From the NCBI GenBank assembly GCA_004321925.1, contig SCQH01000071.1, forward strand, positions 1 through 58,432: DNA of 58,432 nucleotides, written 5' to 3'. The DNA comes from Nitrospirota bacterium. Its GTDB lineage: Bacteria; Nitrospirota; Thermodesulfovibrionia; Thermodesulfovibrionales; UBA6898. Numbering within the stretch: the stretch's first letter is position 1; the number at the start of each line of letters is the position of its first letter. This document shows, in pieces, positions 1-58,432 of this stretch. The translations under genes and the position numbers were made by a program. Under the pieces are notes generated by a model, which worked only from the letters and a program-made list of their open reading frames with translations, made no database searches and was not told where the DNA came from.

Positions 1-2
1 AT

Positions 3-803
3 GAAAAGGACGGACGGCCTGGACATGAACCGTTTGTCGAAACGACGGTCAGGCGATACAGCGGCTCCATCAGGGTGCTGCGGAAGAAATTCGAACTTCT
101 GCGGCGGGAGCCGAAGACCCTCAGGAGGCAGAAAGACGGAGATGATATCGACCTCGATGCAATGGTCGACGCACTGTCGGACATCCGTGCCGGGCTCCCT
201 CCCTCAGAAAACCTCCTGACACGATACGACAGGCAGGAACGCAATATAGCCGTCCTTTTCCTTCTCGACATGAGCGGATCGACCAAGGGATGGATCAACG
301 AGGCAGAAAAGGAGGCGCTTGTCATGATGGCAGAGGCGCTTGAGGCCCTCGGGGACCGCTACGCCATATTCGGGTTCTCCGGCATGAAAAGAAGCAATTG
401 TGAATTTTTCCGCATCAAGGGCTTCGATGAACCGTATGGCGACGCCGTCAAAAAGCGGATCAGCGGGATAGAACCGAAGGACTATACGAGGATGGGGCCG
501 GCCATCCGTCATGCGGGAGGCATCTTGAGAGAGGTCGAGGCCCGGACGAAACTCCTTATCACCCTCAGCGACGGCAGGCCCGAGGACTACGATGACTATA
601 AAGGGCAGTATGCTATCGAGGACACGCGGAAGGCCCTGATCGAAGCAAAGGAGCGGGGCCTTCACCCCTTCTGCATAACCATAGACAGGGACGCAGGGGA
701 ATACCTCGGGCATATGTACGGGGAGTCGAATTTTATCATGATCGACGATGTCAGAAAACTGCCGGTGAAGATCACCGAGATCTACCGGAGGCTCACCACA
801 TAG
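3..803 (+). CDS. NorD-like VWA-domain protein (5' end missing)
   Basis: C-terminal part of a von Willebrand factor A protein; the frame is open from the first bases of the window, so the true start lies upstream. The MIDAS metal site DMSGS begins near base 267, and a second acidic cluster (LSDGRPEDYDDY) lies near base 560. The ending, with its RGLHPFCITID and YGESNFIMIDD stretches, resembles NorD/CbbO-type proteins. By family knowledge these work with a MoxR-type AAA+ ATPase (NorQ/CbbQ) to mature metalloenzymes such as nitric oxide reductase or Rubisco. The ATPase partner, if present, would lie left of the window. An internal GTG at 75 gives a shorter reading, but coding similarity continues upstream of it (the PFVET and YSGSIRVL stretches). 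Confidence 0.85.
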   Translation, partial: EKDGRPGHEPFVETTVRRYSGSIRVLRKKFELLRREPKTLRRQKDGDDIDLDAMVDALSDIRAGLPPSENLLTRYDRQERNIAVLFLLDMSGSTKGWINEAEKEALVMMAEALEALGDRYAIFGFSGMKRSNCEFFRIKGFDEPYGDAVKKRISGIEPKDYTRMGPAIRHAGGILREVEARTKLLITLSDGRPEDYDDYKGQYAIEDTRKALIEAKERGLHPFCITIDRDAGEYLGHMYGESNFIMIDDVRKLPVKITEIYRRLTT

Positions 804-830
804 CGTTTCCCCGTGGCGTTATGCGGCCTG

Positions 831-1985
831 TCACTTCGGGACTATCCGGTATATCTTATCGTCTCCCGGCTTCGGACTGCCCCTGCCGTCCCGGTTATTA
901 CTGAGGAAATAGAGCGCCCCGTCCGGACCTTCGACCACATCCCGAAGCCTGCCGTATTTCCCTGCCGCGCCGTCCGTTGAGAACCACCGTTCTATACGCG
1001 TTACCTTTCCCTGGTCCTTCTCCAGCCTTATGCGGATGAGCGCCTGACTCCTCAGTGTAGCCACAAAGAGGTCGCCCTTGAGGTGTTTAAGAAGGTCCCC
1101 GCTGTAAAAAGTAATGCCTGACGGAGGTGTCGTATTCTTCCAGACGACCAGGGGATCGATATACTGCATCAGTCCCGGGGCCCCGATGACCATTGGCCAG
1201 CCATAATTGCCTCCCCGGACTATGCCGTTGATCTCGTCGTTTGCAAAATGGCCGAACTCCCCTGACGGGCCGTGCTCTGATGCGAAGAGCCTGCCGGTCA
1301 AGGGCTGCCAGCCCAGCCCCTGAGGGTTTCTGTGACCATATGAATATATTGGTGACCCTTTAAAGGGGTTATCCGGAGGGATCCCCCCTTCCGGGTCGAG
1401 CCTCAGGATCTTGCCTCCCAGGGATGACAGGTCCTGAGCAAGTCCGGACCGGAATATCTCTCCGGTCGTGATATACAGCATATTGTCCCGCCCGAATGAG
1501 ATCCTTCCGCCGTTGTGGTTGCTCCCCCCGGGGATACTATCGATGATGACCTTATCAAAACTGCCGGTGTCGCCGTTATCTTTCAGCCGTATAACCCTGT
1601 TGTAGAGCATGCCGTCTTTCTGATACGTATGCATTGCATAGAGATATGGCTTAGAGCCTGACCCGGAGCCGGCTGTCAGTCCCATGAGTCCGCCTTCTCC
1701 GATATGGGCTGCGTCCAGGACCGCATACGGTCTGCTCTGCAACTTTCCATCTTTTATCAGCCTGATGACGCCTTTTCGTTCAGTCACCAGCGCCCGGCCC
1801 CCGGGCAGAAAGAGCAGCGACCAGGGGATATCGAGATCTTTAATCCAGACCTCAACCCTGACCCCGTCGCCGTCAGGGAGAAATATATCCTCCTGAGCCT
1901 GAGGGACCTTCCCCACGGTCTGCGTGCATGCCGCAGGCACGGAATAAAGAAGGATGAGGACCATCATTACCGGAAATATCTTCAT
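831..1985 (-). CDS. PQQ-dependent sugar dehydrogenase (YliI-like), secreted
   Basis: About 384 residues, a six-bladed beta-propeller glucose/sorbosone dehydrogenase-type protein. Visible family features are the SNHNGGRISFG block, the GHRNPQGLGW block and the EHGPSGEFGHFANDEIN block that shape the PQQ/Ca site in soluble aldose sugar dehydrogenases. The start at 1985 is preferred over an upstream ATG at 2069: it is preceded by AGAGG seven bases upstream and opens a signal peptide (MKIFPVMMVLILLYSVPAACT). The Cys after PAA might be lipidated, but the lipobox is poor, so a periplasmic protein is likelier. It probably oxidises sugars at the periplasmic face. No electron acceptor gene is adjacent. 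A second, longer family member lies at 9203. Confidence 0.85.
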   Translation of the reverse strand: MKIFPVMMVLILLYSVPAACTQTVGKVPQAQEDIFLPDGDGVRVEVWIKDLDIPWSLLFLPGGRALVTERKGVIRLIKDGKLQSRPYAVLDAAHIGEGGLMGLTAGSGSGSKPYLYAMHTYQKDGMLYNRVIRLKDNGDTGSFDKVIIDSIPGGSNHNGGRISFGRDNMLYITTGEIFRSGLAQDLSSLGGKILRLDPEGGIPPDNPFKGSPIYSYGHRNPQGLGWQPLTGRLFASEHGPSGEFGHFANDEINGIVRGGNYGWPMVIGAPGLMQYIDPLVVWKNTTPPSGITFYSGDLLKHLKGDLFVATLRSQALIRIRLEKDQGKVTRIERWFSTDGAAGKYGRLRDVVEGPDGALYFLSNNRDGRGSPKPGDDKIYRIVPK

Positions 1986-2119
1986 ATCGCTGCCTCTTTC
2001 AAGGCTGTCCTGCAGACCTGCCCTGATTGAAGTATACAATACCGGCTTGGGGCTGACAAGACCGCTCACGCGGGGAATATTTTCTATGTGCAGGTCTCAT
2101 GCTGAGTGCGCCCGGATAT

Positions 2120-2128
2120 TGGTATAAT
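2120..2128 (+). promoter_or_regulatory. Extended -10 promoter for the DUF1499 gene
   Basis: TGGTATAAT fits an extended -10 element (TGn plus TATAAT) 21 bases before the ATG of the DUF1499 gene. No good -35 hexamer is visible, which extended -10 promoters tolerate. Confidence 0.4.
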
Positions 2129-2148
2129 GGGAAGGTGGAGAATGTCAG

Positions 2149-2934
2149 ATGAGATCCCGGGGCGGCAGCGCCGGAGCGAAGAATGGTGCGACGAAGCCAA
2201 AAAATAAGGCATCTCTGATCAGCAGGGGAGGTTTTATTATTGCACTGATTGCGGGGCTTGCTGCACTCCTGTCGGGACCCTGCACAAGCCATGGGCTCTG
2301 GGACTACCGGACCGGCATCTCGGTGCTGCGGTGGGCTGCTTACGGCGGGATCACCGCCGCGGTCCTGTCACTGATCGGGCTCATCTCATCGCTGCGCATT
2401 GTTATTGTCCGGGGCATTCTCTGGGCCCTCATGGGGGTTGTCATCGGCGGTCTTGTCGCGGGCCTTATGCTTTACTGGAAACAGGTTGCGGAAAGCGTCC
2501 CGAGGATCCACGACATCACGACCGACACTGAAGACCCGCCGCGGTTCGTCGCAATCCTGAGGCTGCATACGGGTAATGAAAATTCGGCGGTGTATGGGGG
2601 AAAGGATGTGGCCTCTTTGCAGAGGAAGGCATATCCGGACATCGTTCCGCTCATGCTCCCTCTTCCTCCGGACCAGGTCTTCGACAGGGCCCTGGCCGTC
2701 GCACGGCAACTGGGATGGCAGATCATTGACACCGACAAAGTCGCGGGCCGCATTGAAGCGGTTGATACGACTTTCTGGTTTGGTTTTAAGGATGATATCG
2801 TGATAAGGCTCAGCCGGCATACTACAGGGAGTCGGGTCGATATCCGGTCCGAATCGCGCGTCGGTCTGGGTGACCTCGGGAAGAATGCCGAAAGGATACG
2901 GAAATTCCTTAGGAAGATGAAGAAGGAGAGATGA
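2149..2934 (+). CDS. DUF1499 domain membrane protein
   Basis: 261 residues. A basic N-terminus is followed by three hydrophobic segments (about residues 27-47, 61-84 and 87-110), then a soluble DUF1499 domain (about 125-261) with the family's VFDRALAVARQLGW and FGFKDDIVIRL stretches. The domain's function is unknown; the topology places it on one face of the inner membrane. The gene stands alone between a divergent sugar dehydrogenase and a downstream basic protein gene with its own promoter. Confidence 0.8.
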   Translation: MRSRGGSAGAKNGATKPKNKASLISRGGFIIALIAGLAALLSGPCTSHGLWDYRTGISVLRWAAYGGITAAVLSLIGLISSLRIVIVRGILWALMGVVIGGLVAGLMLYWKQVAESVPRIHDITTDTEDPPRFVAILRLHTGNENSAVYGGKDVASLQRKAYPDIVPLMLPLPPDQVFDRALAVARQLGWQIIDTDKVAGRIEAVDTTFWFGFKDDIVIRLSRHTTGSRVDIRSESRVGLGDLGKNAERIRKFLRKMKKER

Positions 2935-2983
2935 GTAAAAATAGTGCCGGGGGAATACTGACCATGTGCTGCTTGAGAGATTT

Positions 2984-2992
2984 TGATATACT
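2984..2992 (+). promoter_or_regulatory. Extended -10 promoter for the Lys/Ala-rich Cys-tail protein
   Basis: TGATATACT matches an extended -10 element about 50 bases before the ATG at 3042. No convincing -35 box is seen. Confidence 0.35.
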
Positions 2993-3041
2993 GTATGTAT
3001 TAACCGCTGATCGGGCGGAATAAAAAGGAGGAATAAAGATA

Positions 3042-3344
3042 ATGGCAAGTCCGAAGAAGGCAGCTGCAAAAAAACCTGCAGCCAAGAAGGCGGCAGCTAA
3101 AGTAACGACAAAGAAGAAAGCTGTTGCAAAGAAGGCGGTGGCAAAGAAGGCGGTGGCAAAGAAGGCGGTGGCAAAGAAAACAGCTGTTGTGAAGCCGGCT
3201 ATCAAGAAAGGCAGCAAACTCGCCTGCCAGCTCTGCGGTTTCGCCATTACGGTGGACAATACCTGCGGCTGCATGGAAGAAGCTCACTTCATCTGTTGTG
3301 AAACGCCGATGAAGCTCAGGAAGCCCGCGGCAAAAAAGAAATAA
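3042..3344 (+). CDS. Histone H1-like Lys/Ala-rich protein with Cys-rich C-terminal knuckle
   Basis: 100 residues in two unlike halves. Residues 1-60 are almost entirely Lys, Ala, Val and Pro, with four tandem KKAVA units (about 25-45), like the tails of bacterial histone H1-like nucleoid proteins. Residues 61-92 hold six cysteines (62, 65, 75, 77, 85, 86) and a His in the order CxxCG, CGC, H, CC, resembling a small zinc ribbon or rubredoxin-like knuckle. A strong AAGGAGG site precedes the ATG. Inference: the tail binds nucleic acid or another polyanion and the knuckle binds Zn or Fe. I do not recognise a characterised homolog. The repeat is encoded by a 15-bp minisatellite that could change copy number. 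Confidence 0.8.
   Translation: MASPKKAAAKKPAAKKAAAKVTTKKKAVAKKAVAKKAVAKKAVAKKTAVVKPAIKKGSKLACQLCGFAITVDNTCGCMEEAHFICCETPMKLRKPAAKKK
3126..3179 (+). repeat. 15-bp in-frame minisatellite
   Basis: Three identical 15-base units (GCAAAGAAGGCGGTG) plus a partial fourth, inside the basic protein gene. Each unit adds five residues (Ala-Lys-Lys-Ala-Val in register), so slippage would change tail length without breaking the frame. Confidence 0.9.
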
Positions 3345-3357
3345 ACCCTGATCCATA

Positions 3358-3395
3358 AGCAGGCTGCGTGCAGCGGACCGCAGCCTGCTGTTTAA
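3358..3395. terminator. Bidirectional terminator between convergent genes
   Basis: A perfect 11-bp stem (AGCAGGCTGCG at 3358-3368 with 3379-3389) around a 10-base loop, followed by TTT then AAAA. It lies between the basic protein gene and the convergent pirin gene and could serve both strands. Confidence 0.7.
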
Positions 3396-3410
3396 AACAG
3401 TCTGCCCGTC

Positions 3411-4319
3411 TCAGCCCCGGTGTTTGATGAAGGTGCCCTTCTCAAACTCCTCAAAGGCTTTCTGCAGTTCCTCCTGGGTATTCATGACAATCGGCCCGTA
3501 CCACGCAACCGGTTCCCCTATCGGCCTGCCCGATACCAGCAGAAATCGCACGGGCGAATCCTCAGCCTTGATCCTTATCTCATCTCCCCGGCGTTCATAC
3601 TGGATGAGAGATTCGGGGCCGAACAGACAGTCTCGCTTGAAGTCGAAATAATTATCGCCTATCACTTCATGGGCATAGGGATTGCGTTCTTCATCAAAGA
3701 ATGCCTTTCCGTCTATGACATAGACGAAGGCGGTATGATCGCCGGCAACCGGGTGGATGAAGGTAACGCCCGCCGGCAATGAGACGTCAATATATTCGGG
3801 GTCGGTGACGATATCCTGAACAGGTCCGGTCACACCCTCGACAGTGCCGCAGATGACCTTGACCTTTGCCCCGGACGAAAGTCTCTTCTCCGGGATCTCT
3901 TTATTCGTCAGGCCGCGGTAACGCGGGTCCATCATCTTATCCCGTGCCGGCAGATTGGCCCAGAGCTGAAATCCCCAGAGGAGCTTGTCCCTGCCCCCTT
4001 TCGGCATCTCCTGATGGACAATGCCGCTCCCTGCTGTCATCCACTGCACATCTCCGGGAGAGATGATCCCCTTATTTCCCATGCTGTCGCCGTGCTCAAC
4101 CGTGCCGTGCAGCACATAGGTGATCGTCTCGATCCCGCGGTGCGGGTGCCAGGGAAACCCTGCAAGGTAATGCGCCGGGACATCGGAATGGAAATCGTCA
4201 AGCAGCAGGAAGGGGTCGAGCTGAGGGACCTGGTTGTAGCCAAAACCACGCTTGAGATGGACCCCGGCCCCTTCGATCGTCGGCTTGCTCTTCCATACCT
4301 TCATTATCTTTCTCGACAT
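3411..4319 (-). CDS. Pirin family protein
   Basis: 302 residues, a bicupin of the pirin/YhhW type. The N-terminal cupin has the metal-ligand motif HPHRG near residue 57 and the second ligand pair in IVHQEMP near 100, matching the His-His-His-Glu set of iron-binding pirins. Bacterial pirins include quercetin 2,3-dioxygenases and redox-sensing proteins; substrate and partner cannot be read from sequence. The ATG at 4319 is preceded by a GGAGGGAGC site. The gene is monocistronic between convergent neighbours. Confidence 0.9.
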   Translation of the reverse strand: MSRKIMKVWKSKPTIEGAGVHLKRGFGYNQVPQLDPFLLLDDFHSDVPAHYLAGFPWHPHRGIETITYVLHGTVEHGDSMGNKGIISPGDVQWMTAGSGIVHQEMPKGGRDKLLWGFQLWANLPARDKMMDPRYRGLTNKEIPEKRLSSGAKVKVICGTVEGVTGPVQDIVTDPEYIDVSLPAGVTFIHPVAGDHTAFVYVIDGKAFFDEERNPYAHEVIGDNYFDFKRDCLFGPESLIQYERRGDEIRIKAEDSPVRFLLVSGRPIGEPVAWYGPIVMNTQEELQKAFEEFEKGTFIKHRG

Positions 4320-4427
4320 GGTCAGCTCCCTCCTTCAGAATTATGTTCTTTTGAGATTGACAGCCCGGAACTCATCTTCTCATGTTTTTATTTTACCTCA
4401 TTGTTCAGCTGAATCATGAATGACAGG

Positions 4428-4874
4428 CTATCTCAGTCCGAGCCTGCTCAGCATAAGGCCTGCATACCTGTTCAGAAAATGGCCGCGGGGAATAAAGGAG
4501 AAAACAGGCAGCTTCCTCATGCCAATGCGTTGCAGGAGTTCACTGATCTCAGGGTCTGCACCAACCGACAGACCCTTTCTGAGCACATCAAGGCAATCGG
4601 TCTTGCGGTCGACCTTCAGGTAGATCTTCCCGAGGTTCAGATAGTGCTGCGGGTTGGCGGGATCCTGATCGATAGCTTCACGGCAAAGACTTTCAGCTTC
4701 TGATATCCTGCCTCTCTCTGTCGCAATGCAGAGACCAAGGTATGACTGCACCTCAGGGCTCTTTTTTATGGCGTATGCCTTTTCAAAGCACGCGAGAGCC
4801 GCAAGGGAATTGTTTTCCCTCAGCAGGGTCTTCCCTTTCCGGAGCAGTCCGTCTGAACCCGAAGCAGCATCCAT
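4428..4874 (-). CDS. TPR repeat protein
   Basis: 148 residues with about three tetratricopeptide helical hairpins (AALACFEKAYAIKKSP, AESLCREAIDQDPANPQHYLNLGKIYL, CLDVLRKGLSVGADP). No signal peptide or membrane segment is visible, so it is probably a cytoplasmic protein-binding scaffold. The basic C-terminus (FIPRGHFLNRYAGLMLSRLGLR) is outside the repeats. Partner unknown. Confidence 0.75.
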   Translation of the reverse strand: MDAASGSDGLLRKGKTLLRENNSLAALACFEKAYAIKKSPEVQSYLGLCIATERGRISEAESLCREAIDQDPANPQHYLNLGKIYLKVDRKTDCLDVLRKGLSVGADPEISELLQRIGMRKLPVFSFIPRGHFLNRYAGLMLSRLGLR

Positions 4875-5040
4875 AGTAGTTCTATTATAGAGCCAGAAGC
4901 CTCAGCATGCCATCACATTTTTATCCCGGCTGCACCTTTCCTCGGCATATCCAACGGTCCGGAGGAGGGACTTGGCAAATATACGATGACCTGTGCTTCT
5001 TCGGCAACTGACCACAGTCAGGTCATGCTATTCTTAAAGG

Positions 5041-5985
5041 ATGACCATGTCCTTACGACGTATTCTTCTGAGCGCCCTCTTTCTGTGCGCTCTGCCGCTG
5101 CCTGCCGCGGCAGATGCCGGGATGCTCACCGTGGGGGATGCACAGGCAACGGTCCGGTTCGATGCCCCTCTTCAGACTGCGGCAATGGAGGTCCTGCGGA
5201 TATACCCGGCTGTCCGCTCGGAACTGCTGGTAGACCTGGGATGGGAAACATCATTTAAGCCTGAAATAGTTCTGGTGAAAGACCACGCCTCTTTCAAAAA
5301 GGTCTCGGGCAGTGATCTGGTCACTGCCCTGGCGATCCCCGGTGAAGATCTCATCGTGATCGACTACTCGAAGATGGGCGGTCACCCCTTCACCCTGGAG
5401 GTGACGCTGAAGCATGAGCTCTGCCATCTTGAGCTGCATCATGGCATTTCTGACGGGGGGCTCCCGCGATGGTTTAATGAAGGCATATGCCAGTGGGTCA
5501 CCGGTGGTTTTGACGAGATCATAAGCGACGGAAGCCGCTCCGGCCTGAGAGAGGCCGTCCTTTCGAAACGGCTTGTCAGCATTGACGGCCTTTCGTCCGC
5601 ATTTCGTTCTGACGGCAAGGGCCTACTCCTTGCCTATGAGGAAAGCAGGAGCATCATCAACTTCATAAAGAGGAAGTTCGGCGTTGAGGGTCTCCGGAAG
5701 ATCCTGGAGCAGATGCGAAGCGGGAGAGATCTTGAAAGCGCTTTCCGCAACAGCCTCGCGATCCCTCTGGATGAACTTGAGGAGCAGTGGCGGGCCTCCC
5801 TTTCCCCCGGCAATGCCTGGCTTTTCTATCTCCGCGACAACCTCTACGAGATGCTTTTCGTGGCTGCCGCCCTGCTGACGATATGCGGCTTTTTCAGGGT
5901 CCTGAAGAAGAAGAGAGAATATAAGGATGACGAAGACGAGGGTGAAGGCGGGGAGGGGGAAGAAGAAGACAGGGAAGGGGATTGA
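5041..5985 (+). CDS. Membrane-anchored gluzincin-type protease (peptidase MA-like)
   Basis: 314 residues. An N-terminal signal peptide (about 1-25) is followed by an extracytoplasmic domain with the zinc motif HELCHLELHH near residue 129, and then WFNEGICQWV, which supplies the third ligand Glu in peptidase MA-type gluzincins. A single membrane helix (about 265-286, MLFVAAALLTICGFF) precedes a basic stop-transfer and an extremely acidic tail (about 20 of the last 25 residues Asp, Glu or Gly). The catalytic domain is therefore outside and the acidic tail inside. Substrate unknown. No obvious operon partner. Confidence 0.8.
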   Translation: MTMSLRRILLSALFLCALPLPAAADAGMLTVGDAQATVRFDAPLQTAAMEVLRIYPAVRSELLVDLGWETSFKPEIVLVKDHASFKKVSGSDLVTALAIPGEDLIVIDYSKMGGHPFTLEVTLKHELCHLELHHGISDGGLPRWFNEGICQWVTGGFDEIISDGSRSGLREAVLSKRLVSIDGLSSAFRSDGKGLLLAYEESRSIINFIKRKFGVEGLRKILEQMRSGRDLESAFRNSLAIPLDELEEQWRASLSPGNAWLFYLRDNLYEMLFVAAALLTICGFFRVLKKKREYKDDEDEGEGGEGEEEDREGD

Positions 5986-6116
5986 GGAGATGTCAAAGTA
6001 ATACAAACAATAATTCTTGTCTTTACCCGGCAGAACGTACTAACATTGATAATTCATTTGCGGGAGGGGATTACGCAGAGTCTTTGCTGCAGCACTGTAG
6101 CAGATCTGCTTGAATC

Positions 6117-6503
6117 ATGGAAATCATTATTGAATTTATATGCAGTTTTTTTGGTGATTTTCTCCTGCAGGTCGTCGCGGAATTAGTTATTGAATTCGGC
6201 CTGCAGCGCCTTTCGGAGGAACCTGAAAAATGTAAGCCGTTCATTTCCTTTGTCGGCTACGGCCTGCTAGGGCTGGCTGCCGGAGGGTTGAGCCTTTATG
6301 TCTTCCCTCATCCGTTCGTCCGCAGTGCGAGGTTTCATGGAATCAGCCTGATAATTTCTCCTCTATTTACGGGGCTTGCCATGTCAGGAATGGGTAATCT
6401 CAGAAGGCGGCAGGGGAAGCTTGTCTTGAGAATTGATTCTTTCATCTACGGCTTTATCTTCGCATTCGGAATGTCCCTTATCCGGTTCCTCTACACGAGA
6501 TGA
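6117..6503 (+). CDS. Small hypothetical membrane protein
   Basis: 128 residues with about four hydrophobic segments (residues 1-25, 43-62, 73-93 and 104-125). Residues 26-37 are charged (LQRLSEEPEKCK). I do not recognise the family. The ATG at 6117 lacks a strong Shine-Dalgarno site; the upstream GGGAGGGG at 6061 is too far. The reading frame is supported by the regular amphipathic layout rather than by similarity. Confidence 0.55.
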   Translation: MEIIIEFICSFFGDFLLQVVAELVIEFGLQRLSEEPEKCKPFISFVGYGLLGLAAGGLSLYVFPHPFVRSARFHGISLIISPLFTGLAMSGMGNLRRRQGKLVLRIDSFIYGFIFAFGMSLIRFLYTR

Positions 6504-6557
6504 TCGGAACAACTCTCCCGGGGACCTCCTTTTTTTCTTCGGCAACCAACGCCGGGG

Positions 6558-6585
6558 TTGCATCATCTCCTGATTAAGGTATAAT
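6558..6585 (+). promoter_or_regulatory. Sigma-70 promoter for the small lipoprotein gene
   Basis: TTGCAT and TATAAT separated by 16 bases, about 60 bases before the ATG at 6645. Confidence 0.55.
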
Positions 6586-6644
6586 CTGCAGAGGGAATCA
6601 AAAAGGCACCGGCTGCTGTTGAGAACTACCTTGGGGAGGGCATC

Positions 6645-7013
6645 ATGAAGAGTCATATGCAGGTACCGGCGATGATACTGGTGACGGCACTCTTATTTCT
6701 TCCTCTGTTTCTGTCGTCCTGTGCTGACCGCGACGCACCCCCTCCGGAAGTGGTGCAAAAGCTCCTCGCCGGTCATTTTGAGGCACGGGGATTCAAGGTT
6801 GTTTCTCTCGATCTGGGGGAGATCGAGGGTGCACCTCTTGCGCAGAAAACATATGGGAAGAAAAGGGCGTTTTACGTTACGGTGAAGCGGCTTGTGCTGG
6901 AAGAAAAAGGACAACAGACAACGCGCGAAAACGGCGTGGTCACCGTCAGACAAAAAGCAGGGGCTGCCAACGAATGGGAGATCGAACGGATGCCCCTGGA
7001 GCTTGCGCCCTAG
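6645..7013 (+). CDS. Small lipoprotein of unknown function
   Basis: 122 residues. The signal peptide ends in a good lipobox (LSSC, Cys near residue 26), so the mature protein is lipid-anchored and about 97 residues long. The body holds one compact domain with alternating charged beta-like stretches (FYVTVKRLVLEEK, GVVTVRQKAG). No family recognised. It is driven by its own TTGCAT/TATAAT promoter and ends 13 bases from the convergent DsrC-like gene. An in-frame ATG at 6657 is an alternative start. Confidence 0.7.
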   Translation: MKSHMQVPAMILVTALLFLPLFLSSCADRDAPPPEVVQKLLAGHFEARGFKVVSLDLGEIEGAPLAQKTYGKKRAFYVTVKRLVLEEKGQQTTRENGVVTVRQKAGAANEWEIERMPLELAP

Positions 7014-7026
7014 TTAAGCGGACCTT

Positions 7027-7371
7027 TCAGAAACCGAGGGGCTCCCATTTTCTGAACATATTCACTTCATCTCCCGGATTCGGAAGGCCGGCGATCTTCC
7101 AGGCAATGACCGGCTCTATGAACTTTTCGGTCACACAGTTCTTCGGCTGACCGACATTTTTGCATACAAAGCGCAGGATGGGGAAAAAATTGTATTCCTT
7201 ATAGTAGCTGCGCATGAACTTCAGGATGTCCATCTTGTCGCTGGTCAGTTCCCCGGCGCCTTCTCTTTCAGCAAGAGCCCTGGCGACGGTTTCATTCCAG
7301 TCCTCGTCATGAACGAGATAGCCCTCATCATCCAGGGTGATCGTGAGACCCGCATATTCAATTATGGGCAT
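7027..7371 (-). CDS. DsrC/TusE-family protein lacking both redox cysteines
   Basis: 114 residues. The family is clear from the N-terminal LDDEGYLVHDEDWNETVA block and the C-terminal KIAGLPNPGD stretch. In true DsrC, a conserved Cys sits just before KIAGLP and a second is the penultimate residue. Here Trp replaces the first, and the C-terminus is extended (GDEVNMFRKWEPLGF) with no Cys. Two other cysteines (in FVCKNVG and KNCVTE) are not at the canonical places. It therefore cannot form the DsrC trisulfide as known, and more likely belongs to the cysteine-poor regulatory DsrC homologs (sometimes called RspA). No dsrAB or tus genes are in the window. Confidence 0.8.
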   Translation of the reverse strand: MPIIEYAGLTITLDDEGYLVHDEDWNETVARALAEREGAGELTSDKMDILKFMRSYYKEYNFFPILRFVCKNVGQPKNCVTEKFIEPVIAWKIAGLPNPGDEVNMFRKWEPLGF

Positions 7372-7387
7372 TATGCGGACCTGCAGA

Positions 7388-7585
7388 CTACCGGGCGATC
7401 TTCTTCTTGACCGCCTTTACTGCTGCGGAGGTCTTCTTGGCTACGGTCTTCTTGGCTGCCGTGACCTGCTTTACCACCTTCTTCGCCACTTTTTTCTCGA
7501 CCTTCTCCGCCTTTTTTACAGCCTTCTTCACAACCTTCTTTACCGCTTTCTCTACTTTCTGTTTCACTGTCTTCTTTCCGAACAT
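7388..7585 (-). CDS. Histone H1-like Lys/Ala/Val-rich protein
   Basis: 65 residues, predominantly Lys, Val and Ala, in KKVVKKAVKKAEKVEKK-type repeats; no cysteine and no membrane segment. The composition matches histone H1-like nucleoid proteins, although long amphipathic helices are also compatible. A GAGGAGGG site lies just before the ATG. It is 16 bases upstream of the DsrC-like gene on the same strand, so the two are probably co-transcribed. Function is inferred from composition only. Confidence 0.7.
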   Translation of the reverse strand: MFGKKTVKQKVEKAVKKVVKKAVKKAEKVEKKVAKKVVKQVTAAKKTVAKKTSAAVKAVKKKIAR

Positions 7586-7675
7586 TTTCCCTCCTCAAAT
7601 ATATCGTTATCGCGGATGCAAAGCACCGCTCCCGGATACTAACTGGTATCCCCGACCGATGTCAATGCATCGGAA

Positions 7676-8188
7676 TTACTTCACTGTCCCGGTAAAAATA
7701 AAGTCATTATCGGCCTGCCTGGTGTGGCAGTCGATGCATGCCTTAACCTTGCCTGAGGCCTCAACTTTTCCGTCGGGGGAATATTTGGCCCAGAACCAGT
7801 CTCCTGCGGCCGGGTTATAGCCCTTGATCTTGTACATGACGGAAAGGGCAACGAACTTCTTGTCCGCAGTGTAGTTTTCTTTCACAATGATAGAGCGATC
7901 GGCCATTCCTTGTTTCTTCTGCCTGGAGAAATATGCGGCATTGTTCATAAAGGTCGTCAGCAGGGCACCGTGGGGCTGTGAGCCCTTGTACAACCTGCCT
8001 TTGTCAGGCCATAGCTGCCATGCCCGGTAAGGATCGTATTTGATTATGTATTCGTTGAGTTTCGCCGCATCGGGCCCCGGCTCCGGCATCTGGGACTCCG
8101 ACGGGATGATCTCATGGATCGCGCCTGCCGTTATGGCGAATCCGAATACGAAGAACAGGGCCGATGCCACCATAATGATCTTCCTCAT
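7676..8188 (-). CDS. Cytochrome P460-type secreted heme protein
   Basis: 170 residues with a signal peptide (about 1-24, cleavage after AGA) and a C-terminal CIDCH heme c motif followed by DNDFIFTGT, the pattern of cytochrome P460 family proteins. The family binds an unusual cross-linked heme and oxidises hydroxylamine or handles NO; the cross-linking Lys cannot be assigned with confidence by eye. The start at 8188 is chosen over an upstream ATG because AGGAGG lies six bases before it and the signal peptide then begins MRKIIM. The NorD-like gene at the left edge is compatible with a nitrogen-oxide role, but the two are not linked. Confidence 0.8.
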   Translation of the reverse strand: MRKIIMVASALFFVFGFAITAGAIHEIIPSESQMPEPGPDAAKLNEYIIKYDPYRAWQLWPDKGRLYKGSQPHGALLTTFMNNAAYFSRQKKQGMADRSIIVKENYTADKKFVALSVMYKIKGYNPAAGDWFWAKYSPDGKVEASGKVKACIDCHTRQADNDFIFTGTVK

Positions 8189-8378
8189 AACAAACCTCCT
8201 GATATCTATTTTTTGATCAGACAAACAGCTTATCCCCACATCAATTTTGGCGGGGGGTCAGCTCATGCCATAACCAGATTTTATCATCCACGGAGGAAAT
8301 GTCAATTAATAACAGGGCGGAGACCGGCTCTGCCGACCAGTTCTTGTAATTCGGCAGCACCCTGTGTGAGTATAAACC

Positions 8379-9140
8379 ATGCAAGCCATATCCCTTCAGT
8401 CAGGCAGCAACGGAAACTGCATCTATGTCGAGACATCAGGCGTCAGGCTCCTTTTTGACGCAGGCATTTGCGGAAGCCAGGCCGAGGGCAGGCTTCGGGC
8501 AAGAGGCCGGGACATACGGGATGTTGACGCCTTGATAATATCCCACGACCATGCTGACCACGTAAAATATGCCGGGGTCTTCCAGCGAAAATACGGGGTC
8601 CCTGTCTATATCACCCCGAGAACCCTTGCGAAGGCCGAAAGCTCTCACCGGCTCGGGAAGCTCCATGATGTCCACTGCTTCTTTTCAGGCGGGAGCATTC
8701 AGATCGGAGGGGTCACTATCGAGTCTGTCCCGACACCTCATGACGGAGAGGACGGCTCTGTCTTCATTCTGGATTCAGGGACGAAAAGGCTCGGCATTCT
8801 CACTGACATCGGACATGTTTTTCAGAAACTCATCCGGGTCGTCCCGACTCTCGACGGGGTATTCATGGAAAGCAATTACGACCCCGGTATGCTTGAGGCC
8901 GGCCGATATCCGGCCTTTCTCAAAAAAAGGATCTGCGGCGATGGAGGGCATCTTTCGAATATCGAGGCGGCAGAGCTTCTGAGCTATGGGGAACGCCTTA
9001 AATGGGCCTGTCTTGCGCACCTTTCCCAGGATAACAATGACCCTTCGCTTGCTTTAAAGACCCACAGGAAGGTCCTCGGCAATGATCTGCCGCTCCATGT
9101 CGCTGGCCGCCATCTGCCGACGGACATACTCCGGCTGTAA
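8379..9140 (+). CDS. MBL-fold metallo-hydrolase (YycJ/WalJ-like)
   Basis: 253 residues of the metallo-beta-lactamase fold. The metal motif SHDHADH lies near residue 56, a further ligand His is in VPTPHDGED, Asp is in LTDIGH, and a late His is in CLAHLSQDNN. The N-terminal SLQSGSNGNCIYVE stretch is typical of YycJ-type enzymes, proposed in Firmicutes to be exonucleases linked to cell-wall control or mismatch repair. It is followed after 62 bases by the PQQ dehydrogenase gene with its own ribosome site. Confidence 0.85.
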   Translation: MQAISLQSGSNGNCIYVETSGVRLLFDAGICGSQAEGRLRARGRDIRDVDALIISHDHADHVKYAGVFQRKYGVPVYITPRTLAKAESSHRLGKLHDVHCFFSGGSIQIGGVTIESVPTPHDGEDGSVFILDSGTKRLGILTDIGHVFQKLIRVVPTLDGVFMESNYDPGMLEAGRYPAFLKKRICGDGGHLSNIEAAELLSYGERLKWACLAHLSQDNNDPSLALKTHRKVLGNDLPLHVAGRHLPTDILRL

Positions 9141-9202
9141 CTCTTCCTCCTCTTCTGTGCCATAATAGAGCAAGTGATCGTTCAGCCACGGAAGGAGAGA
9201 CA

Positions 9203-10885
9203 ATGTTCCTTGCCAGCCTTTTGCCCCCTCAGAAAATGTCCGCAGAAAAGAAGAAACTGTCTGTTATCGTGCCGGCAATCGTGCTCCGCGGTCTTTTGCT
9301 GGCAGCCGCGCTGCTCCTGATGCAGTGCGACGCCGCTGCCCTTGGCACTACCTGGCCGGATATCTCCCTGATCAAAGCTGGTGGGGGGCTTGCCCAGCCT
9401 GTCCATATCACTCACGCAGGCGACAAAAGCGGCCGTTTATTTGCAGTGGAGCAGGATGGCCGGATCCGGATCATACGGGCCGGCAGGCTTCTTGCCGCGC
9501 CGTTTCTCGATATCTCCGGCAGGGTTCTGTCAGGCGGAGAGCAGGGCCTGCTCAGCGTTGCCTTTCCGCCCGGTTTTGCATCGACCGGCCGCTTTTATGT
9601 GAACTATACCCGGAGACCGGACGGCGCAACAGTGATCGCGCGGTACCGGGTTACGCTTGATCCCGACATCGCTGATCCATCAAGCGAAGAGGTCGTCCTG
9701 GTCATCAACCAGCCTTTTGCCAACCACAATGGAGGTCAGATGGCCTTTGGGCCCGAAGGGTTTCTTTATATCGGGATGGGCGATGGCGGGTCAGGCGGTG
9801 ACCCCCTTAATAATGCACAAAACCATGCGTCCCTGCTCGGCAAAATGCTGAGGATCGACGTCGAGTCAGGGGCTGTACCTTATGGCATCCCCCCAACAAA
9901 CCCATTCGTGCAGTCGCCGGGTTATCGGCCTGAGATCTGGGCACTGGGACTGCGCAACCCCTGGCGTTTTTCGTTCGACCGTCAGACAGGAGACCTCTAT
10001 ATCGGCGACGTGGGACAGAATCTCTTCGAAGAGGTCGACTTTCAGCCAGCCTCAAGCACGGGCGGCGAAAATTACGGATGGAACGTGATGGAGGCCTCTC
10101 AGTGTTATCAAAGCGCATCCTGCAGCCCGGCCGGCCTGACCCTTCCTGTAGCACAATACGATCATGCTTCCGGAGATTGCTCGGTCACGGGCGGCATGAT
10201 CTACCGCGGACAAAAGTACCCGAGGCTCAGGGGCGTTTATCTTTACGGAGATTACTGCAGCGGCCGGATCAGAGGGTTACTGGCCGATGGCGGTTCATTT
10301 CAAAATACCACACTGCTTGATTCTACCTTAAGCATCACTACCTTCGGCGATGATGAATCCGGCGGCCTCTACCTTGCGGACCAGATATCGGGGAGTATTT
10401 ACCGGATAATCGATACGGTATCCGGCATCCCTCTTCCGGCCGGCCGGGAGTCCTTCACTTTTCCCGCAGCAGAGTCCCCTGTAGTGGCTCTGGATCCTTC
10501 CCTGATGAACCCCTTCGGATTCGGGCCGCTTGCCTCGGGAGGAGACATTCTCGAGTTTCAGCTGGCGCTGGCGCAATTCACCGCTCCTGTGGACCTGTAT
10601 ATTGCGTATTCGGTATCGACCGATCCCACGAATGTCTTTTTGGTGAGACCGGACCTGAGCATCCAGACCATCTCAATTCAGGACGCTCAGCAGCTTCTCT
10701 CGGGTCAGCCCGCGCCGGGGATCGAGCCATGGCAGAACAATGTGGCCGGCCCTGTAGATGTCAACCCGTTCACCCTGCCTGCCACGGATCTTTCCGCGGG
10801 CATATATACTGTATACCTGCTGGTTACCCCTGCTGGCAGACTGGATTCATACTATCTGGGAAATGCAGCTTTTGTGATCCCCTAG
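9203..10885 (+). CDS. Large PQQ-dependent sugar dehydrogenase-like protein with C-terminal extension
   Basis: 560 residues. An N-terminal hydrophobic segment (about 20-45) acts as a long signal or anchor. The beta-propeller (about 50-410) carries the ANHNGGQMAFGPEGFLYI block, the LRNPWRFSFDR block and the ENYGWNVMEA block of glucose/sorbosone dehydrogenases. About 140 residues follow (PAAESPVVALDPS onward) that look like a separate beta-sandwich, absent from the shorter paralog at 831. AAGGAGAG six bases before the ATG supports this start over the ATG at 9236. Disulfides are likely in the CYQSASC and DCSVTG/DYCSG stretches. Probably periplasmic or surface exposed. Confidence 0.8.
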   Translation: MFLASLLPPQKMSAEKKKLSVIVPAIVLRGLLLAAALLLMQCDAAALGTTWPDISLIKAGGGLAQPVHITHAGDKSGRLFAVEQDGRIRIIRAGRLLAAPFLDISGRVLSGGEQGLLSVAFPPGFASTGRFYVNYTRRPDGATVIARYRVTLDPDIADPSSEEVVLVINQPFANHNGGQMAFGPEGFLYIGMGDGGSGGDPLNNAQNHASLLGKMLRIDVESGAVPYGIPPTNPFVQSPGYRPEIWALGLRNPWRFSFDRQTGDLYIGDVGQNLFEEVDFQPASSTGGENYGWNVMEASQCYQSASCSPAGLTLPVAQYDHASGDCSVTGGMIYRGQKYPRLRGVYLYGDYCSGRIRGLLADGGSFQNTTLLDSTLSITTFGDDESGGLYLADQISGSIYRIIDTVSGIPLPAGRESFTFPAAESPVVALDPSLMNPFGFGPLASGGDILEFQLALAQFTAPVDLYIAYSVSTDPTNVFLVRPDLSIQTISIQDAQQLLSGQPAPGIEPWQNNVAGPVDVNPFTLPATDLSAGIYTVYLLVTPAGRLDSYYLGNAAFVIP

Positions 10886-11496
10886 CAGGAGGCGTCCCGG
10901 TCTGAACCGGCCGACAATCTTCTGAGGCAGGTGATCAGGTCGTCGGCGAGCTTCGCCTCTTCAGGAGGGACAAGCCGCTGATACGTGACCAGTGCGTCGA
11001 TCGCGGGCTTTATTTCTTCAAGCAGGGCAAGGGTAAGACCGAGATTGAAAAAGAGGTTAGGGAACCGGGGATCGATCTCTGCGGCCAGCTCATAATGCAG
11101 TTTCGCGAGACGCAGGTCGTTACCTTCGAGATAAAGATTCCCCAGATTATAATGCGCTTCAAAATGGCGCGGGTCCTGCTCCAGTGACTTCGTAAAGCAG
11201 TCGAAGGCCTTTGCCACCCTTCCTGCCCTGTGCTCTATGATCCCAAGGTTGCAGAATGCGTCGGCTGTAAGATCGCCTTCCGAGATAGCTTTCTGGTAAC
11301 ACTCCCCGGCCCGGCTGTCCCCGCGCTCGTCCAGGAGCAGGGCTTCATCAAAGGGGCAGAGGTTCGACGGAAACCGCAGGATCCGGGCCGGAGGGGACAG
11401 TTCCGACTGACCGGCATGTTCTGCCCTGCGCTTCGTGACCCGTTCAAAACCGAACTTCGGCGGGGTCTTTGCCGGAAACGGTATGATGTTGCCCAT
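10882..11496 (-). CDS. TPR repeat protein at the end of the NHEJ operon
   Basis: About 204 residues from the preferred start MGNIIPFP; the open frame extends to 11565, overlapping the Ku gene. Four or five TPR hairpins are visible (ALLLDERGDSRAGECYQKAI, NLGIIEHRAGRVAKAFDCFTKS, NLGNLYLEGNDLRLAKLHYELA, NLGLTLALLEEIKPAIDALV). The frame starts 28 bases after the Ku stop on the same strand, so it is probably co-transcribed with ku. Its 3' end overlaps by four bases the convergent dehydrogenase gene. A role in NHEJ is suggested only by position. Confidence 0.75.
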   Translation of the reverse strand: MGNIIPFPAKTPPKFGFERVTKRRAEHAGQSELSPPARILRFPSNLCPFDEALLLDERGDSRAGECYQKAISEGDLTADAFCNLGIIEHRAGRVAKAFDCFTKSLEQDPRHFEAHYNLGNLYLEGNDLRLAKLHYELAAEIDPRFPNLFFNLGLTLALLEEIKPAIDALVTYQRLVPPEEAKLADDLITCLRRLSAGSDRDASC

Positions 11497-11524
11497 AATA
11501 TTTCTGAACCCTCCGCCAACAGGG

Positions 11525-12379
11525 CTATTTCTTCGCCTTTGTTCCGGCTCTCGCCGGCTTCGCAATGACCGCTTTATTCTTTCCCGCTGCTTTTGCCATC
11601 GGCTTTGTCTGCTGTTTTGCCCGCTCGATGCTCTGCTTCAGGGCTGTCATGATATCGACCACCGGCTTCACTTCCTCTTCCACCGTAACGATCTCCTTCC
11701 CTGCAACCTTCGCCTCGATCATCGCCCTCAGCGCATCGTGGTACGTATCTGCGAGGTTCAGGCTGCCCAGGGTCGTGCTCATCGAATCCACAAGACTGCG
11801 CGCAAGCCTGAGTTTATCTTTGTCCATGGACTTTCCCTCAAGCTGGGGAATATCCCTGATGGCCCTGAGCTCAGAGGGGGCCCGCAGTTTATACAGCACG
11901 AGGGCATGCTCCTGGGGTGCGATCATCACCACATCCTCACGCTCATGCAGAACGACCTTGCCGACCCCTACCTTGCCGGTCTCCTTCAGCGTGGCGGCCA
12001 ACAGGGAGTAAGCCTGCTGTGCAACAGGTCCGTCCGGCCCGGCGTAGTATGGCGACTCATACAGGGTGGGGTGCACCTCTTTTGCATCGATAAAGCCCTC
12101 TATCTCGATCACCCGGGTGCTTTTGAGGTTCAGCTTCTCAAGGTCCTCCTTCTCGACGATCACGTATTGATCGGGCTCATATTTGTAGCCCTTGACGATA
12201 TCCTCGGTGGTCACGGCCGTATTGCACTTTTTGCAGCGCTTATCGTAGCCGATCGGGCCGTGGTCCTTCCTGTGCAGAAGATGAAAGTTGATCGCCTGCT
12301 CCGTATCAACGGCACTGTAAATAAGGACAGGTATTGTCACGAGAGAAAAACGGATATGGCCTTTCCAGATCGCCCGCAT
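11525..12379 (-). CDS. ku: Ku protein (non-homologous end joining)
   Basis: 284 residues. The beta-barrel ring core spans about 1-250, with the family opening WKGHIRFSLVTIPVLIY and the CKKCNTAV stretch. Bacterial Ku homodimers thread onto broken DNA ends and recruit LigD. The last 35 residues form a Lys/Ala-rich tail (KAAGKNKAVIAKPARAGTKAKK), as in long-tailed mycobacterial-type Ku proteins that bind DNA more stably. It lies 100 bases downstream of ligD on the same strand. The ATG at 12379 follows a CTCCGGAGGTGACATATG-type site. Confidence 0.95.
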   Translation of the reverse strand: MRAIWKGHIRFSLVTIPVLIYSAVDTEQAINFHLLHRKDHGPIGYDKRCKKCNTAVTTEDIVKGYKYEPDQYVIVEKEDLEKLNLKSTRVIEIEGFIDAKEVHPTLYESPYYAGPDGPVAQQAYSLLAATLKETGKVGVGKVVLHEREDVVMIAPQEHALVLYKLRAPSELRAIRDIPQLEGKSMDKDKLRLARSLVDSMSTTLGSLNLADTYHDALRAMIEAKVAGKEIVTVEEEVKPVVDIMTALKQSIERAKQQTKPMAKAAGKNKAVIAKPARAGTKAKK

Positions 12380-12479
12380 ATGTCACCTCCGGAGGTTAAT
12401 GCTGTTTACGTTGCCCAGGCAGCTTCTTGTCCTGATGCTGCCTCTTTTCCTATTATACCGCGTCCGAGGCATAGGGTAG

Positions 12480-14813
12480 TCACTCAGTCAGGTCCGGCCG
12501 GAGCCGGATGAAGACCGGCTCGCGCAGCATCCCGTCCTTTGTAAGAGAAGCAAACTGCACCTCGCAGACTGCCCGGGGCTCGATCCATACTGTCTCCGCG
12601 TCGTCAGGCGGTTTCTCCCTGACCGGCCGCTTCGTCTGTTTAATCTTCCTGAGATAGGCGAAGGTCTCTTTCATCGATCTCTGATCGAACCCTGTCCCTG
12701 CCTTGCCCAGATACCGCAGGGCATCGCCCTCCCTTATTGCCAGCTGCAGTGCCCCGAACAGGGCCTGACGACTGCCTCCCCCTTTGGTATACCCGACGAT
12801 CAGGCAGTCCATCGACTCGCGTTTCTTTATTTTCAGCCACTGGCTGCTGCGGCTGCCGGGGCGGTACACGCTGTCTCTTTCCTTTGCCATTATCCCTTCA
12901 AGCCCCATCTCCTTCGCTGCCCTGAACAGGCCCGCTCCATCGTTGACCGCCTCGCTGATTCGGTAGGGCACATCACGCCTGAGCGCGTCCTCCATCCATT
13001 CACGGCGGCGGACAAGCGGTTCATTCACGAGAGGGCGGCCGTCGAGGTAAAGGCAGTCAAAGACATAGCATACGGCCGGATGCCGTGAACGTGCATGTTC
13101 AATGGCAGCTTTGCCGCCTTGCTGCAGCCTCTGTATCACACTTTGGAAAACGGGCTTCCCACCGTCATCAAGGCAGACGATCTCCGCATCGAATAATGCC
13201 GAGGTTGCCCTGAAGGCCTTATCCGGCAGCAGGAGTTCCGGGAACCTGGCGGTTATGTCCTTCTGGTTCCTGCTCCTGATCCTTATCTCTCCTTCGTCCA
13301 AAGAGATCATCGCCCGGATGCCGTCCCATTTCACTTCATAGAGATAGTCTCCCGAGGCAGGCGGTCCATGCCGTGATTGTGCAAGCATAGGCTCGATCGG
13401 ATCGCGCAGCCAATCGACCTGAGGCGTGTCCACGCGTTCAAGCAGCCATTCGCTTTCCCTGGTATGATGCATCCGGTATTCCGCGCTGAGCTCCCGGCTC
13501 TGGAGCAGGACGTGAAACCCTTCCTTTTTTTCCGAGGTGATCTCATATTTCCCGCGGCTGAAGATCCATATCCGGCCTCCGCCATATTCGCCCTTCGGGA
13601 TGGTCCCCTCGAAGTTTGCGTATTGCAGGGGATGGTCTTCGGTCGAAACCGCAAGACGAATGATGCCGGGCCGTGGTGGCAGGCCTTTGGGGACTGCCCA
13701 GGATTTCAGCACTCCCTCTTTCTCAAGCCGCAGATCATAGTGCAGACGCGTTGCATGATGCCGGTGGAGCACAAAGGCATTGCCCTCCCCGACTGCCGCC
13801 GCAGGTTGAGGCTCCGGGGTCTTCCCGAAGCTTCTCTTGCCGGTGTATTCACTGAGCTGCTCAGGGACCTCCTGCCTGAGGGACCGGGCTGACGCCGGTC
13901 CTGTCCCTGCCCTTTTAGGCTGCGTATGAAGTCCGGCAGCATATGCCGCGATACCTTCCCAGGCGTCGCCGTTGCGCTGTATCTCCCCCGGCACGTCTCG
14001 TATGGTAAAAGCGGCGGCACTGCCGAGCCCCTTGAGCTGCTCCCACCTCAGCGGCATCGACACCGGGGCCCCAGGAAGCCCTCGCAGGCTGTAGGCCGAT
14101 ACAATGGTCTGGTAGGTCCGGTTGCGGTAGATGTCCAGAAGCACTCTCCCTTTGCGCGCCTCCTTCCTGATATTCAGGGTGGTCGACCGGCTGTGCGATC
14201 CGACGAACTGTTTGGCAACGTCCTGTGTTGCTTCAAAGACCTTATCAAAGGTCCATTTCGGTTCGATGGGAACCAGTATGTGAAGCCCCCGGCTGCCGGT
14301 CGTCTTTACGAACGGCCGGTATCCAAAGCCCTCGATATGCTCTTTGAGGTCAAGGGCTATCTCAACAAGGTCGCTGAAGTTGAAGCCGTCAGGAGGGTCC
14401 AGGTCGAAAACGAAATAATCGGGCCGGTCGAAGTGCGGGGAGCGGCAGTGCATCTGGTGAAGCTCTATGCAGGCGAGGTTGGCGAGCCAGACAAGCGACG
14501 ACCCGGCTGTCGCTATCACATAATCGACCTCTTCTCCCTTCTCGCCACCGCCAAGCCGGACATGCTCTATCCACTGAGGCGCCCACTCCGGCCTGTTCTT
14601 CTGAAAGAAGCGCTCAGCCCCGATGCCTTCAGGATAGCGCACAAGCGAAAGGGGCCGCCCCTTGACATGGCTAAGGACGGTCGGAGCGACCTTGAGATAA
14701 TACTCGATAAGCTCTGCCTTGAGGATATTGTCAGAAGGGTATAAGACCTTCTCGAGGTTCGAAAGCTCTATGGTCCGCCCGTTGACCCGCACGCTCTGGG
14801 ATGTCCTGGCCAT
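12480..14813 (-). CDS. ligD: Multidomain DNA ligase D
   Basis: 777 residues. Domain order is polymerase/primase (about 1-290), 3'-phosphoesterase (about 330-450) and ATP-dependent ligase (about 465-777). The phosphoesterase carries HRHHATRLHYDLRLE; the ligase has its adenylated Lys in VKWDGIRA. The polymerase domain holds FVFDLDPPDG (two metal-binding Asp) and SRGLHILVPI. The order Pol-PE-Lig differs from the Pseudomonas-type PE-Lig-Pol arrangement. With Ku just downstream this is a complete two-component NHEJ machine, filling, trimming and sealing double-strand breaks. Confidence 0.95.
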   Translation of the reverse strand: MARTSQSVRVNGRTIELSNLEKVLYPSDNILKAELIEYYLKVAPTVLSHVKGRPLSLVRYPEGIGAERFFQKNRPEWAPQWIEHVRLGGGEKGEEVDYVIATAGSSLVWLANLACIELHQMHCRSPHFDRPDYFVFDLDPPDGFNFSDLVEIALDLKEHIEGFGYRPFVKTTGSRGLHILVPIEPKWTFDKVFEATQDVAKQFVGSHSRSTTLNIRKEARKGRVLLDIYRNRTYQTIVSAYSLRGLPGAPVSMPLRWEQLKGLGSAAAFTIRDVPGEIQRNGDAWEGIAAYAAGLHTQPKRAGTGPASARSLRQEVPEQLSEYTGKRSFGKTPEPQPAAAVGEGNAFVLHRHHATRLHYDLRLEKEGVLKSWAVPKGLPPRPGIIRLAVSTEDHPLQYANFEGTIPKGEYGGGRIWIFSRGKYEITSEKKEGFHVLLQSRELSAEYRMHHTRESEWLLERVDTPQVDWLRDPIEPMLAQSRHGPPASGDYLYEVKWDGIRAMISLDEGEIRIRSRNQKDITARFPELLLPDKAFRATSALFDAEIVCLDDGGKPVFQSVIQRLQQGGKAAIEHARSRHPAVCYVFDCLYLDGRPLVNEPLVRRREWMEDALRRDVPYRISEAVNDGAGLFRAAKEMGLEGIMAKERDSVYRPGSRSSQWLKIKKRESMDCLIVGYTKGGGSRQALFGALQLAIREGDALRYLGKAGTGFDQRSMKETFAYLRKIKQTKRPVREKPPDDAETVWIEPRAVCEVQFASLTKDGMLREPVFIRLRPDLTE

Positions 14814-14834
14814 GGGGTCAATACATTGAGGAGT

Positions 14835-15560
14835 TCAAACTTCACCCACCTTTTTTTTGCCCGGATCGACAAGCTCCCGGAACCGCATCGCCAGGTTTGG
14901 CCCTATGGCCTCTTCCTCGTGTTTGAAAAAAATGAAGGCCCTCTCCCATTGCTGCGCACGGACATGTTCAGCCCATTTCAGAAGGTCGGCTTCCGTATAA
15001 CCGCTGCGGCGCAGCCGCAGGTACCCCCATGTGGCAGTGCTCAGAATCTCACCTGCCGGGCTTTCATCGGTGTCTGCCGTGCAGAGACTGCAGCCTCTTT
15101 CACGAAGGAGGTCAAGGATGTCAGCGTTGAACCAGGATGGGTGCCTGAACTCAAATGCAGCGGATATGGTGCGGGGTATCAGATCGACAAAGGCCTCCAG
15201 CAACTGCCGGTCCGCATGAAAGGTCTCGGGGAACTGAAAAAGGACAGGCCCCAGCTTTTTCCCCAGGACCGGCAGGGTCCCGAAGAGGTACCGGGCCTCT
15301 TCCCCCACATGCCTCAGCCGTCTGAAATGGGTTATGACCTGGGGCGCCTTCAGCGCAAAGATAAAACCGGCAGGGACCTGCTCAGCCCAGGAATCCAGGA
15401 AGTCCGCCGTCGGCATGTGATAAAAGGTATTGTTGAGCTCTACCGAGTTGAGGCGTTCCGCATAGAAGCGAAGCATCTCCTTCGGCTGGATCTTTTCAGG
15501 ATAGAAGAGCCCTTTCCATTCCTTGTACCCATACCCGCTTGTACCTGTATAGATCTTCAT
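14835..15560 (-). CDS. DUF72 (YecE-like) protein
   Basis: 241 residues of the DUF72 TIM-barrel-like family; typical stretches are GTSGYGYKEWKGLFYPE, LNSVELNNTFYHMP, FALKAPQVITHF and AFEFRHPSWF. Biochemical function is not established. Its stop lies 21 bases upstream of the ligD start on the same strand, so it is probably the first gene of a DUF72-ligD-ku-TPR operon. Confidence 0.85.
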   Translation of the reverse strand: MKIYTGTSGYGYKEWKGLFYPEKIQPKEMLRFYAERLNSVELNNTFYHMPTADFLDSWAEQVPAGFIFALKAPQVITHFRRLRHVGEEARYLFGTLPVLGKKLGPVLFQFPETFHADRQLLEAFVDLIPRTISAAFEFRHPSWFNADILDLLRERGCSLCTADTDESPAGEILSTATWGYLRLRRSGYTEADLLKWAEHVRAQQWERAFIFFKHEEEAIGPNLAMRFRELVDPGKKKVGEV

Positions 15561-15658
15561 ATGTCCCGGGCATTCCAGGCCTTTACCGTGCCGGCAAATC
15601 TCACACGTGTTCCCTTTCTCCGGATACCGGTCCGAAAGATGGTCATGCCCTTGCAGGC

Positions 15659-16375
15659 TTACGGCTTCTCATGTTTTTCAGCACCCTTGTCCGTATAGTC
15701 GGTCAGCATTTTTCGCAGCCTCTCGGCCGCCTCAGGGGCTTTCAGTTCTTTGCTCTCAAATATTTCCCGCGCAAGGATCCCATCCTTGCCGTAGACCTTT
15801 GCATTGGATTCTTCGTCGACCAGGAGTGCAGCCCCCTCCAGCGAAAGTCCGACGAAGAGGCCCCGGCTGCGTGAGTATGAATAGATCTCCGATTTAAGCT
15901 CTATATCCGTAGCAGCCTGACCGCCGCGGCCGACAGGCCCTGCTGCCACACTCGCGTCAGCACCTATGGTGAATTTGCCGGTGAGAAGGCGATTGATGCT
16001 CTTTTCATTCTTAAAGACCAGGATGATATCGATCGACTCAACCCCGATCTGCCAGCCGATGCTCCCCCCGGTAATAGAAATATAAGAGGGGTTGCTCCAG
16101 CGCCCATCTTTGTCCCGCACCAGCAGTACCCCGGTGCCGTATCTCCCCCCGAGGATAAACCCGGCCTTGATCACATCGGGGATGATCGCGATCCCGCTGG
16201 CATTGCTCAGCAAAGCAGGCGGTATGCCCTTTTCAGGGATCAGGACGATCTCCTTGAGCACATCCCCTGCCACCTCGATCTTTGCTGTGCTCCTGCCCTC
16301 GGCAGCGACAGACAGGGCCGGCAGCACAACCACCATGCTGCAGACGACGACCATAACCATCATGAGCTTTTTCAT
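15659..16375 (-). CDS. SYLF/YSC84-domain secreted protein
   Basis: 238 residues from the preferred start. A signal peptide covers about 1-25 (MKKLMMVMVVVCSMVVVLPALSVAA reads as one hydrophobic run). The SYLF domain follows, with the lipid-binding family's GIAIIPDVIKAGFILGGRYG, SITGGSIGWQIGVE and KFTIGADASVAAGPVGR stretches. In eukaryotes the domain binds phosphoinositides; in bacteria the role is unclear and probably envelope-associated. AAGGAGA before the ATG at 16375 supports this start over one at 16465. Confidence 0.85.
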   Translation of the reverse strand: MKKLMMVMVVVCSMVVVLPALSVAAEGRSTAKIEVAGDVLKEIVLIPEKGIPPALLSNASGIAIIPDVIKAGFILGGRYGTGVLLVRDKDGRWSNPSYISITGGSIGWQIGVESIDIILVFKNEKSINRLLTGKFTIGADASVAAGPVGRGGQAATDIELKSEIYSYSRSRGLFVGLSLEGAALLVDEESNAKVYGKDGILAREIFESKELKAPEAAERLRKMLTDYTDKGAEKHEKP

Positions 16376-16486
16376 CGTATCTCCTTTTTTTCTCCCGACG
16401 TGGCCGGGGCATTCCGCATATATAGGCATACCGTTGTCCGGTGCTTCCCCGAAGGTTTCTTCCATATCTTTTCGTCTTGTAACTAT

Positions 16487-16515
16487 AAGTTAAATCAGGA
16501 CTTTTCAAATGTCAA
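16487..16515 (-). promoter_or_regulatory. Promoter for the SYLF gene
   Basis: On the minus strand, TTGACA is followed after 17 bases by TAACTT, about 110 bases upstream of the SYLF start. The -35 is perfect and the -10 weak; TATAGT five bases further on is an alternative. Confidence 0.5.
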
Positions 16516-16584
16516 GCCGGCATGCCACCTTATGGAGGGCTTTAACTTGTGCGTAGTTCGTGGTAAGATGCAGATTAGGTATCG

Positions 16585-17124
16585 ATGAACAGTATGCGAA
16601 TAAGTTTCCGGATCCTGGTCCTCAACACAATCGTGGCAGCCGCTCTCTCCGGCTGTGCAACCGGGCAGTACCTGAAGACTGAAGAGGTCCTCTCACCGGA
16701 GTTGTCCGGGACATATACCCTCATCCTCCATGGCGGGAGATATGCCGCGGACTTCCAGAATGTGGCGATACTGGACAGAGAGGGCGACTCCTTCAGCATC
16801 GGCATCTACGCCCCGGTATTCGATTATAAGGTCAGGAGCGGCCTGCCTGCAGACCGGGCAATCGAAGAAGCCGAAAAATTCGTGCGTTTCCACTATGCGG
16901 CCCGGAGTTCACAATGGAAAAAGATACTTGGCACGGACAACAGCCTGATCGGCTATGAGGTCCGGCCCCTGTATGAACCTTTGGAAACAGGCTATCCTGA
17001 TATCCTCGACATCACCTACGTTACCAGAGGGAAAAAGATCATCGCGCGGATCTCTTTTAAACATGATCTTGAGCGTGGGATATTGAGAGAAGACGAAGGC
17101 CCCCTTATCAGAAAAATGCGCTAA
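16585..17124 (+). CDS. Lipoprotein of unknown function
   Basis: 179 residues. The signal peptide ends in lipobox LSGC (Cys near residue 21). The mature part is a single domain of beta-rich character (GTYTLILHGGRY, VAILDREGDSFSIGIYAPVFDYKV, ITYVTRGKKIIARISFKHD). No family recognised. An in-frame ATG at 16594 is an alternative start. It is followed by a strong terminator. Confidence 0.7.
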   Translation: MNSMRISFRILVLNTIVAAALSGCATGQYLKTEEVLSPELSGTYTLILHGGRYAADFQNVAILDREGDSFSIGIYAPVFDYKVRSGLPADRAIEEAEKFVRFHYAARSSQWKKILGTDNSLIGYEVRPLYEPLETGYPDILDITYVTRGKKIIARISFKHDLERGILREDEGPLIRKMR

Positions 17125-17160
17125 GGCAGCCAGAAGAACTCCCGGGAACAGTCTGGGGAC

Positions 17161-17198
17161 AAAAAAAATGGCTTAGGGATATCCTAAGCCATTTTTTT
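17161..17198. terminator. Bidirectional intrinsic terminator
   Basis: A near-perfect inverted repeat (AAAAATGGCTTAGG with CCTAAGCCATTTTT) with A and T runs on both sides. It ends the lipoprotein gene on the plus strand and lies just beyond the tRNA-Leu 3' end on the minus strand, so it probably serves both. Confidence 0.85.
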
Positions 17199-17200
17199 AT

Positions 17201-17287
17201 TGGTGCCGAAGGGGGGACTCGAACCCCCACAGCGTTTCCACCGCTAGAACCTGAATCTAGTGCGTCTGCCAATTCCGCCACTTCGGC
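17201..17287 (-). tRNA. tRNA-Leu (CAG)
   Basis: 87 bases including an encoded CCA. The acceptor stem GCCGAAG pairs with CTTCGGC, the discriminator is A, and the D-arm begins TGGCGGAATTGG. The anticodon stem CTAGA/TCTAG holds the loop TTCAGGT with anticodon CAG. A long class II variable arm (CGGTGGAAACGCTG region) and T-loop GTTCGAGTC are present. Confidence 0.97.
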
Positions 17288-17363
17288 AATCTGTTAATAA
17301 TAACCTCATAAAAAAATCCTGTCAATGAACAGGATTATTTTATGAAACTCTTTAAGCTTCAGA

Positions 17364-18134
17364 CTACTTTTTATCGACTGCTTCTATGATCTTGTCTGCC
17401 TCAATATACCCGGGGACAAGCCTGCCGTCAGAAAAGATCAGGGCGGGTGTGCCAGAGATGCCGAGCTTTTCAGCAAGCTTCATGTTCTCATCAATGACCT
17501 TGGTCTCGCATTTAGGGTCAGGGATCGCCTTTTTGGCGAATACATCTTCAAGCATTGACAGAGACTTCTCACACATGATCGACTTTGCCTTCCTGGCCGC
17601 ATCCTTATGCATCGGAAGCGGATACAATATTATATAAAAAGCGATATCTTTTCTCTTTTCAAGAACCTTCTTCATCTCCTGATGAAGTTTTCCGCAGTAT
17701 GGTCAGTCGGGGTCGTCAAACACAACGACCTTGTGTTTGGCGTTCTTGTCTCCCATGACCAGGGCATTCTCCAGGGGGAGGGCCGAGAAATCGACCTTGT
17801 TGAGCTTGTCGTAGGTCAGCTGGGTATAGTTGAGCTTGGCCTCGATCCCGATGATGTTGCCTGCGATCAGGTTCTTCTTTGAGTAATCAATATAGACGAC
17901 ACCTTTTTTGGGGCCTGCCTCTATACTGATCTCCCAGAGGCCGCGTACCGGACCGTCCTGGACATTCAGGATCTTTGCATCCGGGATAACCTCCTTCAAT
18001 ACGTCCCTGGCCTGCTCTGCGTTGAGGGTATGGCACTTTGAACAATCCTGCTCACCTTTCGCAAAGGCAAAGACCTCACCGGCACCTGCGGCTACCAGGA
18101 CGATGGTCAGTGCTGATAATAGTAATTTTTTCAT
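17364..18134 (-). CDS. Predicted selenocysteine-containing DsbC/DsbG-like thiol:disulfide isomerase (UGA read as Sec)
   Basis: One continuous frame of 256 residues interrupted only by a UGA at 17703-17705. Upstream is a signal peptide (about 1-23), then CSKCH near residue 31 and a DsbC-N-like region (about 35-125). The frame runs through VVVFDDPD, the UGA, then PYCGKLH, exactly where DsbC proteins read DPDCPYCRKLH. The UGA thus replaces the nucleophilic first Cys, giving U-P-Y-C. Beyond it the thioredoxin fold continues with a second Cys pair (IMCEK and PKCET, as in DsbC) and the cis-Pro loop SGTPALIF. A 7-bp hairpin 15 bases after the UGA fits a bacterial SECIS. The role is periplasmic disulfide repair. 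Conventional calling gives two false genes (17703-18134 and 17364-17675). sel genes are not in the window. Confidence 0.85.
17670..17687 (-). promoter_or_regulatory. Putative bacterial SECIS hairpin
   Basis: On the minus strand, CTTCATC pairs perfectly with GATGAAG around the four-base loop AGGA. The stem begins 15 bases after the UGA at 17703-17705. Bacterial SECIS elements are short hairpins just downstream of the UGA with a G in the first positions of the apical loop; E. coli fdhF has an AGG-starting loop, as here. It lies wholly within coding sequence, as expected for SelB-dependent recoding. Confidence 0.75.
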
Positions 18135-18212
18135 ACCGGAATTTTACCACTACCCCGACGGCAAAGTAAAGAATTTTTGGCCCTTCCCCGGGTTCTTAAT
18201 TAAATTTCAGCA

Positions 18213-18242
18213 TTGAATCCTATTTCTCTCATCTGATATAAT
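18213..18242 (+). promoter_or_regulatory. Sigma-70 promoter for the HesA/ThiF-like gene
   Basis: TTGAAT and TATAAT separated by 18 bases, with an extended TGA just before the -10, 31 bases upstream of the ATG at 18274. Confidence 0.65.
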
Positions 18243-18273
18243 TCATTCACTTTTAGCGCCAAAGGATAAAGAC

Positions 18274-19011
18274 ATGGAATTTTCGCAGGAAGAGCTCAGC
18301 AGATATAACCGTCAGATGATGATGGACGGGTGGGGCGAGGAAACCCAGAAGAAGATCAAGGCCTCAACGGTCTTCATTGCGGGAGCCGGCGGCCTCGGGT
18401 CCCCGGTCTCAATCTACCTCGCCGTTGCAGGCGTCGGCAGGATCAGGATATGTGATTTCGATTCCCCTGACTGGTCGAACCTGAACCGCCAGATACTGCA
18501 TAACCACAACCGTATCGGCACGAACAAGGCGGTCTCTGCAAAACAGACGCTTTCGGAGCTGAACCCCCATATCGAGATCGAAGCCTTCACCGACAAGATC
18601 GTTGCTGAAAATGTCGATGAACTGGTCGGCAACGCCGACCTTATCCTCGACTGTATGGATAATTTCCCGACCCGCTACCTCCTCAATGAATCAGCCATCA
18701 GAAAAAATATCCCGTTAGTGCATGGAAGCATCTGGGGGCTGGACGGTCGGATCACCTTCATCAAATCACCCGAGACACCCTGCCTCAGGTGTTATTTCCC
18801 TGAATCACCGCCTAAAGAGGTCTTTCCGGTCCTTGGCGCGACACCGGGTGTTATCGGTACGCTTCAGGCAATGGAGGCCTTAAAATATCTTTCGGGCATT
18901 GGAAAGCCGCTCAAGGGCAAACTGCTTGTCTGGTCAGGGAACGATATGAGCTTCAAGACATTCAGGGGATTCAAAGACCCCGACTGTCCAACCTGCGGAA
19001 CAAGATCCTAG
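18274..19011 (+). CDS. HesA/MoeB/ThiF-family adenylyltransferase
   Basis: 245 residues of the E1-like superfamily, which adenylates the C-terminus of ubiquitin-like sulfur carriers. Seen: nucleotide motif GAGGLGSP near residue 37, RQILHN, DCMDNFPTRYLLN, and two CxxC pairs (CLRC and CPTC) that bind zinc. The MoeB/ThiF catalytic Cys region (usually C-x-x-A-G-V) reads PVLGATPGV here, so the classic acceptor Cys is absent, as in a HesA-like subgroup. No sulfur carrier protein is adjacent. AAGGA upstream of the ATG supports the start. Confidence 0.85.
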   Translation: MEFSQEELSRYNRQMMMDGWGEETQKKIKASTVFIAGAGGLGSPVSIYLAVAGVGRIRICDFDSPDWSNLNRQILHNHNRIGTNKAVSAKQTLSELNPHIEIEAFTDKIVAENVDELVGNADLILDCMDNFPTRYLLNESAIRKNIPLVHGSIWGLDGRITFIKSPETPCLRCYFPESPPKEVFPVLGATPGVIGTLQAMEALKYLSGIGKPLKGKLLVWSGNDMSFKTFRGFKDPDCPTCGTRS

Positions 19012-19104
19012 CCGGGTCCCCTGCTGAGATTCTGTCTGCCTTGCCCGTGTTTCTCCCGGCCCTTGGAGGTCGTCTGTTTTTTCTTATTCAGGAGAGGTGA
19101 AAAA

Positions 19105-19180
19105 TGGTGGGCAGTCGCAGAATCGAACTGCGGACACGAGGCTTTTCAGGCCTCTGCTCTACCGACTGAGCTAACTGCCC
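19105..19180 (-). tRNA. tRNA-Phe (GAA)
   Basis: 76 bases with encoded CCA. Acceptor stem GGGCAGT pairs with ACTGCCC, discriminator A; D-arm TAGCTCAGTCGGTAGAGCA; anticodon stem GAGGC/GCCTC with loop CTGAAAA (anticodon GAA); T-arm GCAGTTCGATTCTGC. Confidence 0.97.
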
Positions 19181-19222
19181 ACGGGTATTAATGATAACTA
19201 TTACTTTTTTGATTGTCAACTT

Positions 19223-20773
19223 ATGATGAACCATCTCAAACAGGCAGCCATAGAATATGCGCCCGCACTCGCCTCCGGTGTTCTGCTGGTGCTGTCCTTC
19301 CCCGGTTTTGATTATTACCCCCTTGCCTGGATAGCCCTCCTCCCCCTGCTTTTCTCCCTCCGCGAGAAGACGCCGAAGGAGGCCTTCCGGCTAGGCTATG
19401 TTTTCGGCATAGTCTATTTTTTCGGCACCCTCTACTGGGTATACCACTCGATAACTGTCTTTGGCGGCATTCCCCTTGCGGCGAGTTTCGGTGTCGTCCT
19501 GATGTTATGCCTTTACCTGGGTCTGTACCCGGCGCTCTTTTCCTGGCTCTTCGCCCTGATCATGAAAAAGACAAAACTGCCTGCCCTGCTGATCGTCCCC
19601 GTTATATGGGTCGTGCTGGAGTTTATCAGGTCATACCTGCTGACGGGGTTCCCGTGGGCGAGCATAGGGTATAGCCAGTATCTCTTCCTGCCCATGATAC
19701 AGATCGCCGACGTGACCGGCATTTACGGTATATCCTTCCTGGTCATGTCGGTCAACGGGGCTTTGTTCGACATCGCGCTTGTCAGGAGGAAGCTGCGGGA
19801 CATCCCTCTGTACCCGCTTATTTACTCGGCGACCGGATTCATAGCACTTGCAGCCGTGCTGCTCATCTCTCTTGGTTACGGTGCATGGCGGCTGACCCAG
19901 AGCAGAGAGCAGGGAGCCGTCCGGGTCAGTATCATCCAGGGCAGCATACCACAGGACAAAAAGTGGGAACCGGCCTTCCAGGAGGAGGTCCTTGCCATCT
20001 ACCGCGACCTTTCACAGAAGGCTGCGGCCGCCTCGTCACCCCAGCTTATCGTCTGGCCGGAGACCTCGGTCCCTTTTTTCTTCGACTATGATACAGCCAA
20101 TACTGAACGGCTTCTGAAGATGCAGAAGGAGCTTGGCGCGTATCTGCTGTTTGGCAGTGTCCTGGTCAGAGAGAGGACAAAAGAGCATACCCTCCTGACC
20201 AACAGCGCGCTCCTGCTGGACAGGGAGGGCAAGCCGGTCTATAAATATGACAAGATCCACCTGGTCCCCTTCGGGGAATATGTCCCGCTGAAGAAGGTCC
20301 TCTTTTTCGTCGATAAGGTCGTCACCGGCATCGGCGACTATGTCCCCGGGGATTCATATCTGAAGGCAGGCGCTGACTTCGGGAGCTTCGGCACCATGAT
20401 CTGTTATGAGATCATCTTCCCGGGACTGGTCAGAAAGTTCTATACGCAGGGCGGGGACTTTATCGTCACGATCACGAACGATGCCTGGTTCGGCAGGACG
20501 GCAGGGCCCTATCAGCATTTCAGCATGGCCGTATTCCGGGCCATAGAGAACCGCAAACCGGTTGTCCGTGCCGCAAACACCGGTATATCAGGCTTTATCG
20601 ACAGCAGCGGCAGGATCACGGCCAGGACCTCGCTCTTTACACGGGAGTTCCTGTCCGGCGAGATAAAACCGGACAAGACCCTGACCTTTTATACGAAATA
20701 TGGAGATCTTTTTTCGTATGCATGTATTATAACGTTCATTGCTTTATTGCTGAATATTCGAATATGGAGGTAG
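19223..20773 (+). CDS. lnt: Apolipoprotein N-acyltransferase
   Basis: 516 residues. Six or more N-terminal membrane segments (about 1-215) are followed by a periplasmic nitrilase domain (about 230-490) and a final helix. The catalytic triad Glu-Lys-Cys is visible as WPETSVPF, YDKIHLVPFGEY and MICYEIIFP. It N-acylates the amino-terminal Cys of lipoproteins, consistent with the many lipobox proteins in this window. It ends seven bases before prfB. Confidence 0.95.
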   Translation: MMNHLKQAAIEYAPALASGVLLVLSFPGFDYYPLAWIALLPLLFSLREKTPKEAFRLGYVFGIVYFFGTLYWVYHSITVFGGIPLAASFGVVLMLCLYLGLYPALFSWLFALIMKKTKLPALLIVPVIWVVLEFIRSYLLTGFPWASIGYSQYLFLPMIQIADVTGIYGISFLVMSVNGALFDIALVRRKLRDIPLYPLIYSATGFIALAAVLLISLGYGAWRLTQSREQGAVRVSIIQGSIPQDKKWEPAFQEEVLAIYRDLSQKAAAASSPQLIVWPETSVPFFFDYDTANTERLLKMQKELGAYLLFGSVLVRERTKEHTLLTNSALLLDREGKPVYKYDKIHLVPFGEYVPLKKVLFFVDKVVTGIGDYVPGDSYLKAGADFGSFGTMICYEIIFPGLVRKFYTQGGDFIVTITNDAWFGRTAGPYQHFSMAVFRAIENRKPVVRAANTGISGFIDSSGRITARTSLFTREFLSGEIKPDKTLTFYTKYGDLFSYACIITFIALLLNIRIWR

Positions 20774-20780
20774 ATCAGTT

Positions 20781-21900
20781 ATGGTGATGCAGGAAGAATT
20801 GAAGGAAACCCTTGCCCAGATGAGGGCAAAGACCGAGGCCTTAAGAGGTTATCTTTGATGTCTCCAGAAAAAAAGAGGCCATCGAGAAGATAAGTCAGGA
20901 CCTTACCCAAGAGGAGGTCTGGTCTTCACCCGAAAGGTCGAAGGTCCTCCTGAAGGCAAAGGCACGGCTCGAAAGCTCCGTAAACCGCTTCGAAGAGCTC
21001 GAAAACAGGCTGCTCTACGCCGAAGAGTCGATCGGCATCCTCGATGAGGAAGGGGGAGAGGTTTTCATTAAGGAGTTCAAGGCCGACCTGGCGGCGCTGA
21101 AGCAGGACCTTGAGGCTCTTGAACTTGAGAACCTTCTGTCGGGCGAGCTCGACCGGAACAACGCTATCCTCACCATCCATCCCGGGGCAGGCGGCACTGA
21201 AAGCCAGGACTGGGCCCAGATGCTGATGCGGATGTACCTGCGCTGGGCAGAGCTCCATGGATATAATGCACAGGCGATCGATCTGCAGCCCGGGGACGAG
21301 GCAGGGATCAAGGGGGCGACCATAACCTTCAGCGGCGACTATGCCTATGGGTATCTCATGGCAGAGGCCGGCGTGCACCGGCTTGTCAGGATATCGCCGT
21401 ATGACGCCAATAAGAGACGGCATACTTCTTTTGCCGCTGTTATCGTCTATCCCGAGATCGAAGAGGACATACCGATCGAGGTCAGGGAAGAAGACCTCAA
21501 GATCGATACCTACAGGGCCTCGGGGGCCGGCGGGCAGCATGTCAACAAGACCTCGTCGGCGGTCAGGATCACCCATATGCCGACCGGGATCATCGTGGCC
21601 TGCCAGAACGAGCGCTCTCAGCACAAGAACAAGGCCATCTGCATGAAGGTCCTGAAGGCACGCCTGTACGATCTTGAGCTCAAGGCGAAGGAAAAGAAGA
21701 TGGACGACCTCGCCGGGGACAAAAAGGGCATTGCCTGGGGCAGCCAGATCAGGTCGTATGTGCTGCAGCCCTACCGGCTGGTCAAGGACCACCGCACCGG
21801 CCTTGAGGTCGGGGATGTCGATTCGGTCCTCAACGGGAATATAGACGTATTCATAAAGGAATATCTTATGTTCAAAACAACAAAACAGGGGGAGGCCTGA
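20781..21900 (+). CDS. prfB: Peptide chain release factor 2 with +1 programmed frameshift
   Basis: Two frames join: 20781-20855 (25 codons) ends at CTT followed by UGA at 20856-20858; slipping one base forward gives the frame 20857-21900. This is the classical RF2 autoregulation site: the shift follows codon 25, with a Shine-Dalgarno-like AAGAGG just upstream and the slippery CTT-T. RF2 recognises UGA, so low RF2 promotes the shift. The product is about 373 residues. The GGQ motif is in SGAGGQHVNKT, and the sequence around SPYDANKRRHTS is characteristic. GGAGG lies upstream of the ATG at 20781. The next gene, trpD, overlaps its stop by one base. Confidence 0.95.
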
Positions 21901-22910
21901 TGATCAAGGAAGCGATCAATCTCATCGTAAGCGGCATTGGTCTTTCAGAAAGCGAAATGGCGGAATGCATGAAGGAGATCATGGAGGGCAGGGCCACCGA
22001 CGCACAGATCGCTTCGCTGCTGACCGGCCTGCGCATGAAGGGCGAAACAGTCGAGGAGATCACCGGCGCTGCGCGGGTCATGCGGGACAAGGCAGCCAGG
22101 ATCAAGGCCCCGGAAGGCGTGCTCGACACCTGCGGCACCGGCGGCGACACCTCGCATACGTTTAATATCTCTACCACCACCGCCATTGTTGTTGCCGCTG
22201 CCGGCATACCGGTCGCAAAGCATGGCAACCGGGCAGTATCAAGCAAATCAGGCAGCGCGGATGTGCTTGAGGCCCTCGGGGTAAAGATCGACCTTGCCCC
22301 GGAGAAGGTCGAGGAATGCTTATTTCAGACCGGCTTCGGCTTTCTCTTCGCCCCGCTCTTTCATCCCGCGATGAAATTTGCGATCGGCCCGAGGCGCGAG
22401 CTCGGCATCAGGACCATATTCAATATCCTCGGCCCCATAACGAACCCTGCGGGCGCCTCACGCCAGGTCCTTGGCGTCTTTGCCGGTAAGCTCACCGAAA
22501 CCCTCGCAACGGTCCTGGGGAACCTTGGCGCGGTCGATGCGATGGTGGTGCATGGAGATGACGGCCTCGATGAGATAACGATCTCCTCAGGCACAAAGGC
22601 CTCCCGTTTCATCAACGGCAGGGTAGAGAGCATGTATATCTCGCCTGAGGACTTCGGCATCAAACGCGGGACCATGCAGGACATGGTCGGCGGGGACAAA
22701 GACGAAAATGCAGGTCTGACCATCAAAATACTGCGGGGCGAAAAAGGCCCCAAACGGGACGTCGTCCTGATGAACTCCGCCGCCGCCATCATGGTCTCCG
22801 GCATCGCAGCGGACCTGGTCTCTGCGTGTGAGCTTGCGGCTGAGGCGATCGATTCCGGCAAGGCGATGAAAAAACTGGAGGAGATCAGGAAGGTTTCAAA
22901 TTCATTGTAA
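21900..22910 (+). CDS. trpD: Anthranilate phosphoribosyltransferase
   Basis: 336 residues, full length. The phosphoribosyl-pyrophosphate motif is DTCGTGGDTSHTFNIST near residue 78; KHGNRAVSSKSGSADVLEALG and GPRRELGIRTIFNILGPITNP follow, all diagnostic. It transfers phosphoribose from PRPP to anthranilate, the second step of tryptophan synthesis. Its ATG overlaps the prfB stop (TGATG), so translation is coupled. No other trp gene is in the window. Confidence 0.97.
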   Translation: MIKEAINLIVSGIGLSESEMAECMKEIMEGRATDAQIASLLTGLRMKGETVEEITGAARVMRDKAARIKAPEGVLDTCGTGGDTSHTFNISTTTAIVVAAAGIPVAKHGNRAVSSKSGSADVLEALGVKIDLAPEKVEECLFQTGFGFLFAPLFHPAMKFAIGPRRELGIRTIFNILGPITNPAGASRQVLGVFAGKLTETLATVLGNLGAVDAMVVHGDDGLDEITISSGTKASRFINGRVESMYISPEDFGIKRGTMQDMVGGDKDENAGLTIKILRGEKGPKRDVVLMNSAAAIMVSGIAADLVSACELAAEAIDSGKAMKKLEEIRKVSNSL

Positions 22911-22923
22911 AACAGATATGTCG

Positions 22924-23631
22924 CTATTCTGAGAGCCGGTCGGGTCCTTCCACCTCCACCCTGTTATTGAAATCCCTCCATTTGTTCTTCAGAACTTCTT
23001 CTCTGTCCTGCGGCGACAGATATTCCGTCACATTTACCAAAGGGGTGAAAGGAAGAAGTGCTACACCGGACGAACTCATGAGCCCGCTATCGCTATGGAG
23101 ATTGCTTAATATGAAGGCATGGAAGAATTCATGAAGAAACACCTTGCAGTCACCTGGTTTAACCACTATATACCTGCGGTAGGTATCATCTATGTACGCC
23201 AGAGTGACCGGCAGCGGTAAAAGACTGATATAGGCAAGTGCATCTCCGGCAGAGTACGAAGCAGGATTGACCGCAATATCCCAGTCCGTATGATCCCGGA
23301 GTATTTTATGTATTTCTGTAAGACGTTCCTCCCGGTGATTGACCGGGGGAAGGTTTGCCTGCACGAACAGGGAAGGGTAAAGTTCGATCCCCACCTGTTC
23401 TGAGCTATATGCTCCGCATCTTTGTATCCAGTTGCCGATGTATTCCCTGTCAGGCTTATCTTCGGTGACTATCGCCACACGCAGGGTCCTTATGGGTTGA
23501 TTTTCAGCCATGAATTCAGGATCATGTATCCGGGATTTAACAGTTTCTCCGACACAGCCGGAAACTATGCAGAATGCAAGAAGGACTGTTGTCAGTAAGC
23601 GGAAACTTTTGATGATGTCAGCAGTAGCCAC
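22924..23631 (-). CDS. Putative zinc-protease-like lipoprotein
   Basis: 235 residues. The signal peptide ends in VSGC (Cys near residue 26), a lipobox. Near residue 166 lies HEFFHAFILSNLHSDSGLM: an HExxH zinc motif, a further His eight residues after the second, and a Met shortly after, which recalls the metzincin layout although the spacing is not canonical. Family not recognised. It starts eight bases after the stop of the upstream minus-strand membrane protein gene, so the two are probably one operon. Confidence 0.65.
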   Translation of the reverse strand: MATADIIKSFRLLTTVLLAFCIVSGCVGETVKSRIHDPEFMAENQPIRTLRVAIVTEDKPDREYIGNWIQRCGAYSSEQVGIELYPSLFVQANLPPVNHREERLTEIHKILRDHTDWDIAVNPASYSAGDALAYISLLPLPVTLAYIDDTYRRYIVVKPGDCKVFLHEFFHAFILSNLHSDSGLMSSSGVALLPFTPLVNVTEYLSPQDREEVLKNKWRDFNNRVEVEGPDRLSE

Positions 23632-23638
23632 CTCAGCT

Positions 23639-24040
23639 TCAGGCGATCCCTTTCATTCGCATCATCCCCGCGACAGCTCCCCCGATGAAAGCGACCAGCC
23701 AGCAGCTGTAGATTGTTATGCTGACGCGGTGGAAGACCAGATTGGCGGCTTCAGCCCGGTTTGTGCTGGATGCGATCAGGGCCAGAAGGAAATGGAATGC
23801 CATCCCGGACAGGGAAGCGATCCCGGTTATACTGTGCCACAGGGGCGGTCTGCCGTAAGCATTTGAGATCAGGTTCATCTGGTACGATCCCAGAAAGTCA
23901 CAGATCAGGCCTGCCCCGAAAATGATCAGGTGCTTGCGGTGAAGCCCCTGGCGGCGGCCGCTGAAAACCGCCCACGTATAAAATATCAACGCCAGCATCA
24001 TCCATATGACCGCTTGTATCAGCATGAGGTTATTGTCCAT
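23639..24040 (-). CDS. Small four-helix membrane protein
   Basis: 133 residues with four membrane segments (about 5-26, 36-58, 70-92 and 103-127) and two charged loops (SGRRQGLHRKH and SSTNRAEAAN). It resembles the HsmA/TIGR03987-type small membrane proteins in length and layout, but I cannot confirm this by eye. It is the upstream partner of the HEFFH lipoprotein gene. Confidence 0.6.
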   Translation of the reverse strand: MDNNLMLIQAVIWMMLALIFYTWAVFSGRRQGLHRKHLIIFGAGLICDFLGSYQMNLISNAYGRPPLWHSITGIASLSGMAFHFLLALIASSTNRAEAANLVFHRVSITIYSCWLVAFIGGAVAGMMRMKGIA

Positions 24041-24135
24041 ATTCTACCTGATACTACGATACGAAGTTCGTGGCATTCTCTCACTCGCTTCTGAAGCAGC
24101 TGTTGAACCCCGGAGCCGTTCTTCACGGCTGGCTT

Positions 24136-24280
24136 TCACCGGTAACCCTCATCATGAGGCCCAATGTCGATCAGGAGTATTTCCTTTTCAGTGATCATAA
24201 CGGTCATCGTGATCCGGTAACTGCCGGTAATACCTACTGCACCAAGCTGCTCGTGAACAGATAGAAGGGTGATCGAGTGA
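24136..24280 (-). pseudogene. Possible remnant following the F420-type oxidoreductase gene
   Basis: In the 242-base gap between genes, the frame of the upstream oxidoreductase stays open for about 47 codons after its TGA and ends TEKEILLIDIGPHDEGYR. This ending resembles the last strand of RelE/ParE-type toxins (LLDIGHRDEVYR-like). No start codon or upstream toxin sequence is convincing, so at most it is a decayed toxin end. Nothing else is seen in the gap. Confidence 0.25.
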
Positions 24281-24282
24281 TC

Positions 24283-24915
24283 TCAGCGGTGAATCAGGTT
24301 GAGGGCGATGTTTGTTCCCATGCCCTGGCCATAGCCAAGCTGGATCATCAGCATTGCCAGAGGTTCAATGTAGCGGGCGTTCTTGAGGGGGCCTGCATCG
24401 GTCGGTTCGAAGCCGGTCTCCATGATCAGCTCAGAAACGATCTTTTTTGCCTCGGCATCGTCACCGCAGAAAAACATGGTCGGCCTGCGGGAGCCGAAGA
24501 GCCTGGATTCGGAGTTGTAGACCTCGGCAAAGGCGCTGTTAAAGGCCTTCACGACCTTTGCGCCGGGCGCCATTTTCGCAATCTCTTCAGCGGCGGAGGT
24601 ATCATGGCCAATCGCAAGCTCAGAGAAGTCCGGAGTCAGGGGATTCGTGCAGTCTATCAGGACCTTGCCCTGCAGAGAGCCTGCAGCCTTTAAGGCCTCA
24701 GGAACCTTTCCCCACGGCACCGACAGAAGAAGCACCTCGCTCTGCTGGACTGCTTCGGCTGGCGAGCCTGTGCCGGAATTTTCAGCGGCGCCTGCTAAAG
24801 CCATCAGTTTCTCCTGGTTTCTCGAGAAGCTGAAGATGACCTTATGCCCTTTTTTGACCCATATCTTCCCCAGCCCGCCGCCGACATTCCCCGCTCCAAT
24901 AATCCCAATGTTCAC
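24283..24915 (-). CDS. NADPH-dependent F420 reductase-like oxidoreductase
   Basis: 210 residues with an N-terminal Rossmann fold: IGIIGAGNVGGGLGKIW is the dinucleotide motif, and SFSRN, at the end of the second strand, suits NADP. The IDCTNPLTPDF, VVKAFNS and DAGPLKNARYIEPLAML stretches match the F420H2:NADP oxidoreductase/NPD family. Many members in F420-free bacteria have unknown substrates. The gene appears monocistronic. Confidence 0.8.
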   Translation of the reverse strand: MNIGIIGAGNVGGGLGKIWVKKGHKVIFSFSRNQEKLMALAGAAENSGTGSPAEAVQQSEVLLLSVPWGKVPEALKAAGSLQGKVLIDCTNPLTPDFSELAIGHDTSAAEEIAKMAPGAKVVKAFNSAFAEVYNSESRLFGSRRPTMFFCGDDAEAKKIVSELIMETGFEPTDAGPLKNARYIEPLAMLMIQLGYGQGMGTNIALNLIHR

Positions 24916-25012
24916 TATAGTTCTCCCGGCCCTCTTCGTTCCATTAAGCTATTTCTATACTAAATCGTAACAGTCAAAACGGCTTATGTCAATGGCTCTG
25001 GGCTGCAATGCC

Positions 25013-25321
25013 TCACCCGCGCTTTGCCTGTAATTTGATAACAAGTGTCGCATCCAGGGCATGAGCAATCTTGCTCAGCGTCTCGACTGATGCCTTCTTA
25101 AAGCCGGACCGTTCAAGCCTCGAAATGGCACTCTGCTTGGTGCCAATGCGTTTTGCAAGCTCTGCTTGAGTAATCCCGGCCTTTTCGCGGGCCTTGATCA
25201 TACTTTCCATCAGTGCAAACTCTGCATCGAGGTCATGCCATGCCTTCTTGAAAGCAGCATCTTTCATCTGCTCGTTAATATGTTCATCGATCGTTCTTCC
25301 GCGCTTATAGGCAGTTCTCAT
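25013..25321 (-). CDS. XRE-family antitoxin (HigA-like)
   Basis: 102 residues. A helix-turn-helix of the XRE type occupies about 45-100 (AGITQAELAKRIGTKQSAISRLERSG); the N-terminal half is charged and could bind the toxin. It starts two bases after the toxin stop, in the toxin-first order typical of higBA, and probably represses the operon. Its own ATG is preceded by AAAGGAGC. Confidence 0.85.
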   Translation of the reverse strand: MRTAYKRGRTIDEHINEQMKDAAFKKAWHDLDAEFALMESMIKAREKAGITQAELAKRIGTKQSAISRLERSGFKKASVETLSKIAHALDATLVIKLQAKRG

Positions 25322-25323
25322 TA

Positions 25324-25668
25324 TTAGCTCCTTTCTATCATGTCCTGCATTCTTTTTTCTGCAACAGCGATCTCTCTCGCCGGCGTCTTGTCAGTCTTCT
25401 TTATAAAGCCATGCAAAAGAACTATGCGTTTATCGACATAGGCAAAGTAGAGGATCCTAACCGCTCCGATACTGTCCCTAATCCTCAACTCTCTGATCTT
25501 TCCTCGAAGCTGTTTTGTATATGGCTCCGACAGTAGGACACCATACTGTGACAACAACTTGATCGTGCGTAAAACTTTAGCCCGGGGTCCCGGCTGAAGT
25601 TCTTCAATAAAATCAGCAGCTGGTTCCTCTCCTAAGCTGTTCCGATAATATTCAACGGTCCACTGCAT
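25324..25668 (-). CDS. RelE/HigB-like toxin (Gp49 family)
   Basis: 114 residues of the phage-derived Gp49/HigB type: VEYYRNSLGEEPAADFIEEL, KQLRGKIRELRIRDSIGAVRILYF and IVLLHGFIKKTDKTPAREI are the family hallmarks. Members are ribosome-dependent mRNA interferases. The gene directly precedes its XRE antitoxin. A low-GC leader with CATAAATGTTATTTATG repeats lies upstream (25676-25700) and may contain the operator. Confidence 0.85.
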   Translation of the reverse strand: MQWTVEYYRNSLGEEPAADFIEELQPGPRAKVLRTIKLLSQYGVLLSEPYTKQLRGKIRELRIRDSIGAVRILYFAYVDKRIVLLHGFIKKTDKTPAREIAVAEKRMQDMIERS

Positions 25669-25787
25669 GGCTCATTATAACATAAATGTTATTTATGCAT
25701 GATAAAGATTTTCTTCGTAATGCATGGGGGAACTCTGATAACGGGGCTTGCAGATGAAACTCTTCTGTCCGGAAAAACTGATGACTG

Positions 25788-26441
25788 TCAGGACTTGTTC
25801 AGTATTTTATCAAGTTTGGCGACTGCTGCTTTTTTGACTTCACCGACCCCTTTTGTCCTGAGCATCTGCAGCATCTTTTCTGATGACAGGCCCTTCAGGA
25901 ACCTGCCCCTCTTCGCTGCCTCAGGTATCTCTGAGAGCGCCCGCTGTCTGAGCTTGCGTAAGAACGCAAGATAGGCTGTCATCTCAGGGCCGTACTGCTT
26001 TTCGAGTTCCTTCCGAATGGTCTTTGCCAGGGCAGGACTTACCCCGCTGGTCGAGATCGCTATGGTCAGTGGTCCCCGGCTGATGGTTGAGGGGGCGATA
26101 AAATTACAGAGGGGAGGGACATCGACCACATTCACCAGGCAACAGGCATCTGCCGAGACCCTCCTGTTCACAACTTCTGAGTCGGTCGCTGCCACAACGA
26201 TAAAGGCGCCCTTGAGGTCATTGTTGCGGTAGCTGCGGGAGATATGTTGAATGGACTTATCCTTGGCAAGGGACTTCAGCCGCGGGGTCAGCTCCGGGCT
26301 GATAACGGTTACGACCGCGTCTGCCTTGAGGAGCGCCAGGACCTTTCTTTCAGCAACATCGCCGCCGCCGATGATGACCGCTTTTTTTGCCTGGATATTG
26401 AGAAAGACAGGATAGTATTTCACCGGAGGACCGGGAGGCAA
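25788..26441 (-). CDS. Precorrin-2 dehydrogenase / sirohydrochlorin ferrochelatase domain protein
   Basis: 217 residues, the CysG N-terminal/Met8p/SirC type. The NAD motif is AVIIGGGDVAERKVLALL, followed by VNVVDVPPLCNFIAPSTISRGPLTIAISTSGVSPALAKTIR, which is diagnostic. It oxidises precorrin-2 to sirohydrochlorin and may insert iron, toward siroheme (sulfite/nitrite reductases) or heme. The longest frame begins with TTG at 26441; GTG at 26423 gives a start like homologs (VKYYPVFLNI) and may be the true one. It follows bamD by three bases. Confidence 0.88.
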   Translation of the reverse strand: MPPGPPVKYYPVFLNIQAKKAVIIGGGDVAERKVLALLKADAVVTVISPELTPRLKSLAKDKSIQHISRSYRNNDLKGAFIVVAATDSEVVNRRVSADACCLVNVVDVPPLCNFIAPSTISRGPLTIAISTSGVSPALAKTIRKELEKQYGPEMTAYLAFLRKLRQRALSEIPEAAKRGRFLKGLSSEKMLQMLRTKGVGEVKKAAVAKLDKILNKS

Positions 26442-26444
26442 CGG

Positions 26445-27215
26445 TTATTTCTTGTCGGACTTTGCAGGGACAAGTTCTTTTCTTGCTTCAACGGCAGCAG
26501 GGCTGTTGGGGTATTTCTCAAGGAGCCGTTTCAGCACCTCTTCGGACTTCTCCTTCTGCCCGGCCTTCTTATGGGCGATGCCGAGGCTGAGCATGACCCT
26601 CTCATATTTCTTGTAGTCAGGATAGTTCGCAAGCAGCCCCTCGAACCGTTCGATGGCAGCAGCAAAGGTGCCTCTTTTCATGTAAAATTCACCGACCATA
26701 TATTCATAATCGGCTATGGTATTTCTGCACTTCTCTATCCTGAGCTCTACCAGGTCCTTATACGGGTTCCTGGGGAAGTCCTTCTTCAGCTTCTCGAACT
26801 CGGTCAGGGCCTTGGCAGCGCCGCCATAACCCCTTTCAGGGCTTTCGATCTGGTTGAAATAGACCATCGCGATCTGGTACTGGGCATAGGAGGCGTTCCT
26901 GTGGTCAGGATACATTTCGATGAACTTCCGGTACTCTGCCACGGCCAGCTCCGGCTCTTCCTCCCTGACATAGGAATCAGCCACCCTCAGCTGGGCCAGA
27001 GGGGCGATCTTCTTTGTCAGGTCCCGGTTCTTGATTTCAAGCAGGAGGGCACGGGCCTGATTATATTCTTTTTCGTCAATCAGCTTATTGGCTGCGGTAA
27101 ATGATCTCTCGGCGTCGAATTCCTCTGCCGGTTTTACGACAGCAGGCTTAGCGGCACAGGAGAACAGGGCCAGAGACAGAACAGATGCAAGGACTATCTT
27201 CAGAAGAATTTTCAT
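26445..27215 (-). CDS. bamD: Outer membrane assembly lipoprotein BamD-like
   Basis: 256 residues. Signal peptide with lipobox LFSC (Cys near residue 20). The rest is TPR-like helical repeats typical of BamD/ComL (FTAANKLIDEKEYNQARALL, YRKFIEMYPDHRNASYAQYQIAMVYF, FEKLKKDFPRNPYKDLVELRIEKC, YEYMVGEFYMKRG). It forms the essential lipoprotein part of the BAM complex that inserts outer-membrane barrels; other bam genes are elsewhere. Its presence shows a diderm envelope. Confidence 0.88.
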   Translation of the reverse strand: MKILLKIVLASVLSLALFSCAAKPAVVKPAEEFDAERSFTAANKLIDEKEYNQARALLLEIKNRDLTKKIAPLAQLRVADSYVREEEPELAVAEYRKFIEMYPDHRNASYAQYQIAMVYFNQIESPERGYGGAAKALTEFEKLKKDFPRNPYKDLVELRIEKCRNTIADYEYMVGEFYMKRGTFAAAIERFEGLLANYPDYKKYERVMLSLGIAHKKAGQKEKSEEVLKRLLEKYPNSPAAVEARKELVPAKSDKK

Positions 27216-27328
27216 GCTCTTATTAAAACGTTATCCCTTTGCACAAGTCAAGCAGATCCGGCCTCTGACCGGCCCCGTGCCTGACCCTGCCGCTTGCCAA
27301 AGAAGCGGGCCGGGTGTTATGGTAACCG

Positions 27329-29782
27329 GTGAATCTTTTACTGTATCAACGCCCATCCCGATACATAAACACCGAGATAAATTCAGTCCATAAAGAGGCA
27401 TCTGTCCGGGTGGCCCTTGCCTTTCCGGATGTCTACGAGATCGGGATGTCCCATCTCGGACTGAAGGTCCTCTACCGCATCATCAATGAACTTCCGGAGA
27501 CGGCAGCAGAAAGGGTCTTTTCCCCCTGGGTCGACCTTGACGATGCGATGAAGAGCGAGGGCAGCCTGCTTACCTCTCTGGAATCCGGCCTGCCGCTTAA
27601 GGACTTTGATATCGTCGGCTTCAGCCTGCAGTATGAGCTGGCCTACACCACGGTCCTTAATATGCTCGACCGCGGAGGCATACCCATCCGGTCAGAGGCG
27701 CGTCCTGACCTGAAGCGGCTTCCCCTGGTCATTGCCGGGGGGCCCAGCACGCTCAACCCCTTTCCGATGTCACCCTTTATCGATGCCTTTCTGATCGGTG
27801 ACGGAGAGGACGCGGTAAAGGAGATCATCTCTGCCTATACGATATGGAAAAAGGACGGAAAGTCCGACAAGACGACTCTGCTGAAGTCCCTCTCACGGAT
27901 AGAGGGAGTCTTTGTGCCCTCCCTTGGCAGGGGGCAGAAGGTCAGCCGCAGGATCATTGCCTCTCTTGAAGATGCACCGTTCCCCGACAACCCTATATTG
28001 CCCTTTGCAAACATCGTCCATGACAGGGTCAATATCGAGATATCACGCGGCTGCTCAATGGGCTGCAGATTCTGCCAGGCCGGCATGACCTACCGGCCGG
28101 TCAGGGAGCGATCGGTCGCAAAGATCCTGGAGCTTGCCGAGAGGTCCCTCCGGAACACCGGGTATGAGGACATCTCCTTTACGTCTCTGAGCTCAGGGGA
28201 TTACTCCTGCCTGCTTGAGCTGATGCAGGGTTTTAACCGGAAGTTCAGCCACAAAAGGATCGCGATGTCGCTGCCCTCCTTACGGGTCGGATCAGTGACC
28301 GGCGATATGCTCAGGGAGATCCGCTCTGTCAGAAAGACCGGTTTTACCATAGCACCCGAGGCAGGTACAGACAGGCTGCGCGCCGTCATCAACAAGGATT
28401 TTACTGAAGAGACCTACCAAAAGGCCCTGGAGACCCTCTTTAAGGCCGGCTGGCAGAACCTGAAGCTCTATTTCATGACCGGCCTCCCGACAGAGACGGA
28501 CGAGGACATCGACGCCATCCCTGAAATGGCCTACCAGGCCATCAGAATATCCAAGAAGCTTACCGGGAGGAATGTGACGATAAGCGCGGGCGTTTCTTCG
28601 TTCATCCCGAAACCGCATACTCCCTTTCAGTGGTTCGGCCAGAATGATATCGAGCTGCTGAGGGAAAAGAACACCTATCTCCGGAAGGCCTTCCTGAAAA
28701 AAGGGATCAAATTCAAAGGCCACCGGGAGGAGATGTCCCTGCTTGAGGCTGTCTTTTCCCGCGGTGACGAGACCCTGGCCCCGTTCATAGAGGCGGCCTG
28801 GTCGCTGGGCTGCAGACTGGATGCCTGGACAGAGCACTTTGACTTCGAAAAATGGAAGAAGGCCGCCGAGATATCAGGCGTCGATGCGTTTGCCTTTGCG
28901 GGAAGGAACTATGAGATGGATGCCGAATTCCCCTGGGACAACATCAGCACCGGGGTCACCAGAGAGTTCCTCTGGAGAGAATACCAGAACGCCCTCAAAG
29001 GGAGCTTCTCAACAGACTGCAGAAAACAGTGTCATGCCTGCGGCCTTGCCTGCAAAGAGAGCCCTGCGAATAAACCTGAACCCCAGGTGAACGGGGAGAT
29101 CCCGGCGGCCAGGCCAGGGAGTCCGTCCCCTGCTCTTCAGAATAATTTCATCCGTCTGAGGCTGCAGTATACCAAGACCGGCAGGCTGCGGTACCTTTCT
29201 CACCTGGAGCTCTCCACGGCCCTGACCCGCGCGATGAACCGTGCTGATTTCCCCTTAAGGTATTCAACCGGCTTTCATCCGGCCCCGAAGGTATCTTTCG
29301 GCCCGGCTCTGAGCGTCGGCATCGCCGGGACCACCGAATACCTGGATGTTGAGCTTGTCCCTCCCTTTGATGCCGGTGAAGGATTGCTGCGGATAAACCG
29401 GGAACTGCCTTCCGGGATCAGGGCGACCGGCATGGCCCGGCTCCGCGGCGGTGAAAAGTCCCTTAATAGTTTTATAATAAGATATGTGTACGAAGTAAGA
29501 AGCAGGGGAAAAATGTCTGCAGACCGCTTTCTCGAACAGGATGCGGTCTGGGTCCAGCGTGACAAGGGCCCCATAAATATCAAAGAAATGATCGAACTGC
29601 TCGAAAGGGTGGACGATATGACCTTCAGGGTGACGGTCAAAGAGAGCGGGGATATTAAGATGAGACTGTCGGAGATGGTGCCGGAGCTGTTCGGTCTGAA
29701 GGCTGTTGATTGTGAGATCACCAGGACCGGGATGTTCGGCTGGACAGGCAGATGGACAGACCCTCTGGAGGTATGCGGATAA
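27329..29782 (+). CDS. TIGR03960-type B12-binding radical SAM protein with DUF2344 tail
   Basis: 817 residues, GTG start at 27329. The N-terminal B12-binding-like domain (about 25-190) is followed by a radical SAM core with CSMGCRFC (Cx3Cx2C) near residue 245. A Cys-rich linker (CRKQCHACGLAC) lies near 565. The C-terminal DUF2344/TIGR03936 domain (about 610-817) begins RLRLQYTKTGRLRYLSHLE. This fused protein is common next to RNase G; its reaction is unknown, though an RNA-modification role has been suspected from context. Its stop overlaps the rng ATG (TAATG). Confidence 0.9.
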   Translation: MNLLLYQRPSRYINTEINSVHKEASVRVALAFPDVYEIGMSHLGLKVLYRIINELPETAAERVFSPWVDLDDAMKSEGSLLTSLESGLPLKDFDIVGFSLQYELAYTTVLNMLDRGGIPIRSEARPDLKRLPLVIAGGPSTLNPFPMSPFIDAFLIGDGEDAVKEIISAYTIWKKDGKSDKTTLLKSLSRIEGVFVPSLGRGQKVSRRIIASLEDAPFPDNPILPFANIVHDRVNIEISRGCSMGCRFCQAGMTYRPVRERSVAKILELAERSLRNTGYEDISFTSLSSGDYSCLLELMQGFNRKFSHKRIAMSLPSLRVGSVTGDMLREIRSVRKTGFTIAPEAGTDRLRAVINKDFTEETYQKALETLFKAGWQNLKLYFMTGLPTETDEDIDAIPEMAYQAIRISKKLTGRNVTISAGVSSFIPKPHTPFQWFGQNDIELLREKNTYLRKAFLKKGIKFKGHREEMSLLEAVFSRGDETLAPFIEAAWSLGCRLDAWTEHFDFEKWKKAAEISGVDAFAFAGRNYEMDAEFPWDNISTGVTREFLWREYQNALKGSFSTDCRKQCHACGLACKESPANKPEPQVNGEIPAARPGSPSPALQNNFIRLRLQYTKTGRLRYLSHLELSTALTRAMNRADFPLRYSTGFHPAPKVSFGPALSVGIAGTTEYLDVELVPPFDAGEGLLRINRELPSGIRATGMARLRGGEKSLNSFIIRYVYEVRSRGKMSADRFLEQDAVWVQRDKGPINIKEMIELLERVDDMTFRVTVKESGDIKMRLSEMVPELFGLKAVDCEITRTGMFGWTGRWTDPLEVCG

Positions 29783-31287
29783 TGGGCAGCGATATACTGA
29801 TAAATGTGACACGGGAAGAGACGAGGGTCGGGCTTCTTGAAGGCGGCCAGGTCGTCGAGTTCTATGTCGAGCGCAAGAGGGACGCAAGTCTTGTCGGCAA
29901 CATCTATAAGGGGAAGGTGGTCAAAATACTCCCCGGCATGCAGTCGGCCTTTGTCGATATCGGCCTCGAGAAGGCGGCCTTCTTGTATGTGGCTGACATA
30001 AAGGCCGACACGGATGAGTATGCCCCACTCTTCGAGGATGAGGAAAAAGAGACCTCGATAGAGATGATATCCCACAGGGGTCGTTCTGAAGCACCGATAG
30101 AAGACCTTATCCAGGAAGGACAGGAACTCCTGGTCCAGGTCTCGAAGGACCCCATCGGGAGCAAGGGCGCGCGCGTCACCTCCTATATAACCATGCCCGG
30201 AAGGTATCTGGTGCTTATGCCCGACGTAGAGCATATCGGCATTTCACGAAGGATATCGAACGAAGAGGAGCGGACCAGGCTCAAGAACATCGTGACGAGC
30301 ATTAAACCGGAGGGGTATGGCCTGATAATCAGGACCGCCAGCGAGGACTCCCCTGAGGAGGACCTCAAAAAGGACCTCGAATTCCTCCGCCTCCTCTGGA
30401 AGAACATCCACGAAAAAAGGGAGAAGGTGCCTGCCCGCGGCCTGCTCTACAGCGACCTGGACCTTGTCTTCAGGAGCGTCCGCGACCTTATGAGCCAGGA
30501 CGTCGAGCGGCTGATCATCGACTCTCCTGATGAATATGAGCGGATCATCGAATTTGTCACGACCTACTTCCCGAAGCTGCTGAACAAGATCGAGCTCTAT
30601 GAGGGCACCGAGCCGATATTTGACGCCTTTGGGATCGAGCTCGACATTACGCGGGCCATAGGCCGCAAGGTCTGGCTGAAGTCCGGCGGGTATATTGTCG
30701 TCGACCATACCGAGGCGATGACCGTCATTGACGTCAACACCGGGAAGTTCGTCGGCAAGGAGGGGCTCGAAGATACGATCCTGAAGACGAACCTTGAGGC
30801 GGTCAAGGAGATCTCCTACCAGATACGGCTCAGGAACCTCGGCGGGATCATCATCATCGACTTCATCGACATGGACAAACTGGAGAACCGTGAAAAGCTC
30901 TTCAATGCCTTTTCCGAGGCAATGAAGAAGGACAGGGCCAAAAACACCATCTTCCATGTCTCCGAGCTCGGCCTCATACAGATGACCAGAAAGCGGGTCA
31001 GGGAAAGCCTCGGCAGGACCCTGAGCACCACCTGCCCCTACTGTGAAGGCAAGGGCTTCGTCAAATCGCCCGAGACCCTCTGCTACGAAATATTACGGAC
31101 GATCAAGAAACTCGCCCGGCATGGCAGTGAAAAGATCATCATCACGGCCCATCCGATCGTTGCCGAAATGCTCTCTGACGAAGAGATGCTCGGGATCGAG
31201 GACGTTGAAAGCCAGTACGGCGTCAAGGTGATCATGCGGGCGGACAATAAGATGCACCAGGAAAACTATGAGGTGGCCTCCTTGTGA
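29782..31287 (+). CDS. rng: Ribonuclease G (Rne/Rng family)
   Basis: About 501 residues from ATG 29782, which gives the family start (MGSDILINVTREETRVGLLE) and has GGAGG ten bases upstream; earlier in-frame starts are less plausible. An S1 RNA-binding domain spans about 35-120; the catalytic RNase E/G core has DFIDMDKLENR, and the Zn-link CPYCEGKG sits near residue 422. It lacks the long C-terminal scaffold of RNase E. It matures 16S rRNA 5' ends and decays mRNA. A GTGA overlap couples it to larE. Confidence 0.93.
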   Translation: MGSDILINVTREETRVGLLEGGQVVEFYVERKRDASLVGNIYKGKVVKILPGMQSAFVDIGLEKAAFLYVADIKADTDEYAPLFEDEEKETSIEMISHRGRSEAPIEDLIQEGQELLVQVSKDPIGSKGARVTSYITMPGRYLVLMPDVEHIGISRRISNEEERTRLKNIVTSIKPEGYGLIIRTASEDSPEEDLKKDLEFLRLLWKNIHEKREKVPARGLLYSDLDLVFRSVRDLMSQDVERLIIDSPDEYERIIEFVTTYFPKLLNKIELYEGTEPIFDAFGIELDITRAIGRKVWLKSGGYIVVDHTEAMTVIDVNTGKFVGKEGLEDTILKTNLEAVKEISYQIRLRNLGGIIIIDFIDMDKLENREKLFNAFSEAMKKDRAKNTIFHVSELGLIQMTRKRVRESLGRTLSTTCPYCEGKGFVKSPETLCYEILRTIKKLARHGSEKIIITAHPIVAEMLSDEEMLGIEDVESQYGVKVIMRADNKMHQENYEVASL

Positions 31288-32117
31288 GCCCTGATGGCCC
31301 TCCTGCTTCAGAACAGAAGTTCTCAGCTCTCCTGTCGCTTCTGAAGGAGTCGGGCTCGGCCCTGCTTGCCTTCTCAGGGGGAGTTGACAGCAGCTTTCTC
31401 CTGAAGGCCATGCAGCTTTCGGGGATGAAGGTCCTGGCCGTTACCGCACTATCCGATACCATGCCTGCAGACGACTATGACAGCGCCGTTGCCTTTGCAA
31501 AGGCCGAGGGCGTCGAGCATATCGTCATCAGGAGCAGCGAGCTTGACAATGAGGAGTTCACCCGCAATGCCCCTGACCGCTGTTTTCACTGCAAGGACGG
31601 GCTCTTCGGCAGGCTCACCGCGATCGCCCGCGAGCGGGGGTTCATGCACGTCTTTGACGGCAGCAATGCGGACGACCTCTCCGATTACCGGCCGGGCAGG
31701 AAGGCTGCAGCAGCGCATCAGGTCAGAAGTCCTCTCGCAGAGTCCGGGTTTTCGAAGGCTGAGATACGCGAAAGGTCACGGGAGCTCGGCCTGGCCACCT
31801 GGGACCGGCCCTCGTCCCCCTGCCTCTCCTCCCGCTTCCCTTACGGCCAGCGCATAACCATTGCTGCCTTAAAGAGGGTCGAGGCTGCAGAGTCCTTCAT
31901 TAAGACGTTCGGGATCCATGAAGTACGGGTGCGTGACCATGGGGAAACGGCCCGTATCGAAGTGGGAGAAGAGGACTTCCGGACATTTCTTGACCCGGGG
32001 ACACGCAGGCTTGTGGCAGAAAAACTGAGGTCCCTCGGCTATTCCTTTATCTCTGTTGACCTAGAAGGCTACAGGACCGGCAGTATGAACAGGGTCCTCG
32101 ACCAACGGAAAAACTGA
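31284..32117 (+). CDS. larE: ATP-dependent sacrificial sulfur transferase LarE
   Basis: 277 residues. The PP-loop SGGVDSS lies at residues 31-37. The SSPCLSSRFPYG stretch near 180 contains the Cys that, in the single-cysteine LarE class, is converted to dehydroalanine as it donates sulfur; no other Cys cluster that would make a catalytic [4Fe-4S] type is seen near it. LarE makes the dithio form of the nickel-pincer nucleotide for lactate racemase-type enzymes. GTG start overlaps the rng stop. larA, larB and larC are not in the window. Confidence 0.88.
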   Translation: MSPDGPPASEQKFSALLSLLKESGSALLAFSGGVDSSFLLKAMQLSGMKVLAVTALSDTMPADDYDSAVAFAKAEGVEHIVIRSSELDNEEFTRNAPDRCFHCKDGLFGRLTAIARERGFMHVFDGSNADDLSDYRPGRKAAAAHQVRSPLAESGFSKAEIRERSRELGLATWDRPSSPCLSSRFPYGQRITIAALKRVEAAESFIKTFGIHEVRVRDHGETARIEVGEEDFRTFLDPGTRRLVAEKLRSLGYSFISVDLEGYRTGSMNRVLDQRKN

Positions 32118-32127
32118 GTGGCCCTGC

Positions 32128-33321
32128 ATGGAAACAGCTCACTCCCCATCCCCTCCAGACCTGAGCAGATGCGTCCGTTGCGGCATCTGCAAGACCCTCT
32201 GCCCCACCTATGCCGAAGAACCGGCCGAGGGCATGGGCGCACGCGGCAGGGTCGCCCTTGTCAAAGGCCTGGCATCGGGACAGATCTCTCCCTCACGGCT
32301 TCTCAATAAACATCTCTACAGCTGTATCCTCTGCGGCGCCTGCTCCGGCAGCTGTCCGCTCGGCATCGATGTCCCGGAAACAGTATATCAGGGGAGGTCC
32401 CTGCTCAGGGATGCGGATGTCAGGCGGCGGGTCCTCAGATACCTGACACGACTTTCGGTCGCATGGCCTGATGCGGCATACCGGCTGGCGCGTATGGCCC
32501 AGGGGACCCTATGGTCGTTCCTGGCCCGCAAAGGCATCATACCGGAATTCCCGGAACTCCAGGAGGTCCCCTTCAGGAAGGCCGAGCAGGTATTCAAGAC
32601 CCACAAAAAAAAACGCGGGCGCGTAGCGGTCTTTACCGGCTGCAGCATCAATTATATCTTCCCCGACCTTGGAGAATCCCTCCTGAACGTCCTGCAGAAG
32701 CTGAACTATGAGGTTGTCTTGCCAAAGGGCGAGGTATGTTGCGGCAACCCGTTAAGGAGCGTCGGGCTTGAGGAGCAGGCGGTTGAGCAGGCGAAGAAGA
32801 ACTACCGGGTATTCAGCAGGTTAAAGGTCGATGCCATCCTCAGCCTCTGTCCAACCTGCACCCATACCCTGAAACATGAATACCCGAAACTGATCGGGAA
32901 AGGGCTCGATAAGGCAATGGATATATCGGTCTTTTTTCTCGATAAGCTGGAACAGGTCCCTCGCTTTGACAAGACAGCCGTCTATCATGACCCCTGCCAT
33001 CTGCAGTATATGCTGGGCGTCACAAAAGAACCGAGGGAGATAATCAGAAAAGCCGGGATCGACCTCATCGAAACGGCCGACCCGGGATGCTGCGGGTTCG
33101 GGGGCCTCTACTGCATGTCCAACAGGGAGATGTCCTCCCGTTTCCTCGCCAAAAGGGGAGCGGATATCATGGCCTCAAAGTCAGATACGGTCATAACCTC
33201 CTGCCCGGGCTGCATCCTCACCCTCGGCCGGAGCGTAAAGGACCGGCCGGTGATCCATCTCATCGAGCTCATAGAGGACGCCTATTGCATCAGGGCAGAT
33301 GCACAGGAGCTGCTTTTTTAG
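32128..33321 (+). CDS. glcF: GlcF-like (Fe-S)-binding oxidoreductase subunit
   Basis: 397 residues. Two N-terminal [4Fe-4S] motifs (CVRCGICKTLCP near residue 12 and CILCGACSGSCPLG near 67) precede two CCG domains (CCGNPL with SLCPTC; DPCHLQY with CCGFGG and SCPGC). It is the electron-transfer partner of an FAD-linked glycolate/D-lactate oxidase; a matching GlcD-like gene lies at 37717, separated by rdgB and smc. It starts ten bases after larE. Its 3' end overlaps convergent rdgB by four bases. Confidence 0.88.
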   Translation: METAHSPSPPDLSRCVRCGICKTLCPTYAEEPAEGMGARGRVALVKGLASGQISPSRLLNKHLYSCILCGACSGSCPLGIDVPETVYQGRSLLRDADVRRRVLRYLTRLSVAWPDAAYRLARMAQGTLWSFLARKGIIPEFPELQEVPFRKAEQVFKTHKKKRGRVAVFTGCSINYIFPDLGESLLNVLQKLNYEVVLPKGEVCCGNPLRSVGLEEQAVEQAKKNYRVFSRLKVDAILSLCPTCTHTLKHEYPKLIGKGLDKAMDISVFFLDKLEQVPRFDKTAVYHDPCHLQYMLGVTKEPREIIRKAGIDLIETADPGCCGFGGLYCMSNREMSSRFLAKRGADIMASKSDTVITSCPGCILTLGRSVKDRPVIHLIELIEDAYCIRADAQELLF

Positions 33322-33920
33322 GATTTCGACTGTGGAAGCGTGATGAGATACTGATGTAATTTCTTCAGCGCCCGGCCGCGGTGGCTCATGGCATCCTTCT
33401 CAGGGGCCGTCATCTCGGCAAAGGTACGGTCATGTCCCTCGGGATAGAACAAGGGGTCATAGCCGAAACCGTTGGAGCCTTTTTCCTTTTTGCCGATACT
33501 GCCATAGACATAGCCGGTGAAGGTCTTATGATGGCCGTCCGGCAGGACCAGCGCAAGACAGCAGACGAACCTCGCTGCCCGGTCCTCTCCTTCCAGTCCT
33601 TTCATCTCCTGCAGAAGCTTCCTGACATTCAGGCTGTCCGTGGCCCCTTCCCCCGCATACCGTGCCGAATAGACTCCGGGCGCCCTGCCGAGGGCCATGA
33701 CCTCAAGCCCTGAATCGTCCGCGATCGCCGGCCGGCCGGTGAAGGCCGAAACAGCACGGGCTTTTTTCAGAGAGTTTGCCCTGAAGGTCTTCCCGTCCTC
33801 CTCAACATCCGGACATCCGGGGAAGGAGTCGAGAGTGATGAAGCGGACATCGTACCCGTCAAAGATGCGCCCCATCTCCTCTGCTTTTTTCCTGTTTTTT
33901 GTCGCAAGCACAATATCCAT
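33318..33920 (-). CDS. rdgB: Non-canonical purine NTP pyrophosphatase (RdgB/HAM1)
   Basis: About 200 residues from the start that gives MDIVLATKNRKKAEE; the frame also offers ATG at 33932 and 33965, and no start has a clear Shine-Dalgarno site. Motifs: KKARAVSAFTGRPAIADDSGLEV, GFGYDPLFYPEGHDRTFAEM and SHRGRALKKL. It hydrolyses dITP and XTP to keep them out of DNA. Confidence 0.93.
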   Translation of the reverse strand: MDIVLATKNRKKAEEMGRIFDGYDVRFITLDSFPGCPDVEEDGKTFRANSLKKARAVSAFTGRPAIADDSGLEVMALGRAPGVYSARYAGEGATDSLNVRKLLQEMKGLEGEDRAARFVCCLALVLPDGHHKTFTGYVYGSIGKKEKGSNGFGYDPLFYPEGHDRTFAEMTAPEKDAMSHRGRALKKLHQYLITLPQSKS

Positions 33921-34007
33921 AGCGTTGATCATATAACTATAGTTAAGTATCTTTTGGTTTGTCAAAATTATGGCGGCCCGGCCCTTTCCTGCTGCCCTGA
34001 ATAATGC

Positions 34008-34037
34008 TTGTCACTAAAATTTGATATAGGGTATACT
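34008..34037 (+). promoter_or_regulatory. Sigma-70 promoter for smc
   Basis: TTGTCA and TATACT separated by 18 bases, about 50 bases before the smc ATG at 34088. Confidence 0.6.
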
Positions 34038-34087
34038 AGTAAGCCGTAAAAACGTTTCGCTTCATCTCTTGAAAAAACAATAAAAAC

Positions 34088-37000
34088 ATGCGCATCGATA
34101 AGATCGAACTCATAGGCTTCAAGTCCTTTGCGGACAGGACCGCCTTTAACCTCCATTCAGGCATCACCTGTATCGTCGGCCCCAACGGCTGCGGCAAGAG
34201 CAACATTGTCGATGCCTTCAGGTGGGTGCTCGGCGAGCAGAGCGCCAAGAGCCTCAGGGGAGAGAAGATGGAAGAGGTCATCTTCAACGGCTCGTCCCTG
34301 AAGAAACAAAAAGGCATGGCAGAGGTTACCATGGTCATGTCCGGGATGACCGGGGCCCTGCAGCCTGCTGCCCGGGAAAATGTCCCCGCAGGCGAGCAGG
34401 ACGATGCCACGGCAGGGGACCAGGGCAATGGCAACGGAGACAACCGCCAACCCAGCCTGGGCCTGAACCTGGCCAGCGGCGAGACCCTGTCCGTCACCCG
34501 GCGGCTCTACCGTTCAGGTGAAAGCGAATACATGATCAACAGGACCCCCTGCAGGCTCAAGGACATCAGGGACATCTTCCTTGATACCGGGCTTGATTTC
34601 CGGAGCTATTCGATCCTTGAACAGGGCAGGATCAGCCAGATCCTGAACTCAAAACCGACCGAACGCCGCTTCATCATCGAAGAGGTCGCCGGGGTGATGA
34701 AATACAAGGTCAGGAAGGCCGAGGCCCTCTCGAAGCTCGAGTCATCACGCCTGAACCTCCTGCGGATAAACGACATCGTCACCGAGGTCAAAAAACAGAT
34801 CAATATCCTCGACCGGCTCGCCAAAAAGGCGGAGCGGTACAAGAGACTCTCCTCAGAGATGCATGCCATCGAGCTCAAGATCGAGCGGAAGGAATATCAG
34901 GACCTCCGGGATGAGAACGAGAAGATCAACGGGGAGTATACCCTCCTGAGGGAGAACGAGGCTGTGCTGTCTGCCGAGATAACCGGCGCCGAGAACAGGA
35001 CCGAGACCAGAAGGCTCGAACTGATCGAGAGGGAAAAGGCGCTTGAGATCATCCAGAAGAACCTCCAGCTTATGGAGAGGGAGATAGCTGAGATCGAGCG
35101 TACCATCGCCGTCAGCAGGAATGACGTGACGAACCTCGGCGACTACAAGACAAAGCTCCTGGTCCAGGAAGAGGAGAATGACGCGCGCGTCCTGGAGATC
35201 ACTGCACGCTGCGGGGAACTGCAGGCAGAGGGCCAGCGCATCTCCGGAGAGATGGAACAGCATGCCGAACAGCTCCGGCTCAAGACAGAGGCCTTCAGGG
35301 CCGGGGAAGAGGAGCTGGCCGAAAAAGAAGAAGGCCTGGAGGAAAAAAGGCGCGATATCTTCAGGGTCACGGAAGAGATCAGCAGGCTGCGCAATGAGCT
35401 GAGCCGCCAGCAGTCGGCCTTTGAGTCCCTTGAACGGAGGGATGCAGCTGCCCAGCGCGAGTCTGAGGACTCCCGGAAGGTCCTTGAAGGTGTTGAGGCC
35501 TCGATCAACAACGTCGAGTCTGTGATCATGGGCAACAGCAACGAGAAGCTGCTGATGCATGAGAAGAAGACGGTCCTCGCAGAGGAGCTCTCCATTGGCA
35601 AAAGCCAGCTCGAAGAACTTCTGAGGAACCTGGCCGATCAGCGGGAAGACCTCGCTTCAAGCCAGTCCAGGCTTGAGTCCCTCAAAGAACTGGTCTTTGA
35701 CAAACCAACCAGGGACCTGATCTCTTCCCGGTCTGATATAAAGCTGCTGGGGTCGCTTTCGGACGTCGTCGAGGTCGATGCCCGGTATGAAAAGGCTGTC
35801 GAGTCGGCCCTGTCCGAAAAGGCTGATATGCTCATCCTTGAGTCGGCCGAGGCTGTGGAGCATGCAGTCGTCTCCCTCAGGGGTGCCGGATCCAGCAGGA
35901 CCGCCTTTATGGCCCAGGTCCCGCCAGCCACCTCGTATCCGGCTGAACTGCCTGCCGGGGTCATCGGACGGGCGATCGATTTTGTAAGGGTCAGGGAAGG
36001 GTATTCCCAGGTCGCCGGGAACATATTGAACAACATCCTGATCACTCAGGACATACATTCGGCCTTTGAGGGCCTTCAGTCCACCTCCGGCAGATATACC
36101 TTTGTCACGGTGGATGGAGAGGTGCTTGAACCCTCTGGTGCGGTCATCATCGGAGAGGGCAAGGGCATATTCCGCAGGAAGCGGGAGATCCGGGAGCTGG
36201 ATGAGCTTATAGAGGCTAAAAAGGCAGGCATTGCCTCCCTGAACGACAGGATCCAGGACCTTCAAAGCGGGATCGCAGAAAAGGAAGAGATCATCAGGGC
36301 CGTCGAGTCCTCCATCAATAATCTTGAAAAGGAGATATCCCTTTCAAAGCTGACCGTTCAGAATTATTCCGAGGAAAAGGAACGGACAAGCAGAAAGCTC
36401 TCCTACCTCACCCTTGAGATGGAAGAGGCCGCCAGGGAAAAGGAAATGCTTACCGGGGTCCTTGCCGAGACCAACAGGACGCTGCAGGAGATCGAGGCCA
36501 GAAAGGCGGCGATCGAAGCCGACGCAGCGCAGATCCAGGAGGAGATAGCCGGCAGAAAGTCCCTGATCGAGGAGCACCGGGCAGAAGTGACCGATCTGAG
36601 GCTCCTGACCGCCTCGAACCGGGAAAAGGTCGAGGCGATCCGGAAGGAGATCGATTCGTCCCAGCGCACGATCGCGGAGATCGGGCGCAAAAAGACGGAG
36701 CTCATTGCCGAGAGGGACTCCCTTGACCAGAAGATCCGGGGGCGTGAGGCCGAGATCCTCGAGCACGAGACAAAGCTCAGGAAGGCGATCGCCGACGCCG
36801 ATGTCCTTCGCATCGAGATCGGCGGCAAGAAAGAGAATATAGAAAAAGAGAACGAAGAACTGATAGCCATCGAGCACGGGCTCAGGGACCTGCGTCAGCA
36901 GCTTTCCTCAGTCGTCCACCGGATCTCGGACCTTGACGTGCAGAAGGCCGAGCACAAGATGCGGATCGAGAATATCGCCCTGCAGGTCAAGAATAATTAC

Positions 37001-37693
37001 GGTGTTGAGATCGATACCCTTGAACTGGAGGAAATAACCCCGGAGGAGCAGGAAAAGCTTGCCGACCTGAGGGCCAAGATCCAGGAGATGGGAGCGGTGA
37101 ACCTCGGGACGCTCGAAGAGTACGAAGAGCTCAGAACGAGATATGAATTCATGTCCAGGCAGCAGGAAGACCTCAGCAAGTCCATTGCCGAGCTCGAAGA
37201 GGCGATCTCCAAGATAAACAGCACGACGCGGAAGAAGCTCAGGGATGCCTTTGAGATGCTCAACTCCAAATTCGGCGAGGTCTTTGTCACCCTTTTCGGG
37301 GGAGGCAGGGCCGAGCTCGTCCTGACCGACGAAAGCAATATCCTTGAGACCGGCATCGAGATCGTGGCGCAGCCACCCGGCAAAAAGATCCAGAACATCC
37401 ACCTGCTCTCGGGCGGTGAACAGGCGCTGACCGCCCTGTCGCTCCAGTTCGGCGGCTTTCTCATCAAACCGACACCCCTCTGCATCCTCGATGAAGCGGA
37501 CGCCCCGCTCGATGAGTCGAACACGGAGCGTTATTCAAAGATGCTGCATAACCTCTCACAGGAGACCCAGTTCATTGTCGTCACGCATAACCGCACGACC
37601 ATGAGCGTTGCCCAGCACCTCTACGGCATTACGATGCAGGAGGCCGGCGTTTCAAAGGTCATCTCGATGCAGCTTGAAGACGTCCCGGCATAA
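34088..37693 (+). CDS. smc: Chromosome segregation SMC protein
   Basis: 1201 residues. Walker A GPNGCGKSN near residue 32, long coiled coils (about 170-500 and 660-1010), hinge about 510-660, ABC signature LLSGGEQALTALSLQ and Walker B CILDEADAPLDESN at the C-terminal head. The Walker B and signature vary slightly from the usual (LSGGEKAL, DEVDAALDD). Residues about 94-125 form a low-complexity Gly/Asn/Asp/Gln-rich insertion in the N-terminal head (ENVPAGEQDDATAGDQGNGN), just before the LSVTRRLYRSGESEYMIN block. Scp partners are elsewhere. Confidence 0.95.
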   Translation: MRIDKIELIGFKSFADRTAFNLHSGITCIVGPNGCGKSNIVDAFRWVLGEQSAKSLRGEKMEEVIFNGSSLKKQKGMAEVTMVMSGMTGALQPAARENVPAGEQDDATAGDQGNGNGDNRQPSLGLNLASGETLSVTRRLYRSGESEYMINRTPCRLKDIRDIFLDTGLDFRSYSILEQGRISQILNSKPTERRFIIEEVAGVMKYKVRKAEALSKLESSRLNLLRINDIVTEVKKQINILDRLAKKAERYKRLSSEMHAIELKIERKEYQDLRDENEKINGEYTLLRENEAVLSAEITGAENRTETRRLELIEREKALEIIQKNLQLMEREIAEIERTIAVSRNDVTNLGDYKTKLLVQEEENDARVLEITARCGELQAEGQRISGEMEQHAEQLRLKTEAFRAGEEELAEKEEGLEEKRRDIFRVTEEISRLRNELSRQQSAFESLERRDAAAQRESEDSRKVLEGVEASINNVESVIMGNSNEKLLMHEKKTVLAEELSIGKSQLEELLRNLADQREDLASSQSRLESLKELVFDKPTRDLISSRSDIKLLGSLSDVVEVDARYEKAVESALSEKADMLILESAEAVEHAVVSLRGAGSSRTAFMAQVPPATSYPAELPAGVIGRAIDFVRVREGYSQVAGNILNNILITQDIHSAFEGLQSTSGRYTFVTVDGEVLEPSGAVIIGEGKGIFRRKREIRELDELIEAKKAGIASLNDRIQDLQSGIAEKEEIIRAVESSINNLEKEISLSKLTVQNYSEEKERTSRKLSYLTLEMEEAAREKEMLTGVLAETNRTLQEIEARKAAIEADAAQIQEEIAGRKSLIEEHRAEVTDLRLLTASNREKVEAIRKEIDSSQRTIAEIGRKKTELIAERDSLDQKIRGREAEILEHETKLRKAIADADVLRIEIGGKKENIEKENEELIAIEHGLRDLRQQLSSVVHRISDLDVQKAEHKMRIENIALQVKNNYGVEIDTLELEEITPEEQEKLADLRAKIQEMGAVNLGTLEEYEELRTRYEFMSRQQEDLSKSIAELEEAISKINSTTRKKLRDAFEMLNSKFGEVFVTLFGGGRAELVLTDESNILETGIEIVAQPPGKKIQNIHLLSGGEQALTALSLQFGGFLIKPTPLCILDEADAPLDESNTERYSKMLHNLSQETQFIVVTHNRTTMSVAQHLYGITMQEAGVSKVISMQLEDVPA

Positions 37694-37716
37694 CCCCCGG
37701 TATCTCCGGTGGCACG

Positions 37717-39072
37717 ATGACCAATAACCTTTCAAGGCTGCTACCCGGAAGGGTCTCGACCGCCCCTGAAGACCTCCTCTGTTACGGTTTCGATGCCTCC
37801 GGCCTCGAGGCCTCTCCCTCTGCCGTTGTCTGGCCGCATGACCTTCAGGATGTCATCGAGGTCATGGCCTATGCCCGCTCAAACAGGGTACCGATAGTCC
37901 CGCGCGGCGCCGGCAGCGGCATGACAGGGGGCACCATACCCCTGCAGAACGCGATCGTGATGAGCATGGAAAAGATGAACCGGATCCTTGAGATCGACCG
38001 GGATAACATGACCGTGCTGGTAGAACCGGGGGTCATAAACAGTCACCTGCAGAGGGACCTGGAGCGGCAGAGGCTTTTTTATCCCCCTGACCCTGCCAGC
38101 ATGAAGTTCTGCACCATCGGCGGAAATGTCGCGGAGAATGCCGGAGGCCCCCGGGCACTGAAGTATGGGGTGACGCGGGATTATGTCCTGGGCCTCGAGG
38201 CGGTACTGCCCGACGGGAGCGTCATCACAACAGGGGTCAGGACGGCAAAAGGGGTCGTTGGTTATGACCTGACCAGGCTCCTCACCGGGTCCGAGGGGAC
38301 CCTTGCGGTGATAACCAAGGTCCGGCTCAAAGTTCTCCCGATGCCTGAAGAGGTCGTGACCCTGATGGTCCTCTTTCGGGACCTTGAGCAGTCCGGCAAT
38401 GCGGTCACGGCGATCCTTTCTCAGGGTATGGTCCCCCGGACCCTCGAGTTCATGGACCGCGCAGCGATACGGGCGGTGGAACATTATAAGCCGGTCGGAC
38501 TCCCGACAGAGCTCGAAGCGCTTCTGCTGATAGAGCTTGACGGCGACCCGGTCGTGATAAGGAAGGAAGCGGAAAAGATCACCTCTATCTGCTCGCACCA
38601 TCAGGGCGAGGTCATCATGGCAGAAGACGACCAGGCCCGGGAAAAGATCTGGGAGGCGCGGCGTTCGATCTCTCCGGCGCTCTATCACCTTAAGCCTTCC
38701 AAGATCAACGAGGACATTGTTGTGCCGCGGAGCACGATCCCGGTCATGCTGAAAAAACTGCAGGCACTCTCCAGGGAGAGCGGCATAACCATCGTGAGCT
38801 TTGGTCATGCAGGGGACGGGAACATCCATGTCAACATCATGGCGGACAAAGAGAACAAACCGGAATATGAAAAGGCCCTCGGCCTCGTCAAGGACGTATT
38901 CAGGATGACCCTTGAACTCGGCGGCACCATCTCCGGGGAGCACGGCGTCGGCATGACCAAGAAAGAGTATATCGGCATGGAGATCAAGCCGGCCGAGATG
39001 GCCCTTATGAAGAAGATCAAGAACCTCTTCGACCCCCTGAATATCCTCAACCCCGGCAAGATCTTCCCCTAG
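37717..39072 (+). CDS. glcD: GlcD-like FAD-linked oxidase
   Basis: 451 residues. The FAD_binding_4 domain (about 35-210) has IVPRGAGSGMTGG; the C-terminal FAD oxidase domain has FGHAGDGNIHVNI and EHGVGMTKKEYIGME, the substrate-binding His/Arg region of glycolate and D-lactate dehydrogenases. With GlcF (32128) it would oxidise a 2-hydroxy acid and pass electrons to the quinone pool. It follows smc by 23 bases and may be read through from it. Confidence 0.9.
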   Translation: MTNNLSRLLPGRVSTAPEDLLCYGFDASGLEASPSAVVWPHDLQDVIEVMAYARSNRVPIVPRGAGSGMTGGTIPLQNAIVMSMEKMNRILEIDRDNMTVLVEPGVINSHLQRDLERQRLFYPPDPASMKFCTIGGNVAENAGGPRALKYGVTRDYVLGLEAVLPDGSVITTGVRTAKGVVGYDLTRLLTGSEGTLAVITKVRLKVLPMPEEVVTLMVLFRDLEQSGNAVTAILSQGMVPRTLEFMDRAAIRAVEHYKPVGLPTELEALLLIELDGDPVVIRKEAEKITSICSHHQGEVIMAEDDQAREKIWEARRSISPALYHLKPSKINEDIVVPRSTIPVMLKKLQALSRESGITIVSFGHAGDGNIHVNIMADKENKPEYEKALGLVKDVFRMTLELGGTISGEHGVGMTKKEYIGMEIKPAEMALMKKIKNLFDPLNILNPGKIFP

Positions 39073-39142
39073 TCCTGCCTGCACCGGCATCCGCCGGAGC
39101 AGCAACTGCCGTATCTTTTTTCCGGCCGGCAATGCCGGAAAC

Positions 39143-39151
39143 TGTTATAAT
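39143..39151 (+). promoter_or_regulatory. Extended -10 promoter for the DEAD-box helicase
   Basis: TGTTATAAT is an extended -10 element 90 bases before the helicase ATG, just after a TTCCGGC/GCCGGAA hairpin (39119-39140). The long leader is compatible with the cold- or feedback-regulated leaders of DEAD-box genes (inference). Confidence 0.4.
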
Positions 39152-39240
39152 GAAGCTGTACCCCGAATAGCTTGGGGGCGTTTCCATGCTGAACTTTGTT
39201 CCCCATTGTACACGCAGTGATAAAAAAAGGAGAATTATTC

Positions 39241-40818
39241 ATGTATAAGAAATTTTATGACTTCGGCATATCTGACGCGGTCCTGAGGTCCCTCAGCGAT
39301 ATGGGGTTTGAAGAACCGACCCCAATCCAGAAGATCGCGATCCCCCCTGCCCTGGCGGGGAAGGATATCATCGGCCAGGCCCAGACCGGCACCGGAAAGA
39401 CCGCCGCCTTCGGCATCCCCATCATCGAGGCGATCCAGAGGGGAAAGCATCCCTGTGCAATCGTCATGGTCCCCACCCGGGAACTGGCGGTCCAGGTGGC
39501 AGAGGAGCTTAACAGGATCGGCCAGAACAAGGCGGTCAGTTGCATTGCCATCTATGGCGGCCAGTCGATCATGCGGCAGATACAGGGCCTGAAAAGGGGG
39601 GTCAATATTGTCGTCGGAACCCCCGGCAGGATCATCGATCATATCCAGAGGAAGACCCTCTCCCTCAAAGAGATAAAGACGGTGGTCTTTGACGAGGCGG
39701 ACGAAATGTTCGCCATGGGATTCATCGAAGACATGGAGAGGATCCTCAGCGAGATAACCCAGAAAAAGCAGGTATTGCTCTTCTCTGCGACCATGCCGAA
39801 ACCGATCCGCACCCTCGCCATGAAGTTTATGACCAATCCCGAGAGTGTCCAGGTCAATGTCTCGGAGCTCGTGGTCGCGAAGATCAAGCAGGTCTTTTAC
39901 GAGGTGCGGGAGGAAGACAAGACCAAGGCGCTCACCCGGCTGCTGGATGTTGAGGACCCCTCGCTGACCCTTGTCTTCTGTCATACGAAGCGCGAGGTGG
40001 ACGATGTTTCGGGGAAGCTCCAGAAGATGGGGTATCATGCCGGCGCGATCCATGGTGACTTCACCCAGGACCATCGCGACGAGATGATGCGCAAGTTCAA
40101 AAAGGGTGAGATCGATGTCCTTGTTGCGACCGATGTTGCCGCGCGGGGCCTCGACATAACCAACGTTTCACACGTCATCAACTACAGCATCCCCCAGGAC
40201 CCTGACAGTTATGTCCACCGGATCGGCAGGACCGGCAGGGCAGGGAAATCCGGGATAGCCATCACCTTTGTGACGCCGCGGGAATACCGCCAGTTAAAGC
40301 TGATCGAGCAGTCGGCAAAGACGAAGATCAAGAAGGCCGCACTGCCGACCCGTGAGCAGGTGAGAAAGGCCCGTGAAGACGCAATAGTCGCTGATGTTCA
40401 GGCAGAGATCACAAACAATAAATATGCCGGGTTCCTTCCGCTTGCGGAGGCGCTCCTGCGGGACCACTCTGCCAGCGTGGTAGCTGCAGCGGCCCTGAGC
40501 CTGATCGCCGGAGACGCAGCACTTGATGAGATCGCGGAGATCAGGAGGCCGGAAGCTGCCGGTGCTGAGGGCTTTGTTAAGCTGTTCATGACCATAGGGA
40601 AAAAAGACAGGATAAAGGTGGGCGATATCGTCGCGTCCATAACCGCAGAGGCCGGGATCCCCGCACGGAAGATCGGGAACATTGCCGTGTATGATGCCTT
40701 CAGTTTTGTGGAGGTGCCGGCAAGCCTTGCAGACAGGGTCATCGGTGCGATCAACGATGTGATGCTGAAAGGGAGAAAGGTCCGCATTCAGCATGCGAAA
40801 AAAATGAAGGGGAGATAG
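39241..40818 (+). CDS. DEAD-box RNA helicase with DbpA-type C-terminal domain
   Basis: About 525 residues from ATG 39241 (GGAG eight bases upstream; the earlier ATG at 39196 is less likely). Helicase motifs in order: Q motif FEEPTPIQ, AQTGTGKT, PTREL, GTPGR, DEAD, SAT, ATDVAARGLD and HRIGRTGRAG. A spacer (about 375-450) precedes a DbpA-like RNA-binding domain (FVKLFMTIGKKDRIKVGDIVA onward). Similar to DeaD/CsdA; roles in ribosome assembly and cold growth are known for that family. Confidence 0.93.
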   Translation: MYKKFYDFGISDAVLRSLSDMGFEEPTPIQKIAIPPALAGKDIIGQAQTGTGKTAAFGIPIIEAIQRGKHPCAIVMVPTRELAVQVAEELNRIGQNKAVSCIAIYGGQSIMRQIQGLKRGVNIVVGTPGRIIDHIQRKTLSLKEIKTVVFDEADEMFAMGFIEDMERILSEITQKKQVLLFSATMPKPIRTLAMKFMTNPESVQVNVSELVVAKIKQVFYEVREEDKTKALTRLLDVEDPSLTLVFCHTKREVDDVSGKLQKMGYHAGAIHGDFTQDHRDEMMRKFKKGEIDVLVATDVAARGLDITNVSHVINYSIPQDPDSYVHRIGRTGRAGKSGIAITFVTPREYRQLKLIEQSAKTKIKKAALPTREQVRKAREDAIVADVQAEITNNKYAGFLPLAEALLRDHSASVVAAAALSLIAGDAALDEIAEIRRPEAAGAEGFVKLFMTIGKKDRIKVGDIVASITAEAGIPARKIGNIAVYDAFSFVEVPASLADRVIGAINDVMLKGRKVRIQHAKKMKGR

Positions 40819-40848
40819 CAACCCTGCCAGGATGTATCGGGAACAGAC

Positions 40849-41760
40849 GTGTCGGCAATAATGGTCCGGATGAGGCAGGCGGAAGAAGCATTCAGCAGTG
40901 CCTATCTGAAAAAAGGTCTGACGCCCCGGACGATACAGCGCTTCCGGGACCTCGTCTACGGTCATTACAAAGAGCATCGGCGTGCCCTCCCCTGGCGCAG
41001 GACCCGTGACCCGTTCAGGATTCTGGTGTCCGAGGTCATGCTCCAGCAGACCCAGGCAGACAGGGTCATCGGAAAATACCGGGATTTCACAGAGCGCTTC
41101 CCGGATATCAGGACCCTGGCCGAAGCGCCGCTGGCAGAGGTCCTGATGGCCTGGCAGGGGCTTGGGTACAACCGGCGCGCCCTTTCTCTCCACGCGTTGG
41201 CACAGACCCTCCGGCATACGTCCCGGGGCAGGGTCCCGGACAACAGCGATAAACTGCAGGCCCTCCCCGGGATCGGCAGGTACACGGCAGCGGCAGTCCT
41301 GGCCTTTGCCTGGAACAGACCGGTGGTCTTTATCGAGACAAATATCAGAACGGTCTTCATCCATTTCTTTTTCCATGACAAACCCGGGGTGTCCGACCGG
41401 GAGATCCTTCCCCTTGTGGCAGAGACGCTTGATACGAGTGATCCGCGCGCATGGTATAACGCGCTGATGGACTATGGGGTGATGCTCAAAAAGGAGTTCA
41501 AAAACCCGGCCAGGAGAAGCGCCCATTACCAGCGGCAGAGCCCTTTCAAAGGTTCTGACCGCCAGATCAGGGGGCTGATCCTCAGGCTCATACTCGAAAA
41601 GGGGGGCATGACCATGCAGAGACTTCTGAAGCAGCTCGGGCCGGATGTTACACGGTCTCAGGCCATCATCAGGCAGCTGGTTGCCGAGGGCTTTCTCAAG
41701 CATAAGACAGGAAAGCTCTCTGTCCCGAAGGCAGCACCGGGGCGTTCTCCGGCAGGCTGA
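40849..41760 (+). CDS. MutY-like HhH-GPD adenine glycosylase lacking the Fe-S cluster
   Basis: 303 residues, GTG start. The helix-hairpin-helix-GPD core is clear: LPWRRTRDPFRILVSEVMLQQTQ contains MutY's catalytic Glu, and LQALPGIGRYTAAAVLAFA is the hairpin. Two departures from MutY: the catalytic Asp position (normally LDGN) reads FIETNIRTV, with Glu in its place, and the four Cys of the [4Fe-4S] loop are missing (ALMDYGVMLKKEFKNPARRSAHY). The MutY C-terminal 8-oxoG-recognition domain is replaced by a short winged-helix-like region. A mismatch or thymine glycosylase role is possible; assign as HhH-GPD. Confidence 0.85.
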   Translation: MSAIMVRMRQAEEAFSSAYLKKGLTPRTIQRFRDLVYGHYKEHRRALPWRRTRDPFRILVSEVMLQQTQADRVIGKYRDFTERFPDIRTLAEAPLAEVLMAWQGLGYNRRALSLHALAQTLRHTSRGRVPDNSDKLQALPGIGRYTAAAVLAFAWNRPVVFIETNIRTVFIHFFFHDKPGVSDREILPLVAETLDTSDPRAWYNALMDYGVMLKKEFKNPARRSAHYQRQSPFKGSDRQIRGLILRLILEKGGMTMQRLLKQLGPDVTRSQAIIRQLVAEGFLKHKTGKLSVPKAAPGRSPAG

Positions 41761-41844
41761 TAGAACTTGTCCAGGAGACAGAGACTAGGCAATATTCTTG
41801 ACATGCTCCCGTACGCTGTGATAATCTGAGAACAAGAAACAAAG

Positions 41845-41906
41845 AGCCACGAAGGCTTTTCTTAGGGATAGTAATCCGCCGGAAAGCCTTTGTGGCTTTT
41901 TTATTT
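41845..41906 (+). terminator. Long hairpin with T-run before the Ni/Co importer
   Basis: AGCCACGAAGGCTTTTC pairs with GAAAGCCTTTGTGGCT across a roughly 19-base loop, followed by TTTTTTATTTT. It lies about 85 bases after the glycosylase stop and about 100 before cbiM, so it can end the upstream transcript or act as an attenuator in the cbiM leader. I see no match to cobalamin or other riboswitch cores. Confidence 0.7.
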
Positions 41907-41929
41907 TCTTCAGCAGGAGATAACTGCCT

Positions 41930-42007
41930 GTGACAAAAAGAAGGTTCTTAAGAAAGACGCTCTGCATACTTACTGTCCTTTTTGCCCTCCCTGTCAAGGA
42001 CGCATAA
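41930..42007 (+). CDS. 25-codon signal-peptide-like leader ORF before cbiM
   Basis: GTG at 41930, AGGAG ten bases upstream, encodes a 25-residue peptide (RRFLRKT, then a hydrophobic CILTVLFALPV) that looks exactly like an N-terminal signal peptide, and ends in TAA two bases before the cbiM ATG. CbiM/NikM proteins often begin with such a signal just before MHMADAL. The leader is in a different frame from cbiM (ATG-to-GTG distance 80 bases). Either one base was lost from the signal region, or this is a coupled leader peptide. Too short for standard calling. Confidence 0.5.
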   Translation: MTKRRFLRKTLCILTVLFALPVKDA

Positions 42008-42009
42008 CC

Positions 42010-43053
42010 ATGCATATGGCTGATGCGTTGCTTTCTCCGGCAGTTGGAGCGGCTCTCTGGATAGGCACGTTAGGTACGATCGCCTTTTGTTCAAAGAAAC
42101 TTAAGGACTCCATGGATGAAAAGATGGTGCCTCTCATGGGGGTGCTCGGTGCGTTCATTTTTGCGGCGCAGATGATCAACTTCACAATACCGGGCACCGG
42201 TTCAAGCGGTCACCTCGGTGGAGGGATGATCCTTGCCATCATCCTGGGCCCCTACGCCGCCTTTATTGTCATGGCCTCAGTGCTGACGGTCCAGGCCTTC
42301 TTCTTTGCAGACGGCGGCCTGCTCGCCCTGGGCAGCAACATCTGGAACCTCGGCATCTACCCCAGCTTTATCGTCTATCCGCTCATTTACAAGGCGATAG
42401 TGAAGGCAGACAGCAGCCCAAAAAGGATCGCCGTTGCCTCGGTGCTCAGCGGCGTGGTTGCCTTGCAGCTTGGGGCCTTTTCCGTGGTCATGGAAACTAT
42501 GCTGTCAGGCCGGAGCGAACTGCCCTTCGGCACCTTCGTTCTTCTGATGCAGCCTGTCCATCTGGCCATCGGGCTTGTCGAAGGGTTTGTGACAGCCGGG
42601 GTGATAAATTTTGTCAGGTCTGCGAGGCCGGAGATCATCGACAGCACGCTGTCAACGCGTCCTCTTTCAGCCGAAGTCCCGCTCCGGAAGATCTTTGCCG
42701 GATTGTTGCTCTTTGCGGTCATGACCGGGGGGATACTGTCCTGGTTCGCCTCGAAGAACCCTGACGGACTTGAATGGTCTATCGAAAAGATCGTCGGCAG
42801 GCCGGAACTTCCCGAGGCAGGGCATGGCATAGCCCCTGCCCTGAAGTCGGTTCAGGAAAGGACCGCAATCCTTCCTGACTACAATTTCAGGAAGCCGGGA
42901 GAAGCAGCGAAGACGGGTCCGAAGTCATGGCCTGCACCTGACCCCGGGACATCCGTTTCAGGGATCGTGGGGTCTGCAATGGTTTTGGCGGCGGTACTGC
43001 TGATCGGCGCACTGATCAGGGCGTTTCGCGGAAGAACAAAGAGGACACCCTGA
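42010..43053 (+). CDS. cbiM: CbiM/NikM substrate-binding permease with fused PDGLE (CbiN-like) domain
   Basis: 347 residues. The start MHMADALLSP matches the family; His2 and the free N-terminus coordinate the metal in mature CbiM/NikM proteins. Seven or so membrane helices (about 10-250) are followed by PDGLEWSIEKI near 255, a linker, and a last helix (VSGIVGSAMVLAAVLLIGALI), the NikN/PDGLE part. It is the S-component of an ECF importer for Ni2+ or Co2+. The signal peptide usual in front of the second His is encoded out of frame upstream. Confidence 0.9.
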   Translation: MHMADALLSPAVGAALWIGTLGTIAFCSKKLKDSMDEKMVPLMGVLGAFIFAAQMINFTIPGTGSSGHLGGGMILAIILGPYAAFIVMASVLTVQAFFFADGGLLALGSNIWNLGIYPSFIVYPLIYKAIVKADSSPKRIAVASVLSGVVALQLGAFSVVMETMLSGRSELPFGTFVLLMQPVHLAIGLVEGFVTAGVINFVRSARPEIIDSTLSTRPLSAEVPLRKIFAGLLLFAVMTGGILSWFASKNPDGLEWSIEKIVGRPELPEAGHGIAPALKSVQERTAILPDYNFRKPGEAAKTGPKSWPAPDPGTSVSGIVGSAMVLAAVLLIGALIRAFRGRTKRTP

Positions 43054-43121
43054 TAGCCTACTGAGGCGATGGGAAAAGAAAATGACAACCCTGTATAATA
43101 ATCTCATTCCGGCGGGCATGA

Positions 43122-43931
43122 ATGATAACGTTCGATAAGGCATATTTTAACCTGGGCTATCTCGATACACTCTCCTACAGGGAAACGTTTGTGCACCGGC
43201 TTGACCCCCGGGCAAAACTGATCGCCACGGTGCTGTTCATCGTTACGGTCGTTTCCTTTCCAAAATACGAAGTTACCGGTCTGCTGCCTTTTTTTCTCTT
43301 TCCGGTACTGGTCTTTTCCCTCGGCGATATCCCTGTCATGTTCATACTGAAGAAGGTGCTGTTCGTATCGTCTTTCGCCGTCTTCATAGGGATCTTCAAT
43401 CCCCTCCTCGACAGACAGACAGCATACTCTGCTTTCGGATTTTCCGTTTCCGGGGGATGGATATCGTTTTTTTCGATCATGCTGAAGTTCTTCCTGACGA
43501 TCACCTCCGGGCTTCTGCTCATAGCGGTGACCTCCTTCCCCGGAATATGCAGCGCCATGCAGAAAATGGGAATGCCCGAGATATTCGTGTCTCAGCTCCT
43601 CTTCCTTTATCGCTACCTCTTCGTGCTGACTGAAGAGGTGATGAGGGTTGTGCGCGCACGGGACATGAGATCCTTCGGCAAGAAGGGACGGGGGATCACT
43701 CCGTTCACCAGCCTGGTCGGGACGCTCTTCCTCCGGACCGTCGAGAGGGCGGAGAAGGTCTACCAGGCCATGCTCTCACGGGGTTTCGGCGGAAGACTTC
43801 ACGCTGTAAAACCCTATCATTTCAGGGCCGCTGATGCCTTTTTTCTTGCTGCAGCAGCCGTCCTTCTCTGTCTCTTCAGAATGTACAATGTCGTCGGCAT
43901 GGCCGGCCGCCTGTCTTCGGGGATCTTCTGA
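43122..43931 (+). CDS. cbiQ: ECF transporter transmembrane component CbiQ
   Basis: 269 residues, about five or six membrane helices (residues 35-130 and 245-262). The CbiQ signatures LDPRAKLIATVLFI, MRVVRARDMRSFGKKG and ERAEKVYQAMLSRGFGG (the coupling helices with the Ala-Arg-Gly-type motif) are present. It links the CbiM permease to the CbiO ATPase, whose gene starts eight bases downstream. Confidence 0.92.
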   Translation: MITFDKAYFNLGYLDTLSYRETFVHRLDPRAKLIATVLFIVTVVSFPKYEVTGLLPFFLFPVLVFSLGDIPVMFILKKVLFVSSFAVFIGIFNPLLDRQTAYSAFGFSVSGGWISFFSIMLKFFLTITSGLLLIAVTSFPGICSAMQKMGMPEIFVSQLLFLYRYLFVLTEEVMRVVRARDMRSFGKKGRGITPFTSLVGTLFLRTVERAEKVYQAMLSRGFGGRLHAVKPYHFRAADAFFLAAAAVLLCLFRMYNVVGMAGRLSSGIF

Positions 43932-43938
43932 GGGAACC

Positions 43939-44895
43939 ATGAGCCACCATATCGTTGAATTCCGTGATGTCCATTACCGCTATCCTGACGGGACCGCTGC
44001 ATTAAATGGCCTGTCACTGAGGATCACCCATGGTGAGTCGGTTGGGATCGTCGGGGCCAACGGCTCGGGCAAATCGACATTCCTGATGCATACCAACGGC
44101 TATCTGCTGCCCCAGAGCGGCGGGATAACCGTCGGCGATCTTCCGCTGAACCGGCAGACCCGCCAGGAGATCAGGAAGAAAGTCGGGCTCATATTCCAGA
44201 ACCCGGACGACCAGCTCTTTATGCCGACCGTATTCGACGACGTCGCCTTCGGGCCGCTGAATCTCGGCCTGAGCCCGGAGGAGGCGGCGGGACGCGTTGA
44301 GGAGGCTCTCGGGATCGTAGGGGGGCTGGCCTTGAAAAACAAGCCCCCGCACCACCTCTCCGGCGGCCAGAAGAGCGCCGTTGCCATCGCCTCGGTCATC
44401 GCCATGAAGCCGGACATCCTGGTGATGGACGAGCCTGCCTCAAGCCTTGATCCCAAGGCACGGCGTTATCTCATCGAGCTGCTGAATGATTTTGAACATA
44501 CCAAGATCATCGCCTCGCATGACCTCGACCTCATCCTCGATGTCTGCGAGCGGTGCATTGTGATCAAGGACGGCAGGGTGATGGCAGACGGCCCGGCCGG
44601 AACGATCCTCTCAGACAAGGCCCTGCTGGAGGAGAACCATCTTGAACTGCCGCTGACCATGCAGGGCCGCACTAGTTATAAAAAAGGAGGACGTATGAAC
44701 GATATAGAGAAATTGCGCCATCTGATCGGACATTGGCTGGAGCATAACCAGGAGCATGCAAAGTCCTATCGCGAATGGGGAGAGAAGGCCGGGGCTGCCG
44801 GCAGGCATGAACTCGCTTCGCTGCTCAGGGAGATCGCCGAGAGAACAGCTGCGATGGATGAGCTCTTCAGGCAGGCCGAGAAGGCCTGCAAATAA
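43939..44895 (+). CDS. cbiO: CbiO ATPase fused in frame to a C-terminal helical domain
   Basis: 318 residues from ATG 43939 (earlier in-frame starts overlap cbiQ). ABC motifs: Walker A GANGSGKST, Q-loop FQNPDDQLF, signature LSGGQKSAVAIA, Walker B ILVMDEPASSLD and SHDLD. The ATPase ends near residue 245. An extra 66 residues (253-318), rich in Glu/Lys/Ala helices (LIGHWLEHNQEHAKSYREWG, DELFRQAEKACK), follow without a stop. That part has its own perfect ribosome site (AAAAAAGGAGG) and ATG at 44695, so it looks like a formerly separate small gene joined by stop loss; it may also be made alone. Confidence 0.9.
   Translation: MSHHIVEFRDVHYRYPDGTAALNGLSLRITHGESVGIVGANGSGKSTFLMHTNGYLLPQSGGITVGDLPLNRQTRQEIRKKVGLIFQNPDDQLFMPTVFDDVAFGPLNLGLSPEEAAGRVEEALGIVGGLALKNKPPHHLSGGQKSAVAIASVIAMKPDILVMDEPASSLDPKARRYLIELLNDFEHTKIIASHDLDLILDVCERCIVIKDGRVMADGPAGTILSDKALLEENHLELPLTMQGRTSYKKGGRMNDIEKLRHLIGHWLEHNQEHAKSYREWGEKAGAAGRHELASLLREIAERTAAMDELFRQAEKACK
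44680..44697 (+). promoter_or_regulatory. Internal ribosome binding site and ATG inside cbiO
   Basis: AAAAAAGGAGG is followed after four bases by ATG at 44695, in frame with cbiO. It would allow a separate 66-residue product. Confidence 0.6.
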
Positions 44896-44905
44896 GAACA
44901 TTCAT

Positions 44906-45493
44906 ATGAAGGTCATCAACAGAAAGACCCTCTGGGAGGGGAAGTTCCTCAGGGCAGTGCTCGTGGAATATCTTGACGGAAGGCCGAGTGAAGGCTCTGC
45001 TGAGCCCGACGTCATCAGGGACTGGGAGACGATCGAGCGTGTCGGCAGCAGGGGGGTCGTCGTCATCGTCCCCTTCACCTCTGACGCCCTTGTCGTCCTG
45101 ATCCGGCAGTTCAGGCCGGCAGTCGACGGATATGTTGTCGAACTTCCTGCCGGTCTTATCGACAAAGGGGAAAAGGCCGAAGAGACTGCACACAGGGAGC
45201 TCATTGAGGAGACCGGCTATGCTGCCGGGGTCATGGACTTTCTGATCTCCGGGCCTGCCTCTTCCGGGTCTTCCTCAGAGATCCTGGATGTCTTCGTTGC
45301 CTCTGAACTGTCGTTCGTCGGGATCGGGGAGAGGGATGAGTCAGAAAATATTGAGGTGCTTATGGTCCCGCTCGATATGCTCGATCAGAAGATCAGTGAG
45401 CTTCAGGCGGCCGGAAACTTCGTTGACCTCAAGGTGCACGGCATGATCAGGCTTGCCAGGGATTACCTCGCAAAGAAACAGGGGAAAGCCTAA
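44906..45493 (+). CDS. Nudix hydrolase (ADP-ribose pyrophosphatase type)
   Basis: 195 residues. The Nudix box reads GLIDKGEKAEETAHRELIEETGY (GX5EX7REUXEEXGU, near residue 88). The upstream region (LIRQFRPAVDGYVVELPAG) is typical of ADP-ribose/NDP-sugar hydrolases of the NudF type. The start has no clear Shine-Dalgarno, so translation may depend on coupling to cbiO ten bases upstream. Its end overlaps the convergent mgtC stop by four bases. Confidence 0.9.
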   Translation: MKVINRKTLWEGKFLRAVLVEYLDGRPSEGSAEPDVIRDWETIERVGSRGVVVIVPFTSDALVVLIRQFRPAVDGYVVELPAGLIDKGEKAEETAHRELIEETGYAAGVMDFLISGPASSGSSSEILDVFVASELSFVGIGERDESENIEVLMVPLDMLDQKISELQAAGNFVDLKVHGMIRLARDYLAKKQGKA

Positions 45494-46161
45494 CTGGTTA
45501 TCTCAAGTTTCCGGGCGTAGGGAAGTGCGGTGACATCATCGATGATATCTTTCATCTGGACGCCATCCCTGGCAGAGACCGTAAAGATATAGGCTTTTTC
45601 TTTTTCAGGGATCTTGACCCGGTAATCCATCTTGATGATGGTTAAGCCCCTTTTTTTGAAAAGCTCCGTGATGGTCTTTTCATCCCCGGCCTCATCGGTG
45701 ACCAGTGTCACATATTTGTAGATCATGCGGGGGATCGAGGTCTCAAATATACGGAGCACCCAGAGCGAAAAGACCGTGATGACAAACCCTGCGATGCCGG
45801 CAACATACTGACCTGCGCCGATAGCAAGACCAATGGCGGACACGATCCAGATGCAGGCAGCGGTCGTGAGCCCCTGGATCGAGGCCCCGGTCTTTAAGAT
45901 AACCCCTGCACCGAGAAAGCCTACCCCGGTCATGGCGCCTGCGGCGAGCCTCGTCGGATCGATCCTCGATAAGGCAGGATTGGTCTGACCCTGGACGTAA
46001 TAACTTTCAGAGATCATCATGATAAGCACACAGGCGACACAGACCAGGAGCTGGGTCCTGAAGCCTGCAGGCCTGCCATGCGTCTGGCGCTCGAAGCCGA
46101 TGATCCCGCCAAGCAGGGTACCGAGCAGCAGCTTAAAGAACATTTCATATTCCGGGATCAT
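45490..46161 (-). CDS. MgtC/SapB-family membrane protein
   Basis: 223 residues. Four or five N-terminal helices (about 6-130) with GGIIGFERQTHGRPAGFRTQLLVC and TRLAAGAMTGVGFLGAGVI, the MgtC hallmarks; a cytoplasmic ACT-like domain follows (about 150-223). MgtC proteins modulate magnesium homeostasis and F1Fo ATP synthase in pathogens; the role in free-living bacteria is open. Confidence 0.88.
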   Translation of the reverse strand: MIPEYEMFFKLLLGTLLGGIIGFERQTHGRPAGFRTQLLVCVACVLIMMISESYYVQGQTNPALSRIDPTRLAAGAMTGVGFLGAGVILKTGASIQGLTTAACIWIVSAIGLAIGAGQYVAGIAGFVITVFSLWVLRIFETSIPRMIYKYVTLVTDEAGDEKTITELFKKRGLTIIKMDYRVKIPEKEKAYIFTVSARDGVQMKDIIDDVTALPYARKLEITS

Positions 46162-46222
46162 AGTGAATTATAACAGATGTACGCAGAGATCGGCCTTGTT
46201 ACCGCATATTACGCAGGCCCTG

Positions 46223-47467
<1,245 letters not shown>

Positions 47468-47572
47468 AGGGTTTATGATAACCCCTGAAGCAAAAACCAG
47501 TCAACGAAGCACTTCACAAATCAGGCCAAATGGGGTATCGTAGATGCAGCGATGACTGAAAAGGGGGAACGT

Positions 47573-48421
47573 ATGAAGAGATGGTTATTGGTAGGCCTGC
47601 TTATGCTTATTTCTGTTGCTGCATACGCCGAGGAGATCAGGGTAGCCGTGGGCGAGGTCAAGGATAACCGGACGACCGGGCAGTTCTTTGCCGGACTGGA
47701 CCTGAAGCTGAGGCTCATGGGAGATATTATCTCCGACGCAAAGGGTTTGAAGGTAATTATCACGAGGGCGGTCGACGACACCGGAAGGGACCTGATGAAG
47801 CCCGCGGCAGGCAAGATCGATTTTGCAAGCCCGGACGAACAGAACACAGGACAGGCAGAGGTCGAGATCAAGCTTAAGAATCCTTCGAGAAAGGCCGCCG
47901 TCATTCAGGAACTGTCCGGCGAGGCAATCCTCTTTGTGCCGAAGAACGACCCTGACGCCTCTGCCGAGATACAGAATTTTCTGACCCGGACAGGTACACT
48001 GCTTGACCATAAGGCACTTGCGGCATCGAAGGTAGAGGTCACTGTCCTGACAAAAAAGCAGTTCGATGAGATAAAGGAGCAGAGGAAAAAGGAAGTAAAG
48101 GAAAAAGAAGGGGCCATGAGCAGGGATATTGGCGAGGCTCTCGTGCAGGCCTTCAGCTCCCTCTTCGGCAGTATGATGGAGATCGGCGAAAACAGCGTTA
48201 TACTGAATATAAAAGACCCCGGATCAAAGCTGATCTCGGTTGAGTTCTTTGGTGAGGACAACAACAGGATCAGGAACACCTCATCCATGACGATGGGAGA
48301 GACAAGGGTCTATGAATTTGAAAACCCCCTGCCGGCAAAGGCCCGGATGCTGATATCGCTCTCAGCGCCGAAGGCCCTTGTCAGGACACCCGTGAAGCTG
48401 AAAGACATCGCACTTCCGTAG
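47573..48421 (+). CDS. Secreted hypothetical protein
   Basis: 282 residues from ATG 47573 (AAGGGGG upstream). Signal peptide about 1-19 (cleavage after AYA). The mature part has two beta-rich segments joined by a Lys/Glu-rich helix (about residues 163-185, KKQFDEIKEQRKKEVKEKEG). No Cys, no anchor. The C-terminal half (SVILNIKDPGSKLISVEFFGEDNNRI onward) reads like an immunoglobulin-like fold. Family not recognised. Confidence 0.7.
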   Translation: MKRWLLVGLLMLISVAAYAEEIRVAVGEVKDNRTTGQFFAGLDLKLRLMGDIISDAKGLKVIITRAVDDTGRDLMKPAAGKIDFASPDEQNTGQAEVEIKLKNPSRKAAVIQELSGEAILFVPKNDPDASAEIQNFLTRTGTLLDHKALAASKVEVTVLTKKQFDEIKEQRKKEVKEKEGAMSRDIGEALVQAFSSLFGSMMEIGENSVILNIKDPGSKLISVEFFGEDNNRIRNTSSMTMGETRVYEFENPLPAKARMLISLSAPKALVRTPVKLKDIALP

Positions 48422-48478
48422 GGGAAAAAGCATAGGGCAAAGCGCCATAGAGCGCAGAGCAATCGAAAATTTTGCCCT

Positions 48479-48507
48479 TTGCCAAGGACCGGGAAACGTT
48501 CTATAAT
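48479..48507 (+). promoter_or_regulatory. Sigma-70 promoter for the cupredoxin
   Basis: TTGCCA and a perfect TATAAT separated by 17 bases, 28 bases before the ATG at 48536. Confidence 0.7.
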
Positions 48508-48535
48508 TAATCAATACGGAATACAGGAGGACGAT

Positions 48536-48874
48536 ATGAAAAGATACGCGTTCATTGCTGCAACAATTTCAGTGATGCTCCTGGCTGCTGCGTACGGACT
48601 TTCTGCTGCTGAAGGGCCTGCCGATCCCCCGGTCATTGTGGTCATAGAGGGAAGCGCCTTCTCCCCGGAAGTGGCAAGCGTTAAGGTCGGCGGCGAGGTG
48701 GTATGGAAGAACAAGGATGCCTCCTCTCATTCGATAACAGCGGATGATGAAAGCTTTGATTCCGGGTCTCTGAACCAGGGAGATGAGTACAGAAGGAAGT
48801 TCACCAAGGCCGGCACGGTCAAGTACTCATGCGGCATACATGCGTATATGAGCGGAAAAATAGAGGTCCGGTAG
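48536..48874 (+). CDS. Plastocyanin-like cupredoxin
   Basis: 112 residues from ATG 48536 (CAGGAGG upstream). Signal peptide about 1-24. The type 1 copper ligands are visible: His in SSHSI, then Cys, His and Met in YSCGIHAYMSG. It is probably a periplasmic electron carrier. It has its own promoter and no redox partner beside it. Confidence 0.88.
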   Translation: MKRYAFIAATISVMLLAAAYGLSAAEGPADPPVIVVIEGSAFSPEVASVKVGGEVVWKNKDASSHSITADDESFDSGSLNQGDEYRRKFTKAGTVKYSCGIHAYMSGKIEVR

Positions 48875-48883
48875 CCCCGATAT

Positions 48884-50197
48884 TTAAAGAAGAGAGACTG
48901 TTTTTTTCTCTATCTCTTCAACGGCGCGGCCCACGCCGTCCTCTCTTCGGATCCTCTCTCCAAGCTCTGAGGCCTTTGTCTTCATGCCGGGGGATGCCAG
49001 GACAGAGCTGATCGCCGCGGCAAGTTTGTCGGCGGTCACCGAATGCCTGTTGAGCAGGCCGGGGGCGATGCCCAGCCTCCTGAGCTCATTTCCCCAAAAA
49101 CTCTGGTCTGTCATATGTGCCACAACGACTGATGGGCATCCGGCCCGAGTTGCCGACTGGGTAGTGCCTGCACCCCCGTGGTGGACAACGGCGCAGCAGT
49201 GGGGGAAGATGATGTGGTGGGGCACATTTGTAAGCCGGTAGATAGCGCGGTCATCCTCGATCCCGTCAAGCGAATTCCAGCAGGATTGAATGATGGCCCT
49301 GCAGCCGGCCAGGCGTGCGGCCCCGACCAGCAGGCGGGTAGATTCGAGGGCAAGAGGGCTTCCGGCCTGCTGAGGTAGCAGGCTCCCGAAGGTCATGTAC
49401 ACCGGGGGCGGCCCCGCCCTGAGAAAATCCATGAGAGGCCCTGGCATCTGATATTGCTCAGCCGTTTCAGGCAGATTGAAAAAGCCGCAGACCTGCTGGT
49501 TGCTGCCCCATTCAGGATCCTGGCTGCAGAATACCGGGCTGACCGCTATGAGATTCAGAAGATCGGATTCCCAGACCTCCCTCACGCTGCCGGCGGGGGC
49601 GAGCCCCTCCTGCAGCCTCAGGCGGTTGATGCGCGGGAGGAACTGCTTGTCTATGACAGCCATGAAAAGGTTCCATAACGAACTGTTCGTCAGGCGGTCC
49701 GGACCGAGGCCTTCAGCCGGTTTCCTGTTCGGGATCCCGCCTGGCGCCATATATTGCGTGGGGATCGCACTATGGTTAAGGGTTACCGACATAAAAGGCC
49801 TGCCGGAGATCTCGGCCGCTGCCCTCAGCGGGTGGATCAAAAATTGGCCGATCACGATATCGCTTTCCTCACAGAGCCTCCGGCTGGCAGAATACATCTC
49901 TCTTTCAGCAGGATCAAACAATTCCGTAAAGAGCAGGGCGAGCTGTTTCAGGGGATTATTTTCTTTGCCGAGCTGCTCTGCGACCGAGGCATAGGCGTCA
50001 GGGCTGAATATATTGCCTGTCTGCTCTACTTCGAAATTAAGGGACTTCCCGAAGTGATCATACGTCTTGCCATCCACGCTCGTGACAACGAGCTTCACCT
50101 GGTGACCGGCTGAACTCAGTCCGCCCGCAAGTGCTATAAGGGGCCTGACGTCTCCATTGGTGCCCCATGTCTGGATCCCGATCTTCATGGATTTCAT
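48884..50197 (-). CDS. GT1-family glycosyltransferase
   Basis: 437 residues with the two-Rossmann GT-B fold. The C-terminal donor-binding signature VVHHGGAGTTQSATRAGCPSVVVAH matches glycosyltransferases of the vancomycin GtfE and sterol 3-beta-glucosyltransferase type; the N-terminus (KIGIQTWGTNGDVRPLIALAGGL) also fits. No transport signal is present, so it acts in the cytoplasm. The acceptor is likely a lipid or small molecule; no biosynthetic cluster surrounds it. Start alternatives: 50197 or 50188. Confidence 0.85.
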   Translation of the reverse strand: MKSMKIGIQTWGTNGDVRPLIALAGGLSSAGHQVKLVVTSVDGKTYDHFGKSLNFEVEQTGNIFSPDAYASVAEQLGKENNPLKQLALLFTELFDPAEREMYSASRRLCEESDIVIGQFLIHPLRAAAEISGRPFMSVTLNHSAIPTQYMAPGGIPNRKPAEGLGPDRLTNSSLWNLFMAVIDKQFLPRINRLRLQEGLAPAGSVREVWESDLLNLIAVSPVFCSQDPEWGSNQQVCGFFNLPETAEQYQMPGPLMDFLRAGPPPVYMTFGSLLPQQAGSPLALESTRLLVGAARLAGCRAIIQSCWNSLDGIEDDRAIYRLTNVPHHIIFPHCCAVVHHGGAGTTQSATRAGCPSVVVAHMTDQSFWGNELRRLGIAPGLLNRHSVTADKLAAAISSVLASPGMKTKASELGERIRREDGVGRAVEEIEKKTVSLL

Positions 50198-50227
50198 TGT
50201 CGTATATACCTTCCGGCGGCCGTGACT

Positions 50228-50267
50228 AAAAAAGAGGGTCCGGAAGCTCTTCCGGCCCCTCTTTTCC
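50228..50267 (-). terminator. Terminator of the DUF3617 lipoprotein gene
   Basis: On the minus strand, a hairpin of AGAGGGGCCGGAAG with CTTCCGGACCCTCT followed by TTTTTT, directly between the DUF3617 stop and the glycosyltransferase start. Confidence 0.8.
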
Positions 50268-50282
50268 TGATGCTGCGTCAGC

Positions 50283-50753
50283 CTATGGCGTGCAGGGACC
50301 TATATGCTTTCCCTTCATGGTCATTTTGGCATTCATCTCTTTGCCGCCGTCCTTCATCATCATTTCTATCACCCCGTCAAAGGTGCTCCCGGCATACGTA
50401 ACCCGGCCCTTGCCGCTGGAGTCCTTGCAGACCACTTCCCAGTTCACCGTATCACCGTCGATCTTCATGGTTTTCATGCTGCAGTCCTTCTGTTCCGTAT
50501 CTTTCGGCACATAGTCCTTCTGGCTGAGGCAGGTAGTGAAGGTATGGGGTTTCATCATGCCTGCCGGCATACCCTGCATCTCCATGGTGTTGGTGATCTC
50601 CCACTTGCCTTCCTGCATATTGACCTTTTGCGCAGCAGCCGGCTTCTCAGCCGGGGCCGGGGCAGAGGTCTCCTGCTTCTTGCTGCATCCGGACACTGCC
50701 AGACCAAAGAGGAATAAAACCATGACCATAAATAAACCTGCTGTACGTTTCAT
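50283..50753 (-). CDS. DUF3617 lipoprotein
   Basis: 156 residues. The lipobox is VSGC (Cys near residue 23), followed by a Pro/Ala/Glu linker (SAPAPAEKPAAAQ) and a DUF3617 domain (about 45-156; GKWEITNTMEMQGMPAGMM, FTTCLSQKDYVP, VVCKDSSGKGRVTYAGSTFDG). The paired cysteines (TCL, DCSM, VVC, GPC) likely form disulfides. Anchored in the outer or inner membrane; function unknown. The mature protein is Met- and Lys-rich. Confidence 0.85.
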   Translation of the reverse strand: MKRTAGLFMVMVLFLFGLAVSGCSKKQETSAPAPAEKPAAAQKVNMQEGKWEITNTMEMQGMPAGMMKPHTFTTCLSQKDYVPKDTEQKDCSMKTMKIDGDTVNWEVVCKDSSGKGRVTYAGSTFDGVIEMMMKDGGKEMNAKMTMKGKHIGPCTP

Positions 50754-50905
50754 CGTGCTCTCCTTTTATGCCGGCTGCATACCGGCTGTTGATATATGGT
50801 CTCTATTATAATTGATTTGCCGGCGGGTCCGGGTTAAATTCCAGGGTAATAATGACACCTCTCTGAATGATATACTTGAGCTATGGGAGAACTGTCTGAG
50901 TCAGC

Positions 50906-51649
50906 ATGAATGAATACGAGGTCCTCAGGGAATTTCTGGAGATGCCGCTTTTTTCGGGCGATGCTGTTTTTTCCCGGTTCCATGAGCTCCCCGGGGCTGT
51001 GCTGCACGGCAGGGGGCCGGAACGGTTCCTGTATGTCCGCGGAACCAGAGACGACAGGGTCCTGCTGGTCGCTCATGCGGACACCTTCTGGGACCGGCCC
51101 GACGGACCGGCAGAGCCCGGGCATAAGGTCATCTATTCTGACGGCATACTGTCCTCTTCATCCGATACCCATGGCCTCGGCGCAGATGACAGGGCAGGAT
51201 GTGCCATGCTCTGGCTTTTGAAGGACCTCGGCCATTCCCTGTTCATCACTGATGGAGAGGAGCAGGGGGGTGCCGGCAGCAGCTGGCTCATGGGATCTGC
51301 TGAACATGCCGGCATCGCGGCAGAGATCAACGACACGCACCGGTTCATCGTCCAGTTCGACCGCAGGAACGGGACTGATTTTAAATGCTACACCGTCGGC
51401 ACTGACGCCTTCCGAGAATATGTCAGGGCCAGGACCGGGTATCGGGAACCGGACCGCCGCTCGTTCACCGACATTGTCACCCTCTGCCGGTCAATAGCCG
51501 GGGTGAACCTGAGCATCGGATATCATCATGAGCACCGGCCGGGCGAATACCTTGCCTTCAGGGAGTGGCTCCATACGCTCACCCTCTGCAGGGCCTGGCT
51601 CGCTGAAAAGGAGCTGCCCCGGTTTCCTTTGCCCGAAGAACGGCGCTGA
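50906..51649 (+). CDS. M28/M42-like zinc peptidase family protein
   Basis: 247 residues. Candidate metal ligands in order: His/Asp in AHADTFWD, Asp in GLGADDRAG, Glu-Glu in DGEEQGG, Asp in QFDRRNGTD and His in IGYHHEHRPGE, the co-catalytic two-metal pattern of M20/M28/M42 aminopeptidases. No signal peptide. The protein is shorter than typical members (about 350) and has no separate dimerisation domain. Substrate unknown. Confidence 0.75.
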   Translation: MNEYEVLREFLEMPLFSGDAVFSRFHELPGAVLHGRGPERFLYVRGTRDDRVLLVAHADTFWDRPDGPAEPGHKVIYSDGILSSSSDTHGLGADDRAGCAMLWLLKDLGHSLFITDGEEQGGAGSSWLMGSAEHAGIAAEINDTHRFIVQFDRRNGTDFKCYTVGTDAFREYVRARTGYREPDRRSFTDIVTLCRSIAGVNLSIGYHHEHRPGEYLAFREWLHTLTLCRAWLAEKELPRFPLPEERR

Positions 51650-51728
51650 ACCTGCTCAGCTGCCCTTTACCCGACGTTCCCCCGGATAAATCGTTACCCG
51701 GATGCCGGACCCGCATAAACAAATCTGC

Positions 51729-51757
51729 TTGACAATTAATGTAACACATGATACATT
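51729..51757 (+). promoter_or_regulatory. Strong sigma-70 promoter of the ChrB-domain operon
   Basis: Perfect TTGACA, 17-base spacer, TACATT -10, about 70 bases before the ATG at 51826. The -10 lies inside the palindrome at 51740-51773. Confidence 0.75.
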
Positions 51758-51773
51758 GATATCATCAGTTACA
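51740..51773. promoter_or_regulatory. 34-bp palindromic operator over the ChrB promoter
   Basis: Left arm TGTAACACATGATA and right arm TATCATCAGTTACA match in 12 of 14 positions around the spacer CATTGA. It covers the -10 hexamer and the start region of the strong promoter, a classic place for a dimeric repressor. Confidence 0.75.
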
Positions 51774-51825
51774 TATATTCCGGGTGGTCCGGCGGGGAGG
51801 TAAGGATGAAAGTCGGGGAAGGGCA

Positions 51826-52824
51826 ATGGTAAGGCAGGGTCGCCAAAAGGTCCCGGGCTGGCTCCTTTTCTTTTACCGGGTCCCCTCAAAGCCGGTCAGC
51901 AGCAGGATGCGGGTCTGGAGGAAGCTCACCAAGGCCGGGGCAGTCCAGCTGAAGGGCTCTGTGTACCTCCTCCCTTTTTCTGAAGACCATCATGAGTTCC
52001 TGCAGTGGCTTGTGTCGGAGATAGCCGCAATGAAAGGCGACAGCGGCTTTGCCAGGGTCGACAGGATCGAGACCATGCAGGACAGAGAACTTATCGCTCT
52101 CTTTGATGCACAGCGGGTCGAGGCTTACCGCCCGGTCAAAAAGGCAGCAGCTGACCTCGAGAGCAGGCTGACCGGGATCCGGAAGGGTTCAAGGGCCGGG
52201 AACATCTCGGGAATGGGTGAGCAGATCTCCCGCCTCTCCCGGGAGTTTGAAGAAATATCGAGGGTGGATTTCTTTTCAACTGTAGAGGGCGAAAGCCTGA
52301 AGCAGCAGCTCAGCCAGGTCCGGGCCCGGATCAAAGAGCTCTCAGCGAACCAGGGGGGCGGCCTGAAGCCAGCAGCCATCATCACGAAGGAGATCGGGGA
52401 CTATCAGGGAAGGATCTGGGTGACAAGGGAACGGCCGTATGTGGACAGAATGGCCTCTGCCTGGCTTATACGAAGGTTCATCGACAGTAAGGCCAGTTTC
52501 CGGTTCACAAAAAGGGATGGTCCTCAGGTCATAGAGAAGGGTAGGGTCACCTTTGATCTTCAGGCTGCTGAATTCACTCATGCCGGCGACCTCTGCACCT
52601 TCGAAGCCATGGTAAAGGCGTTCCGCCTGAAGGACAGGACACTTAATAAGATCTGCGAGATCGTCCATGAGCTTGACATGAAAGACGGGAGATACACAGT
52701 CCCCGAGGCAAAGGGGGTCGAGGAGATCCTATCCGGTCTCAGAAAATCGGTAAAGGATGACACTGAACTGCTCGAAAAAGGTATGGCGGTGTTTGAGATG
52801 CTCTATGCAGCAAAGAGCGCATAG
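51826..52824 (+). CDS. ChrB-domain protein (chromate resistance type)
   Basis: 332 residues from ATG 51826 (GGGGAAGGG upstream; a GTG at 51784 is an alternative). The N-terminal half (about 1-190) resembles the ChrB winged DNA-binding part (WLLFFYRVPSKPVSSRMRVWRKLTKAGAVQLKGSVYLLP) and a helical linker; the C-terminal half (about 200-332) is the ChrB_C domain (RIWVTRERPYVDRMASAWLIRRFIDSKASF). ChrB proteins sense chromate and control chrA efflux in Ochrobactrum. Here no chrA follows; a DUF2148 protein and an MFS transporter do. Confidence 0.88.
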   Translation: MVRQGRQKVPGWLLFFYRVPSKPVSSRMRVWRKLTKAGAVQLKGSVYLLPFSEDHHEFLQWLVSEIAAMKGDSGFARVDRIETMQDRELIALFDAQRVEAYRPVKKAAADLESRLTGIRKGSRAGNISGMGEQISRLSREFEEISRVDFFSTVEGESLKQQLSQVRARIKELSANQGGGLKPAAIITKEIGDYQGRIWVTRERPYVDRMASAWLIRRFIDSKASFRFTKRDGPQVIEKGRVTFDLQAAEFTHAGDLCTFEAMVKAFRLKDRTLNKICEIVHELDMKDGRYTVPEAKGVEEILSGLRKSVKDDTELLEKGMAVFEMLYAAKSA

Positions 52825-52863
52825 TAACGGACTACACGGTCTTTTAAGACAAGGAGGTTTATC

Positions 52864-53418
52864 ATGAAAGAAGTAGCAGAGATGGCGGTAAAGCTGATGG
52901 CGGCTTCGGCGCGGACAGCCCCGAAGGCAGGGGGCAAGGACTTTCTTGAGATCGTTGTGATCACGAAGGATGAAGACCTCAAGAAGATCGCAGAGGCAAT
53001 GAAGGCATATGCCCCGAAGAGCACGAACGAGGCCTTCTGGCTCAGGGACGCCTCGAACATCGAAAATTCCGGGGCCCTGCTCCTTATCGGCCTGGCAAAG
53101 CCGGTCACTGCGGGGTATGACTGCGGGGCCTGCGGGTATCCCACCTGCGGCGAGTTCGCCAAGAACAAACAGATGAAGGACAAGGAGATGGGCTATACCG
53201 GCCCGCACTGCGTCATGAGGATGATCGACATCGGCGTTGCCCTTTCCTCGGCGGCAAAGACCGCAAGCATCCTGAATGTGGACAACAGGGTCCAGCAGAG
53301 GGTCGGCGCAGCAGCGCGGGCCATCGGGATGATACAGGGTGAGGTCGTCATGGGCATACCGGTCAGCATAACCGGCAAGAGCATCTACTACGACCGGCAG
53401 GCAGCAGCGAAACATTGA
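52864..53418 (+). CDS. DUF2148 ferredoxin-domain protein
   Basis: 184 residues. The Cys motif DCGACGYPTCGEF near residue 84 and the single Cys in GPHCVMR near 118 could hold an Fe-S cluster in the family style; the rest is DUF2148 (ARTAPKAGGKDFLEI; VALSSAAKTASILNVDNRV). A reductase or cluster-carrier role is inferred. A strong AAGGAGG site precedes the ATG. It follows the ChrB gene by 39 bases. Confidence 0.85.
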   Translation: MKEVAEMAVKLMAASARTAPKAGGKDFLEIVVITKDEDLKKIAEAMKAYAPKSTNEAFWLRDASNIENSGALLLIGLAKPVTAGYDCGACGYPTCGEFAKNKQMKDKEMGYTGPHCVMRMIDIGVALSSAAKTASILNVDNRVQQRVGAAARAIGMIQGEVVMGIPVSITGKSIYYDRQAAAKH

Positions 53419-53460
53419 TCCAGATGACGATACAGGGAGGGCATAGTATTTTCGCTCATT

Positions 53461-53497
53461 CTCGGTCCCGGCATTCGCCGGGGCCTCCGAGGCTTTT
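53461..53497 (+). terminator. Hairpin terminator between DUF2148 and MFS genes
   Basis: CTCGGTCCCGGC pairs with GCCGGGGCCTCCGAG around ATTC with one small bulge, then CTTTT. A weak T-run allows partial read-through to the MFS gene. Confidence 0.5.
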
Positions 53498-53589
53498 ACC
53501 TCATTATCCCGTAGAAGCATCATTTCGGAATATCGGTAAAAGAATCCGCTCAAATACCGTACCCTGCCTGCTTTGTGAGGTTGACCCCG

Positions 53590-54798
53590 ATGAGTAATTT
53601 ATTCTCACCCTTTGCCGCTCTCTGCTCGGTAGGCTTTTTTGCCAGGCTTTCGTATGCTCTGGCACGGAGCCCGGTGCTCCCGCTCTTTGCCCTGTATCTT
53701 GGTGCGGGGCCTGAGGCGATCGGGTTTGCCGTGGGAGTCTCGACCGTGACCGGCATCTTTTTCAAGCTGCCGGCAGGGGCGCTCTCTGATGTGATCGGCA
53801 GGAAACGCACCATGCTGATCGGGCTGCTCTTTTTCGGCTTCACGCCCTTTGCCTATCTCTGGGTGAAGGACTACAATCTGCTGATCGTGATCAGGTTCAT
53901 CCATGGGCTTGCCACAGCGATCTACGGACCGGTCTCCATGGCCGTTGTTGCCGACATCGCGGGTAAGAACAAGGGGGAGATGCTTTCGTGGTTTTCGTCA
54001 GTGACCATCATCGGCAATCTTCTCGGCGCACCCCTCGGCGGTTTTATCCTCCACAGGGCCCCGGGGGCGGCAGGACCGTCCCTGGCCGATTTCCAGTATG
54101 CCTATCTTGCAAGCGGCATTGCAGGGATGTTCGCCCTTATCCTGGCGCTCGGGATACTTCGTGGAGACAAGACTGAAGAACATGGCAGAGGCCTGAAAGA
54201 GGCATTTCAGAAATTCATATCAGGCATAAAAGAGGTGCTCAGCGACAAGCGCATCGCAATCACCTCTGCCATGGAGGGGCTGCAAAATATGACCGTCGGC
54301 GCGCTCGAGGCCTTCCTGCCTATCTATGCGGTCAGGGTTGCCGGCCTTAACGAGTTTCAGGCAGGTCTGCTCTGGGGCGTCCAGGTCGTCACCACCATAC
54401 TCTCAAAGCCGATCATGGGAAAGACCTCCGACAGATACGGGAGGAAGGCCCTTATTACCATCGGCCTTATAATCTGCGCTCTCTCTTTCGGGCTGGTCCC
54501 TGTCTTCAGGGACTTTTATCTGCTGATGATCACCGCGGCCTTCTTCGGCCTTGGAGAGGCCCTCGTTCAGTCCTCAGGGGCCGCATTCGTCGCCGACCTC
54601 TGCAAGGAAAAGCATTTTGGCACTGCCATGGGGACCTTCGGGACGATCTTCGATATCGGCCATGCCACCGGCCCTATCCTCGCAGGGGTCCTCCTGGCAA
54701 GCCACAGTTATCTCTTTTCGTTCTGGGCAATGGCAGCCCTGCTCCTTGTTGCCACGCCGGTCTTTGTCCTGACCGTGAAGACTGATGCAGAAGCATAA
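53590..54798 (+). CDS. MFS transporter
   Basis: 402 residues from ATG 53590 (GAGGTTGACCCCG upstream). About 12 membrane helices; the MFS loop 2-3 motif is GALSDVIGRKRTM and the symmetric loop 8-9 motif is GKTSDRYGRKALI. No substrate signature recognised. Located in the ChrB-DUF2148 neighbourhood but 171 bases downstream past a hairpin, so partial co-expression is possible. Confidence 0.88.
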   Translation: MSNLFSPFAALCSVGFFARLSYALARSPVLPLFALYLGAGPEAIGFAVGVSTVTGIFFKLPAGALSDVIGRKRTMLIGLLFFGFTPFAYLWVKDYNLLIVIRFIHGLATAIYGPVSMAVVADIAGKNKGEMLSWFSSVTIIGNLLGAPLGGFILHRAPGAAGPSLADFQYAYLASGIAGMFALILALGILRGDKTEEHGRGLKEAFQKFISGIKEVLSDKRIAITSAMEGLQNMTVGALEAFLPIYAVRVAGLNEFQAGLLWGVQVVTTILSKPIMGKTSDRYGRKALITIGLIICALSFGLVPVFRDFYLLMITAAFFGLGEALVQSSGAAFVADLCKEKHFGTAMGTFGTIFDIGHATGPILAGVLLASHSYLFSFWAMAALLLVATPVFVLTVKTDAEA

Positions 54799-54841
54799 GC
54801 CAGGCTTGTAGTAAGCCCCCGGAGCTGTTATCATTAATCCC

Positions 54842-55258
54842 ATGAAGAGCTTCCGGAAAGAGCTGTGGTTCAACGTGCCAACGCGCAGGGCCTTTATCAA
54901 CATAACCCCGCAGGTCAATGACTGCCTCACGGAAAGCGGTGTACAGGAAGGGCTGGTGCTGGTCAATGCGATGCATATAACCGCATCGGTCTTTATCAAT
55001 GACGACGAGTCCGGGCTGCATCACGATTACGAGGTCTGGCTCGAAAAGCTCGCCCCTCATGAGCCGGTAGCATACTACGAACATAACCGGGGAGAGGACA
55101 ACGCTGACGCGCATCTGAAGCGCCAGATCATGGGCAGGGAGGTCGTTGTCGCCGTCACCCAGGGCCGCCTCGACCTCGGTCCGTGGGAACAGATATTTTA
55201 CGGCGAATTTGACGGCAGACGAAAAAAACGCGTCCTGGTCAAGATCATCGGGGAATGA
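54842..55258 (+). CDS. yjbQ: YjbQ (UPF0047) family protein
   Basis: 138 residues, family length. [39 protein letters not shown] and a late [40 protein letters not shown] are diagnostic. The family has secondary thiamine-phosphate synthase activity in vitro; its physiological role is uncertain. It is coupled to pdxA by an ATGA overlap. Confidence 0.92.
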
Positions 55259-56229
55259 AGAAGATCGCCATCACCATGGGGGACCCTGCCGGGGTAGGGC
55301 CTGAGATAATTGTCAGGGCCCTGGCCATGCAGGAGACATATGCCTGCTGCAGGCCAATCGTCATTGCCTCCCGGCCCGTCCTTGAAGAGGCGCTGAGCCT
55401 CCTGGGATCTCATCTAACGCTTAAGAGTATCGAATCCCCTAACGAGGCAGACCCGTCTCTCTCATCGATCAATTTCATCGAGACCGGCGGCCCGGCCGGC
55501 TTTCAGAAACGACAGGCAACGGCTGAAGGTGGGCTGGCCTCTATCAGAGCTATCAGGAAGGCGGTCGAACTTGCCCAGGCCGGAGAGGTCGACGCCATTG
55601 TCACTGCCCCGATATCAAAAGAGGCGCTAAAGCATGCCGGCATGAAATGGCCGGGGCATACCGAGATGCTGGCCGAACTCACTGGCACGCAGGAGTATGC
55701 CATGATGCTGGTCGGCGGTCCTCTCAGGGTCATCCTGGTAACGATACATACGTCAATAAAAAGCGTCCCGGGCCTGATCACCAGAGGAAATGTCCTTCGG
55801 ACGCTCAGGCTTGCCGCGAAGGCTGCCGCAATGCTCGGGATAATGGAACCACGGATCGCTGTTGCCGGCCTCAATCCCCATGCAGGAGAAGCAGGCCTCT
55901 TCGGCGATGAAGAAGCAGTGGCCATTATCCCTGCCATGGAAGATGCCCGGAATGAGGGGATTCCCTGCACCGGACCCTACCCTCCTGATACGGTATTTCA
56001 GAAGGCTTATAAGGGGAATATTGATCTTATCGTCTGCATGTACCACGACCAGGGATTGATACCGCTTAAGATGATCGCGTTTGACAAAGGGGTCAATGTG
56101 ACGGTCGGCCTGCCTATCATCAGGACCTCGCCTGATCATGGCACAGCCTATGACATTGCCTGGAAAGGGGTTGCAGACCCCTCAAGCATGATGGAAGCAA
56201 TACGCCTTGCAGCAGGTCTGAGGCTCTGA
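55255..56229 (+). CDS. pdxA: 4-hydroxythreonine-4-phosphate dehydrogenase
   Basis: 324 residues. [12 protein letters not shown] at the start, [13 protein letters not shown] (metal-ligand His), [16 protein letters not shown] and [13 protein letters not shown] are the PdxA hallmarks. It oxidises 4-phosphohydroxy-threonine in pyridoxal phosphate synthesis (DXP-dependent route). It overlaps yjbQ upstream by four bases and rsmA downstream by one. Confidence 0.96.
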
Positions 56230-56999
56230 TGCCCAAGAAAAAGCTCGGCCAGAACTTTTTGTCCGATCCGTTTGTGCTCGGCAGGATAATCGAGGCGGCG
56301 GACCTTACCCCTGATGACACCGTGATAGAGATCGGCCCCGGCCCGGGCAGCCTCACAAAACTGCTCGCCGAAAATGTGAAGAGACTCATCGCGATCGAGC
56401 TTGACCACGATCTCTGTGTGAAGCTGCTCCCCAAGCTCTCCGCTTTCCGTAATGTCGAGCTGATAGAGGGCGATGCCCTGAAATACTCTTATAATGATGT
56501 TGGAAGGTTCAAGGTCGTGGCCAATATCCCTTATTACATTACAACCCCGCTCATCTTCAGGCTCCTCGAGGAAAAGGAAAATCTGGGCTCAATAACCCTT
56601 ACCATCCAGAAAGAGGTTGCCGAGCGGATCGTTGCAGGCCCGGGGGGAAAGGATTACGGAGTCCTTTCTATCATGGTCCAGTATTATTCGATACCGCAGC
56701 TCAAGTTCATTGTGCCGAAGGAGTTGTTCTGGCCCGTGCCGAAGGTAGACTCGGCCGTGGTCCATATTACACTGCGAAAGACCCCGGCGGTCGAAGTAAA
56801 AGACGAGGAGTTTTTTTTCAAGGTCATACGGACGGCCTTTTCCCAAAGGAGAAAGACCCTTTCAAACTCCTTAAAGCCCTTCGGCCCTGCGGTAAAAGAG
56901 GTTCTCGAAATAGCTGCTGTCGATCCGGTAAGAAGACCGGAGACCCTGAGTATTTCAGAGTTTGCACAGATAGCGGACCTGCTTGTCGAAAAGCAGTAG
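56229..56999 (+). CDS. rsmA: 16S rRNA dimethyladenosine transferase
   Basis: 256 residues. SAM motif VIEIGPGPGSLTKLL near residue 31, catalytic NIPYYITTPLI near 99, and the opening KKKLGQNFLSDP. It dimethylates the two adjacent adenines near the 3' end of 16S rRNA (KsgA). The pdxA-rsmA pairing is widespread; the yjbQ neighbour is a variation. The last gene of the three-gene operon. Confidence 0.96.
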   Translation: MPKKKLGQNFLSDPFVLGRIIEAADLTPDDTVIEIGPGPGSLTKLLAENVKRLIAIELDHDLCVKLLPKLSAFRNVELIEGDALKYSYNDVGRFKVVANIPYYITTPLIFRLLEEKENLGSITLTIQKEVAERIVAGPGGKDYGVLSIMVQYYSIPQLKFIVPKELFWPVPKVDSAVVHITLRKTPAVEVKDEEFFFKVIRTAFSQRRKTLSNSLKPFGPAVKEVLEIAAVDPVRRPETLSISEFAQIADLLVEKQ

Positions 57000-57015
57000 G
57001 TTGGAGGCGTTATGT

Positions 57016-57471
57016 TTAGCGCATAAAATCGTCGATGATCAAGCACTCAATTTCTTTGTTTTTTTCGAATGCCCTGTCGTTGCAGAGAAACGCCCCGGCA
57101 CCCTGCGAAAGCGCTGAAGCCAACTGTATCGCATCAGGCGTCTTATAACCATATTTCGCCCTTAACCCCGCCGCACGGTCAGCAACATCAAGCGTCATAT
57201 CTATCCATGAAAGGTGCGGATAGGTGACCAGCAGGGAATAAAATTTGAGGACAAGCCCCTCTTTTTTCAACTTATAGGGCTGTACAAGGATTTCGAGCAG
57301 GGTCAGGGTAGACGTTAAGGCCTTAATCCTGCCGGCCTCAATATCTTCGAATACCGGCTCGCACAGTTTGTAATAACGCGGATGCTGTTCGACGAAATAG
57401 ATGAATACGCTCGTATCCAGGTAGACCGCACTTTGTTTTCGTAAAAGGGTTATGAGTGGCGGAGGAGTCAC
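57016..57471 (-). CDS. PIN-domain toxin (VapC-like)
   Basis: 151 residues. Acidic PIN residues: Asp in VYLDTSVFIYFVE, Asp in KTPDAIQLASALSQGAG and Asp in FLCNDRAFEKN. PIN toxins are RNases cutting tRNA or rRNA. Its start overlaps by four bases the stop of the antitoxin gene, as in vapBC operons. Confidence 0.88.
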   Translation of the reverse strand: MTPPPLITLLRKQSAVYLDTSVFIYFVEQHPRYYKLCEPVFEDIEAGRIKALTSTLTLLEILVQPYKLKKEGLVLKFYSLLVTYPHLSWIDMTLDVADRAAGLRAKYGYKTPDAIQLASALSQGAGAFLCNDRAFEKNKEIECLIIDDFMR

Positions 57472-57686
57472 CAGGCCTTGCGTTCTTTCTTAAGATAATC
57501 CTCGCGATACATTCCTTTGCCAATGCCTGACAACGCGGAACTGTATTGCGCAGGCTTCGGCATGATGACGGTAACTTCGCCTTTGACGATCACCAGTAGT
57601 TCATCTCTGCCCTTAAGATGCATTGCCTCCCGTGATTCCTTGGGAAGGACCATCTGGTTCTTTGAACTCAACCGTACTGTCTGCAT
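57468..57686 (-). CDS. AbrB/SpoVT-type antitoxin (VapB-like)
   Basis: 72 residues. The swapped-hairpin AbrB DNA-binding fold: VRLSSKNQMVLPKESREAMHLKGRDELLVIV. The basic C-terminal tail (REDYLKKERKAW) probably contacts the toxin. It overlaps the toxin gene by four bases and probably represses the pair. Confidence 0.85.
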   Translation of the reverse strand: MQTVRLSSKNQMVLPKESREAMHLKGRDELLVIVKGEVTVIMPKPAQYSSALSGIGKGMYREDYLKKERKAW

Positions 57687-57781
57687 AATTCACCCCCTGA
57701 TACTTGCTTTACTTTTACATGAAAAGTAAAGCAAAGTCAAGAGTTTTGCCAAGATCAAAGACCTGGCACCATTTATTCGCA

Positions 57782-58123
57782 CTATTCAAGTATCACGATC
57801 CGAAGGCTGGTCAGAACAAGTCGCTTATTTTTATCTGAAATCTCTCCAAGATGGTCAAGAAAACGTCGGTTTTCGATTGACCGTATTTGATCGACTATAA
57901 TATCTGAATCACACATAAGTCCCGCCTCGCCTTTCTTCAGATGAATGCGCAGGATCTCCGCCGCAAGCTGCACTTTAGTCGTTATAGGACAGACAATGGT
58001 GCTGGGATGGGTCTCATTCAAGAGATTCGTTTGGATGACGACCACTGGCCTGATCTTGCCCGGTTCCGTGCCGAAGCGCGGATTAAGGTCTGCTGCATAT
58101 ACGTGAAATTTGACAGGCGTCAT
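57782..58123 (-). CDS. MazF/PemK-family toxin
   Basis: 113 residues. VYAADLNPRFGTEPGKIRPVVVIQTNLLNE, with the family's Arg-Pro-Val-Val, and HPSTIVCPITTKV are MazF signatures. Members are sequence-specific mRNA endoribonucleases. It overlaps by four bases the upstream partner, presumed antitoxin. Confidence 0.9.
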   Translation of the reverse strand: MTPVKFHVYAADLNPRFGTEPGKIRPVVVIQTNLLNETHPSTIVCPITTKVQLAAEILRIHLKKGEAGLMCDSDIIVDQIRSIENRRFLDHLGEISDKNKRLVLTSLRIVILE

Positions 58124-58338
58124 TTTGGCAGTCTGTCTTCAATCAGCTCCAGTTCACGGAGCGCCTCAAGTGATGATTCCGATACCAAACAGGACTCCTT
58201 TATCAGCCGTTTTTTCAGGACACTCCGCTTCATAAACCTATTGTAAAAGCTCAAGGCGTCGTTGATGTAGGCGTTTCGTGATGTATGGATCGTTTCGATA
58301 ACCTCTTCGGTCGATAACGTATCATATTTTTCGCACAT
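58120..58338 (-). CDS. Presumed antitoxin of the MazF-like toxin
   Basis: 72 residues. An N-terminal 30-residue region and a helical, charged C-terminus (SSLEALRELELIEDRLPK). It has no obvious AbrB motif; SRNAYINDALSFYNRF resembles CopG/RHH-type helices. ATG at 58338 lacks a good ribosome site, whereas an out-of-frame ATG at 58348 has one (GAGGACACC). Role assigned by position upstream of mazF. Confidence 0.7.
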   Translation of the reverse strand: MCEKYDTLSTEEVIETIHTSRNAYINDALSFYNRFMKRSVLKKRLIKESCLVSESSLEALRELELIEDRLPK

Positions 58339-58344
58339 TTAAAG

Positions 58345-58411
58345 TCATGGTGTCCTCAAAATGGTAATGTAATTTATCGAGAAAAACATAACCAGAGGAG
58401 AGACACCATGA
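58345..58411. repeat. Inverted repeat spanning two divergent starts
   Basis: TCATGGTGTCCTC (58345-58357) is the near-reverse complement of GAGAGACACCATGA (58398-58411). Both arms contain a start codon and a ribosome site on opposite strands, 40 bases apart. Confidence 0.5.
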
Positions 58412-58432
58412 CTCAAAAGAATTGTACCAGAA
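58408..58432 (+). CDS. First codons of a gene cut by the window edge
   Basis: ATG at 58408 with AGAGGAG nine bases upstream, encoding only MTQKNCTR before the window ends. Too short to assign. The position beside toxin-antitoxin genes and an inverted repeat would suit a transposase, but nothing in the eight codons proves this. Confidence 0.5.

Follow-up and report, generated by a model that had tools for sequence, protein, structure and literature searches.

A gene of the DsbC family in a Nitrospirota genome raises the question of whether an in-frame UGA codon encodes selenocysteine (Sec). The gene, referred to here as sec-dsbC, occurs on the minus strand of the analyzed stretch of DNA (the window; 58,432 nucleotides in full), where its coding region (17364..18134) consists of 256 codons and a TAA stop. 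It has a single in-frame UGA, which is codon 144 (17703..17705, minus strand). Sequence comparisons indicate that sec-dsbC is almost certainly a functional selenoprotein gene, in which the UGA specifies selenocysteine in place of the first Cys of a DsbC-type CPYC motif.

Reading frame and domains of the sec-dsbC product

When the TGA is read through, sec-dsbC forms one frame of 256 amino acids, with the UGA in the context VVVFDDPD-U-PYCGKLHQEMKK. The UGA opens the CPYC motif, which here reads U-PYC, and it aligns with the first, nucleophilic Cys of the CGYC motif in DsbC structures. In comparisons with relatives, the pN/pS value downstream of the UGA is 0.15-0.28, which does not exceed the upstream value. 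These results bear out the initial annotation, which had proposed that the frame is intact on both sides of the UGA and that the UGA falls on the nucleophilic Cys of DsbC. The annotation also anticipated that ordinary gene callers would report two false short proteins, and the standard code indeed gives ORFs of 143 (17703-18134) and 103 (17364-17675) amino acids.

A tRNA-Leu gene (17201-17287) is located downstream of sec-dsbC on the same, minus strand, and a ThiF/MoeB-like gene (18274-19011; named by eye) is upstream in divergent orientation. Elsewhere in the window, candidates for TGA read-through at 34855, 36346, 36910 and 30246 (minus strand) were rejected as shadow frames lying opposite long plus-strand genes, namely an SMC-like gene (34088-37693) and a ribonuclease-like gene (29752-31287).

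The predicted protein starts with a probable Sec-pathway signal peptide (residues 1-23; 18066..18134, minus strand), whose cleavage after VFA was assigned by eye, and a hydrophobic N-terminal helix covers residues 2-16 of the predicted model. A DsbC_N dimerization-type domain (PF10411, 35.8 bits, cut-off 25) corresponds to residues 39-104 (17823..18020, minus strand) and was found in 63 of 64 relatives. The catalytic thioredoxin-like domain (residues 130-251; 17382..17747, minus strand) gives the best Pfam match of the product, which is to PF13098 (Thioredoxin_2; 82.6 bits, cut-off 27). This domain contains the UPYC motif, a GTP cis-Pro signature and the pair Cys188/Cys209. Residue 144, Cys188, Cys209 and Pro230 are invariant among the 64 relatives, while Cys147 and Thr229 are nearly so.

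Among solved structures, the closest in sequence are those of E. coli DsbC (1eej, 1.9e-20) and Salmonella DsbC, with E-values of 1.9e-20 and weaker. E. coli DsbC and the sec-dsbC product have in common the DsbC_N and thioredoxin domains, the resolving Cys of CxxC, the TP cis-Pro and the structural Cys pair. However, their identity is roughly 27%, and E. coli DsbC has its nucleophilic Cys where sec-dsbC has Sec. An AlphaFold model made with the 64 relatives has a mean pLDDT of 92.8, and its top Foldseek matches are DsbC structures. Whole-chain TM values are about 0.5-0.6 with high rmsd, and the catalytic domain alone reaches 0.8 (3gv1); a different angle between the two domains could account for the low whole-chain values. 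Given that the match to the NCBI DsbC equivalog NF008129 (88.2 bits) is below its cut-off of 215, we assign the protein to the DsbC family, and not to the DsbC equivalog.

Exchange of UGA and Cys codons and the hairpin downstream

We collected homologs from 60 relatives, with further stretches of DNA, and from a scan of GTDB genomes, obtaining 143 gene copies, of which 121 are distinct. The critical codon in the distinct homologs is TGA (74), TGC (26) or TGT (21), and nothing else. An exchange of U and C at this codon, which the initial annotation suggested as a check, is thus observed (74 TGA versus 47 TGC/TGT), and none of the outcomes that the annotation named as refuting its reading came up. 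The 74 Sec-type sequences are nearly all from Nitrospirota.

On a quick maximum-likelihood tree, the state changed between U and C at least 14 times, and 7 of these changes are forced by well-supported branches. The clearest change is at a syntenic locus within one genus, with Sec in two of its species and Cys in another: the codon is TGA in the source genome (locus L018) and in genome G004 (L019), versus TGT in G003 (L020). In all three, dsbC adjoins the same ThiF/MoeB gene, which is followed by an lnt-like gene. Genomes G001-G003 carry a Cys-type gene, yet they keep both selA and selB, so their Cys does not result from loss of the machinery. A different family of the phylum (f19) yielded 14 copies, each of them uninterrupted, and 11 of those genomes have selA above the cut-off. 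One further variant (L159, genome G031) reads UPFS: the UGA and the SECIS are retained, and the resolving Cys is replaced by Ser.

A Sec copy occurs beside a Cys copy in three genomes, namely G008 (L107), G014 (L043/L144) and G024 (L063/L103). A Sec-DsbC sequence from a bin labeled Syntrophaceae (L096) clusters within the Nitrospirota sequences, which could reflect either lateral transfer or a mis-binned contig.

A hairpin of 7 base pairs, CUUCAUC-AGGA-GAUGAAG (17670..17687, minus strand), starts 15 nucleotides past the UGA of sec-dsbC. Its loop, AGGA, has 4 nucleotides, and the spacing from the UGA to the loop is 22 nucleotides. Published rules for bacterial SECIS elements specify a loop of 3-9 nucleotides, a stem of 4-16 base pairs, a G at position 1 or 2 of the loop, a distance of 16-37 nucleotides from the UGA to the loop and an energy of at most -7.5 kcal/mol (PMC13188914). 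We applied these rules to the sec-dsbC hairpins by script, and the hairpin agrees with them in loop size, stem, G position, spacing and energy. The SECIS-like hairpin noted initially downstream of the UGA therefore passes a SECIS check based on published rules. Rfam gave no credible match at the hairpin, with the gathering score reached only by the downstream tRNA.

The hairpin is kept in UGA genes. All seven pairs (CUUCAUC-NGNN-GAUGAAG) are present in 74/74 UGA genes versus 1/47 Cys genes. Every one of the UGA genes also has G as its second loop base and a hairpin segment with an energy at or below -7.5 kcal/mol. For the 30-nucleotide hairpin stretch, the folding energy is -8.2 kcal/mol in UGA genes versus -2.4 kcal/mol in Cys genes (p ~3e-21, with sequences treated as independent). 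With sequences again treated as independent, the choice of synonymous codon at +5 to +12 is frozen in UGA genes (AAA for Lys+5 in 65/65, CTT for Leu+6 in 74/74 and AAG for Lys+11 in 74/74), but mostly free in Cys genes. Given the 74 versus 1 distribution and the many U/C changes on the tree, ancestry alone cannot explain the pairing of hairpin and UGA. We conclude that the hairpin is real, far beyond chance.

The one Cys gene in which the hairpin is complete (L037; coding region 1444-2220) has TGT and the exact SECIS sequence CTTCATCAGGAGATGAAG, and it groups with UGA genes in a well-supported clade of the quick maximum-likelihood tree. This gene probably underwent a recent change from Sec to Cys and carries a fossil SECIS.

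A gene that is intact except for one in-frame stop, and that comes from a draft assembly (3.2 Mb, 120 contigs), is also what a nonsense mutation or base-call error in a Cys-type dsbC would produce. However, the TGA occurs at the same codon in 74 distinct relatives from many assemblies, purifying selection behind the UGA is as strong as before it, and the hairpin is retained together with TGA and not with Cys codons. The cross-species conservation already refutes an explanation by pseudogene or sequencing error, to which we assign a vanishingly small probability.

Another alternative is that the UGA is a true stop, and that the N-terminal and thioredoxin domains are made separately, the latter from an ATG at 17675, where the 103-amino-acid ORF starts mechanically. 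This ATG sits within the hairpin and past the active site, such that the second protein would have neither UPYC nor the first strand of the thioredoxin fold. Conservation between the UGA and this ATG is at the level of the remaining protein. Moreover, GTG replaces this ATG in two UGA genes out of 74 (L039 and L119), as part of a change in which a T-A pair of the hairpin became C-G through substitutions on both sides. This compensatory change converts Met to Val, i.e., the RNA pair is preserved at the expense of the amino acid. A split gene is thus scarcely credible, and we retain the reading of sec-dsbC as one gene with an internal Sec codon.

Selenocysteine machinery in the source genome and its relatives

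The initial annotation named selA, selB, selC and selD as genes to look for, and all four are present in the source assembly. We found selA (613 bits), selB (388 bits), selD (359 bits) and a tRNA-Sec (70.6 bits) with anticodon TCA (UCA); selA is close to selB. The selD gene itself (L048, G000:C74:2376-3302) has an in-frame TGA, in the context SSCAG-U-AAK, with a strong hairpin downstream. This site agrees with the UxxK motif listed for Sec-containing SelD (PMC13188914). A second gene that, by its sequence, already appears to use UGA as Sec provides strong genomic context for sec-dsbC.

The conservation on both sides of the UGA makes it clear that read-through as such occurs, which would also accommodate decoding as a different residue, e.g., through a suppressor or an altered code that would give Trp or Cys. 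However, TGA terminates 16 of the 41 long frames in the window, so the meaning of UGA has not changed globally. The alternative residue in relatives is always Cys and never Trp, the source genome has selA, selB and a tRNA-Sec that has the UCA anticodon, and the hairpin conforms to SECIS rules (PMC13188914). Decoding as a residue other than Sec is therefore highly improbable, and insertion of selenocysteine remains the preferred reading.

In two genomes (G014 and G057), the UGA copies keep their hairpin intact and a tRNA-Sec of about 71 bits is present, but selA and selB were not above the cut-off in their assemblies. Given that selA is close to selB in the source genome, a single missing contig could explain both absences, and incomplete bins are the likeliest cause. 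In genome G009, we found neither a dsbC-type gene nor Sec machinery.

Relationship to known selenoproteins and predicted function

The selenoprotein family called “thiol:disulfide interchange protein” reportedly goes back to a founding paper by Kryukov and Gladyshev in 2004. A survey in 2006 counted three such Sec sequences, from Syntrophus aciditrophicus and two Geobacter species (PMC1794560), and an entry of this name also appears in further work (PMC9312934). The inventory of prokaryotic selenoproteins published in 2026 lists it with PF13098, the motif UxxC and the sequence WP_011366075.1 (PMC13188914, Table 1). As matched by description, sec-dsbC shares with this family PF13098, UxxC, a single Sec and a predicted role in thiol:disulfide exchange. 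On these sequence features, sec-dsbC fits the known entry and would belong to it. However, the organisms listed for the family are Deltaproteobacteria, with three sequences, while the much larger set found here is almost entirely from Nitrospirota.

The initial annotation compared the gene with other selenoproteins of the thioredoxin fold. “DsbG-like” selenoproteins (NF041057, the Rcas_1661 family) share this fold and UxxC with the sec-dsbC product, but the NF041057 model does not match the product at an E-value of 0.01, and among the 64 relatives it gives a single, weak match. This comparison is thus not the best one, and the PF13098 UxxC entry fits. DsbA proteins lack DsbC_N, and PF01323 matches the sec-dsbC product only over a short C-terminal stretch (residues 211-249). 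The DsbA-like selenoproteins (PF01323; PMC1088965) likewise have the thioredoxin fold and UxxC in common with it.

We propose the following mechanism. The hairpin, which lies shortly after the UGA, would recruit SelB loaded with Sec-tRNA(Sec) to a ribosome arriving at this codon, and selenocysteine would be inserted. The product would probably be exported to the periplasm and would be expected to dimerize through DsbC_N. Its selenolate would then attack wrong disulfides, such that the protein may act as a thiol:disulfide isomerase or reductase, and Cys147 would resolve the mixed selenosulfide. A membrane protein of the CcdA/DsbD type is the presumed electron donor that would re-reduce the active site. 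The source genome has one gene for a CcdA-type membrane protein. A second DsbD_TM match (L165) is not within a convincing CcdA gene and was rejected as CcdA.

Within this scheme, we infer that the sec-dsbC product has disulfide isomerase activity. The Sec residue may bring a kinetic gain, as the initial annotation proposed, or a greater resistance to oxidation. The source genome also contains three Cys-type paralogs that could perform the work of an isomerase, which counts against such a role for the Sec copy.

Close to its predicted mature N-terminus, the protein has a motif, CSKCH (residues 31-35; 18030..18044, minus strand), that falls outside the region aligned to E. coli DsbC. The pattern CxxCH is the signature for attachment of heme c. 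Among 64 aligned relatives, CxxCH is present in 55, CxxC without His in 1, and the unit is absent in 8; it is kept in Sec forms, Cys forms and Deltaproteobacteria. From the sequence pattern, CSKCH is possibly a heme c signature, a metal site or a second dithiol. A bolder idea is that the Sec site is coupled to a CxxCH that carries covalent heme c, or else a metal, or acts as a second dithiol; this would connect the exchange of disulfides in the periplasm with the pool of cytochromes. We consider this idea quite doubtful.

The same motif bears on the question of function. The protein might be mainly a reductase for maturation of c-type cytochromes or for another partner, and not a general isomerase, a proposal that shares the Sec reading of the UGA. 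It is consistent with CxxCH in most members, with the CcdA-type gene and the five Cytochrom_C_asm loci in the source genome, and with the description of Dsb-family proteins as CcmG-type reductases, as in Helicobacter pylori HP0377 (PMC4491210). However, we saw no cytochrome maturation gene adjoining sec-dsbC, and the DsbC_N dimerization-type domain is typical of isomerases. A function mainly as a reductase is therefore possible, if rather unlikely.

We found no report of Sec-DsbC in Nitrospirota in a search of literature mostly outside subscription journals. As far as this literature goes, the spread of Sec-DsbC in this order of Nitrospirota, the rich record of switching between Sec and Cys, and the conserved N-terminal CxxCH are new. 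The 74 distinct sequences would be a large addition to a selenoprotein family that was counted at three in 2006. For annotation, the consequence is that standard gene callers split or truncate all such genes. Closely related genes swap a catalytic Sec for Cys or the reverse, in one genus even at a single syntenic locus, which amounts to a natural experiment. The SECIS, in turn, dictates the protein stretch LHQEMKK, a case in which an RNA structure constrains an enzyme.
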